Position numbers and translations under genes: made by a program. Shown piece after piece: positions 1 through 43,786 of a DNA stretch of 43,786 nucleotides. Numbering within the stretch: the first letter of the stretch is position 1; each line of letters begins with the position of its first letter. Below the pieces are notes generated by a model, which was not told the DNA's origin, searched no databases, and saw only the letters and a program-made list of their open reading frames with translations. Source of the stretch: Candidatus Pelagibacter sp. TMED118 (lineage in GTDB: Bacteria; Pseudomonadota; Alphaproteobacteria; Pelagibacterales; Pelagibacteraceae); NCBI GenBank assembly GCA_002170205.2, contig NHFT02000002.1:48946-92731 (forward strand), given 5' to 3'.

Positions 1-49
1 ATACATCATTAATAAAAAAAATCCAAAATTTAAGGCAAGACAAAAGTAA
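1..49 (+). CDS. rpmJ: 50S ribosomal protein L36, 3' end only (partial)
   Basis: Reading from base 2, the frame encodes the last 15 residues YIINKKNPKFKARQK followed by TAA at 47-49. This matches the conserved C-terminus of the proteobacterial form of L36 (pattern VINKxNPRFKARQ). The rest of the gene lies upstream of the window. L36 is a small protein of the large ribosomal subunit. Only 3 nt separate its stop from the pntAA start, so pntAA may be read from the same transcript. The identification rests on a short but distinctive tail. Confidence 0.8.
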   Translation, partial: YIINKKNPKFKARQK

Positions 50-52
50 CAA

Positions 53-1138
53 ATGATTGTAGGAAGCGTTTCAGAAAATAAAGATTTTGAAAAAAGGATT
101 TCTATAACTCCCGAAATTGCAAAAAAATATATTTCAAATGGATTTGAAGTTATAGTTGAAAATAATATTGCATCCCATCTAGGTATTTCTGATGAAGAGT
201 TTTCGAAAGAAGGGTGCAAAATTGAAGATAGGGAAAATGTACTAAACAAGTCAGATATAATTTTACAACTAACCCTACCAGATGAAAAAAGTTCCAAACT
301 TTTAAGAGAAAATGCAATCTTAATTGGTAATTTTAGCTCTAATAATAACAAAGAAGCTATCCAAAAGATTTCAGAAAAAAAAATATCTATTTTTTCTATG
401 GAGCTTTTACCAAGAATTACCAGAGCACAATCAATGGATATATTATCATCTCAAGCAAATTTAGCTGGCTACAAAGCTGTAATTGACTCTTTTGCTTTAT
501 TTAAAAAGGCTATTCCAATGATGATGACTGCAGCAGGCACAATATCAGCCGCAAAAGTATTAGTAGTTGGAGCCGGGGTTGCTGGTCTTCAAGCAATTGC
601 CACAGCAAAAAGAATGGGAGCTATAGTATTTGCTACAGATGTTCGACTAGCATCAAAAGAACAAGTTGAAAGCTTAGGAGGTAAATTTTTAGTCGTAGAA
701 GGTGCTGAAAATTTGGAAACTGAAGGTGGATACGCAAAAGAAGCATCTGATGATTTTAAAAAAAAACAAGAAGAACTTTTGGCGGATACTTTAAAAAAAA
801 TTGATGTTGTAATTTGTACAGCTTTAATTCCTGGAAAAAAAGCGCCTAAAATTATAAATGAGGATATGATTAAAAATATGCAGTCTGGATCCATAATATA
901 CGATTTAGCAGCTTCACAGGGAGGAAATGCTGCATACACGGAATCTGACAAGGTTTTAGAGAAACATGGAGTTACAATTGTTGGAGAAAGCACTATATTA
1001 AATAAATTACCAACCTCTGCGTCAAACCTATATGCAAAAAATTTGTTTAATTTCGTATTAAATCTTTATGATAAAGAAAATAAAAAAATAGATATTAACA
1101 TGGAAGATGAAATTATTAATAAGACATTGGTAAAATAA
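53..1138 (+). CDS. pntAA: NAD(P) transhydrogenase subunit alpha part 1 (PntAA)
   Basis: Soluble NAD(H)-binding component (domain I) of the proton-translocating transhydrogenase, which uses the proton gradient to pass hydride from NADH to NADP+. The 361-residue protein has the AlaDH/PNT N-terminal fold, the loop with RAQ (residues 124-126) that contacts the partner nucleotide domain, and a Rossmann GAGVAG at 173-178. It has no membrane segments, as expected when the alpha subunit is split in two, an arrangement known in Rhodospirillum and other Alphaproteobacteria. It heads pntAA-pntAB-pntB, with one base between its stop and the next start. It begins 3 nt after rpmJ, leaving no room for its own promoter between them. 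Confidence 0.95.
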   Translation: MIVGSVSENKDFEKRISITPEIAKKYISNGFEVIVENNIASHLGISDEEFSKEGCKIEDRENVLNKSDIILQLTLPDEKSSKLLRENAILIGNFSSNNNKEAIQKISEKKISIFSMELLPRITRAQSMDILSSQANLAGYKAVIDSFALFKKAIPMMMTAAGTISAAKVLVVGAGVAGLQAIATAKRMGAIVFATDVRLASKEQVESLGGKFLVVEGAENLETEGGYAKEASDDFKKKQEELLADTLKKIDVVICTALIPGKKAPKIINEDMIKNMQSGSIIYDLAASQGGNAAYTESDKVLEKHGVTIVGESTILNKLPTSASNLYAKNLFNFVLNLYDKENKKIDINMEDEIINKTLVK

Positions 1139-1139
1139 T

Positions 1140-1448
1140 ATGGAAATAGATCCTTTTATATTTAGACTAAGTATATTTATATTGTCAATTTTTGTAGGTT
1201 ATTATGTTGTTTGGAGCGTAACACCTTCCTTACATACACCTTTAATGTCAGTGACAAATGCTATTTCCTCTGTAATCATTGTAGGAGCAATAATAGCATC
1301 CTTGGCTGGAATTAATACTAATGTTTTTGAAATTTCAAATATTTTTGGTTTTTTAGCTATTGTCCTTGCTGCTATAAATATTTTTGGAGGTTTTCTTGTG
1401 ACGCAAAGAATGCTTGCAATGTATAAAAAGAAAAAGAAAGATAAATAA
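1140..1448 (+). CDS. pntAB: NAD(P) transhydrogenase subunit alpha part 2 (PntAB)
   Basis: Small inner-membrane subunit (102 residues) supplying the alpha-chain share of the transmembrane domain II. Three hydrophobic helices are visible (about residues 8-28, 38-57 and 65-88), followed by a short lysine-rich cytoplasmic tail. Its TAA stop overlaps the pntB ATG by one base, implying translational coupling and 1:1 production with PntB. Length and order fit the split transhydrogenase of Alphaproteobacteria. Confidence 0.93.
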   Translation: MEIDPFIFRLSIFILSIFVGYYVVWSVTPSLHTPLMSVTNAISSVIIVGAIIASLAGINTNVFEISNIFGFLAIVLAAINIFGGFLVTQRMLAMYKKKKKDK

Positions 1449-2842
1449 TGTCAGCAAATATATTGGCAATTTTTTATTTAATTTCTGGTGTGCTATTTAT
1501 ATTAGCACTCAGAGGCTTATCCTCACCTGAGACTTCTAGAAGAGGTAATTTTTTTGGAATAATTGGAATGGCAATTGCAATTGGGGTAACAATTTTATCA
1601 ATAGGAAATTTCTCAGCTGGGTTTATTTATTTAGTAGTATTCCTTTTAATCGGTGGGTCAATAGGAGCATTTATAGCTTTTAAAATACCAATGACTGCAA
1701 TGCCTGAATTAGTAGCTGGATTTCATAGTTTAGTAGGCTTAGCAGCGGTGTTTGTTGCAATCTCTGCTTTTTTAAATCCTGACATATTTAATTTAGGGTC
1801 CCCAGGAAGTATAAAAGTTGCAAGTTTAATTGAGATGTCATTAGGCGCAGCAATCGGAGCAATAACTTTTACAGGCTCAATTATTGCATTCTTAAAACTT
1901 AGAGGCATAATGTCAGGTGCGCCTATAACGTTTTTTGGCCAACATTATTTAAATTTACTACTCGGTCTATCTTTAGTCGGTCTAATATATTTTTTATGTA
2001 TAAATCAGAAAAGCGAATTATTTTGGACAATAATTCTTGTATCTTTCATAGTTGGGGTTCTTTTGATTATACCAATAGGTGGAGCTGACATGCCAGTTGT
2101 AATTTCTATGTTAAATTCATATTCTGGTTGGGCTGCCGCAGGAATAGGTTTTACATTAGAAAATAGTGCTTTGATAATCACAGGAGCACTTGTTGGGTCT
2201 TCTGGTGCAATTCTCTCTTATATAATGTGCAAAGGAATGAATAGATCTTTTTTCAATGTTATACTTGGCGGTTGGGGAGCTTCAGATGAAACTGGAAAAA
2301 CTACCTCAAAAGAACAAAAACCTGTAAAAAATGGAAATGCAGATGATGCAGCATTTTTAATGAAAAATGCTTCATCAGTAATTATTGTTCCTGGTTATGG
2401 AATGGCTGTAGCACAAGCACAACATGCATTAAGAGAAATGGTAGATTCATTAAAAAAAAATGGTGTTAAGGTAACATATGCAATTCATCCTGTTGCTGGA
2501 CGTATGCCAGGACATATGAATGTTTTATTGGCAGAAGCAAATGTACCTTATGATGAGGTTTTTGAGCTTGAAGAAATAAATAATGATTTCGCAAACTGTG
2601 ACGTTGCATACGTTATAGGTGCTAATGATGTTACAAACCCGGTAGCTAAATCAGACCCACAAAGCCCAATTTATGGTATGCCAATATTAGATGTGGAAAA
2701 AAGTAAATCAGTTTTATTTGTTAAAAGAAGCTTATCACCAGGTTACGCTGGAATTGATAATGATTTATTCTATAGAGATAATACTTTAATGCTTTTTGCT
2801 GATGCAAAAAAAATGACTGAAGATATTATTAAAAATCTTTAA
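1448..2842 (+). CDS. pntB: NAD(P) transhydrogenase subunit beta (PntB)
   Basis: Integral-membrane and NADP(H)-binding subunit, 464 residues. Many hydrophobic helices fill about residues 1-270 (domain II, proton channel). A cytoplasmic domain III follows, with the NADP-binding motif PGYGMAVAQAQ near residue 315 and the downstream GANDVTNPVA and YAGIDN motifs typical of the family. With PntAA and PntAB it forms the complex that makes NADPH from NADH using the proton motive force. The gene ends 15 bp before the 3' end of the convergent initiator tRNA gene, and I see no hairpin terminator in that gap. Confidence 0.96.
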   Translation: MSANILAIFYLISGVLFILALRGLSSPETSRRGNFFGIIGMAIAIGVTILSIGNFSAGFIYLVVFLLIGGSIGAFIAFKIPMTAMPELVAGFHSLVGLAAVFVAISAFLNPDIFNLGSPGSIKVASLIEMSLGAAIGAITFTGSIIAFLKLRGIMSGAPITFFGQHYLNLLLGLSLVGLIYFLCINQKSELFWTIILVSFIVGVLLIIPIGGADMPVVISMLNSYSGWAAAGIGFTLENSALIITGALVGSSGAILSYIMCKGMNRSFFNVILGGWGASDETGKTTSKEQKPVKNGNADDAAFLMKNASSVIIVPGYGMAVAQAQHALREMVDSLKKNGVKVTYAIHPVAGRMPGHMNVLLAEANVPYDEVFELEEINNDFANCDVAYVIGANDVTNPVAKSDPQSPIYGMPILDVEKSKSVLFVKRSLSPGYAGIDNDLFYRDNTLMLFADAKKMTEDIIKNL

Positions 2843-2857
2843 ACTTTTATTTTAATT

Positions 2858-2934
2858 TGGTTGCGGGGGACGGATTTGAACCGCCGACCTCAAGGTTATG
2901 AGCCTTGCGAGCTACCAGGCTGCTCCACCCCGCG
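2858..2934 (-). tRNA. Initiator tRNA-fMet (CAT anticodon)
   Basis: A 77-nt cloverleaf read on the minus strand, with acceptor CGCGGGG pairing with CCCCGC, a C1:A72 mismatch (the hallmark of bacterial initiators), anticodon CAT and an encoded 3' ACCA. The anticodon stem is CAAGG/CCTTG, so the usual three consecutive G:C pairs of initiators are here A:U, G:C, G:C; relaxed versions of this rule are known in some Alphaproteobacteria. It begins 4 nt after the rpsU stop and is very probably cut out of the rpsU transcript by RNase P. Confidence 0.97.
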
Positions 2935-2938
2935 ATAA

Positions 2939-3133
2939 TTAAATCCTATTTTTAAGCTTTCTTAGCTTTTTTACTCTTTTAATGTTTTCTTGAAGAATTC
3001 TTTTTTTTTTTTCTGATGGTTTTTCGTAATTATTTTTTAGTTTAATTATTTTAAAAAAACCATCCCTTTGTAGTTTTCTTTTTAAAACCCTCAAAGCTTG
3101 CTCAACATTATTATCTTTAACTTCTATTTTAAT
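2939..3133 (-). CDS. rpsU: 30S ribosomal protein S21, probable ATT start
   Basis: S21 sits near the 3' end of 16S rRNA on the small subunit and takes part in mRNA initiation. The core DNNVEQALRVLKRKLQRDGFF and the YEKPSEKKKR segment match alphaproteobacterial S21. No ATG or GTG is available before an upstream in-frame TGA. The only conventional start, a TTG at 3145, overlaps the GGAGG ribosome-binding site itself. Aligning to the family consensus (M-x-V-x-V-x-D-N-N-V) places the first residue at ATT 3133-3131, 5 nt after GGAGG, giving 64 residues. The product is very basic. It is the last protein gene of the minus-strand run and lies just before the initiator tRNA. Confidence 0.88.
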   Translation of the reverse strand: MKIEVKDNNVEQALRVLKRKLQRDGFFKIIKLKNNYEKPSEKKKRILQENIKRVKKLRKLKNRI

Positions 3134-3138
3134 AATTT

Positions 3139-3143
3139 CCTCC
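3139..3143 (-). promoter_or_regulatory. Strong GGAGG Shine-Dalgarno that sets the rpsU start
   Basis: On the minus strand GGAGG lies 5 nt before the ATT at 3133-3131 and is one of the few full Shine-Dalgarno sites in this window, where most starts have none because genes overlap. Its spacing decides against the TTG at 3145 and supports ATT initiation. Since S21 helps position the anti-Shine-Dalgarno, a strong site plus a weak start codon on its own mRNA suggests feedback control (inference). Confidence 0.65.
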
Positions 3144-3198
3144 AAAAAAACGACTAAGTATCACTTTAAGAATAATTTGTCTATTAATATTCTGCAAT

Positions 3199-3759
3199 TT
3201 AGTTATTTTTATCTTTAATTTTTTTTTCTCTTATTAGTCTTTTCTCAGCTTTTTCTATTGCGTTAAGAAGATCTTTTTGAGAAAACAATCCCATAGCAAC
3301 AGGGTCTTTAGAATTTAAACTATTGTAGTTCCAATAATTTTTGTTTCTAATTGAAGAGACTGAATTTTTTGTAATCCCAACAAGTTTAGCTATTTGAGAG
3401 TCCTTAAGTATTGAATGTTGTTTTAATAACCATAATGCAGCATCAGGTTTATCTTGTCTTTTAGATAAAGGTATATATCTTTTTATCTTCTTTTCAACAG
3501 GCTCGATATTTAGTTCATTATTTTTAAGTTCTAATGGTCTATGTTCATCATTTGAACATAGATTAATTTCCTCTCTTGTTAATTGTCCTGACATTATTGG
3601 ATTATAAGCAACAATACCTTTGCCCACCTCCCCATCTGCTATACCTTGAATTTCAACTTCATGCATTTTGCAAAAATTTGCAATTTGTTTAAATGTAAGA
3701 GTTGTATTCTCTACAAGCCACAAAGCAGTGGCCATAGGCATTAAAGGTGTCTTCGACAT
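3199..3759 (-). CDS. trcR: Cell cycle transcriptional regulator TrcR (DUF1013 family)
   Basis: 186 residues matching the alphaproteobacteria-specific DUF1013 family. The N-terminal block with LMPMATALWLVENT and the VEIQGIADGEVGKGI segment are typical. A second region (about residues 100-140, including DAALWLLKQH and DSQIAKLVGITKNSV) looks like a helix-turn-helix. In Caulobacter-type bacteria the family is tied to cell-cycle transcription; its role in a streamlined marine cell is not known to me. Its ATG overlaps the rpmE stop by one base (TAATG), so it is translationally coupled to L31. A 65-bp gap to the rpsU start follows, the largest in this part of the run and possibly the site of an extra rpsU promoter. 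Confidence 0.85.
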   Translation of the reverse strand: MSKTPLMPMATALWLVENTTLTFKQIANFCKMHEVEIQGIADGEVGKGIVAYNPIMSGQLTREEINLCSNDEHRPLELKNNELNIEPVEKKIKRYIPLSKRQDKPDAALWLLKQHSILKDSQIAKLVGITKNSVSSIRNKNYWNYNSLNSKDPVAMGLFSQKDLLNAIEKAEKRLIREKKIKDKNN

Positions 3760-3986
3760 TATTTGTTCTCTGATCTAAAATTTTTGAATTTTTTGTTAAA
3801 CTTACTCACTCTACCTTTGTCTAAAAGTTTCTGTTTGCCACCTGTCCACGCGGAGTGTGATTTTGGGTCTATTTCAAGTTTTAGAATATCTCCTTCAGAA
3901 CCCCAAGTTGACATAGTTTCGAACTGTGTACCATCTGTCATTTCGACTTTTATTTTGTGATAGTTTGGATGTAGGTTTTTTTTCAT
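3759..3986 (-). CDS. rpmE: 50S ribosomal protein L31
   Basis: 75 residues beginning [19 protein letters not shown], with the central HSAWTGGKQ motif and a basic C-terminal tail as in L31. There are no cysteines, so this is the zinc-independent (C-minus) form. It is a large-subunit protein contributing to an intersubunit bridge. It lies between suhB (35 bp upstream) and trcR (1-base overlap). Confidence 0.95.
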
Positions 3987-4021
3987 AACGGGTCTTATAG
4001 CAAAAGTATTAATAAAAACAA

Positions 4022-4762
4022 TTAAAACTTATCAAGTCTATTTACTAATTTTTTATGTATATTATCGCTACTTGCCAGAATATCCATTTTATTGTGAGTT
4101 GACAAATCTACTTCATTAATAATTCCTCCAGACTCTTTTACTATAATTATACCAGCTGCAATATCCCAGATATTTAAATTTTTTTGAAAATATCCATCAA
4201 ATCTTCCACATCCAACATAAGCTAAATCTAAAGCAGCGCTACCAGTAATCCTTAAATTTATATCATTTATTTCTTTAAACTTTGCATTTGAAGAAAATAA
4301 ACAGTCCTCTAAATTTTTTTTTTTTGATACCTTCATACGGTGATTGTTATAATATGAACCATTATTTTTTTCTGCATAAAAAATTTCATTTTTAATAGGA
4401 TCAAAAATAACTCCAGACACAATTTCATTTTTAGATTGAAGAGCAATAGAAATACAAAAATGTGGTATACCATGCAAAAAGTTATTTGTGCCATCAATTG
4501 GATCAATTATCCAAATATTTTCATTATTACCTTTAATTAGTACTCCCGCTTCCTCAGAAATAATTGAAAAATTTTTTTTAAATTTAGTTAATTCATTTAT
4601 AATAACTTTTTCGACGTTTCTATCCGAATTGGTCACAAAATCATTAGGTCCCTTTTTAGATACTTGTAAATTCTCAATCTCACCAAAATCTCTTATTAAG
4701 ATTTTTGAAGCTTTTTCTGAAGCCTTTATCATCATATTTAACTCTGCAGAAATAGAATTCAT
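4022..4762 (-). CDS. suhB: Inositol monophosphatase family protein (SuhB-like)
   Basis: 246-residue Mg2+-dependent phosphatase of the IMPase superfamily. Metal-binding residues are visible: E70-E71 in the SEEAG block, D87 and D90 in IDPIDGT, and D200 in NIWDIAAG. In vitro the family hydrolyses inositol-1-phosphate and related sugar phosphates; E. coli SuhB also acts in rRNA transcription antitermination and ribosome assembly. Its start directly abuts the efp stop with no intervening base. With efp, rpmE and rpsU as neighbours, a ribosome-related role is plausible but inferred. At 246 residues it is somewhat shorter than E. coli SuhB (267). Confidence 0.88.
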
Positions 4763-5323
4763 TTAAATTTTTTTAATATATTCAAGATTGTTAGAATTAA
4801 AAATAATCTTATCTCCAGGTCCTACAAAAGGTGGTACTTGAACTTTTATTCCATTTTTTAAAATTGCAGGTTTATAAGATGATGATACTGTCTGTCCTTT
4901 AACTACGGCCTCCGTTTCCAATACTTCAGAACTAATTTGTTTTGGAAGCTGGATTGAGATGGGCTTTTCATCAAAAAAATTTATAATTACCTCCAGATTT
5001 TCTGAAAGCATTTGAGATTTATTGCCTATTAATTTTTCATTGATTTCTATTTGCTCATAATTCTGCGAATTCATGAAGAAAAATCTATCTTTCTCAGCAT
5101 ATATGTATGTAAATTTTAATTCCTCTACTAAAGCTTTCTCAATACTTTCGCTAGATCTAAATCTCTCATTTAATTTAGTTCCATTATTAACACTTTTCAT
5201 CTCAACCTGGTTAAATGCACCACCTTTACCGGGCTTTACATGTTGTGTTTTTAAAACTTCCCAAAGATCATTTCTATATTTTAATAACATTCCAACTTTT
5301 ATCTCGTTTACACTAATTTTCAT
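4763..5323 (-). CDS. efp: Translation elongation factor P
   Basis: 186 residues with the three-domain EF-P layout. EF-P binds near the ribosomal E site and relieves stalling at polyproline. The domain I loop PGKGGAF carries Lys33 at the position that is beta-lysylated in many proteobacteria; no modification gene (epmA, epmB) is present in this window, so its state is unknown. The C-terminal oligonucleotide-binding domain ends with VPPFVGPGDKIIF. The start overlaps the thiE stop by 4 nt (ATGA), indicating coupling to the genes upstream. Confidence 0.96.
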   Translation of the reverse strand: MKISVNEIKVGMLLKYRNDLWEVLKTQHVKPGKGGAFNQVEMKSVNNGTKLNERFRSSESIEKALVEELKFTYIYAEKDRFFFMNSQNYEQIEINEKLIGNKSQMLSENLEVIINFFDEKPISIQLPKQISSEVLETEAVVKGQTVSSSYKPAILKNGIKVQVPPFVGPGDKIIFNSNNLEYIKKI

Positions 5324-5937
5324 ATTTTCATATTTTTGACTGCTTTAACCGGATTTAATTTTTTATTTTCCCAAATGTAACCGGACATAGCTAAGAAATC
5401 AGCATTATGCAACAACAGTTTTTTATAATTTTTCTCATTTATACCTCCAATAACCACTATTGGAATATTGGATATTTTTTTTATTAATCCCAAAAACCTC
5501 AAAGAAGTTCTAAATTTTATCTTTTTTGTATTTGAATTAAAAAATGAACCAATAGCTATATAATCTGCCTTTTGAGCTAAAGCCTGTTTGACTAATTTGA
5601 TTGAGTTATGACAGGTAACTCCTAAAATATTTTTATTAATAATTTTTCTTGCTTTACTAAAATTCATATCATTTTGACCAATATGACATCCGTCAGCACC
5701 GATTTTTTTCACTAACGTCGGTCTATCATTTATTATAAATTTAACATTGTATTTTTTACAAACTTTATTTACTCTTTTTCCAATAGAAATAATTTTTTTT
5801 TCACTTACCTTTTTTAATCTAAGTTGAAAAAAAGCTATTTTTCCAGTTTTGAATATTTGATTTAAATCTCCATAAAATTTATTTTCGATAATATGTTGAG
5901 GTGAAATTAAATAAATAAATTTTTTATTTCTGTTCAA
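5320..5937 (-). CDS. thiE: Thiamine phosphate synthase (ThiE family)
   Basis: TIM-barrel enzyme joining HMP-diphosphate and thiazole phosphate to thiamine monophosphate. Family motifs are present: FQLRLKK, the diphosphate-contacting INDRP, GADGCHIGQNDM, GVTCH, YIAIGSFFNSNTK and VIGGI. The frame is open back to a TTG at 5967, but translation more likely starts at TTG 5937, just before NRNKKFIYLISP, overlapping the end of fba by 14 nt; there is no ATG before the conserved region. It overlaps efp by 4 nt. Placement between aldolase and efp is operon packing rather than pathway linkage. No TPP riboswitch is visible upstream. Confidence 0.85.
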   Translation of the reverse strand: MNRNKKFIYLISPQHIIENKFYGDLNQIFKTGKIAFFQLRLKKVSEKKIISIGKRVNKVCKKYNVKFIINDRPTLVKKIGADGCHIGQNDMNFSKARKIINKNILGVTCHNSIKLVKQALAQKADYIAIGSFFNSNTKKIKFRTSLRFLGLIKKISNIPIVVIGGINEKNYKKLLLHNADFLAMSGYIWENKKLNPVKAVKNMKI

Positions 5938-6931
5938 GAGATGCGTCCCAGTTCCCTGTTGAAGCAAGTGAACACATTTCCACTCTGTGATTGAACACTT
6001 TTTGGGTACCCTGAATATCTTCTATATTATTTGACCAATATTTTAGAGCGTTTTGTTGTAATGCTCTGCCATAAGAGAAGCTCATAATAAAATTTGTAGA
6101 ATTTAGCTTATTTATAACATTTAGATTTTCAGTAGCACCTTTTTCAGTTTGACCACCAGACAAAAAAGTGATCCCAGGCACCTGTTCAGGAACAGAATTT
6201 TTTAAACATTTAATCGTTAATTTTGCTGTTTCCTCTGAAGTTAATTCAATTTTTGACATGTTACCTGGCAATATCATGTTTGGTTTAAGTATTATGCCTG
6301 ATAGATCTACTTTATTCAGAAGCAGTTCTTTGAAGCATTCATCCAAGACTTTTGAAGTACAATCAAAACACGTTTTCTCGGAATGATTTCCCTCCATTAA
6401 GACCTCTGGCTCTACAATAGGGACCATTCCAGATTCTTGTACTAGTGATGCATATCTTGCGAGGGCATGAGCATTAGATTTAATGGCTAAATTACTTGGG
6501 CATCCCTCAGATATACTATAAACACCTCTCCATTTTGTGAATCTTGCCCCTAAATTATAAAATTCTTTTAATCTTTCCCTTAATCCATCAAGTCCTTCTG
6601 TAATTTTCTCGTTATTTGAACCTGCTAAATTTTTTGCACCAGTGTCGACTTTTATTCCAGGAACAGATCCAAATTTCTCTATTATATCTGGTATTGATTG
6701 ACCATTAAACTCCTGTTTAATTGTTTCTTCATATAAAATTACCCCACCTATACCAGTTCTCATTTTTTCTGATGTAAACAAAGCATGTCTAAATTTAAGT
6801 CTATTTTCTTTTGAAGATTGAACATTTACGTCGTCTAATCTTTTGGTCATAGTTCCGGTGCTCTCATCCGCAGCAAGTATACCTTTGCCAGGTGATAAAA
6901 TTTTCATAACTAGTGAATTTAATTCAGACAT
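5924..6931 (-). CDS. fba: Fructose-bisphosphate aldolase, class I
   Basis: 335-residue Schiff-base aldolase interconverting fructose-1,6-bisphosphate with DHAP and glyceraldehyde-3-phosphate. The N-terminal GKGILAADESTGT, FTKWR (Lys133) and the Schiff-base lysine in IILKPNM (Lys216) are all present, along with the FLSGGQ motif. It is the animal/plant-type metal-independent enzyme, not the Zn-dependent class II enzyme common in bacteria, which would spare zinc. The start overlaps the pgk stop by one base (TAATG). It belongs to the tkt-gap-pgk-fba set. Confidence 0.96.
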   Translation of the reverse strand: MSELNSLVMKILSPGKGILAADESTGTMTKRLDDVNVQSSKENRLKFRHALFTSEKMRTGIGGVILYEETIKQEFNGQSIPDIIEKFGSVPGIKVDTGAKNLAGSNNEKITEGLDGLRERLKEFYNLGARFTKWRGVYSISEGCPSNLAIKSNAHALARYASLVQESGMVPIVEPEVLMEGNHSEKTCFDCTSKVLDECFKELLLNKVDLSGIILKPNMILPGNMSKIELTSEETAKLTIKCLKNSVPEQVPGITFLSGGQTEKGATENLNVINKLNSTNFIMSFSYGRALQQNALKYWSNNIEDIQGTQKVFNHRVEMCSLASTGNWDASLEQK

Positions 6932-8112
6932 TAATCAAGTGCTTTTATACCAGGTAATTTTATTCCTTCAAGATATTCCAAAAAAGCTCCACCTGCAGTT
7001 GAAACAAAATTAAAGTTTTTCAATAACTTTTTTTTATTTATTACCGCTACAGTATCCCCTCCACCAACTACAGAAAATAACTTTTTAGCTTTTGACCTTG
7101 ATGAAATTATTTTAGCAATCGCTTCACTTCCATTTGAAAAATTTGGATTTTCAAAATATCCAGCGGGTCCATTCCATAAAACAGTTTTAGATTTATTAAT
7201 TATTGTCTCTATAGATGATACAGACTTGTTTCCAATATCTAAAATAATATCTTTTTCACTTATTTCTGATATATTCTTATTTTCTGAAGTGCTTTCAAAA
7301 TTATTACCAACCTTAACGTCCTTAGGTAATACAATTTTACAATTATATTTAATTGACAAGTTAAAAATTCTTTTAATTATATTATTTACATTTTTTTCGT
7401 AAATTGATTTACCTATCTCCTTGTTATTAAATTTAAAAAAATTATTTGCCATACCACCAATAACAACAATATTATCAAATTTTGGTATCAAATTTTCGAT
7501 AATTTTAATTTTAGATGATATTTTTGAACCACCTATAATGCAAGTTATTGGCTTAGTAATATTTGTAGTAATTTTTTTTAACGCATTAACCTCTTCTTCG
7601 AATAGCAACCCCGCATATGAATCTATAAATTTTGTTATTGCCACAACTGAGGCATGTTTTCTGTGAGAACATGAAAAAGCTTCATTGACGTAAAAGTCCC
7701 CTAATTTAGAAATTCTTTCTGCAAAAAAAGAATCGTTTTTTTCCTCTTCTGGATAAAACCTAATATTTTCAAGCATGAGAATATTATTATTGAATTTTTT
7801 TTTAATTGTGGGCCTATCTAACTTTAAAACATTATCATAAATTAATTCTATCTCTCTATTAATTTTTATTTCTAAACACTTTGCGACCGGCATTAAAGAT
7901 AATTTTTTTATTTTTTGACCATTGGGTCTGCCGATATGTGAAACTATAATTATCTTTGCTCCTTTTTTAAGAAGAAGATTTAAGCTTTCTACAATTTTAT
8001 CAATTCTAGTAGTATCTACTATTTTGTTATTTACCAAAGGAACATTCAGGTCCAATCTTATCAAAACTATTTTATTTTTAACTTTACCTAAAAGTTTTAA
8101 GAAGGATTTCAT
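6931..8112 (-). CDS. pgk: Phosphoglycerate kinase
   Basis: Transfers phosphate between 1,3-bisphosphoglycerate and ADP, reversible and here possibly used gluconeogenically. The N-terminal substrate-binding motif RLDLNVPL, SHIGRPNG, CIIGGSK, the nucleotide-binding VLWNGPAGYFE and the C-terminal GGGDTVAVI match the family; length (393) is typical. A TTG precedes the ATG directly (8115), but ATG 8112 is preferred. The gap stop lies 11 nt upstream of this start. Confidence 0.97.
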   Translation of the reverse strand: MKSFLKLLGKVKNKIVLIRLDLNVPLVNNKIVDTTRIDKIVESLNLLLKKGAKIIIVSHIGRPNGQKIKKLSLMPVAKCLEIKINREIELIYDNVLKLDRPTIKKKFNNNILMLENIRFYPEEEKNDSFFAERISKLGDFYVNEAFSCSHRKHASVVAITKFIDSYAGLLFEEEVNALKKITTNITKPITCIIGGSKISSKIKIIENLIPKFDNIVVIGGMANNFFKFNNKEIGKSIYEKNVNNIIKRIFNLSIKYNCKIVLPKDVKVGNNFESTSENKNISEISEKDIILDIGNKSVSSIETIINKSKTVLWNGPAGYFENPNFSNGSEAIAKIISSRSKAKKLFSVVGGGDTVAVINKKKLLKNFNFVSTAGGAFLEYLEGIKLPGIKALD

Positions 8113-8123
8113 CAATGAAAAAA

Positions 8124-9119
8124 TTAAATATATTTAACTAAATCACACATTCTATTGGAAAATCCCCATTCATTATCGTACCATGCTGTAACTTTTCCCA
8201 TTTTTTTCCCAATAACGTTTGTCAAACTTAAATCTATAATCGCTGAGTGTCTATCATGATTAAAATCTATTGAAACTAATTTTTCAGAGCAAACTCTCAT
8301 AATTCCTTTAAGTTCTTTTTTTGATGAATTTTCAAGAATATTATTAATTATTTTTGATGTTATGGTTTTTTTTGAGTTAAATACTAATTCAATTAAGGAC
8401 ACGTTTGGGGTCGGTACTCTCATAGCGATACCAGCTAATTTACCCTTTAATTCTGGAATTATATCTCCTATAGATTTAGAAGCACCTGTAGATGTTGGAA
8501 CTATTGATTGAGCAGCGGACCTACCTCTTCTAGGATCTTTATGAGAATTATCAAGCAATCTTTGGTCAGAGGTATATGAATGTATCGTGGTCATAAATGC
8601 CGATTTTAAACTAAATTTTTTATGTAAAACGCTCACAATCGGAGCTAAACAGTTTGTAGTACAAGATCCGGCTGAAATTATTTTATCATTGGATTTAATT
8701 TGATTATGGTTCACTCCAAATACTATCATTTTATCTGAATCTTTACATGGAGCTGAAACCAAAACTTTCTTTGCACCATTTATTAAATGTGGTATTAATT
8801 TTTCTTTAGAATTAAATTTCCCAGTACACTCTAAAACAATATCAGAAGATGATTTTTTCCATTGAATCTCGTCTATTTTCGACTTTTGAGTGTAAAGAAT
8901 TTTCATATTATTGATATAAATAAAATTTTTATCATGTCTTATTTTTGACCTAAACAATCCATGAATAGAATCATACTTTATTAAGTTACAAGCGGTTTCA
9001 ATGTTCGATCTGCTATTAATATGCTTAATTTTTATCGTTTTATAATTATTTTCAAATATAGATCTTATGATCATTCTTCCTATTCGTCCCAAACCATTAA
9101 TACCAATTTTTTTTTTCAT
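8124..9119 (-). CDS. gap: Glyceraldehyde-3-phosphate dehydrogenase, probably NADP-accepting
   Basis: 331 residues with Rossmann GINGLGRIGR, catalytic Cys153 in SCTTNC, and the C-terminal WYDNEWGFSNR. Where NAD-specific GAPDH has Asp after IN (INDL), this enzyme has Ser36-Arg37 (HINSRS). The S-loop reads DQRLLDNSHKDPRRGR, resembling chloroplast and cyanobacterial NADP(H)-using enzymes, including the Ser before His. These are the usual determinants of cofactor choice, so NADP(H) use in the gluconeogenic direction is predicted (inference). It lies one base after tkt and 11 nt before pgk. Confidence 0.95.
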   Translation of the reverse strand: MKKKIGINGLGRIGRMIIRSIFENNYKTIKIKHINSRSNIETACNLIKYDSIHGLFRSKIRHDKNFIYINNMKILYTQKSKIDEIQWKKSSSDIVLECTGKFNSKEKLIPHLINGAKKVLVSAPCKDSDKMIVFGVNHNQIKSNDKIISAGSCTTNCLAPIVSVLHKKFSLKSAFMTTIHSYTSDQRLLDNSHKDPRRGRSAAQSIVPTSTGASKSIGDIIPELKGKLAGIAMRVPTPNVSLIELVFNSKKTITSKIINNILENSSKKELKGIMRVCSEKLVSIDFNHDRHSAIIDLSLTNVIGKKMGKVTAWYDNEWGFSNRMCDLVKYI

Positions 9120-9120
9120 T

Positions 9121-11061
9121 CTAGTTTTTTAAAATTTTTTTTATTTTATTAATTATTTTTAAATCATTTAAATTATAAAAATTGTAAATTTCTTTATAAG
9201 GCGCACTTTTGCCAAAGTCATTTATACCAAAACATAAGCCTTTATTTTTAACATATTTTTGCCAAATATCACTAGACCCCGCTTCGATTGTAAATAAATA
9301 TTTTGTTTCATTAAGAATTTTTTCTTTATATTTTTTAGTCTGATTATCAAACAATTCATGAGATGGCATTGATATGATTTTTGAATAAATCTTTTCTGTG
9401 GCTAATTTATGACCTACACTAATCGCAAGTCCAACTTCAGATCCACTTGCAATTAAAGTGATCTGGATCTTTTTGGAGGTTCGCATTACTTCGTAACCTC
9501 CATTTAAGCATTTATTTTTTGATATAAACTTTTTTCTAAACTGTACCAAGCTTTGCCTGGTTAACGCTAGTAGACTTGGCCCTGTTTCATTTAGTAAAGC
9601 CAACTCCCAGCACTCAATAGTTTCGGTTGTATCACCAGGTCTAAAAACTTTAAGGTTTGGTATTGATCTTAATCCTGTCAATTGCTCGACTGGTTGATGT
9701 GTTGGCCCATCCTCACCAAGGCCTATTGAATCATGAGTCATAATATAAATAACTCTTTGTTTCATTAAAGCAGATAGTCTTATTGAGGGTTTACAATAAT
9801 CACTAAAAATTAAAAAAGTACCACCATAAGGAATTAAGTTGCCATGAAGCGAAATACCATTCATTATTCCACACATTGCATGTTCTCTTACCCCGTAATG
9901 GATGTAATTTCCCGCAAAGTTGTTTGAATTAATAATTTTGTGGGCATCTGTTTTGGTATTATTTGATCCAGCTAAATCAGCAGACCCACCTATTAGCTCA
10001 GGAAAATTTTTAGTTATTGTTGCAATAATTTTTTCTGATGATTTTCTCGTAGCTATATTTTTATTATTTGTTCCTACTAAATTATGTTTTTCCTTAGAAA
10101 TTAATTTTTTAAGTCTTTTTCTTATATTCTTTTTGTAAAAAATTAAATTTTTTTTATTCGAAATTTTTTTTTGTTTACCAATCTTCCTCCACTCATCAAG
10201 AATTTTTTTAGGAACTTCAAATGGTTTATAATCCCATTTAAGTTTTTTTCTTACTAGTTCAACTTCCTCCTCACCTAACGGACTTCCATGGGCCATGGCT
10301 GTTCCTGATTTATTAGGAGATCCATAGCCAATTTTAGTTTTACATGATATCGCAATAGGTTTTTTTGACTTTTGAGCCTTTTTGAGAGATTGATAAATTT
10401 GTTGATGATTATGACCATCAATCTCAACAAAATTCCAACCATAGCTTAAAAATCTTTTTTTTGTGTCATCGCTAACAGTAAGAGATGTAGGACCATCTAT
10501 AGAAATCGAATTATTATCAAAAAGTAATATCAAATTATTTAATCTCAAATGTCCTGCAAGACTTAAAGATTCATGACTAACGCCTTCCATTAAACATCCA
10601 TCACCAGCAATTACATAAATCTTATGATCAACTTTACTTTTCCCAAATCTTTTTTTTAAAATTTTTTCTGAAATTGCTAAACCAACCGCATTAGCAATTC
10701 CTTGTCCCAAAGGTCCAGTTGTAGTTTCGATACCTGAATTTGGAACATACTCAGGGTGACCAGCACAAATTGAGTTTAATTTTCTAAAATTTTTTAAAGA
10801 AGAAATAGGAAATAATTTATAACCCGTAAGATATAATATAGAATATAGTAACATTGAACCATGCCCTGCTGATAATATAAATCTATCTCTATTTATCCAA
10901 TCTGGGTCTTTTGGGTTAAATTTCAAGAAATATTTGTAAAGAATAGTTGCCACATCAGCCATGCCCATTGGCATACCAGGATGACCAGAATTTGCCTTTT
11001 GAACAGCATCAATAGATAAAAACCTTATTGCATTTGCTAAATCTGTATATTTAATTTTCAA
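9121..11061 (-). CDS. tkt: Transketolase
   Basis: 646-residue thiamine-diphosphate enzyme moving two-carbon units between ketose and aldose phosphates, linking triose and pentose phosphate pools. The N-terminal ANSGHPGMPMG, TGPLGQG, the ThDP/Mg2+ motif GDGCLMEG, and the middle-domain FIM-type region with GVREHAMCG and EDGPTHQPVEQL are all present. Translation appears to begin at TTG 11061, as no ATG lies before the conserved start. It is the first gene of the long minus-strand run and diverges from the coiled-coil gene at 11114 across a 52-bp AT-rich gap that must hold both promoters. Confidence 0.96.
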   Translation of the reverse strand: MKIKYTDLANAIRFLSIDAVQKANSGHPGMPMGMADVATILYKYFLKFNPKDPDWINRDRFILSAGHGSMLLYSILYLTGYKLFPISSLKNFRKLNSICAGHPEYVPNSGIETTTGPLGQGIANAVGLAISEKILKKRFGKSKVDHKIYVIAGDGCLMEGVSHESLSLAGHLRLNNLILLFDNNSISIDGPTSLTVSDDTKKRFLSYGWNFVEIDGHNHQQIYQSLKKAQKSKKPIAISCKTKIGYGSPNKSGTAMAHGSPLGEEEVELVRKKLKWDYKPFEVPKKILDEWRKIGKQKKISNKKNLIFYKKNIRKRLKKLISKEKHNLVGTNNKNIATRKSSEKIIATITKNFPELIGGSADLAGSNNTKTDAHKIINSNNFAGNYIHYGVREHAMCGIMNGISLHGNLIPYGGTFLIFSDYCKPSIRLSALMKQRVIYIMTHDSIGLGEDGPTHQPVEQLTGLRSIPNLKVFRPGDTTETIECWELALLNETGPSLLALTRQSLVQFRKKFISKNKCLNGGYEVMRTSKKIQITLIASGSEVGLAISVGHKLATEKIYSKIISMPSHELFDNQTKKYKEKILNETKYLFTIEAGSSDIWQKYVKNKGLCFGINDFGKSAPYKEIYNFYNLNDLKIINKIKKILKN

Positions 11062-11074
11062 TATTTATCCTATG

Positions 11075-11103
11075 TAGACTTAAACGACTCAATTTAATAA
11101 TAT
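11075..11103 (+). promoter_or_regulatory. Weak candidate promoter for the zapA cluster
   Basis: TAGACT (11075-11080) and TAATAT (11098-11103) are spaced by 17 bp, each 4 of 6 to the sigma-70 consensus, just before ATG 11114. The background is very AT-rich, so the match has little weight. This gap must also contain the promoter for tkt on the other strand. Confidence 0.25.
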
Positions 11104-11113
11104 ATTTATATAT

Positions 11114-11437
11114 ATGAAAACTAATAATGAAAAAGAAAAAAAATTGACAATAGCCTTGGATAAACTAAAAAAATTTTCTTTTGATAATAATCAATATATT
11201 AACCAGCTTAATGATCTTAAAACAAAAAAAAATCAATTAGAAATTGAAAAAGGAGCTTTATTATTTAAATTTAAAAAATTAAATGAGAATTACGATAACT
11301 TAAAATTACAATTAGATTATTTGGAGAAACAAAACAAAGAGGAGAGAAAAAGAGAAAAGATCTTTGAACACAAAATTGACGAACTGAACCAAGAGACAGA
11401 TAATTTAATACAAGAGGTTGATAAATGGCAAACGTAA
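11114..11437 (+). CDS. Small coiled-coil protein, DUF4164-like
   Basis: 107 residues, almost wholly charged heptad-like sequence (Lys/Glu/Asn/Leu-rich), predicted to be one long coiled coil from about residue 5 to 100, with no cysteine or signal peptide. Alphaproteobacteria often carry a small DUF4164 coiled-coil gene directly between tkt and zapA, and position and length fit; sequence alone is too low in complexity to prove it. The last 13 nt overlap zapA, so the two are translated together, suggesting a partner role with ZapA at the division site (inference). Confidence 0.6.
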   Translation: MKTNNEKEKKLTIALDKLKKFSFDNNQYINQLNDLKTKKNQLEIEKGALLFKFKKLNENYDNLKLQLDYLEKQNKEERKREKIFEHKIDELNQETDNLIQEVDKWQT

Positions 11438-11868
11438 ACATTAAGTTTAACGGAAAAGAATATCTTTTATCTTGTGAGGACGGACAAGAAGAGCATTTAG
11501 AAGAATTATCTTTAAGGCTAAATAATAAATTTGAAAAATTAAAAGTAAAATTAGGAAATATTGGAGAAAGTAAGCTGTTGTTAATTTCGTCTATAACCAT
11601 AATGGATGAATACTTTGAAACACGAAAAAAAATAGAATTACAAAAAAAAGAATTAGATAATTTAAAAGATAAATTTAAAGAGATTAAAACATTAGTATAT
11701 GATTATAAAGATGATAAAGAAATGCAGATCCTAAATTTAAATAAATCCTTAAGTGAAGTGAAAACTCAAATAGAACAAACAAATAATGATTTCGATAAAA
11801 TAATTGACAACACAACCAAAGAAATTGAAAAATTTATACAAAGATCTATTAGTGATACACAAATATAA
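11425..11868 (+). CDS. zapA: Cell division protein ZapA
   Basis: 147 residues. The N-terminal globular part (MANVNIKFNGKEYLLSCEDG, then HLEELSLRLNNKFEKLK) matches ZapA, which binds FtsZ and bundles its filaments. A coiled coil of about 90 residues follows, which is long compared with E. coli ZapA (109 residues) but usual in Alphaproteobacteria. Overlap with the preceding coiled-coil gene and 11 nt to the next gene indicate an operon. Confidence 0.85.
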   Translation: MANVNIKFNGKEYLLSCEDGQEEHLEELSLRLNNKFEKLKVKLGNIGESKLLLISSITIMDEYFETRKKIELQKKELDNLKDKFKEIKTLVYDYKDDKEMQILNLNKSLSEVKTQIEQTNNDFDKIIDNTTKEIEKFIQRSISDTQI

Positions 11869-11879
11869 TAAATCTAAAA

Positions 11880-12425
11880 GTGTTAAAAAATAAAATTAGA
11901 AAAAAAATTATTAATCTTCGAAAAAATAGCTTTAATAGTCATTTAAATATTAAAATAAATAACTTATTAAAAATTGTAAAAAAATCAAAAATGCCCAAAC
12001 CATCAATTGGAGGATATTATCCAGTAAATTTTGAAATTGATTGTTTAAAAATTCTAAAAACTTTAGAAAAAAATAAATTTAAAATATCTTTACCGATAGT
12101 CAGTAAAAGTAATTCAATGAATTTTTACAGATACTCATTTAAACAACCTTTACAATTAAATAAGTATGGTATTCCTGAACCAAATAAAAAAATAAAAGTT
12201 TACCCAGATATATTAATAGTCCCACTCGTAGCTTTTGATAAAGATCTTTATAGAATTGGTTATGGAGGTGGTTATTATGACAGATATATAGCTAAATTAA
12301 AAAAAAAAAAATATTTTATAACAATCGGTTTTGCTTATTCATTTCAGATTATTAATAAAGTACCAATTAATAAATTTGATAAAAATCTAGATTTTATTAT
12401 AACTGAAAATAAAGTCTATAAATGA
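11880..12425 (+). CDS. 5-formyltetrahydrofolate cyclo-ligase
   Basis: ATP-dependent enzyme turning 5-formyl-THF into 5,10-methenyl-THF, recycling folate. 181 residues with the basic N-terminal RKKIINLRKNS region, PDILIVPLVAFDK and the ATP/Mg-binding GYGGGYYDRY near residue 130. It starts at GTG and overlaps the next gene by 4 nt (ATGA). A run of 13 A at 12299-12311 encodes LKKKK and stays in frame. Many proteobacteria place 6S RNA between zapA and this gene; here the 11-nt gap leaves no room for it. Confidence 0.92.
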   Translation: MLKNKIRKKIINLRKNSFNSHLNIKINNLLKIVKKSKMPKPSIGGYYPVNFEIDCLKILKTLEKNKFKISLPIVSKSNSMNFYRYSFKQPLQLNKYGIPEPNKKIKVYPDILIVPLVAFDKDLYRIGYGGGYYDRYIAKLKKKKYFITIGFAYSFQIINKVPINKFDKNLDFIITENKVYK

Positions 12426-13222
12426 AGTTATTGTTCTTAGGGGATATAGTTGGTGACTCTGGAAGTAATGCTATTAAGAGATATTTGCCTGATATTATAT
12501 CTGTAAATAGTATAGATTTTGTAGTGGTGAATGGAGAAAATTCATTTTCTTCTGGGGTTGGTATAAGCGAGAATCTTGTGAATGAGTTTTTATCTTGTGG
12601 GACCGATGTGATTACCACTGGAAATCACGTTTGGGATCAAAAAGAAATTCTAGATTTCATTAAAAAGGAAAAACGTCTTTTAAGACCTTTAAATATGTCT
12701 AAGGAATTACCAGGTAATGGTTTTGGAGTTTATAAATCTAAAAAAGGATATAGCATTGGTGTTTTGAACATTATGGGAAATGTTTTTATGAAAAAAAGTG
12801 ATGACGTTTTTGAAACCTCATTAAACTTTATAAAAAAATATAAATTAAAAAAAGATTACGATTTTTTACTAGTGGATTTTCACGGCGAGATTACCAGTGA
12901 GAAAATGGCTATAGGTCATCTTTTCGATGGAAAAGCTACTTTGGTTATTGGTACCCATACGCATGTTCCAACAAATGATGCACGAATTTTAGAAAACGGG
13001 ACTGCTTATCAAACAGATGCTGGAATGTGTGGAAATTATAATTCTGTTATCGGCATGAATAAAGAGAATTCAATTAATAAGTTTTTAAAAAAAAATTCAG
13101 TCAACCATAGCCCCCAAAGTGGTGATGCATCCATATGTGGCGCAATAATTGATTGTGATATTGATACTGGTTTAGCAAAAAATATTAAAAGTTTTATTTT
13201 TGGCGGAGATCTCGATAAATAA
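12422..13222 (+). CDS. YmdB-family metallophosphoesterase (TIGR00282)
   Basis: 266 residues of the calcineurin-like phosphoesterase fold. Metal ligands lie in LFLGDIVGD, VVNGENS, TGNHVWD, DFHGE and GTHTHVPT, in the expected order. Bacillus YmdB hydrolyses cyclic nucleotides and affects motility and biofilm; the function in Alphaproteobacteria is unsettled. It is coupled to the upstream cyclo-ligase by a 4-nt overlap and followed 5 nt later by yebC. Confidence 0.88.
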   Translation: MKLLFLGDIVGDSGSNAIKRYLPDIISVNSIDFVVVNGENSFSSGVGISENLVNEFLSCGTDVITTGNHVWDQKEILDFIKKEKRLLRPLNMSKELPGNGFGVYKSKKGYSIGVLNIMGNVFMKKSDDVFETSLNFIKKYKLKKDYDFLLVDFHGEITSEKMAIGHLFDGKATLVIGTHTHVPTNDARILENGTAYQTDAGMCGNYNSVIGMNKENSINKFLKKNSVNHSPQSGDASICGAIIDCDIDTGLAKNIKSFIFGGDLDK

Positions 13223-13227
13223 ACTTT

Positions 13228-13950
13228 ATGGCGGGACATTCACATTGGGCAGGAATTAAGCATAAAAAAGATAGAGTTGATAAAATAAGATCAAAGATAT
13301 TTTCCAAGTTATCAAGAGAAATTACTATAGCTGCGAAACTTGGTGATAAAGATCCAGATAGCAATCCTAGACTAAGGTCTGCAATTCAGTCAGCTAAATC
13401 TGCAAATATGCCAAAAAATAACATACAAAGAGCTTTAGATAAATCAAAAGACTCATTTAATAATAATTTAGAAAATATTAGGTATGAGGGTTTTGGACCT
13501 AATAATGTTGCATTTATTATTTTGGCTATTACGGATAACAAAAATAGAACAGCGGCAAATATCAGAACAATTTTTCAAAAAAACGATGGTTGCCTAGGAA
13601 CCTCAGGTTCTGCTTCACACAATTTCAAACAATTAGGAGTTATTAAATTTCTCAAAGATCAAATACAAGAAAACATTATTTATAATTTTGTTGTTGATAT
13701 TGGGGTAGATGATTTTTTAATTTATAAAAAATACTATGAAGTTCATTGTGAAAAAAATAAAATTTATGATATAAAAAAAAAATTGGAGACAAAAATAAAG
13801 CATTTTATGTCAACAGAAATAGAGTGGATAGCCATTAATAAAGTAACCTTAAATAAAGAACAAAATCAAGCTATATTAAATTTGTTTGAAAACCTTTATG
13901 ATAACGATGATGTCCAAAGCGTTTACTTCAATTTAGAAAGAAAGGATTAG
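13228..13950 (+). CDS. yebC: YebC/PmpR family protein
   Basis: 240 residues starting MAGHSHWAGIKHKKDRVD, the near-invariant start of the YebC/TACO1 family, with the PKNNIQRALDK and NRTAANIRTIF blocks. Members are described as DNA-binding regulators, and more recently as translation factors easing ribosome stalling at proline-rich stretches, so the molecular role remains debated. In proteobacteria yebC usually heads the ruvC-ruvA-ruvB genes; here a divergent RuvC-like gene follows 4 nt later. Confidence 0.95.
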   Translation: MAGHSHWAGIKHKKDRVDKIRSKIFSKLSREITIAAKLGDKDPDSNPRLRSAIQSAKSANMPKNNIQRALDKSKDSFNNNLENIRYEGFGPNNVAFIILAITDNKNRTAANIRTIFQKNDGCLGTSGSASHNFKQLGVIKFLKDQIQENIIYNFVVDIGVDDFLIYKKYYEVHCEKNKIYDIKKKLETKIKHFMSTEIEWIAINKVTLNKEQNQAILNLFENLYDNDDVQSVYFNLERKD

Positions 13951-13954
13951 TTGT

Positions 13955-14449
13955 ATGCTTATCATAGGAATTGATCCTGGAATTTCTGGTGCAATATGTT
14001 TCTTTGAAGATGACAAGGTAGTCGATATTATTGATATGCCGTCTATGACAGATGGGAAAAAAAATAAAAAACAAGTAAACGGCGCACAAATCTATAATGA
14101 AATTAATGAAAGAATTAAAAATAGACCCTTAAAGGATGTTAAAGTAGTAATCGAACATGTTACAGCAATGCCAGGGCAGGGTGTTACAAGCATGTTTAAT
14201 TTTGGTCAGTCTTTTGGAGTTTTAAAAGGAATATGTTCTGCAATGCAATTATCAACTTTTTTTGTCAGGCCTGTAAAGTGGAAAAAATATTTTAATCTGA
14301 TTAAAAGTGAAAAATCTGCAAGCAGAACTAAAGCAATTGAAATTTTCCCACAAGTGTCCTCAATGTTGTCAAAAAAAAAAGATATTAATAAAGCTGACGC
14401 TATATTAATAGCGTGTTTTTTTAATAATACATATAAATTAGAAGAATAA
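13955..14449 (+). CDS. RuvC-like Holliday junction resolvase, divergent type
   Basis: 164 residues of the RNase H-like RuvC fold. It opens IIGIDPGISGAI with Asp7, has Glu67 in VVIEHV, and Asp148 in NKADAILIA. The position of canonical Asp138 (pattern DxxD) is Asn145, with Asp143 two residues before it. The middle (PGQGVTSMFNFGQSFGVLKG, then RPVKWKKYF) resembles short phage-type or stand-alone RuvC-like proteins more than E. coli RuvC. It occupies the ruvC place after yebC, but ruvA and ruvB are absent and tolQ follows. Junction resolution is likely; activity without local RuvAB is inference. Confidence 0.75.
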   Translation: MLIIGIDPGISGAICFFEDDKVVDIIDMPSMTDGKKNKKQVNGAQIYNEINERIKNRPLKDVKVVIEHVTAMPGQGVTSMFNFGQSFGVLKGICSAMQLSTFFVRPVKWKKYFNLIKSEKSASRTKAIEIFPQVSSMLSKKKDINKADAILIACFFNNTYKLEE

Positions 14450-14501
14450 GCAATAAAAGACTTGCCAAATTGATGACACAAATTAGTGTGAAAGGTTTAA
14501 C

Positions 14502-15173
14502 ATGGAAGCCGATATTACATCACAAGCTGTTGGATTATCGAGTACAGACTTTTCGATTATTCAACTTTTTTTAAGAGCAGATATAATAGTAAAAAGCGTG
14601 ATTATTATTTTAATCTCTGCATCAATCTATTCTTGGGCAATTATTTTCGAGAAATATAAAATGTTCAAAAGAATAAATAAAACATCCCAAGATTTTGAGG
14701 ACAAATTTTGGAAATCTAAATCTGCTGAAACATTATACAACAACTTGCCTGCAAATATCGATGATCCTATGGCGAAGGTTTTTAAAAATTCTATGCAATC
14801 GGTTATTAAAACAAAATCTAAAGCTAATATATCGGATAGACTTGGAATCACTTTGGAGACAAATATCGAGAAACAAATGAATATTATTGAAAAAAATTAT
14901 ACTTTTCTTGCAACTGTTGGATCTACAGCGCCTTTTATAGGCTTGTTTGGAACAGTTTGGGGAATAATGAATTCTTTTCAATCAATAGCGATTTCTAGAA
15001 ATACAAGTCTTGCAATTGTAGCCCCGGGTATAGCTGAAGCACTTTTTGCAACTGCTTTGGGTTTGCTAGCAGCTATTCCAGCGGTAATAGCTTATAATAA
15101 ATTTAATAGCGACTCAAAAAAATATTTTCAAAAACTAGAAAATTTTTCAAAGAGATTTATATCAATAATTTAA
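14502..15173 (+). CDS. tolQ: Tol-Pal system protein TolQ
   Basis: 223-residue MotA/TolQ/ExbB family proton-channel subunit. Three membrane helices are visible near residues 28-48, 135-155 and 170-192, with the conserved ATVGSTAPFIGLFGTVWG and the helix-3 ATALGLLAAIPAVIAYN. With TolR it converts the proton gradient into motion of TolA for outer-membrane constriction at division. The 52-bp gap before it breaks the run from yebC and may hold the operon promoter; ybgC, often found first, is missing. Confidence 0.97.
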   Translation: MEADITSQAVGLSSTDFSIIQLFLRADIIVKSVIIILISASIYSWAIIFEKYKMFKRINKTSQDFEDKFWKSKSAETLYNNLPANIDDPMAKVFKNSMQSVIKTKSKANISDRLGITLETNIEKQMNIIEKNYTFLATVGSTAPFIGLFGTVWGIMNSFQSIAISRNTSLAIVAPGIAEALFATALGLLAAIPAVIAYNKFNSDSKKYFQKLENFSKRFISII

Positions 15174-15174
15174 A

Positions 15175-15591
15175 ATGTCTTTCAATATTAAGAGATCCTC
15201 AAGAGAGCCTATGAGTGAAATAAATGTTACACCGTTTGTTGATGTGATGTTGGTACTTTTGATCATTTTTATGGTAACCGCTCCTCTTTTAACAGTTGGA
15301 GTGCAAGTAGATTTACCAGAGAGTTCCGCGGACTCATTACCAGAGGAACAAGAACCTTTAACATTAACCATAAATTCCAAGGGAGAGATTTATATTCAAG
15401 AGTCCAAGGTAGAGTACGACAATATAATTTCTAAAATACTTGCAGTTTCCAAAAATAGAACAGATACAAGAATATATGTTAGAGGAGATAAAAACATTAA
15501 TTATGGACGTGTTCTTGAAATTATGGGCATGCTTTCTGGGTCAGGTTTTACAAAAGTTGCTCTAATTTCCGAGCCTTACAAAGAAAGATAA
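15175..15591 (+). CDS. tolR: Tol-Pal system protein TolR
   Basis: 138 residues of the ExbD/TolR family. A short cytoplasmic N-terminus with EINVTPFVDVMLVLLIIFMV contains the single membrane helix and the proton-carrying Asp in VDVMLV. A periplasmic domain follows from about residue 45. The start is one base after the tolQ stop. It works as the stator partner of TolQ. Confidence 0.97.
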   Translation: MSFNIKRSSREPMSEINVTPFVDVMLVLLIIFMVTAPLLTVGVQVDLPESSADSLPEEQEPLTLTINSKGEIYIQESKVEYDNIISKILAVSKNRTDTRIYVRGDKNINYGRVLEIMGMLSGSGFTKVALISEPYKER

Positions 15592-15595
15592 TAAT

Positions 15596-16399
15596 GTGTA
15601 CAAAAATATACTAATTTCATCTGGTTTCCATTTACTAATAATTATTATAACAATTATAAGTTTTCCATTTATTGCAAAAAAACCTCTAGATCTTCCACCA
15701 ATTATCTCAGTAGAGTTAATACAAATTAAAGACAAAACAAATGTACCATTTGCTCCAAGGGCAAAAAAAATAATTGAAAAAGTAAAAGATGATGAAAAGT
15801 TATTATCGGAACAAGCTCCACCCAAAAAAATTAAAAAAATTAAACCAGATGCAATTCCAATGCCTGATGATAAAACTAAGATAATTAAAAAATTGGACGA
15901 TAAACAAAATCCAGAAATTGACGATAATAAAGCGAAACAGGTATCTGAATTTGAAAAAAAAGATATTTTTGATCCAAGTAATATTGCAGCTTTAATAGAT
16001 AAATCAAAAGAAAATATAGCCGAGACAAGTATCAAATCAGATAAAATTACACAATCTCAAGATAAAACTATGGATATTTCAGGTTTAACTTTAAGCGAAG
16101 AGGACGCACTTAAAGCTCAAATATTTGGATGCTGGAGCATACCCCTAGGATTGCCATATAATGAAAATCTTTTAGTAAGAATTAAATTGAAATTAAAGCC
16201 GGATGGTACAATAATTGACTCTGAAATTTTAGATCATGCAAGAATGAACAAGCCAGGACAAAATTTTTATAGAGTTTTAGCTGAAAGTGCCTTAAGGGCT
16301 ATACAATTATGTCAACCTCTACGAGTTCCAACAACGGGATATGAAAGATGGAAGGACTTACAGCTAAATTTTGATGCAAGGGAAATGTTAGAGGGATGA
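15596..16399 (+). CDS. tolA: Tol-Pal system protein TolA
   Basis: 267 residues with one N-terminal membrane helix (about 5-25), a Lys/Asp/Pro-rich periplasmic stalk (about 45-160) and a globular TolA/TonB-type C-terminal domain (about 170-265) containing [20 protein letters not shown]. It spans the periplasm to reach TolB and Pal. The frame fixes a GTG start at 15596, since the nearby ATG at 15594 runs to a stop after six codons. The stalk is short beside E. coli TolA (421 residues). It overlaps tolB by 4 nt. Confidence 0.9.
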
Positions 16400-17739
16400 A
16401 AAAAATTTTATTATTATTGTTATTTTTAATTTGTATTAAAAATACATCTTATGCATTAATCGAGGTTGATATTACGAGGGGTAATCTTAATCCACTACCA
16501 ATAGCTGTTTCACCTTTATTTTCCGACAACAATACAAATGATCAACTAAAAAAAAATTTAAAAATAGAAAACTTGGGAAAAAATATTTCTGAGGTAGTTG
16601 AAAATAATTTAAGAGTCACAGGTCTATTTAATCCACTAGACAAAAAAGCTTTTTTACAAAAACCTGACATAGCACATCTCAAACCAAGGTTTGAAGATTG
16701 GTCACTTATTAAATCTCAAGCTTTAATGACAGGACAGGTGAAATACGATGAAGGCAAACTAAGAGTAGAGTTCAGACTTTGGGATGTCTTGGCTGCCAAA
16801 GAAATGATGGCTTTAGCTTTTACAACAGTGCCAGATAATTGGAGAAGAATAGGCCATATAATTTCAGATAAGATATATGAGAGATTAACTGGAGAAAAAG
16901 GATATTTCGACACTAGAATAATTTATGTTGCTGAAGAGGGACCAAAAACAAAAAGAATAAAGAAGTTGGCTATAATGGACCAAGATAGTTACAACGTTAA
17001 ATATTTAACATTAGGAAACGAATTAGTTTTGACACCTAGATTTAATCCAACTAATCAGATGGTAACCTATCTTTCGTATTTTAAAAATTTACCAAGAGTT
17101 TATTTATTAGATATAGAAACTGGAATACAAGAAGTTGTTGGTGATTTTCCTGGCATGACATTCGCACCACGATTTTCACCTGATGGAAAAAAAATAATTA
17201 TGAGTTTTGCTCAAGATGGAAATTCAGATATCTATACAATGGATCTCGAGAATAGAATTGTCGAGAGAATTACAAACCATCCATCAATTGATACTTCCCC
17301 GTCTTTTTCTCCAGACGGAAACTTTATTACATTTAATTCTGACAGAAGTGGTTTTCAACAAATTTATGTTATGAAATCCGATGGAACAAAAGTCAAAAGA
17401 ATTTCTTTTGGGAAAGGATTATATGGGACCCCAGTTTGGTCTCCTAGAGGAGATCTCATAGCATTTACAAAACTTCATAAAGGAAAATTTTACATAGGCG
17501 TAATGAGAACCGACGGATCAGGTGAAAGATTATTAACAGAAAATTATTATCAAGAGGCTCCCTCCTGGTCGCCAAATGGAAGGGTCCTGATATTTTACCG
17601 CGAAACAAAATCAAATAATGAAGGAGAAGGATTTTCAGCAAAACTTTGGTCGATAGATCTAACTGGTTATAATGAAAGACAAGTATCCACTGAAACCGAT
17701 GGATCCGACCCGTCCTGGTCATCATTATTAACAAAATAA
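16396..17739 (+). CDS. tolB: Tol-Pal system beta-propeller protein TolB
   Basis: 447 residues with a cleavable signal peptide ([20 protein letters not shown]), an N-terminal domain to about residue 170, then a beta-propeller. Repeated propeller motifs of the form [24 protein letters not shown] and WSPNGRVL mark successive blades. It is periplasmic and binds Pal and TolA. A 4-nt overlap couples it to tolA; a 104-bp gap before pal carries a candidate promoter. Confidence 0.97.
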
Positions 17740-17774
17740 TCCCAAATTAGTCATAAAATACGATTTAAAAACCA

Positions 17775-17803
17775 TTGATTTTTATGCTTGAAAGATCTAT
17801 TTA
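17775..17803 (+). promoter_or_regulatory. Candidate promoter for pal
   Basis: TTGATT (17775-17780) and TATTTA (17798-17803) are separated by 17 bp, about 40 bp before the pal ATG, which also has a good AAGGAG ribosome-binding site at 17834-17839. This would allow pal, an abundant lipoprotein, to be made in excess of the rest of the operon. AT-rich sequence makes chance matches common. Confidence 0.4.
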
Positions 17804-17843
17804 GTTGTGAAAAAGTTCAAATTAGAATTAATTAAGGAGCACT

Positions 17844-18326
17844 ATGATATCTAACAGAATTTTAAAAAATATTTTTTTAGCTTTCTTTTTTAGCTTAGTT
17901 TTGTCTGCATGCGCTACTCAGACAAAAAAAGTAGATTCACAAATTGAAAGCGATGTTTACTCAGGAACCGATACAGTTGAATATTTAGCTAGCGGTGTTC
18001 CAGATAGAGTTTTCTTTGCTACAAACGAATCTTCACTTACCACAGCATCAAGGGACACTTTAAGAAAACAAGCTTCATGGTTAAGAAAAAATTCAAATAT
18101 AAATATCGTACTAGAAGGCCATGCAGATGAAAGAGGTACAAGAGAATATAACCTTGCTTTAGGTGAAAGAAGAGCAAATGCAGCGAAAGATTATCTTTTA
18201 ACGTATGGTATATCTTCAGATAGGATTTCAGTAATAAGTTACGGTAAAGAAAGACCCGTTGACTCAGGATCCAATCCATTAGCTTGGTCAAAAAATAGAA
18301 GATCAGTATCAGTTAAGGCAAATTAA
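17844..18326 (+). CDS. pal: Peptidoglycan-associated lipoprotein Pal
   Basis: 160 residues. A lipoprotein signal with lipobox LSAC places the acylated cysteine at residue 23. The OmpA-like peptidoglycan-binding domain covers about 55-158, with the GHADERGTREYN motif holding the Asp and downstream Arg that bind diaminopimelate. It anchors the outer membrane to peptidoglycan and is moved by Tol at division. It is followed by a clear terminator. Confidence 0.97.
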   Translation: MISNRILKNIFLAFFFSLVLSACATQTKKVDSQIESDVYSGTDTVEYLASGVPDRVFFATNESSLTTASRDTLRKQASWLRKNSNINIVLEGHADERGTREYNLALGERRANAAKDYLLTYGISSDRISVISYGKERPVDSGSNPLAWSKNRRSVSVKAN

Positions 18327-18340
18327 ATAATTTTTTTACA

Positions 18341-18375
18341 AAGACCCTGGTTAGATCAACCAGGGTCTTTTTTTT
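18341..18375 (+). terminator. Rho-independent terminator after pal
   Basis: A perfect 10-bp stem (AAGACCCTGG with CCAGGGTCTT) around a 9-nt loop (18351-18359) runs into a T-tract ending at 18375. It lies 14 nt after the pal stop. It is the only convincing intrinsic terminator I found in the window, and separates cpoB from pal. Confidence 0.92.
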
Positions 18376-18402
18376 GCCATTTTTATTCTTACAAATGAAA
18401 TA

Positions 18403-19398
18403 ATGTTTAAAAAGAATATTAAAATAATAATTAATGTAATATTTTTTATTATCGCGAATATGTCATCGGTTTCGAGTGAAAATCATAATATTAATGAAAT
18501 TTTAGAATTAATTCAGTCTGATATAAAAACTTTAGAAAGAGCTGTCTATGCTGAAAAAATAGACAATAACTCTGGTAAGATTTTTTCAGAAACAAACCTA
18601 GACGAAAATTCTGAGGATGTTTTAACTAGGCATTTGTTAAAACTATCTGAAATTGAGACACAATTTCAAAACTTAACGAACAGGTTTGAGGAAATAAATT
18701 TTAAAATAGATAAACTGTCAACTAGAATGTCAAAGGTTCAAGCAGATAACCAATTGAGATTACAGCAAATAGAAAAAAGAATAAATAAAAATTTAAGTGA
18801 AGAAACTAAAAAAATTACTTCGATTAAAAAAAGCGATGGAAATAAAATTCTTCCTGGATCAAGTGAGCCTCAAGATCTTGGATCAATAACTTATAAAGAT
18901 ATGGAAAGTCAAACTGATGATCAACAAATACAGTCGATCGATACAACTGCGTCTATTGTGACCGAAAATTTTATAGCGGATGAAAAAATATTACCTGAAA
19001 CCTCTCCAACAAAACAATACGAGTTTGCAACAAGTTTTTTAAAGGTTGGGGACTATAATACTGCTGAAAGAGCATTTAGAGAATTTGTGTTGACTAACTC
19101 AAGTCATAGTTTGGCAGGTAATGCACAATATTGGTACGCAGAAACTTTCAGAATAAGGCAATTATACACTGACGCAGCTTCTGCTTATTTAGAAGGTTAT
19201 CAGAATTACCCAAAAAGTGATAAAGCACCTATAAATTTACTCAAACTTGGCGTATCTTTAGTTCAAATTGGTGAAAAAGATCAAGGATGTCTCATGATTG
19301 CAGGAGTGAAAAAACAATATCCAGATGCAAAGGACTCTGTAATTCAAAAAGCTAAATATGAGGAAAAAAAGTTTGAGTGCAAAAAAAATAAATCATAA
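18403..19398 (+). CDS. cpoB: Tol-Pal accessory protein CpoB (YbgF)
   Basis: 331-residue periplasmic protein with a probable signal peptide (hydrophobic residues 7-22), a coiled-coil region around residues 70-135 that trimerises in homologues, a low-complexity linker, and TPR repeats from about 205 with QYEFATSFLKVGDYNTAERA and NAQYWYAETFR. In E. coli it links Tol activity to peptidoglycan synthesis by PBP1B. It follows the pal terminator by 27 bp, so it needs read-through or its own promoter. Its 3' end overlaps tilS by up to 41 nt. Confidence 0.88.
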   Translation: MFKKNIKIIINVIFFIIANMSSVSSENHNINEILELIQSDIKTLERAVYAEKIDNNSGKIFSETNLDENSEDVLTRHLLKLSEIETQFQNLTNRFEEINFKIDKLSTRMSKVQADNQLRLQQIEKRINKNLSEETKKITSIKKSDGNKILPGSSEPQDLGSITYKDMESQTDDQQIQSIDTTASIVTENFIADEKILPETSPTKQYEFATSFLKVGDYNTAERAFREFVLTNSSHSLAGNAQYWYAETFRIRQLYTDAASAYLEGYQNYPKSDKAPINLLKLGVSLVQIGEKDQGCLMIAGVKKQYPDAKDSVIQKAKYEEKKFECKKNKS

Positions 19399-20401
19399 AA
19401 ATATTCTTTTTAAATTATCAAACAAAAAAATCTTAAAAGTATATAAAAAGTTTGAGAAAAAATTTGCAACCTTAAAGTTATCTAATAAAACAATCGCAGC
19501 CGCTATTTCAGGTGGACCAGATAGTAATGCACTAGCATTTTTGATCAAATGTATAAGCTTAAAAAAAAATTTTGATGTTGAGTTCTATCACGTTAACCAT
19601 GGTTTAAGAAGTACATCTTCTAAAGAAGCAAAAATATTACAAAAAAAATTAAAAAATTTTAATATAAAAATCAAAATTCTTAAATGGAATGGAAAAAAAC
19701 CACATAAAAATGTTCAGTCTGAAGCTAGGAAAATAAGATATAAACTGATGTTTGAAGAGATGAAAAAACAAAAAATTGAAAATATTTTTCTCGCACATAC
19801 CAAAAACGATTTAATAGAAAACTTTTTTTTAAGATTGACCAGAGGCTCTGGATCAGAGGGATTGGTATCATTTGCAAATTTTTCCACTGTTACCGAGGGT
19901 TTTACTGTCATAAGACCTTTACTAAATATCAATAAATCTGAGCTAATATATATTTCAAAGAAAGTTTTTAATTTTTATATAAACGATGTTTCAAATTTAA
20001 ACGAAACATTTAAAAGAGTAAGATTTAGACGCATAATACAGGATGTTAAAAATGAGGGCCTAAATGTAAAAAAATTAAATCAAACTATTGAAAACCTATC
20101 TACAACAAATAAAGCAATAAAATTTTATGTTAATCAAAATATACTGCATAATACAAATTTGAAAACAAATAAAAAACATGTAATACTTTCAAAGCTTTTT
20201 TTTGAAAAACCGTACGAAATTATTTTTCGATCTTTTTCTGAAATTTTAAGAATAATCGGTGATAATTATTACCCACCCCGTGGAAAAAAATTATCTCATG
20301 CCATCAATCTCATTCAAAATAAAAGCTTTAGAAAGACTACTTTAGGAAGATGCGTAATTGAGAAATCTCAAGATTCTGTATTAATTTATAAAGAATATTA
20401 A
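19358..20401 (+). CDS. tilS: tRNA(Ile)-lysidine synthase TilS
   Basis: ATP-dependent enzyme attaching lysine to C34 of the tRNA-Ile that reads AUA, needed to stop it reading AUG. The PP-loop SGGPDS is at residues 51-56, followed by YHVNHGLR and the AHTKNDLIENFFLRLTRGSG block. 347 residues is shorter than E. coli TilS (432), the C-terminal domain being reduced. The frame opens at ATG 19358 inside cpoB; a TTG at 19373 is an alternative start with a smaller overlap. Confidence 0.92.
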   Translation: MRKKSLSAKKINHKNILFKLSNKKILKVYKKFEKKFATLKLSNKTIAAAISGGPDSNALAFLIKCISLKKNFDVEFYHVNHGLRSTSSKEAKILQKKLKNFNIKIKILKWNGKKPHKNVQSEARKIRYKLMFEEMKKQKIENIFLAHTKNDLIENFFLRLTRGSGSEGLVSFANFSTVTEGFTVIRPLLNINKSELIYISKKVFNFYINDVSNLNETFKRVRFRRIIQDVKNEGLNVKKLNQTIENLSTTNKAIKFYVNQNILHNTNLKTNKKHVILSKLFFEKPYEIIFRSFSEILRIIGDNYYPPRGKKLSHAINLIQNKSFRKTTLGRCVIEKSQDSVLIYKEY

Positions 20402-20465
20402 AAAAAAACCTAAAAATGTATATTTTGCCACTTGTTAAATGTACAATAACGCTTATTTTAGATCT

Positions 20466-22358
20466 ATGAACTTTAAAAATCTTGCGATGTGGGCTGTGAT
20501 AATTGTCTTGACTATAGGTCTTTATAACATGTTCAAGAACCCTCAAAGATCAATAAATCAGAACAATACGATTATTTTTTCTGAGTTTTTGAAAGAAGTT
20601 GAAAACGGAAGAGTGGTTCAGGTGCAAATTCAAGGTAATAACATTGAGGGGATATTATCTGATGGAAAAAATTTTAAAACATATTCTCCAAACGACCCAA
20701 ACCTGATACAGAAATTGACAGAAAAAGGAATTAGCATTTCGGCAGCTCCAACTGATGAAAAAATGCCATCACTGTTTGGGGTATTGTTATCATGGTTTCC
20801 AATGTTACTGTTAATCGCAGTCTGGATTTTTTTTATGAGACAAATGCAGGGCGGAAAAGGTGGCGCCATGGGATTTGGACGATCAAAAGCCAAAATGATG
20901 AACGAGATTAAGGGTAAAGTAACTTTCAATGATGTTGCAGGTGTAGAGGAAGCTAAAGAAGAAGTAGAAGAAGTAGTAGAATTTTTAAAAGATCCAAAAA
21001 GATTTAGCAGGCTTGGTGGTAAAATTCCTAGGGGTTGTCTTTTAGTCGGTCCACCGGGAACAGGGAAAACTTTACTGGCTAGAGCAATTGCGGGTGAAGC
21101 AGGTGTGCCGTTCTTTACAATTTCTGGATCCGATTTTGTTGAAATGTTTGTTGGTGTTGGAGCTTCAAGAGTAAGAGATATGTTTGAGCAAGGAAAAAAG
21201 CATTCTCCGTGTATTATTTTTATAGATGAAATTGATGCTGTGGGTAGAAGCAGAGGAGCAGGATTAGGCGGCGGAAATGACGAAAGAGAACAGACTTTAA
21301 ACCAATTATTAGTTGAGATGGACGGTTTCGATACCAACGAAGGTGTTATTATAATAGCAGCTACTAACAGACCTGATGTATTAGATCCTGCACTACTTAG
21401 ACCAGGAAGATTTGATAGACAAGTGGTTGTTTCTTTGCCAGATATTATAGGAAGAGAAAAAATTTTAAAAGTCCATAGTAAAAAAATATCAATGACGCCA
21501 GATATAAATTTAAGAACTATTGCAAGAGGAACACCTGGTTTCTCAGGCGCAGATTTAGCAAATCTTGTTAATGAAGCTGCTTTGTTAGCAGCTAGGAAAA
21601 ATAAGAGAATTGTTACCTATCAGGAATTTGAGGAAGCTAAAGACAAAGTAATGATGGGAGCTGAAAGAAGATCTATGGTTATGACAGAGGATGAAAAAAA
21701 ACTCACTGCTTATCATGAGGCAGGCCATGCGATTGTAACTATTAATGAAAAAGCAGCATACCCAATACATAAAGCTACTATTATTCCAAGAGGAAGAGCT
21801 TTAGGTATGGTAATGCAATTACCAGAAAAGGACGAAGTATCTCAAACAAGAGAACAGCTACACGCACAAATGGCTATTGCAATGGGTGGAAGAGTAGCCG
21901 AGGAGCTTATCTTTGGTGATGAGAAAGTAACAACTGGTGCTGTAAGTGATATAGAGCAAGCAACAAAAAGAGCAAGAGCCATGGTAATGAGAGCTGGATT
22001 AAGTAAAGAACTAGGTCCAATTGCTTATGGTGAAAATGAGGAAGAAGTATTTTTAGGAAGATCCGTCGCAAGACAACAAAACATGTCAGAAGAAACTGCA
22101 AAAAAAGTAGACTCGGAAATAAAAAAATTTGTTGAACAAGGCTACGATAGAGCAAAAAGTGTTTTAACTGAAAAAATAGAAGATTTGCATAAAATTGCAA
22201 AAGCACTTTTAACCTACGAAACACTAACTGGAGAAGAAATTGAGGATATTGTTAATAAAAATGTCTATCCTTCAAATAAAGAGGATCTAAAGGTTGAAGA
22301 AAATGACCAAGATTCTGCACTAGGATCAATTGGATTAAAACCAAAGATAGTTCATTAA
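20466..22358 (+). CDS. ftsH: ATP-dependent zinc metalloprotease FtsH
   Basis: Membrane-bound AAA+ protease degrading unneeded membrane proteins and short-lived cytosolic regulators such as RpoH. Two N-terminal membrane helices (about 5-20 and 101-119) flank a periplasmic part. Walker A GPPGTGKT begins near residue 195, followed by [11 protein letters not shown] (Walker B), the second region of homology near [19 protein letters not shown], and the zinc site HEAGH near 417. An in-frame ATG at 20439 exists, but family proteins begin close to MNFKNLAMW, so 20466 is preferred. TilS-FtsH order is common in proteobacteria. Confidence 0.96.
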
Positions 22359-22362
22359 TTTG

Positions 22363-23412
22363 ATGAAAAAATATTACACTAGGGCGTGTAATTTTTTTTA
22401 CGGTAAAACTTCTAGAAATCTAGTATTAAAAAAACTTTCTCTACCTTTAAGCGGGAATAACAACATATCTTTTGATACAATTGAAATTATATCAAGAAAA
22501 TCAATTAATAAAATTAAAGTTAAAGATTTAAAAAAAATTAGTAAAAAGCAAAGACAGAAAATCTATTTAGATATAAAAAATTTAGTAAAAAAAAAAAAAA
22601 TAAAAAATTTAAAGTTTAATAATTTGCCAATTTTAATGGGTATTTTAAATTTAACACCTGACAGTTTTTCTGATGGCGGAAAATATAATAAAAAAAATAT
22701 TGGATATCGCCATGCAAAAAAATTAATTAAAGATGGATGTTCTATTTTAGATATAGGAGGTGAGTCTACTCGGCCTGGGTCAAAAGAAATTAGCACTTCT
22801 AAAGAGTGGAATAGGATTTCGTCTGTAATAAAAAGAGTCAAAGATTTAAAAACTTTTATTTCTTTGGATACAAGGAAAAGCATCGTTATGAAGAAAGGGA
22901 TATCAAATAAAATTAATTTAATTAATGATGTTTCTGGACTTGGGTACGATAATAATACAATTAACGTTTTAAAAAAAACAAAAATACCTTTTGTTATTCA
23001 TCACATGAAAGGAAATCCATCGAATATGCAAAATAATCCAAAATATAAAAATGTGCTTTTAGATATTTATGATTTTTTTGAACAAAAAATTAATTATATA
23101 AGATCGCATGGAATTAAACATAATAATATAATTTTAGATCCTGGCATAGGTTTCGGTAAAAATTTGAAACATAATATTACCTTAATTCGAAATATTTCTA
23201 TTTTTCACTCGCTTGGTTTTCCTATAATGTTAGGAACATCAAGAAAAAAATTTATAAAAGAATTATCTGGTGTAAACGATAGCAATATGAGATTAGGAGG
23301 AACAATTTCGTCTAATTTATACGCTTTAATGCACGGAGTGCAAATTTTAAGAATACATGATGTTAACGAGGTTAATCAAAGTATAAAAGTTTTCAAATCC
23401 TTAAATTTTTAA
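22363..23412 (+). CDS. folP: Dihydropteroate synthase
   Basis: Condenses p-aminobenzoate with hydroxymethyl-dihydropterin diphosphate in folate synthesis. The TIM-barrel core begins near residue 85 with LMGILNLTPDSFSDGG, followed by GESTRPGS, INDVSG, IHHMKGNP, DPGIGFGK and LGTSRKKFI. The first ~80 residues form an extension with a LPLSGNNNISFDTIEII segment, a feature I associate with alphaproteobacterial FolP. A run of 14 A at 22587-22600 encodes lysines and remains in frame. It starts 4 nt after ftsH and is followed by glmM within 1-2 nt. Confidence 0.94.
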   Translation: MKKYYTRACNFFYGKTSRNLVLKKLSLPLSGNNNISFDTIEIISRKSINKIKVKDLKKISKKQRQKIYLDIKNLVKKKKIKNLKFNNLPILMGILNLTPDSFSDGGKYNKKNIGYRHAKKLIKDGCSILDIGGESTRPGSKEISTSKEWNRISSVIKRVKDLKTFISLDTRKSIVMKKGISNKINLINDVSGLGYDNNTINVLKKTKIPFVIHHMKGNPSNMQNNPKYKNVLLDIYDFFEQKINYIRSHGIKHNNIILDPGIGFGKNLKHNITLIRNISIFHSLGFPIMLGTSRKKFIKELSGVNDSNMRLGGTISSNLYALMHGVQILRIHDVNEVNQSIKVFKSLNF

Positions 23413-23413
23413 T

Positions 23414-24745
23414 ATGATAAAAAAATACTTTGGAACAGATGGAATTAGAGGAAAAGTAAATAAGGATAAAATAAATGGTGAGATGTTTTTTAAATTTGGT
23501 TTGGCAGCAGGTACATATTTTAAAAACCTAAAAAAAAAAAAACAAACTGCAATAATTGCAAAAGATACCAGATTATCTGGATACACTTTAGAGCCAGCCT
23601 TAGTATCTGGGCTAACTTCAGCAGGAATGCATGTTTTTACGCTTGGCCCTTTGCCTACAAATGGTTTAGCAATGCTGACAAAAAAAATGAATGCAAACAT
23701 GGGAATTATGATAACTGCTTCTCATAATCCTTTTTATGATAATGGATTAAAATTATTTGGGCCAAACGGTTTAAAATTGTCAGATAATATAGAAAAAAAA
23801 ATTGAAAAATTGATTGACTCTACTATTGAAGAGAATCTTTCAGATCCAAGAAATCTTGGTAGGGTTAAGAGATTAGAGGATGCAAATACAGATTATATAA
23901 AAATTTTAAAAAGTAATTTTCCTCGGGACTTTAATCTTAAGGGTATGAAAATTGCTATAGACTGTGCAAACGGAGCGGGTTACAGGTCAGGACCTTTGCT
24001 ACTGAAAAGTTTAGGTGCAATAGTTTATCAGTATGGAACTTCTCCAAATGGATATAATATAAATCATGAATGCGGTTCAACATTTCCTAACAAAATTAAA
24101 AATTTAGTAAAAAAACATAAAGCAAACATAGGAATATCCCTTGATGGTGATGCAGATAGGATCATTATATGCGATGAAAAAGGTAAAATTATTGACGGGG
24201 ACCAAATAATTGCAATGTTAGCATGTAGGTGGAAGAGGAAAAAGATCCTAAGGGGTGGTGTAATAGGTACATTAATGTCAAATTATGGATTGGAAAAGTA
24301 CTTTAAAAAGCAAAAAATAAAATTTATCAGAGCAAATGTAGGGGATAGGTATGTAAAGGAAAAAATGAAAAAAAATAATTTTAATCTAGGCGGCGAACAG
24401 TCAGGACATATTATTTTAGGTAAATTTGCGACTACGGGAGATGGTTTACTTGTTGCGCTTGAAATCTTGTTTTCATTAAGGAAGGGAAAAAAAGCTAGCG
24501 AATTATTCAATATATTTAGATCAACACCACAAATTTTAAAAAATATCAAAGTAAAAGATAAATCAATAATCGACTCCGATAAATGCAAATTAGCTATTAA
24601 AAAATCAATTCAGCTTATAAAAAATCAAGGCAGAATGCTAGTACGAAAATCTGGGACTGAGTCTAAAATTAGAATTATGGGAGAGTCTAGAAATATTCCT
24701 CTACTTAAAAATTGTATTAATATTGTAAAAAAATCTATAATATAA
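23414..24745 (+). CDS. glmM: Phosphoglucosamine mutase
   Basis: Converts glucosamine-6-phosphate to glucosamine-1-phosphate for UDP-GlcNAc, peptidoglycan and lipid A. 443 residues with the N-terminal YFGTDGIRGKV, phosphoserine loop TASHNP (Ser103), metal-binding DGDADR, substrate loop GGEQSGH and the C-terminal phosphate-binding RKSGTESKIRIM. folP-glmM adjacency is conserved in many bacteria. A 13-A run at 23530-23542 is in frame. Confidence 0.97.
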   Translation: MIKKYFGTDGIRGKVNKDKINGEMFFKFGLAAGTYFKNLKKKKQTAIIAKDTRLSGYTLEPALVSGLTSAGMHVFTLGPLPTNGLAMLTKKMNANMGIMITASHNPFYDNGLKLFGPNGLKLSDNIEKKIEKLIDSTIEENLSDPRNLGRVKRLEDANTDYIKILKSNFPRDFNLKGMKIAIDCANGAGYRSGPLLLKSLGAIVYQYGTSPNGYNINHECGSTFPNKIKNLVKKHKANIGISLDGDADRIIICDEKGKIIDGDQIIAMLACRWKRKKILRGGVIGTLMSNYGLEKYFKKQKIKFIRANVGDRYVKEKMKKNNFNLGGEQSGHIILGKFATTGDGLLVALEILFSLRKGKKASELFNIFRSTPQILKNIKVKDKSIIDSDKCKLAIKKSIQLIKNQGRMLVRKSGTESKIRIMGESRNIPLLKNCINIVKKSII

Positions 24746-24747
24746 AA

Positions 24748-25560
24748 TTGAAACTTAAATCTAAAATATTAATTATAGCAGGGTCAGACTCATCTGGAGG
24801 AGCTGGTGTACAAGCAGATATAAAAACCGCAACAAGTCTGGGATCTTATGCAATGAGTGCTATAACAGCAATCACATCTCAAAATACAACTGGAATTTTA
24901 TCTATATCTAAAGTACCGATTAAACAAATTGAAAATCAAATTCAATTTACTTCAAAAGATATTAAACCTGACGCTGTTAAAATCGGAATGTTACACTCTG
25001 CAGAAGTAATAAAAAAAATTATAAAATGTTTAAATTATATAAAAGTAAAAAAAATTATATTAGACCCTGTAATGGTAGCAAAAGGAGGAACAAGACTTAT
25101 TGATAATAAGTCGATAAATATATTAAGAGCAAAATTAATGAATAAAGTAACTTTAATTACACCAAACATTCCTGAGGCAGAAATATTAAGCAAAACAAGA
25201 ATTACAAATGTTGATGATATGATTTTTTCTGGTAAAAAATTAATAGAGCTTGGTGCAAAAAATGTTCTAATAAAGGGTGGGCATTTAAATTCAAAACATA
25301 TTTTTGATGTTTATTTAAATAAAAAAGAATTAAAAATATTTAAAAGCATGAAAATAAATACAAAAAATACCCACGGAACTGGTTGCACGTTGTCAAGCGC
25401 CATAACTTCTTATTTTTCGTGTGGAAAAACATTAAAGAAATCTTGTGAAATGGCAATTAATTATGTTAACCATTCAATAAGAACTGGACCTAAATATGGG
25501 TTAGGTCACGGACCGATAAATCATGTTGAAATAACTAATATAAAAAAAAATTTTAAATGA
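24748..25560 (+). CDS. thiD: Hydroxymethylpyrimidine (phosphate) kinase ThiD
   Basis: Ribokinase-family enzyme phosphorylating HMP and HMP-P to HMP-PP, the substrate of ThiE. 270 residues: [20 protein letters not shown] at the N-terminus, [26 protein letters not shown] and the anion-hole [11 protein letters not shown] are diagnostic. It starts at TTG 24748, two bases after glmM, and its stop overlaps the purA start by 4 nt. No TPP riboswitch is evident, so control is probably with the operon. Confidence 0.95.
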
Positions 25561-26849
25561 AGAATGTAGTCGTTGTAGGATCTCAGTGGGGCGATGAAGG
25601 TAAGGGCAAAATCGTTGATTGGCTTTCAAGCGAGGCGGATGTTGTCATTAGATTTCAAGGTGGTCATAATGCAGGACATACATTAGTTGTTAATGGTGTG
25701 ACTTATAAATTAAGATTATTACCATCTGGTATTGTTAGAAAAAACAAAATCTCTATAATTGGAAATGGAGTAGTAATTGATCCATGGGCATTATTAGATG
25801 AGATAGAAGAGCTAAAATTAAAAGGCGTACATATAAATAATAAAAACTTAATCATTTCTGACTCAGCAAACTTAATTTTGCCGTTCCACAGAGAAATGGA
25901 TGAAATAAGGGAGGACTCAGCTGGTAAAGCTAAAATCGGAACAACTAGAAGAGGGATAGGACCAGCCTACGAAGATAAAGTTGGCAGAAGATCAATTAGA
26001 GTTATGGATCTGTTATCAGAAAAAAATTTAGACCATCGATTAGAAACAGTATTACTGCACCATAATGCGATCAGAAAAGGTCTTGGAAAAGATATTTACT
26101 ATAAAAATAAATTAAAAAAAGATCTATTGAAAATAGCTCCACAAATTTTGAAATATTCACAGCCTGTTTGGAAAAAAATTGATGGGTATAAAAAGTCTAG
26201 AAAAAAAATATTATTTGAGGGAGCACAAGGGGTATTATTAGACGTAGATCATGGAACATATCCTTTTGTGACCTCATCAAATACTGTTGCATCTTCAGCT
26301 GCAACCGGATCAGGGTGTGGAATGAATTCAATAAATTATGTTCTTGGAATTACAAAAGCATATACTACTCGCGTAGGCGAAGGACCTTTTCCAACAGAGC
26401 TTAAAGATAATGTCGGCGAATTGTTAGGTATAAGAGGTAAAGAATTTGGAACTGTTACAAGTAGAAAAAGACGATGTGGATGGTTTGATGGTGTATTAGT
26501 TAGACAGACAATTAAAATCTCGGGGATAGATGGTATAGCCTTAACTAAATTGGATGTACTAGATGAACTTGATAAAATAAAAATTTGCATTGCTTATGAA
26601 CTAAATGGAAAAAAAATTGACTATTTGCCAGCTGCTATGGATGATCAACTGAAAGTTAAGCCAATTTACAAGATATTTAAAGGTTGGAAATCTTCAACCA
26701 AGGGTATTAAAAAAATTGATGATCTTCCTAAAAATGCAATTACTTATATAAAAGAATTGGAAAAGTTTATTGAAACAAAAGTTTCTAGTGTATCAACAAG
26801 CCCAGAAAGAAATGATACAATTTTGATAGAGGATCCGTTTAAGATTTAA
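25557..26849 (+). CDS. purA: Adenylosuccinate synthetase
   Basis: GTP-dependent ligation of aspartate to IMP, the first committed step to AMP. 430 residues with the GTP-binding QWGDEGKGK (catalytic Asp13), [22 protein letters not shown], and [13 protein letters not shown]. It closes the folP-glmM-thiD-purA run and is convergent with rpoH; both stop codons lie in the same TTAA at 26846-26849. Confidence 0.98.
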
Positions 26850-27736
26850 TTCGCGGGTAATAAATTTTTTGATCTAGCAGAATTTAGCATATGTTTTTGT
26901 AATTTTTCGAAAGCTTTATTTTCTATTTGTCTTATTCTTTCTCTGCTGATTTTGAACTTTTTACTTAGGTCCTCTAAAGTTATTGGGTTATCATTTAGCC
27001 TTCTAGAGTATAAAATTTCTTTTTCTCTTTCATTTAATATTTTAATCGAATCTTTTAGCAAATCTCTTCTCTGCTCCATTTCCTCTTGTTGTGCAAATTT
27101 GAGTTCTTGATCCATTTTGTCATCTACAACCCAATCCTGCCATTCATCGCCATCTTCTCCAATTGGAGAATTCAAGGATTTCTCTTTACCAGACAATCTT
27201 CGGTTCATAGAAACTACTTCATTTTCACTTACATCAAGTTTATTTGCAATTTTTTTTACTTCCTCATCTTTCAGATCTCCTTCTGATCTTGGTGCGATCT
27301 GATTTTTTATTTTCTTTAAATTAAAGAATAATTTTTTTTGTGCAGTAGTAGTTCCCATTTTCACAAGACTCCATGATCTTAATATATATTCTTGGATAGA
27401 AGCTTTTATCCACCACATGGCATAAGTTGCTAGACGAAAACCTTTCTCAGGTTCAAACTTTTTAACTGCTTGCATTAGTCCAATATTTCCCTCAGAAATC
27501 ATTTCATTAACTGGTAACCCATATCCTTTGTATCCCATAGCTATTTTAGCCACTAGTCTTAGGTGACTTGTGACTAATTTTTCTGCTGATTTAATATTAC
27601 CAGTATTTTTCCAGTTTTTAGCCAGCATATATTCTTCCTCTGCATCTAACATTGGAAACTTTTTAATTTGAGCAAGATAAGCAGACAAAGCACCTTCGTT
27701 AGATAGTGTGGGTAGGTTATATTTACTTTTATTCAT
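26846..27736 (-). CDS. rpoH: RNA polymerase sigma-32 factor RpoH
   Basis: 296-residue heat-shock sigma factor. Region 2 contains [43 protein letters not shown], followed by the RpoH box [14 protein letters not shown] that separates RpoH from other group-3 sigmas. The region 4 helix-turn-helix ends with [22 protein letters not shown]. It is probably degraded by FtsH, encoded nearby. rluD lies 47 bp upstream on the same strand. It is convergent with purA with a 4-nt overlap. Confidence 0.95.
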
Positions 27737-27783
27737 AATATTATTTATTTAATAAAGATATTAGATTTTACAATAATTTTTTT

Positions 27784-28758
27784 TTAAGTATTTCTTAGTT
27801 TTTTTAATATATTTTCTAAATCTTCAGGTAATTCTGAACTAAAACTCATTTTATTTTTATTTTTTGGGTGTATAAAGCCCAAGGTTTTCGCATGGAGAAA
27901 TTGTCTATTCAAATTTTTTAATTGTAAAATGATTTCTTCTTCAACATTTTTGATTCCTCTAAACTTTTTCTTGTATTGCTTATCACCTAATATGTTGTTT
28001 CCTTTATAAGTCATGTGCACCCTTATTTGATGCGTTCTGCCTGTTTCCAATTTACATTCTACAAGACTAAAAGTAGGTATTTTTTGGCTCTCGAATATTT
28101 CAATAGTTTTATAATTTGTTATTGCTTTTTTTCCATTTGCTTCCCCGACTTCCATTAATTGTCTATTTTTAGAACTCCTTCTAATAAAATTTTCTATCTT
28201 TCCAGATCGTGGTCTTAATTTGCCCCAAACCATGGCTAAATATATTCTATCTACTGAATGATTTTTGAACTGATCAGATAACATCATATGAGAAAAATTA
28301 TTTTTGGCTATAACTACTAATCCTGAGGTATCTTTATCAATTCTATGAACTATGCCTGGTCTAAATTTTTCTCCAATATTCGAAAGTTCCGTTCCTTTAT
28401 ATTTAATTAATGCGTTTACAATAGTCTTATCTAAATTGCCGGCCCCAGGATGAATCGATATACCCGCTTTTTTATTTAAGACTATTAAATCATTATCTTC
28501 AAAAATAATATCTAAATTATAATCAAATGGTTTGAGTGAAATCTCCTCAGGCTCAATAATATTAAATTCTATCACGTCACCATATCTAACAATTAAGGAT
28601 GGCTCTTTGACAATTTTTTCATTTATCTTTAAAAATTTTTTTAATATTAAATTTTTAATTTTTGTTCTACTTATATTTTCACATTTTTGGCTAAGATAAT
28701 AATCAACCCTAGAATTTTTTTGTGAGTTTTCTACAATTAATTTGATGATATTACTCAT
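27784..28758 (-). CDS. rluD: RluA-family 23S rRNA pseudouridine synthase (RluD-like)
   Basis: 324 residues with an N-terminal S4-like RNA-binding domain (about 15-75) and the catalytic RluA domain. The catalytic Asp is in HRIDKDTSGL, with GISIHPGAGN before it and the GRTHQIRVHM motif later. The domain layout fits RluD, which modifies helix 69 of 23S rRNA. rluD upstream of rpoH is the usual alphaproteobacterial order. Its start is 23 bp from the tRNA-Arg gene on the other strand, so the promoters overlap. Confidence 0.92.
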   Translation of the reverse strand: MSNIIKLIVENSQKNSRVDYYLSQKCENISRTKIKNLILKKFLKINEKIVKEPSLIVRYGDVIEFNIIEPEEISLKPFDYNLDIIFEDNDLIVLNKKAGISIHPGAGNLDKTIVNALIKYKGTELSNIGEKFRPGIVHRIDKDTSGLVVIAKNNFSHMMLSDQFKNHSVDRIYLAMVWGKLRPRSGKIENFIRRSSKNRQLMEVGEANGKKAITNYKTIEIFESQKIPTFSLVECKLETGRTHQIRVHMTYKGNNILGDKQYKKKFRGIKNVEEEIILQLKNLNRQFLHAKTLGFIHPKNKNKMSFSSELPEDLENILKKLRNT

Positions 28759-28768
28759 ATTTTATAAT
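28742..28768 (+). promoter_or_regulatory. Candidate promoter for tRNA-Arg
   Basis: A perfect -10 TATAAT (28763-28768) lies 13 bp before the tRNA gene. TTGATG (28742-28747) upstream leaves a short 15-bp spacer, or 16 if TTTGAT is used. The -35 element lies inside the first codons of rluD on the opposite strand. Confidence 0.45.
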
Positions 28769-28781
28769 ATTAATATGAAAT

Positions 28782-28855
28782 GCGTCTGTAGCTCAACTGG
28801 ATAGAGCGCCAGATTTCGGCTCTGGAGGTTCAGGGTTCGACTCCTTGCAGGCGCA
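28782..28855 (+). tRNA. tRNA-Arg (TCG anticodon)
   Basis: 74-nt cloverleaf: acceptor GCGTCTG/CAGGCGC (one G:U), D-arm with AGCTCAACTGGATAGAGC, anticodon stem CCAGA/TCTGG with loop TTTCGGC giving anticodon TCG (reads CGA and probably other CGN codons), T-arm with GGTTCGACTCC, discriminator A. The CCA is not encoded (CAA follows), so it must be added, unlike the initiator tRNA in this window. It stands alone between rluD and the ABC permease. Confidence 0.96.
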
Positions 28856-28890
28856 CAAAAAATTTCCTCGTTTATAATATACAAATACAA

Positions 28891-29682
28891 CTATTCTCCC
28901 ATATTAACTAATGTCCCTTTTTTTCTAGCACCATAAAATGAAAAGTAAAATACAGCAATGGATATTGAAAAATAAGATATATTTAAAAACAAGGCCTTAA
29001 ATATATTTTCATAGTTTACTGAATTATTAACTAATATTGATCTTGCTTCCTCAAAAACGTAAACTAAAGGTAAAAACTTTGAAATAACCTGTAACCATTC
29101 CGGTAATATTGATAGAGGATAATAAACACATCCCAGCGGGGCCAATAAAAATAGAGATGACCAAGCTGTATTTTCAAAAGATGGTCCAAATCTTAAAAGA
29201 CCAGAAGTTACCAAAATACCTAATGTTGTTCCAAACAAATATAAACTTAGAAAAAGTAACAGCAATGGAAAACCCATATCAAGTATTGAGACACCAAATA
29301 ATGGGCTCATTAATAAAATTGCCGGAACTATCCCGATTAATGTTCTTATCAAGGCGGTACAAGTTAGGGCAGTAATTATTTCACTTATCTTTAGAGGAGC
29401 TATAAATAAATTTGTGAAATTTCTACTCCATATTTCTTCTAGAAATAACATATTAAAACTTATACTCGACCTAAAAAGAAAGTCATAAAGTATTGCACAA
29501 CTTAATATCACTCCAGCTGTGTTTGTATAATATTCGCTATACATAGTAAAAAATTTTGAAATAAAGCCCCATAAAATTATTTGTATTGTTGGCCAGTAAA
29601 TTAAGTCTAAGATTCTTGGAAAAGACCCTTTGATCAAATAAAGGTGCCTAATCGACAGCGCATAAATTCTGTTTAATTTCAT
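28891..29682 (-). CDS. ABC-2 type transporter permease
   Basis: 263 residues with about six hydrophobic helices and the ABC-2 membrane domain pattern, including an amphipathic N-terminus and PLKISEIITALTCTALIRTLIG in the middle. The conserved LPLVYVFEEARSILV segment sits near the C-terminus. It forms an exporter with the ATPase gene 2 nt upstream. ABC-2 exporters move drugs, polysaccharides or lipids; nothing here fixes the substrate. It ends the tsaC-ABC run. Confidence 0.88.
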   Translation of the reverse strand: MKLNRIYALSIRHLYLIKGSFPRILDLIYWPTIQIILWGFISKFFTMYSEYYTNTAGVILSCAILYDFLFRSSISFNMLFLEEIWSRNFTNLFIAPLKISEIITALTCTALIRTLIGIVPAILLMSPLFGVSILDMGFPLLLLFLSLYLFGTTLGILVTSGLLRFGPSFENTAWSSLFLLAPLGCVYYPLSILPEWLQVISKFLPLVYVFEEARSILVNNSVNYENIFKALFLNISYFSISIAVFYFSFYGARKKGTLVNMGE

Positions 29683-29684
29683 AA

Positions 29685-30407
29685 TTATTCTCTTACAATT
29701 TTTAAAAATGTCTCCTCTAGATTTAACCTTCCATGTCTAGTAATCAAATCTTTACATGTGCCGTTATCAATAATTTTTCCACCCTTCATCATCATCACCT
29801 TAGAACAAAGTCTTTCGACTTCATTCATGTTGTGAGATGCAAGTAAAATAGTTGTCTTATTTTTGAATGAATAATCCTCTAGATAAGATCTTATGTAATC
29901 CCCTGTGTCAGGATCAAGGCTTGCTGTAGGCTCGTCTAATAATAAAATCTTAGGATTGTTTATCAAAGATTTTGCTAAAGAGACTCTATTCTTTTGACCA
30001 GATGACAACTCCCCCGTCTTTCTATTTTCAAAATCTTTAAGATTTAGCTCATCAATTAAAGTATTAATTCTGGATTCTAAATTTTTTACTTCATACATTT
30101 TACCATATACAGTTAAATTTTCTCTGATCGTAAGTTTTTTTGGTAATTCTACATAAGGTGATATAAAATTCATTTTTTCTAAAGCCTCAATTCTATTTTT
30201 TTCATTTTCAACATTTTTTCCATTAATCAAAATTTCTCCTTTAGAAGGTTTTATAAGCCCTAATATCATTCCAATTGTAGTAGTTTTACCACACCCGTTT
30301 GGCCCAAGTAGTCCAATAATTGTCCCTGTTTCAATCTCAAAATTTAAATTTTTAACAGCCTCAAACTCATTATAGTTTTTGTATAGACTTTTAATTTCAA
30401 TGCTCAT
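29685..30407 (-). CDS. ABC transporter ATP-binding protein
   Basis: 240-residue nucleotide-binding domain with Walker A GPNGCGKT (35-42), signature LSSGQ, Walker B ILLLDEP with the catalytic Glu, and the D- and H-loops (ASLDPDTGD, LLASHNMNEVERL). It powers the adjacent ABC-2 permease. Its ATG overlaps by 4 nt the stop of the corrected tsaC frame (TGA at 30406-30404), so the three genes are coupled only if tsaC is read through its frameshift. Confidence 0.95.
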   Translation of the reverse strand: MSIEIKSLYKNYNEFEAVKNLNFEIETGTIIGLLGPNGCGKTTTIGMILGLIKPSKGEILINGKNVENEKNRIEALEKMNFISPYVELPKKLTIRENLTVYGKMYEVKNLESRINTLIDELNLKDFENRKTGELSSGQKNRVSLAKSLINNPKILLLDEPTASLDPDTGDYIRSYLEDYSFKNKTTILLASHNMNEVERLCSKVMMMKGGKIIDNGTCKDLITRHGRLNLEETFLKIVRE

Positions 30408-31332
30408 TTGAATGACGCTCTTTTTAATCTATCATTAATTGTTTGTCCAAGACCTTTGTTTGGAATTTTTTCTACTTCTATAAGCTTATATTTTTTTTTT
30501 TTATCTTTCTAAGCATTTTATATAGATTTTTACCAGCTTCTATTAAATTCTTTTTTTTTGTAAGATAAAAAAAATTTTTATTATTAGTCCTTTTTTTGTT
30601 GATTAACAAATAAGCACTACCTTTTTTTGGATTTTTAATATTTAGTTTAATAGGAATTCCAGGCGAATAATGAAGTTTACTTTGCCCAGGAAATTTGAGT
30701 TTATTTTCAGAAAAATATTTTAGATTAAGACCAATAGCTTTATTAATTTCCTCTATACTTAATCCCCCAAGCCTTATAATTTTTGGCTTGTTAATAAGAT
30801 TAACAATTGTAGATTCTAAACCTATTGAGGATCTGCCACCATTTAGAATATATTTTATTGTTTTTCCAAACTCATCTTTAACATCATTTTTTGTTACTGG
30901 ACTAATGCCAGTAGATATATTAGCACTGGGCGCTGCTAATGGAAAATTAATTTTCTTTAAAAGCGATCTTGTGATATGGTGTTTTGGAAATCTAACTGCA
31001 AGTGAATTTTGATTGTTTGTAACATTCTTTGATACCATACTGTCATTTTTTAGTTTTAAAATAAATGTGATTGGTCCCGGGCAAAATTTTTTATAAAGCT
31101 TAATAACATATCTGTTTACATGACAATCTTTTTTTAATCTTTCTAGATTATAATAGTGAACTATCAAAGGATTATTTTTTGGTCTTTTTTTTATTTTGAA
31201 AATTTTTAATGTCGCTTCATTTGAATATGCATTTGCAGCTAGTCCATAAACCGTTTCAGTAGGTATTCCAATACACTCATTTTTTTCCAAAATTTTAATT
31301 GATTTTTTAATACTGGAATTATTAATTTTCAT
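30404..31332 (-). CDS. tsaC: Threonylcarbamoyl-AMP synthase (TsaC/Sua5), frameshifted
   Basis: Makes threonylcarbamoyl-adenylate for t6A37 of ANN-reading tRNAs. The YrdC domain is intact: GIPTETVYGLAANA, KIKKRPKNNPL, CPGPITFILK, APSANIS and the ESTIVNL block, followed by SPGIPIKL of the Sua5-type extension. The initial frame stops at 30478 (284 residues) just after a 12-A tract. One base added there (or two removed) continues as YKLIEVEKIPNKGLGQTIND then RLKRASFK and TGA at 30406-30404, matching the conserved Sua5 C-terminus (GxGxxINDRLxRA) and giving about 309 residues. This is sequencing error, slippage or a recent mutation. Its start is 11 bp from the divergent xseB start. Confidence 0.88.
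30491..30502 (-). other. 12-A tract at the tsaC frameshift
   Basis: Twelve consecutive A on the coding strand. The comparable tracts in the cyclo-ligase and glmM genes have 13 A spelling A-(AAA)x4 and hold frame; with 13 A here, tsaC would read straight through to its conserved C-terminus. Confidence 0.85.
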
Positions 31333-31343
31333 GTATTATTTAG

Positions 31344-31586
31344 ATGTTTAATATGAAAGACAAAAATTTACCAGATGATATTAACAGTAAATCTTTAAGC
31401 GAACTGACAGAATTAGTGGAGAATCTTTTACAAAAGTTGGAAGGAGAAAAAAATTTAGAGAATTCAATATTAGACTATCAAAAAATAATTATGCTTAATA
31501 ATTTAATACAAAAAAAATTTTCAAAAACTTCCAAGGAAATCTCTGAGGAAACAAATAGTAAAATTAAAAAAATTAAAATAAAATGA
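31344..31586 (+). CDS. xseB: Exodeoxyribonuclease VII small subunit
   Basis: 80 residues, helical, with SLSELTELVENLLQKLEGEKNLENS then a second helix (LDYQKIIMLNNLIQKKF), the pattern of XseB. It partners the XseA subunit, encoded elsewhere, in single-strand DNA degradation. A second in-frame ATG at 31353 could also be the start. It overlaps ispA by 4 nt; xseB-ispA-dxs is a well-conserved proteobacterial order, which supports this call despite weak sequence complexity. Confidence 0.85.
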   Translation: MFNMKDKNLPDDINSKSLSELTELVENLLQKLEGEKNLENSILDYQKIIMLNNLIQKKFSKTSKEISEETNSKIKKIKIK

Positions 31587-32452
31587 AAAAAAAACTATCC
31601 AAAGTTGCAAAAGACATCAATAAATATTTAAAAAGTTTTATATATAAACAAAAAAATTCAGGACTTTTAACACCCATGAGCTACGGATTATTGCCAGGAG
31701 GTAAAAAAATAAGATCAAAATTGCTTATTGATGTAGGAAAAATTTTTCGTGTTAAATATCAGACATTAGTTGTAATAGGTGCTGCCATTGAATGTATTCA
31801 TGCCTACTCATTAATCCATGACGATCTGCCATGCATGGATAATGATGTTATAAGAAGAGGAAAATTAACAACACATAAAAAGTTTGGAGAATCAACAGCA
31901 ATACTTGCTGGAAATTCTCTATTAACTATTGGTTTTGAAATTTTGAGTTCTTCACAATTAAATATTCCGAGTGCAACAAAAAATCAAATCATTAACTTAA
32001 TCTCTAAATGTGCAGGGCATTCAGGTGTTGCAGGTGGTCAATATCTAGATTTAAATTATGAAAAAAAAAGAATTTCAAAAAATAAAATTATTGAAATGCA
32101 ACGAAAAAAAACAGGAATGCTTTTCCAGTTTTGTTGTTCAACTCCCGTAATTTTGGCCAAAAAAAATAGATATATTAAAAAATTTTCTAATATAGGTTCA
32201 GATATTGGATTATTGTTCCAAATTACTGATGATTTAATAGATCATCAAGGGATAACTAAAAATGTAGGAAAAAAAACCAGAAAAGATATAAAAAAAGGTA
32301 AGGCAACTTTAATCAGTTTACTTGGATATAAAAATACTATTAATTATTCTTTAAAATTAAAAAATAAGATATTTAATCAACTAAATGATTTTGGAAAAGA
32401 AGCTCAAGATATTAAAGAAACACTGAATTATGTAATATTGAGAAAAAAATGA
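31583..32452 (+). CDS. ispA: Farnesyl/geranylgeranyl diphosphate synthase (IspA)
   Basis: Short-chain trans-prenyltransferase, 289 residues, building C15 (or C20) prenyl diphosphate from IPP and DMAPP. The first aspartate-rich motif DDLPCMD has the two-residue insertion typical of bacterial FPP synthases; the second is [16 protein letters not shown] near the N-terminus binds IPP. 4-nt overlaps with xseB upstream and dxs downstream indicate a coupled operon. Confidence 0.95.
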
Positions 32453-34362
32453 ACAAACAATTTAAATACTTAAACAAAATAAATTTTCCATCAGATTTAA
32501 GAAAATTAAAAAAATCTGAATTAAAAGACTTGGCAAAAGAGGTAAGAGAGGAAATGATTAGTGCAGTTTCTGAAACCGGAGGTCATCTAGGGGCCGGATT
32601 AGGAGTTGTGGAACTAACCGTAGCCTTACATTATATTTTTGATACTCCGAAAGATAAATTAATTTGGGATGTGGGACATCAAGCATATCCACATAAAATA
32701 TTAACTGGAAGAAGGGATAAAATTAGGACTTTAAGAAAAGGAAATGGTCTATCAGGTTTCACAAAAAGATCAGAAAGTGAATATGATCCGTTTGGAGCGG
32801 CGCATAGTTCAACTTCAATATCATCGGGGCTAGGTATAGCCATTGCAAATAAATTATCAAATAAATCAAATAACGTAATTTCAGTTATTGGCGATGGTGC
32901 AATAAGTGCTGGAATGGCATATGAAGCAATGAATAATGCTGGAGCGAGTAAAACTAAAATTATAGTAATTTTAAACGACAACGATATGTCAATTTCAAAA
33001 CCTGTTGGTGCTATGAGGAGCTATTTAGCAAAAATCTTATCGGGTAAAATTTATTTTAGTTTAAGAGAAACAATTAAGTTAGTTATTTCAGCGTTTTCAA
33101 AAAGATTTTCAAAAAAAGCTGGAAAGGCAGAAGATTTTCTAAGATCAGCTGTTACTGGTGGAACTTTATTTAATTCTATGGGATTTTATTACGTAGGTCC
33201 AATTGATGGGCATGATATAGACTCCTTATTATCAGTTCTTCAGAATGCTAAGGAAATTAATTATGAGGGGCCAATCATGATACACGTCAAAACACAAAAA
33301 GGAAAAGGTTATAGTTTTGCAGAAAAATCTGAAGACAAATATCATGGTGTTTCAAAATTCAATGTTAATACAGGCAAACAAGAAAAATCAAACTCAATTG
33401 TTCCCTCATACACAAAAGTCTTTGCCAATACACTTATTCAACATGCTGAAAATGATAGCAAGGTTGTGGGTATAACGGCAGCTATGCCTTCAGTAACTGG
33501 TATGGATTTATTCAGCAAAAAGTTTCCAACTCGAATGTTTGACGTTGGAATAGCTGAACAGCACGCGGTGACATTTGCTGCTGGACTGGCAACGGAGGGA
33601 TACAAACCTTATGCTGCTATATATTCTACATTTCTTCAAAGAGCTTATGATCAGGTAGTCCATGATGTGGCAATACAGAGTTTGCCAGTGAGATTTGCAA
33701 TAGACAGAGCTGGATTAGTGGGAGCTGATGGACCAACTCATGCAGGATCTTTCGATATAACTTATCTTTCTACACTTCCGAATTTTATTGTGATGGCAGC
33801 CAGCGATGAAGCAGAATTAGTCAAAATGATAAATACCTCAATAGATATAAATGATAGACCATGCGCATTTAGGTATCCTAGAGGGAACGGCAATGGAGTT
33901 GATTTACCGTCAATAGATGAAAAATTGGTTATTGGAAAAGCTCGCACTATCAAAGAGGGAAAACAAGTTGCAATTCTAAATTTTGGCGCACGATTAAATG
34001 AAACTTTAATAGCAAGAGAAAATTTAAAAAAAAAGGGAATTAATTTAACAGTGATTGATGCAAGGTTTGCTAAACCATTAGACGAAAAACTTATTTGGCA
34101 ACTCGCTAATGACCATGATGTATTAATGACAATAGAGGAAGGTTCAATAGGAGGTTTTGGGTCGCATGTATCTCAATTTTTGTCAGAAAAGAATTTTTTA
34201 GATAACAATCTTAAGTTTAGGTCTATGATTTTTCCAGACAGATTTATAGATCATGATAAACCAGAGGTAATGTATAAATTAGCTGGCTTAGATGCTCATA
34301 GTATAACCGAAAAAATATTGGATACTTTAAATTCTAAAATAATTTTAAAAAAAACTAATTAA
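32449..34362 (+). CDS. dxs: 1-deoxy-D-xylulose-5-phosphate synthase
   Basis: ThDP-dependent first enzyme of the MEP isoprenoid pathway, combining pyruvate and glyceraldehyde-3-phosphate. 637 residues with [34 protein letters not shown], the ThDP/Mg motif [18 protein letters not shown], the transketolase middle domain [15 protein letters not shown] and [15 protein letters not shown]. It ends the xseB-ispA-dxs operon and is convergent with aroC through a shared TTAA at 34359-34362. Confidence 0.98.
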
Positions 34363-35444
34363 AATTTGCACTGAGCGTTGTTCATCAACATATGATCGAG
34401 CAATACGCAGTTCATCATTGCTTCACCTATTGGAACAGCTCTTATTCCAACACATGGATCGTGTCTACCTTTAACTGATATAGATGTATTTTTTCCAAAT
34501 CTATTTATTGTTTTTCTAGAAGTAAGAATTGAAGAAGTGGGTTTAACAGCAAAAGAAACCTTTATTTCTTGACCCGACGATATTCCACCCAAAATACCAC
34601 CTGCGTTATTAGATATAAAGTTAATTCTTTTTCCTTTCTGCACAATTTCATCAGAATTTTCTTCCCCAGTCAATTGTGCTGAATTCATTCCTGATCCAAT
34701 GTTAACACCTTTAACTGCATTTATACTCATCATTGCAGCTGCAAGATCCATGTCTAATTTTGAATAAATTGGTGCACCAAGACCAACTGGGATTCCTCTT
34801 GCTCGTATCTCAATTATAGCTCCACAAGATGAGCCAGCTTTTCTTATACCAAGCAAATATTTTTCCCACAATTTTATCATAGACTTGTCAGGACAAAATA
34901 ATGCATTTTTTCTTATATAACTATCATCCCATTTTTTTTGATTACAACCTAAAATTCCAAGTTGCGTTACTGCTCCAATTACCTTAAATTTTTTTCCTAG
35001 CTTAGTTTGTAAAACCTTTTTTGCGATAGCGCCCGCGGCAACTCTTGATGCAGTTTCCCTTGCTGATTGGCGACCACCTCCCCTGTAATCCCTAATGCCA
35101 TATTTTTTAAAATATGTAAAATCTGCATGCCCTGGTCTAAATTTATTTTTAATGGTTTCATAGTCTCTTGACCTCATATCTTGATTATAAATAATCATAG
35201 AAATTGGTGTTCCAGTTGTTTTTCCCTCAAATACCCCAGATAAAATATGAACTTTATCATCTTCTTTTCTTTGTGTTGTAAACTTTGATTGCCCAGGTTT
35301 TCTTTTGTTTAGCTCAATTTGAATATCTTCTTCTCTTATTGATATATTTGGCGGACATCCATCAACAATACACCCTATTGCAGGACCATGCGATTCTCCC
35401 CATGTAGTAAAACGGAATATTTTTCCAAATGTGTTAAAAGACAT
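34359..35444 (-). CDS. aroC: Chorismate synthase
   Basis: FMN-dependent last step of the shikimate pathway, EPSP to chorismate. 361 residues with [16 protein letters not shown], RRxP-like [43 protein letters not shown] and [14 protein letters not shown]. It stands alone, diverging from pdxH across 32 bp of AT-rich sequence, and overlaps dxs convergently by 4 nt. Confidence 0.98.
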
Positions 35445-35476
35445 AAATATATTATATAAGTTATTTTGTTTAAATT

Positions 35477-36103
35477 ATGAATCAAAAAAATTCTTTAGGA
35501 CTTAATATTTGCTTCGGTGACACGGATAAACCTATAGATTTATTCAAGGTTTGGTTCGAAGAGGCTGTAAAAGCTGAGATTAACGATCCAAATGCTGTTG
35601 CTTTAGCGACATCTGATGTTAATTTAATACCAACTGTCAGAATGGTTTTGCTAAAGGATTTTAGCTCAAAAGGATTTGTTTTTTATACAAATTTAAATAG
35701 CAAAAAAAGCGATGATTTAAAAAATAACCCAAATGCATCTATGTGCTTTCATTGGAAAAGCTTGTTAAGACAAATAAGAATAGTTGGTACAATAAATTCA
35801 GTTAATAACAAAGACGCTGATGATTATTATAACTCTAGAGCTTATAGAAGTAGAATTGGTGCTTGGGCATCAAATCAAAGCAAAATTTTAAAAAATAGAG
35901 ATGAACTTTATAAAAATATAGAGGAGTTCAAAAAAAAGTATCCCGACGAAGAAAAAGTACCACGACCTCCATATTGGTCTGGATGGATTTTAGAACCTAA
36001 AACAATTGAGTTTTGGTTGGATGGTGAAAATAGAATTCATGAACGTCTCAAGTATAAAAAAAATGGAAAAGATTTGTGGGAAAAGTTTTTACTTAGCCCT
36101 TAA
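35477..36103 (+). CDS. pdxH: Pyridoxamine 5'-phosphate oxidase
   Basis: FMN enzyme oxidising PNP or PMP to pyridoxal 5'-phosphate. 208 residues: PNAVALATSD, PTVRMVLLKDFSSKGFVFYTN, MCFHWKSLLRQIRIVG, and the C-terminal PYWSGWILEPKTIEFW then RIHER motif are diagnostic. Its stop shares a TTAA (36100-36103) with the convergent polyprenyl synthase gene. Confidence 0.97.
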   Translation: MNQKNSLGLNICFGDTDKPIDLFKVWFEEAVKAEINDPNAVALATSDVNLIPTVRMVLLKDFSSKGFVFYTNLNSKKSDDLKNNPNASMCFHWKSLLRQIRIVGTINSVNNKDADDYYNSRAYRSRIGAWASNQSKILKNRDELYKNIEEFKKKYPDEEKVPRPPYWSGWILEPKTIEFWLDGENRIHERLKYKKNGKDLWEKFLLSP

Positions 36104-37113
36104 AAAGATCTTCCCAAACTAAAATATGTAAGGCTTTTTAGTATCTGTTTTTCTTTGCTATCTTCAAATATATTCAAAGAGTTCGAAGCTATATTTATAA
36201 AGTACTCTGCTTTTTTATAACAATCGTTTATTACTTTATATTTTTTTATCATCTCTAATACTTTATTTAGATCAACGTTGTCTCTCTTTTTCTTATTAAA
36301 AATTATAAATAACTCATTTTTTTCCTCATTATTTATTTTTTGATAAAGTAAAATTATAGGTAAAGTAACTTTGCCTTCGAAAAAATCATTACCTATTTGT
36401 TTTCCAAACATTTTAAGATCTGAATTATAATCAAGGGTATCATCAGCAATTTGAAATGTTAGTCCTAGGTTTTTACCATATGAATGTAACGCATCCTTAA
36501 ACTTATTTTCTTTTTTTGAAAGAATTGCTCCTACTTTAGTAGATGCAGCAAATAAGGACGCAGTTTTCCAAGAAATTATTCTTAAATACGTTTCTTCTAA
36601 AATATCTATCTCTTTATTATGTTGTAACTGCAATACTTCCCCTTGCGAGATTTCTGCGGAGGTTGAAGATAGAAGTTTTAATATTTCTAAATCTCCATCA
36701 TCAACCATCATTTCAAAACATCTACTAAGTAAATAGTCACCGACTAAAATGGACGATTGATTACCCCATATCTTATTAAGTGTTTTTTTACCTCTTCTTA
36801 CTTCTCCATTATCTATAACATCGTCATGCATCAGAGTTGCTGAATGTATTAGCTCAACACAAGCCGAAAGATTTATGTCTCTCCCACCTTTTAGATAACC
36901 ACACAACTTTGCGGATCCTAAAGTAAGCAATGCTCTAATTCTTTTTCCACCTGTATTAATGTGGTATTTGGTCATTTCATCAACTAATTCAACTTTACTT
37001 GTTAATTTTTGTTTTATTTTCTCATCGACTAAAATTAGTTTATCTTCAACTGAAGTTTTTAGCTCAGAATAAGAGTTATTAATCTTGCTTTTTAGTTGAA
37101 CTACAGTGCCCAT
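36100..37113 (-). CDS. ispB: Polyprenyl (octaprenyl-type) diphosphate synthase
   Basis: Long-chain trans-prenyltransferase, 337 residues, making the ubiquinone side chain. First motif HDDVIDNGEVRRGK has no insertion between aspartates, and the second is IADDTLDY, both as in IspB-type enzymes; GGKRIRALL binds IPP. Chain length (C40 to C50) cannot be read from the sequence. Its substrates come from the MEP and IspA steps encoded just upstream. It diverges from the S49 peptidase gene across 109 bp. Confidence 0.93.
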   Translation of the reverse strand: MGTVVQLKSKINNSYSELKTSVEDKLILVDEKIKQKLTSKVELVDEMTKYHINTGGKRIRALLTLGSAKLCGYLKGGRDINLSACVELIHSATLMHDDVIDNGEVRRGKKTLNKIWGNQSSILVGDYLLSRCFEMMVDDGDLEILKLLSSTSAEISQGEVLQLQHNKEIDILEETYLRIISWKTASLFAASTKVGAILSKKENKFKDALHSYGKNLGLTFQIADDTLDYNSDLKMFGKQIGNDFFEGKVTLPIILLYQKINNEEKNELFIIFNKKKRDNVDLNKVLEMIKKYKVINDCYKKAEYFINIASNSLNIFEDSKEKQILKSLTYFSLGRSF

Positions 37114-37124
37114 TTTTAGAAAAT

Positions 37125-37155
37125 ATTATAATAATATTATTAATATACTTATCAA
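37125..37155 (-). promoter_or_regulatory. Candidate promoter for ispB
   Basis: On the minus strand TTGATA (37155-37150) and a perfect TATAAT (37130-37125) flank a 19-bp spacer, which is longer than ideal. The -35 abuts that of the divergent promoter, the two forming TATCAATTGACG. The -10 is 11 bp from the ATG. Confidence 0.35.
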
Positions 37156-37183
37156 TTGACGCACCCAAAACTTCAACTATAAG
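37156..37183 (+). promoter_or_regulatory. Promoter for the S49 peptidase - glyQS - ppdK run
   Basis: TTGACG (37156-37161), 16-bp spacer, TATAAG (37178-37183), each 5 of 6 to the sigma-70 consensus, about 40 bp before ATG 37223. It is the best promoter-like sequence I found in the window. Confidence 0.55.
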
Positions 37184-37222
37184 TAGACTTTATATTGTCT
37201 AAAAAATCTAATAAGCATATTA

Positions 37223-38029
37223 ATGTTTTCATTATTCAAAAAAAAAAAAATTATACCGCTTATCAAACTTTCTGGCGTGATAGGAAATGTAGGTAAATTT
37301 AAACAAGGCATTGACTTATCAGGTCAAGAGGAAATAATTAAGAAAGCTTTTTCATTAAAGAAATCACCTGCAGTTGCAATCTCAATAAATTCACCAGGAG
37401 GTTCGCCAGTTCAATCTCATTTAGTCCATGATTTCATAAAATATCAAGCTAAGAAAAATAGAAAAAAGGTTATTGTTTTTGCAGAAGACCTTGCAGCTTC
37501 TGGAGGATATTTAATTTCTTGTGCAGGGGATGAGATATATGCAAATCAAAGTTCAATCATCGGATCAATAGGAGTTATATATTCCTCTTTTGGTTTTAAA
37601 AAATTAATTGAAAAAATTGGTGTGCAGAGGAGAGTTTATACAGCTGGTAAAAATAAAAGTACTTTAGATCCCTTTTTGGATGAAAAAACAGAGGATATTG
37701 AAAGATTGAAAAATATCCAATTAGACCTTCACAAAAACTTTATAGATGTCGTGAATAATAGCAGATCTACAAAACTTAAAAAAGATACTAATGTAGAATT
37801 ATTCAGCGGAGAATTTTGGTCCGGAAAAAAAGCATTAGAGCTAGGTTTGATTGACGGAATTGGAAATGCAAATGATGTTCTTAGAGAAAAATATGGTGAA
37901 GAAGTTATTATAAAAAGTTTTGAAAAAAATAAGGGATGGTTGGCTAGAAAATTATCCTCGGAATCTCAGACAGAAAAATTATTAAATATAATTGAGAAAA
38001 GATCTATCTGGCAAAAATATGGTTTCTAA
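37223..38029 (+). CDS. S49 family peptidase (SppA-like)
   Basis: 268-residue signal-peptide-peptidase family protein in the ClpP-crotonase fold. SINSPGG (55-60) forms the oxyanion part, Ser93 in AASGGY is the nucleophile, and Lys145 in AGKNKS lies 52 residues later, the same spacing as the Ser/Lys dyad of archaeal and Bacillus SppA. There is no clear N-terminal membrane anchor ([14 protein letters not shown] is short), so it may be cytosolic or peripheral. A 13-A run at 37238-37250 is in frame. It overlaps glyQ by 11 nt. Confidence 0.88.
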
Positions 38030-38888
38030 AAAAAAAAATTTTTTTACATTTCAAAATACAATTTTCAATCTTCAAAATTATTGGAGTAAACAGGGTTGTG
38101 TAATTTTACAGCCTTACGATCTAGAAGTTGGTGCAGGAACATTTCATCCAGCAACAACACTTAGATCTATAGGTTCTAAGCCTTGGAAGGCTTCATATGT
38201 TCAGCCATCTCGTAGGCCCAGTGATGGAAGGTATGGAGAAAATCCTAATCGACTTCAACATTATTTTCAATTTCAAACTATTATCAAACCTTCCCCAGAC
38301 AACATAAAAAAATTATTTTTAAAAAGTCTATCAGTAATTGGTATTGAAAAAAAAAACCATGATATAAGATTTGTCGAGGACGATTGGGAGAGTCCCACTT
38401 TAGGTGCAGCAGGTTTAGGATGGGAAGTTTGGTGTGATGGAATGGAAATTAGTCAATTTACATATTTTCAGCAAATGGCGGGATTTCAGTGTAATCCTAT
38501 CTCAGTTGAAATTACATATGGTTTAGAAAGAATTTGTATGTTTACTCAGCAAAAAAAAAATGTTTTTGATCTTATCTGGAATGATAAAGGGATAACTTAT
38601 AAAGATATCTTTTATCAATCGGAAAAAGAATTCTCAAAATACAATTTTGATTTAGCAAATACAAAAAATTTATTCACTACATTTGATTTCATTGAGGCTG
38701 AGGCTCAAAATTTAATAGAAAATAATTTAGCACTCCCAGCTTATGACCAATGTTTAAAAGCAAGTCATATATTTAATGTTCTGGATGCTAGAGGCGCAAT
38801 TAGCATTGCTCATAGATCCAATTTTATCTCTAAAATTAGAGATATGGTTAAAGGAGCAGGAGAAATATGGTTAAAGGACAATAAGTAA
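38019..38888 (+). CDS. glyQ: Glycine--tRNA ligase alpha subunit
   Basis: Catalytic class II synthetase subunit of the bacterial alpha2beta2 Gly[61 protein letters not shown] and the [18 protein letters not shown] motif are hallmark sequences. A TTG-led extension to 37992 is open, but ATG 38019 matches the family start and overlaps the peptidase gene by 11 nt. 289 residues. The beta subunit begins immediately after its stop. Confidence 0.97.
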
Positions 38889-40961
38889 ATGCCAGAATTA
38901 TTATTAGAATTATTTAGTGAAGAAATGCCGTCGAAATTACAAACCAATGCAAGAGAGAACTTGTTAAATATTTTTACTAATTTTTTCGATCAGGAGAATA
39001 TAATTTATGATAAAAATTTTTCGGCGTTATCAACACCAAATAGATTAATTGTTCATTTTAAAAATATTCAAAAGGAAGCAATTAAAAATTCAAAAGTCCT
39101 TAAAGGCCCCAGCACAAACGCCCCAGAAGAGGCTATAATAGGTTTTTTAGAGAAAAATAAAATTACAAAAAATAAAATTTTTAAAAAAAAGTTAGAGAAA
39201 GGTGAGTTTTTTTTCTATAAAACGTTAAAGGAAAAAATTAAAACAAAAAATATTCTAGAAGAAAATATTCCTAATTTGTTATCGAGTGTTAAGTGGAAAA
39301 AGTCAATGAAATGGGGCACATATGATTTATATTGGGGAAGGCCATTAAAATCTATAATGGCTATTTATGAAGGCAACGCATTAAAATTTAATTATTTTCA
39401 CCTTAAGAGCTCTAACAAGACTTTTGTAGATAAGGATTTCGAGGATAAAACAAAAGTTTTCAAAAATTATAAATCTTATAAAAAATTTTTTGTTAAACAA
39501 AACATAATTGTTGATCATAATGAGAGAAAAAAATATATTGAGAAAAATCTAGTTAAATCATCTAAACTAAATAATTATAAAATATTTATAAATAATCAAC
39601 TTCTAGAAGAGGTAACAAATATTTTAGATAGACCTAAAATAATACTATGCTCCTTTAATAAAAAATATTTAAATATGCCAAAAGAATTAATTATTACTAC
39701 AATTGAATATCATCAAAAATTTTTTGTTATTTATGATCAAAATTCAAAACTAATAAATATGTTTTATGTAGTTATCGATTGTAATGATAAAAATGGCTTA
39801 ATAAAAAAAGGGAATGAAAATGTTGTGGATGCAAGACTATCTGATGCTGAATATTTTTGGAATAAAAACAAATCGAAAAATATGATAAAACAAGTATCGT
39901 TATTACAAAATATTAATTACTTTAAAGGATTAGGTAGTTATCTTGATAAAGTTCAAAGATTAAAAATAATAGGTGGATTCTTATCTGATGCATTTTTGAT
40001 TAGCAAAGAGAAAGTAGAATTAGCCTCAACTTTATCAAAAGTTGATTTATTATCGGAGTTAGTAAGTGAATTTCCTGAACTACAAGGTGTCCTAGGGGGA
40101 TATTTCGCTGAGGCTCAAGGATTTGATAAAGAAATATGTCAGTCAATTAAAGATCAATATATGCCTTTAAGTGCCCATAGCAAGGTTCCGAAAAATAATT
40201 ACAGTATTGCTTTATCAATAAGTGATAAGATCGATACTTTAGTGGGTTTTTTTGGTTTAAATATAACACCATCGAGTTCAAAAGATCCTTATGGATTAAG
40301 AAGATTAACAATTGGTCTTATAAGAACAATAATTGAAAATAAAAAAAATATTAAATTAGCGGAGTTAATAATCACCAGTGCTCAAGTTTATAATAATCAA
40401 TCAATTCATATTGATAACAAAATTTTATTAGAAAAATTATCGTCTTTCTTTTCAGAAAGATTTAAAAATTATATGAAAGAAAGAGAAATCAGGAAAGATA
40501 TAATTGAAACTTCTCTTATTAACTTTAATTTAAATGACCTACAAATTATTTATGTAAAAGCAGATAAGCTAAATAAAATAATTAGTAAAGACTTTGGAGT
40601 AAATTTGATTAAAAACTATAAAAGAGCTTTTAATATTTTAAACGATGAAGTAAATGAAATTAATAATAATAATTTAGATACAGTTGATCCTGCTTTATTT
40701 AAAAGTATTTATGAAAAAGAGTTATACAAAAAATTGCAAGATGTCAGAAAAAACTTTACAAATATTAAAATTGAAAATGATTATGATGCTCAATTAAACC
40801 TTTTATCTTCTTTAAAGCAAGAGGTAACAAATTTTTTTGAAAATGTTATTGTCAATGATAGTGATAAAAACATAAAAATAAATAGGCTTTTATTATTAAA
40901 ATTAGTATGCATGACACATGATAATTATTTGAGTTTTGCTAAATTAGAGAATTTTAAATGA
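38889..40961 (+). CDS. glyS: Glycine--tRNA ligase beta subunit
   Basis: 690-residue tRNA-recognition subunit, starting PELLLELFSEEMPSKLQ as expected, with LSDAEYFWNKNK, ELQGVLGGYFAEAQG, ISDKIDTLVGFFGL and SSSKDPYGLRR blocks, and the C-terminal anticodon-binding helices ending NYLSFAKLENF. It begins directly after the glyQ stop and overlaps ppdK by 4 nt. Confidence 0.97.
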   Translation: MPELLLELFSEEMPSKLQTNARENLLNIFTNFFDQENIIYDKNFSALSTPNRLIVHFKNIQKEAIKNSKVLKGPSTNAPEEAIIGFLEKNKITKNKIFKKKLEKGEFFFYKTLKEKIKTKNILEENIPNLLSSVKWKKSMKWGTYDLYWGRPLKSIMAIYEGNALKFNYFHLKSSNKTFVDKDFEDKTKVFKNYKSYKKFFVKQNIIVDHNERKKYIEKNLVKSSKLNNYKIFINNQLLEEVTNILDRPKIILCSFNKKYLNMPKELIITTIEYHQKFFVIYDQNSKLINMFYVVIDCNDKNGLIKKGNENVVDARLSDAEYFWNKNKSKNMIKQVSLLQNINYFKGLGSYLDKVQRLKIIGGFLSDAFLISKEKVELASTLSKVDLLSELVSEFPELQGVLGGYFAEAQGFDKEICQSIKDQYMPLSAHSKVPKNNYSIALSISDKIDTLVGFFGLNITPSSSKDPYGLRRLTIGLIRTIIENKKNIKLAELIITSAQVYNNQSIHIDNKILLEKLSSFFSERFKNYMKEREIRKDIIETSLINFNLNDLQIIYVKADKLNKIISKDFGVNLIKNYKRAFNILNDEVNEINNNNLDTVDPALFKSIYEKELYKKLQDVRKNFTNIKIENDYDAQLNLLSSLKQEVTNFFENVIVNDSDKNIKINRLLLLKLVCMTHDNYLSFAKLENFK

Positions 40962-43615
40962 AAAGGTTAGTATTTAGTTTTAAATCAAAGCTTACTAGAA
41001 AATTAAATTTCCCAAAAAATATTTTAGGTGGTAAAGGATTTAATCTTGCAGAAATGGGCAGAAAAGGATTCCCAGTCCCTTCAGGATTTACCATTACGAC
41101 TGAAGTTTGTGATGTATTTTATAAAAATAATAAAAAATTAAATATAAATATTATTAATCAAGTTCTTAAAGAATTAAAAAATATTGAAAAAGAAATTGGA
41201 AAAAAATTTGGAGGTTTGGAAAATCCACTATTATTATCAGTAAGATCAGGCGCTAGAGTATCAATGCCTGGAATGATGGATACTATTTTAAATCTAGGAC
41301 TTAATGAAAATACTGTTAGGGCATTAGCACAACAAACACGCAATGAAAGATTCGCCAATGACAGCTATAGAAGATTTATTCAGATGTATTCGAGCGTAGT
41401 TTTAAAAATAGAAAATTATAAATTTGAGGATTTAATTGAAAACTATAAGTTAACGAAAGGAGTGTTGTTAGATACGGATTTAACATCCGAGGACTGGAAA
41501 GCCTTAATTTGTGATTTTAAAGATCTTGTTAAAAAAGAAACTAAAAAGAATTTTCCAGAAGATGTCAATGAACAACTAATTGGTGCAATATACGCGGTAT
41601 TTTTATCATGGGAAAGTAAAAGAGCAAAGAGTTATCGTAAAATTAATCAAATTCCATCAAGCTGGGGAACTGCTGTAAATATTCAATCAATGGTATTTGG
41701 TAATATGGGAGAAGATTGTGCAACTGGTGTTGTTTTTACACGAGATCCATCAAACGGAAAAAATGAAATATATGGTGAATATTTAATTAATGCCCAAGGG
41801 GAAGATGTTGTTGCTGGTACTAGAACACCACAATACATCACAAAAAAATATAAAAAAAATTCCAATTCTTCTCAATTATCATTAGAGGAAAGGATGCCTG
41901 TAGTATTTAAAGAATTAAAAAAAATACTTAAATTATTAGAGAATCACTATAGGGATATGCAAGATGTCGAATTTACTGTTGAAAATAATAAATTGTGGAT
42001 TCTTCAAACGAGGTCAGGAAAAAGAACTGCAAAATCAGCAATAAAGATTGCAGTCGATATGGTAAAAGAAAAATTAATTTCAAAAAAAGAAGCTTTATTA
42101 AGGATAGAACCAGGGTCTCTTGATAACTTACTACATCCATCTATTGATGAAAAAAGCAATATAAAAGTAATAGCAAAAGGTTTACCAGCATCTCCTGGTG
42201 CCGCAAGTGGAAAAGTCGTATTTTCCTCTGAGGAAGCAGAAAGGTTAGATTCCATGATGCAGGATACTATTTTAGTTAGAATTGAAACATCGCCCGAGGA
42301 TATAAATGGTATGCATGCCGCAAAAGGAATTTTGACATCAAGAGGAGGGATGACCAGTCATGCTGCTGTAGTAGCCAGAGGAATGGGAAGACCGTGTGTA
42401 TCTGGAACAAGTGAAATAGAAATAGATTACAAAAACAAAAATTTTAAGGCTAAAAATCAACTTATTAAAGAGGGAGATTTTATTACAATAGACGGAGCAA
42501 CTGGAAGAATCATTTTAGGAAAAGTAGAAACTATAAAGCCGGATATAACTGGCGATTTTTTAAAAGTAATGAATTGGGCTGATAAATTTAGGAAACTTAA
42601 AATTAGAACTAATTCTGAAACACCGTTAGACACAAAAATTGCCAGAGATTTTGGTGCTGAAGGCATAGGACTATGTAGAACAGAACATATGTTTTTCGAT
42701 GAGGATAGAATACAATCTGTTAGAGAGATGATACTTTCTAAATCCAAGACAGACAGAGACAAAGCTCTGCTAAAATTATTACCTTATCAAAAGAAGGATT
42801 TTGTAAAAATTTTCAAAATTATGAAAGGTTTACCTGTTACAGTTAGATTGCTGGATCCACCTCTACATGAGTTTTTACCAAAAAATAAACAAGAAATTTT
42901 AGAAATTGCAGACTCATTAAATTTGACATTAAATGAAGTTGAACAAAGAATACTTGAATTACATGAGCAAAATCCTATGCTTGGACACAGAGGCTGTAGA
43001 TTGGCTATATCTTTTCCTGAAATTTATGAAATGCAATGCAGAGCAGTTTTTGAAGCATTAATAGAATGTAAAAAGAATAATATAAAGTCAATAATGCCTG
43101 AAATTATGATACCGTTAGTTTCAACTGAGGCTGAAATAAAAATTATGAAAAATTTAGTTATAAGGGTAGCAAAGGATTTAGAAAAAAAAGTCAAAACAAA
43201 ATTAAATTTCTTAGTTGGCACCATGATTGAATTGCCTAGAGCCGCACTAAAGGCTAAAGATATTGCAAAACACGCTGAGTTTTTTAGTTTTGGTACAAAT
43301 GATTTAACACAAACAACATTTGGCATAAGTAGAGACGACAGTGGAAAATTTTTAAATGATTATATTGAAAATAAGATATTTGACATTGATCCCTTTGTTT
43401 CTATAGATGAAGGTGTAGGAGACTTAATCGAAATAGCCACATTAAAAGGTAGAAAACAAAATAAAAAAATTAAACTTGGAATATGCGGAGAACATGGCGG
43501 AGACCCTCAAAGTATAAATTTTTGTTCAAAAACAGGATTGAATTATGTCTCTTGTTCGCCTTATAGAGTCCCAGTCGCGCGTTTAGCAGCCGCTCAAGCT
43601 GAGCTAAAAAAATAG
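40958..43615 (+). CDS. ppdK: Pyruvate, phosphate dikinase
   Basis: Interconverts pyruvate + ATP + Pi with PEP + AMP + PPi. 885 residues: an N-terminal ATP-grasp domain with GGKGFNLAEM and SVRSGARVSMPGMMDTILNLG, the swivelling phosphohistidine domain with His468 in GGMTSHAAVVARG, and a C-terminal PEP/pyruvate TIM barrel with GLCRTEHMFF, MIPLVSTEAE and the proton-donor Cys in GICGEHGGDP. It gives the cell a route to PEP for gluconeogenesis. It is the last gene of the plus-strand run. Confidence 0.98.
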   Translation: MKRLVFSFKSKLTRKLNFPKNILGGKGFNLAEMGRKGFPVPSGFTITTEVCDVFYKNNKKLNINIINQVLKELKNIEKEIGKKFGGLENPLLLSVRSGARVSMPGMMDTILNLGLNENTVRALAQQTRNERFANDSYRRFIQMYSSVVLKIENYKFEDLIENYKLTKGVLLDTDLTSEDWKALICDFKDLVKKETKKNFPEDVNEQLIGAIYAVFLSWESKRAKSYRKINQIPSSWGTAVNIQSMVFGNMGEDCATGVVFTRDPSNGKNEIYGEYLINAQGEDVVAGTRTPQYITKKYKKNSNSSQLSLEERMPVVFKELKKILKLLENHYRDMQDVEFTVENNKLWILQTRSGKRTAKSAIKIAVDMVKEKLISKKEALLRIEPGSLDNLLHPSIDEKSNIKVIAKGLPASPGAASGKVVFSSEEAERLDSMMQDTILVRIETSPEDINGMHAAKGILTSRGGMTSHAAVVARGMGRPCVSGTSEIEIDYKNKNFKAKNQLIKEGDFITIDGATGRIILGKVETIKPDITGDFLKVMNWADKFRKLKIRTNSETPLDTKIARDFGAEGIGLCRTEHMFFDEDRIQSVREMILSKSKTDRDKALLKLLPYQKKDFVKIFKIMKGLPVTVRLLDPPLHEFLPKNKQEILEIADSLNLTLNEVEQRILELHEQNPMLGHRGCRLAISFPEIYEMQCRAVFEALIECKKNNIKSIMPEIMIPLVSTEAEIKIMKNLVIRVAKDLEKKVKTKLNFLVGTMIELPRAALKAKDIAKHAEFFSFGTNDLTQTTFGISRDDSGKFLNDYIENKIFDIDPFVSIDEGVGDLIEIATLKGRKQNKKIKLGICGEHGGDPQSINFCSKTGLNYVSCSPYRVPVARLAAAQAELKK

Positions 43616-43656
43616 CAAATTTTCTTTAGTGTTACAAAGTCTCCTAAGTTGTATTA

Positions 43657-43785
43657 TTATTTTAAGCGCCTTTTAAGCTGAATAATTAATTTAAAACTCA
43701 AAAAGTACATCAAAGTGTTCTTTAAAAGGATTTTTAAATTGATTTTGTAGGCATAGTAAGTACCTTTCTTTTTAAAGCACTTATG
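43657..43785 (-). CDS. Possible 3' end of an unidentified minus-strand gene (partial)
   Basis: A frame open from the window edge for 42 codons to TAA at 43659-43657, ending in a hydrophobic and basic tail (YFLSFKLIIQLKRRLK). In such AT-rich sequence an open stretch this long is uncommon but not rare over six frames. No family is recognisable. It would be convergent with ppdK across about 40 bp. The rest of 43616-43786 shows no tRNA, terminator or convincing promoter. Confidence 0.3.
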   Translation of the reverse strand, partial: HKCFKKKGTYYAYKINLKILLKNTLMYFLSFKLIIQLKRRLK

Positions 43786-43786
43786 A

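Follow-up and report, generated by a model that had tools for sequence, protein, structure and literature searches.

Near-cognate AUU start codon and strong Shine-Dalgarno sequence of rpsU in SAR11 bacteria

Ribosomal protein bS21 is encoded by rpsU, and in the window analyzed here (the whole 43,786-nt stretch from Candidatus Pelagibacter sp. TMED118) the conserved region of this gene is preceded by several candidate start codons. An initial annotation placed the start at an ATT codon behind a perfect Shine-Dalgarno (SD) sequence and suggested that S21 may thereby control its own level. The locus raises two questions: where translation of rpsU begins, and what a weak start combined with a strong SD might do.

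Start codon of rpsU in the window and across SAR11

The minus strand of the window reads, in order, rpmE (L31), trcR, rpsU (S21) and an initiator-type tRNA-Met (Table 1). The nearest relative of its trcR is a Pelagibacteraceae locus with 82% identity, which makes the window SAR11-type. The S21 domain is present (PF01165, 1.1e-15, 57.5 bits against a cut-off of 27), and together with TIGR00030 it bears out the assignment of the gene as rpsU. From position 3163 the minus strand runs TGA TAC TTA GTC GTT TTT TTG(3145) GAG GAA ATT(3136) ATT(3133) AAA ATA GAA GTT. Direct reading of these letters agrees with the initial annotation on three points: neither ATG nor GTG follows the in-frame TGA before the conserved region begins, the only TTG (3145) overlaps GGAGG (3143–3139), and ATT 3133 sits 5 nt past this GGAGG.

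Table 1. Features of the rpsU locus in the window, listed in the direction of transcription
Feature	Position	Strand	Basis or conservation
rpmE (L31), start-codon control	3759..3986	-	PF01197; ATG in 170/170 readable core loci
trcR, upstream neighbour, start-codon control	3199..3759	-	PF06242; ATG in 171/171 readable core loci
-35-like TAGACA	3178..3183	-	TRGAC[A/T] in 188/188 core loci, one at an odd distance
Extended -10-like TGA TACTTA, 17 nt after -35	3155..3163	-	T, G and T-A of -10 at 99% each; spacer 17 in 172/188
Predicted leader, ~15 nt	3134..3148	-	inferred from -10 position
TTG overlapping SD, start in public gene models, rejected here	3143..3145	-	62/120 listed homologues 68 aa, beginning ME/LE/MD here
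Shine-Dalgarno GGAGG, 5 nt before ATT	3139..3143	-	172/176 ATT/ATC loci, 0/11 ATG loci; core spacing 4, 5, 6 or 9 nt
ATT start codon of rpsU	3131..3133	-	ATT/ATC in 176/188 core SAR11 loci; same codon ATG in 11, ACG in 1
rpsU, bS21	2939..3133	-	64 codons from ATT 3133 + stop TAA 2941-2939; Pfam PF01165, TIGR00030; start by conservation
Initiator-type tRNA-Met (C1:A72)	2858..2934	-	ARAGORN, Rfam; starts 4 nt after rpsU stop

Relatives of the locus were collected from a one-genome-per-species scan, whose best 80 SAR11 loci share the same frame and include none with ATG at the start codon, and from an order-wide search, which found a match in 351 of 397 genomes; 152 loci were read from genome searches, for which divergent genomes were picked deliberately. 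Copies with identical 120 nt were removed before counting, as were two loci with frameshifted rpsU (L246 and L247), taken as sequence errors. The resulting core SAR11 set holds 188 distinct loci (80 from the species scan, 107 from the genome searches and the window). Further sets comprise 22 loci from a second group of the same order, provisionally labelled 'sister', and 68 loci from other Alphaproteobacteria. In L246 and L247, the T run at codons 25–27 counts eight T, against seven in relatives, and breaks the rpsU frame, probably through a sequence error.

Codon 1 of rpsU in the core set is ATT in 173 loci, ATC in 3, ATG in 11 and ACG in 1, and GGAGG precedes it in 169 of the 173 ATT loci, in all three ATC loci and in the ACG locus. 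The second group starts with ATA in 21 loci and ATC in one, and 21 of the 22 carry GGAGG. The alignment across SAR11 that the initial annotation had proposed as a check, namely of ATT, ATA or ATC together with GGAGG, comes out in its favor, and an AUU start paired with a strong SD is strongly supported (176 of 188 core loci with ATT or ATC, 172 of these with GGAGG). Both neighboring control genes start with ATG and lack GGAGG in every readable core locus, namely 171 for trcR (in 17 of 188 the gene is absent or its 5' end is not aligned) and 170 for rpmE (18 not readable). ATA stands at codon 1 of no core locus, while the internal isoleucine codons of the same genes comprise 551 ATT, 220 ATA and 41 ATC. 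As judged from these alignments, the near-cognate rpsU start is conserved in most SAR11 relatives to a degree beyond chance.

The stretch between the SD and the start measures 4 nt in 7 loci, 5 nt in 151, 6 nt in 12 and 9 nt in 3, and the codon preceding the start in the 176 ATT/ATC loci takes six forms (GTT 120, TTT 39, ATT 6, CTT 6, AAT 4 and GCT 1). Because its length varies and this codon is so free, the stretch behaves as non-coding in the alignments. This bears directly on public gene models, in which TTG 3145 is the real start and ATT an internal isoleucine codon. The TTG at the SD is indeed the sole canonical in-frame codon after the last stop in 117 of the 176 loci, and among 120 listed public homologues, 62 have a length of 68 aa and this codon as their start (five sequences inspected). 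Others occur in 13 loci; the remaining 46 contain no in-frame ATG, GTG or TTG whatsoever. The TTG is already excluded in 11 loci by a stop codon that interrupts the frame between GGAGG and ATT, after which only codons such as GTT ATT or TTT ATT are left. Furthermore, the variable SD–ATT distances break the TTG frame, ATG turns up at the ATT position instead, and the predicted transcript puts the TTG just a few nucleotides from its 5' end. Given the loci without a canonical in-frame codon and those with a stop after the SD, TTG 3145 was rejected as a highly improbable start, and the gene models inspected in public data misplace the start of SAR11 rpsU.

A different near-cognate start, at 3136 or at ATA 3127, is more improbable still. 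Both codons are close to the SD, and 181 of 188 core loci have ATA at the 3127 position; against this, the ATG and ACG variants map precisely to 3133, codon 3136 has six forms among relatives, and in the window the two candidates are spaced 2 nt and 11 nt from GGAGG. An upstream ATG or GTG start was rejected as well, the RTG triplet near the -10 being out of frame in the few loci worked by hand. An in-frame ATG 11 codons upstream occurs in 3 of the 176 loci (L225, L227 and L228), within the promoter region. Taken over the aligned loci, AUU at 3133 is almost certainly the start codon of SAR11 rpsU.

Covariation of start codon and Shine-Dalgarno sequence

The 11 core loci with ATG at exactly codon 1 of rpsU are informative in that none of them carries GGAGG; TTTAGAAATATTTATG and TTAAAAAAATATATG are examples of their sequences. 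With the SAR11 16S tail, these 11 loci pair at -1.3 kcal/mol on average and the 173 ATT loci at -12.7 kcal/mol. Of 37 genomes, 21 yielded a 16S end with CCTCC, including 6 of the 11 ATG genomes (G101, G079, G376, G283, G208 and G029); the other 16 genomes, among them the other five ATG genomes, gave no match to the 24-nt 16S-end pattern, which a divergent or missing 16S gene may explain. Relatives with ATG and without conserved GGAGG had been named in the initial annotation as an argument against an AUU start. Such relatives do occur, yet in only 11 of 188 core loci, and since ATG and the absence of GGAGG coincide there, they favor coupling of the two elements and are not evidence against the AUU start. 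The alignments indicate that the start codon and SD of rpsU appear to evolve as one unit, and because 11 core loci manage without AUU and SD, the arrangement is not indispensable.

A tree of trcR with 171 rows places the ATG loci in two neighboring clades, and the locus with ACG and GGAGG (L202) lies in one of these (support 96), beside two ATG loci. With 14 of its 168 inner branches starred, this tree gives weak resolution, and an independent-pair test on it comprised just 2 pairs, a number too small to be meaningful; the joint change to ATG with loss of the SD may represent only one or two events.

The same rule is seen in infC, the gene of initiation factor IF3, which was found in 29 of 30 genomes and starts with GTG in 12, ATA in 9, ATT in 5 and ATG in 3. 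An SD 4-mer (AGGAG or GAGG) precedes 14 of 14 infC genes without a canonical start and 0 of 15 with one; the near-cognate infC starts were placed by a rule of our own, which is partly SD-guided, and independently of that rule these 14 loci are free of ATG, GTG and TTG from the last in-frame stop up to the conserved region. The nine ATA infC genes belong to nine second-group genomes, in which rpsU also starts with ATA, and the 12 genomes with GTG infC include those most like the window. In the second group (L303, L306, L308–L310, L312, L318, L319 and L322), the apparent ATA start of infC stands behind GGAG, like that of rpsU; some deep SAR11 branches (L304, L305, L307, L313 and L326) have an apparent ATT start of infC. 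Comparison between genomes establishes the start of rpsU, the conservation of this start, the lack of an SD in the core ATG loci and the recurrence of the same rule in infC.

Promoter, leader and possible control of S21 synthesis

A promoter-like element, TAGACA-17-TAnnnA with TGn, precedes rpsU and is strongly conserved in core loci (window 3155–3183). Coupling of rpsU to trcR was considered and found unlikely, given this element of its own and a gap of ~65 nt between the genes. Leaders of ribosomal protein genes can be autogenous operators that control the synthesis of their own products. SAR11 rpsU resembles such systems in being a ribosomal protein gene whose leader may control synthesis, and differs from them by the leader of only ~15 nt that the -10 position predicts, which leaves no room for a folded operator. 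Consistent with this, no Rfam leader was detected in the window at gathering scores (just two tRNAs), and a structured autogenous leader was rejected.

Downstream of rpsU, 185 core loci extend far enough to look for a tRNA-Met gene; 179 of them have one, 146 within 20 nt and most of the others at 220–260 nt. This arrangement suggests that the two genes are probably carried on one transcript. C1:A72, a mark of initiator tRNAs, was found in 178 of 179 core loci as read. In addition, A29:U41 replaces the first of the three G:C pairs of the anticodon stem in 179 of 179 core loci, and A occupies the same position in every match listed from alphaproteobacterial genomes (57 of 115, with 58 giving no pattern match).

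These features bear on the main rival to a regulatory role, in which AUU is the start but acts as a constant throttle, free of feedback. The S21 yield per transcript would simply be fixed by the weak codon together with the strong SD, the strong promoter would be needed for the initiator tRNA gene after rpsU, and in the ATG loci AUG without an SD would yield about the same amount of S21. The extended -10 promoter and the frequent proximity of tRNA-Met fit this explanation. Selection on net strength would also give ATG loci without an SD next to an ACG locus with one (L202), and compensation of weak starts by SD strength is a known general trend (PMC5622118). Such a throttle would leave the same sequences and the same conservation, and it accommodates the exchange of ATG for the SD equally well. 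However, the second group keeps ATA or ATC with an SD although no tRNA-Met was found in the 134–330 nt fetched downstream of its 22 loci, and near-cognate codons are retained where an ordinary AUG with a weak SD could have formed a simpler throttle. We regard a constant throttle as possible but rather unlikely.

We lean instead towards AUU and SD working as one unit that ties S21 synthesis to SD pairing and IF3. The near-cognate AUU would be destabilized by IF3 on the 30S subunit, while the strong SD, with 5 to 7 bp to the 16S tail, would keep the mRNA bound long enough for initiation. S21 synthesis would then need SD pairing and drop at high IF3 activity, so that S21 output would track how many 30S subunits are free and in what state, and not the mRNA level alone. 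Work described in PMC5472188 indicates that IF3 destabilizes initiation at codons outside ATG, GTG and TTG, that infC uses this for self-control, and that near-cognate starts are repressed by IF3 in E. coli and Streptomyces, including the GTC start of Streptomyces sigR. For SAR11 rpsU, we infer IF3 sensitivity, dependence on SD pairing and feedback on the S21 level. The compared sequences suggest that the weak start and strong SD together may set the amount of S21, and the self-control of S21 raised by the initial annotation is plausible in SAR11.

An alternative source of feedback would be a loop of the Bacteroidota type, in which only ribosomes lacking bS21, with a free anti-SD, read rpsU well, and AUU sharpens the dependence on the SD. 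According to PMC9976891, F. johnsoniae ribosomes without bS21 prefer the strong-SD rpsU mRNA. The complete SAR11 genome examined looks SD-poor: among its 852 called genes, GGAGG occupies the SD position before the first ATG 14 times, compared with 1 and 2 in mock windows, and an SD 4-mer of any kind is found there 136 times, compared with 39 and 62; the gene calls are crude (908 genes, 76% of the genome). In the window, none of the 43 non-overlapping ORFs with a length of 100 aa or more has GGAGG in this position. SAR11 rpsU is among the exceptions, and 74 of the 173 ATT loci pair more strongly than the -13 kcal/mol mark given for Bacteroidota, our energies coming from a different program than the source of that mark. 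By comparison, the window reaches only -10.2 kcal/mol, and rpsU of the complete genome (-11.1), although among the good ones, is not distinct from 14 other genes with GGAGG. The same rule of start and SD also governs infC, which does not encode S21, and an SD is missing altogether from the ATG loci. A loop of this type is accordingly improbable in our view, and IF3 logic seems likelier than S21-specific logic for the AUU–SD unit because infC shows the same pairing of start and SD.

Other lineages and known systems

A search of one genome for ORFs with an SD and a near-cognate start yielded 16 candidates, seven of them antisense to called genes, and only rpsU was tied to a known family. Among the 68 loci from other Alphaproteobacteria, where starts were called by a fixed rule at two codons, rpsU starts with GTG in 36, ATG in 10, TTG in 10, ATC in 5, ATA in 4 and CTG in 3. 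Eight of the 12 near-cognate calls have a canonical in-frame codon further upstream and are weaker, while L355, L366, L375 and L377 have no canonical in-frame codon after the last stop. The ATC, ATA or CTG starts are those of L185, L199, L351, L353, L355, L366, L367, L373, L375, L377, L381 and L383. In a phylum sample, rpsU of the beta/gamma type has ATG in 36 of the 37 loci that could be read, L506 being misread and L510 not found, and rpsU of the alpha type has GTG in its 8 loci. From these counts, weak rpsU starts seem to be customary in Alphaproteobacteria, with the SAR11 order as the extreme case.

Viruses carry S21 as well. Relatives of S21 were found on 57 viral contigs, and the 39 distinct ones start with ATG (22) or TTG (17), where the start is set to the first canonical codon no more than two codons away from the aligned one. 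S21 of pelagiphage HTVC008M has an ATG start, and Mosig S21 has TTG behind AGGAGG. As read by this rule, the viral S21 copies do not share the start of the host. Tentatively, these observations could be joined into an initiation-homeostasis circuit that works through start-codon choice in SAR11 and many other Alphaproteobacteria. In such a circuit rpsU, and infC in some lineages, would use AUU, AUA or AUC with an SD, IF3 and free 30S subunits would set the output of S21 and IF3, rpsU would be co-transcribed with an initiator tRNA bearing the A:U stem pair, and S21-bearing phages would escape through ATG or TTG.

Comparison with known systems reveals both likenesses and differences. The infC system, with AUU in E. 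coli, ATC in Streptomyces and autoregulation by IF3, shares with SAR11 rpsU a start of the class discriminated by IF3, an SD and a gene of the initiation machinery. The rpsU start is a codon other than ATG, GTG or TTG and has an SD at proper spacing (172 of 176 loci, 4–9 nt). The gene here is rpsU, however, and its codon is kept where that of infC varies. Streptomyces sigR, as presented in PMC5472188, likewise has a rare start for which annotation was put at a nearby upstream canonical codon; that start was shown by mutation and blotting, whereas the rpsU start of SAR11 is placed by comparison.

With the rpsU autoregulation of Flavobacteriales, as described in PMC9976891, SAR11 has in common the same gene, a strong SD and an SD-poor genome, the latter together with an intact anti-SD (SD usage in one genome, the CCTCC 16S end in 21 of 37). 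It differs in its near-cognate start, in an rpsU SD that is not the single strongest in the one genome analyzed and in its 11 ATG loci without an SD. A weak start with a strong SD also matches the compensation reported in PMC5622118, where the statistical trend concerns GUG and UUG and a change from AUG to AUU occurs once among 61,358 ancestral AUG starts. Unlike that trend, one orthologous gene keeps AUU here through most of an order. According to a review (PMC10931766), the regulation of rpsU in E. coli is still unknown. Among the open-access titles listed, none concerned an AUU start of rpsU, which does not imply its absence in print.

It is rare for a core ribosomal gene to hold a near-cognate start through most of an order, and the SAR11 bacteria that do so are very abundant in the ocean. 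With its leader of ~15 nt, SAR11 rpsU is testable, and the natural ATG forms and phage copies can serve as controls. The gene also offers a natural example of apparent joint evolution of start codon and SD.
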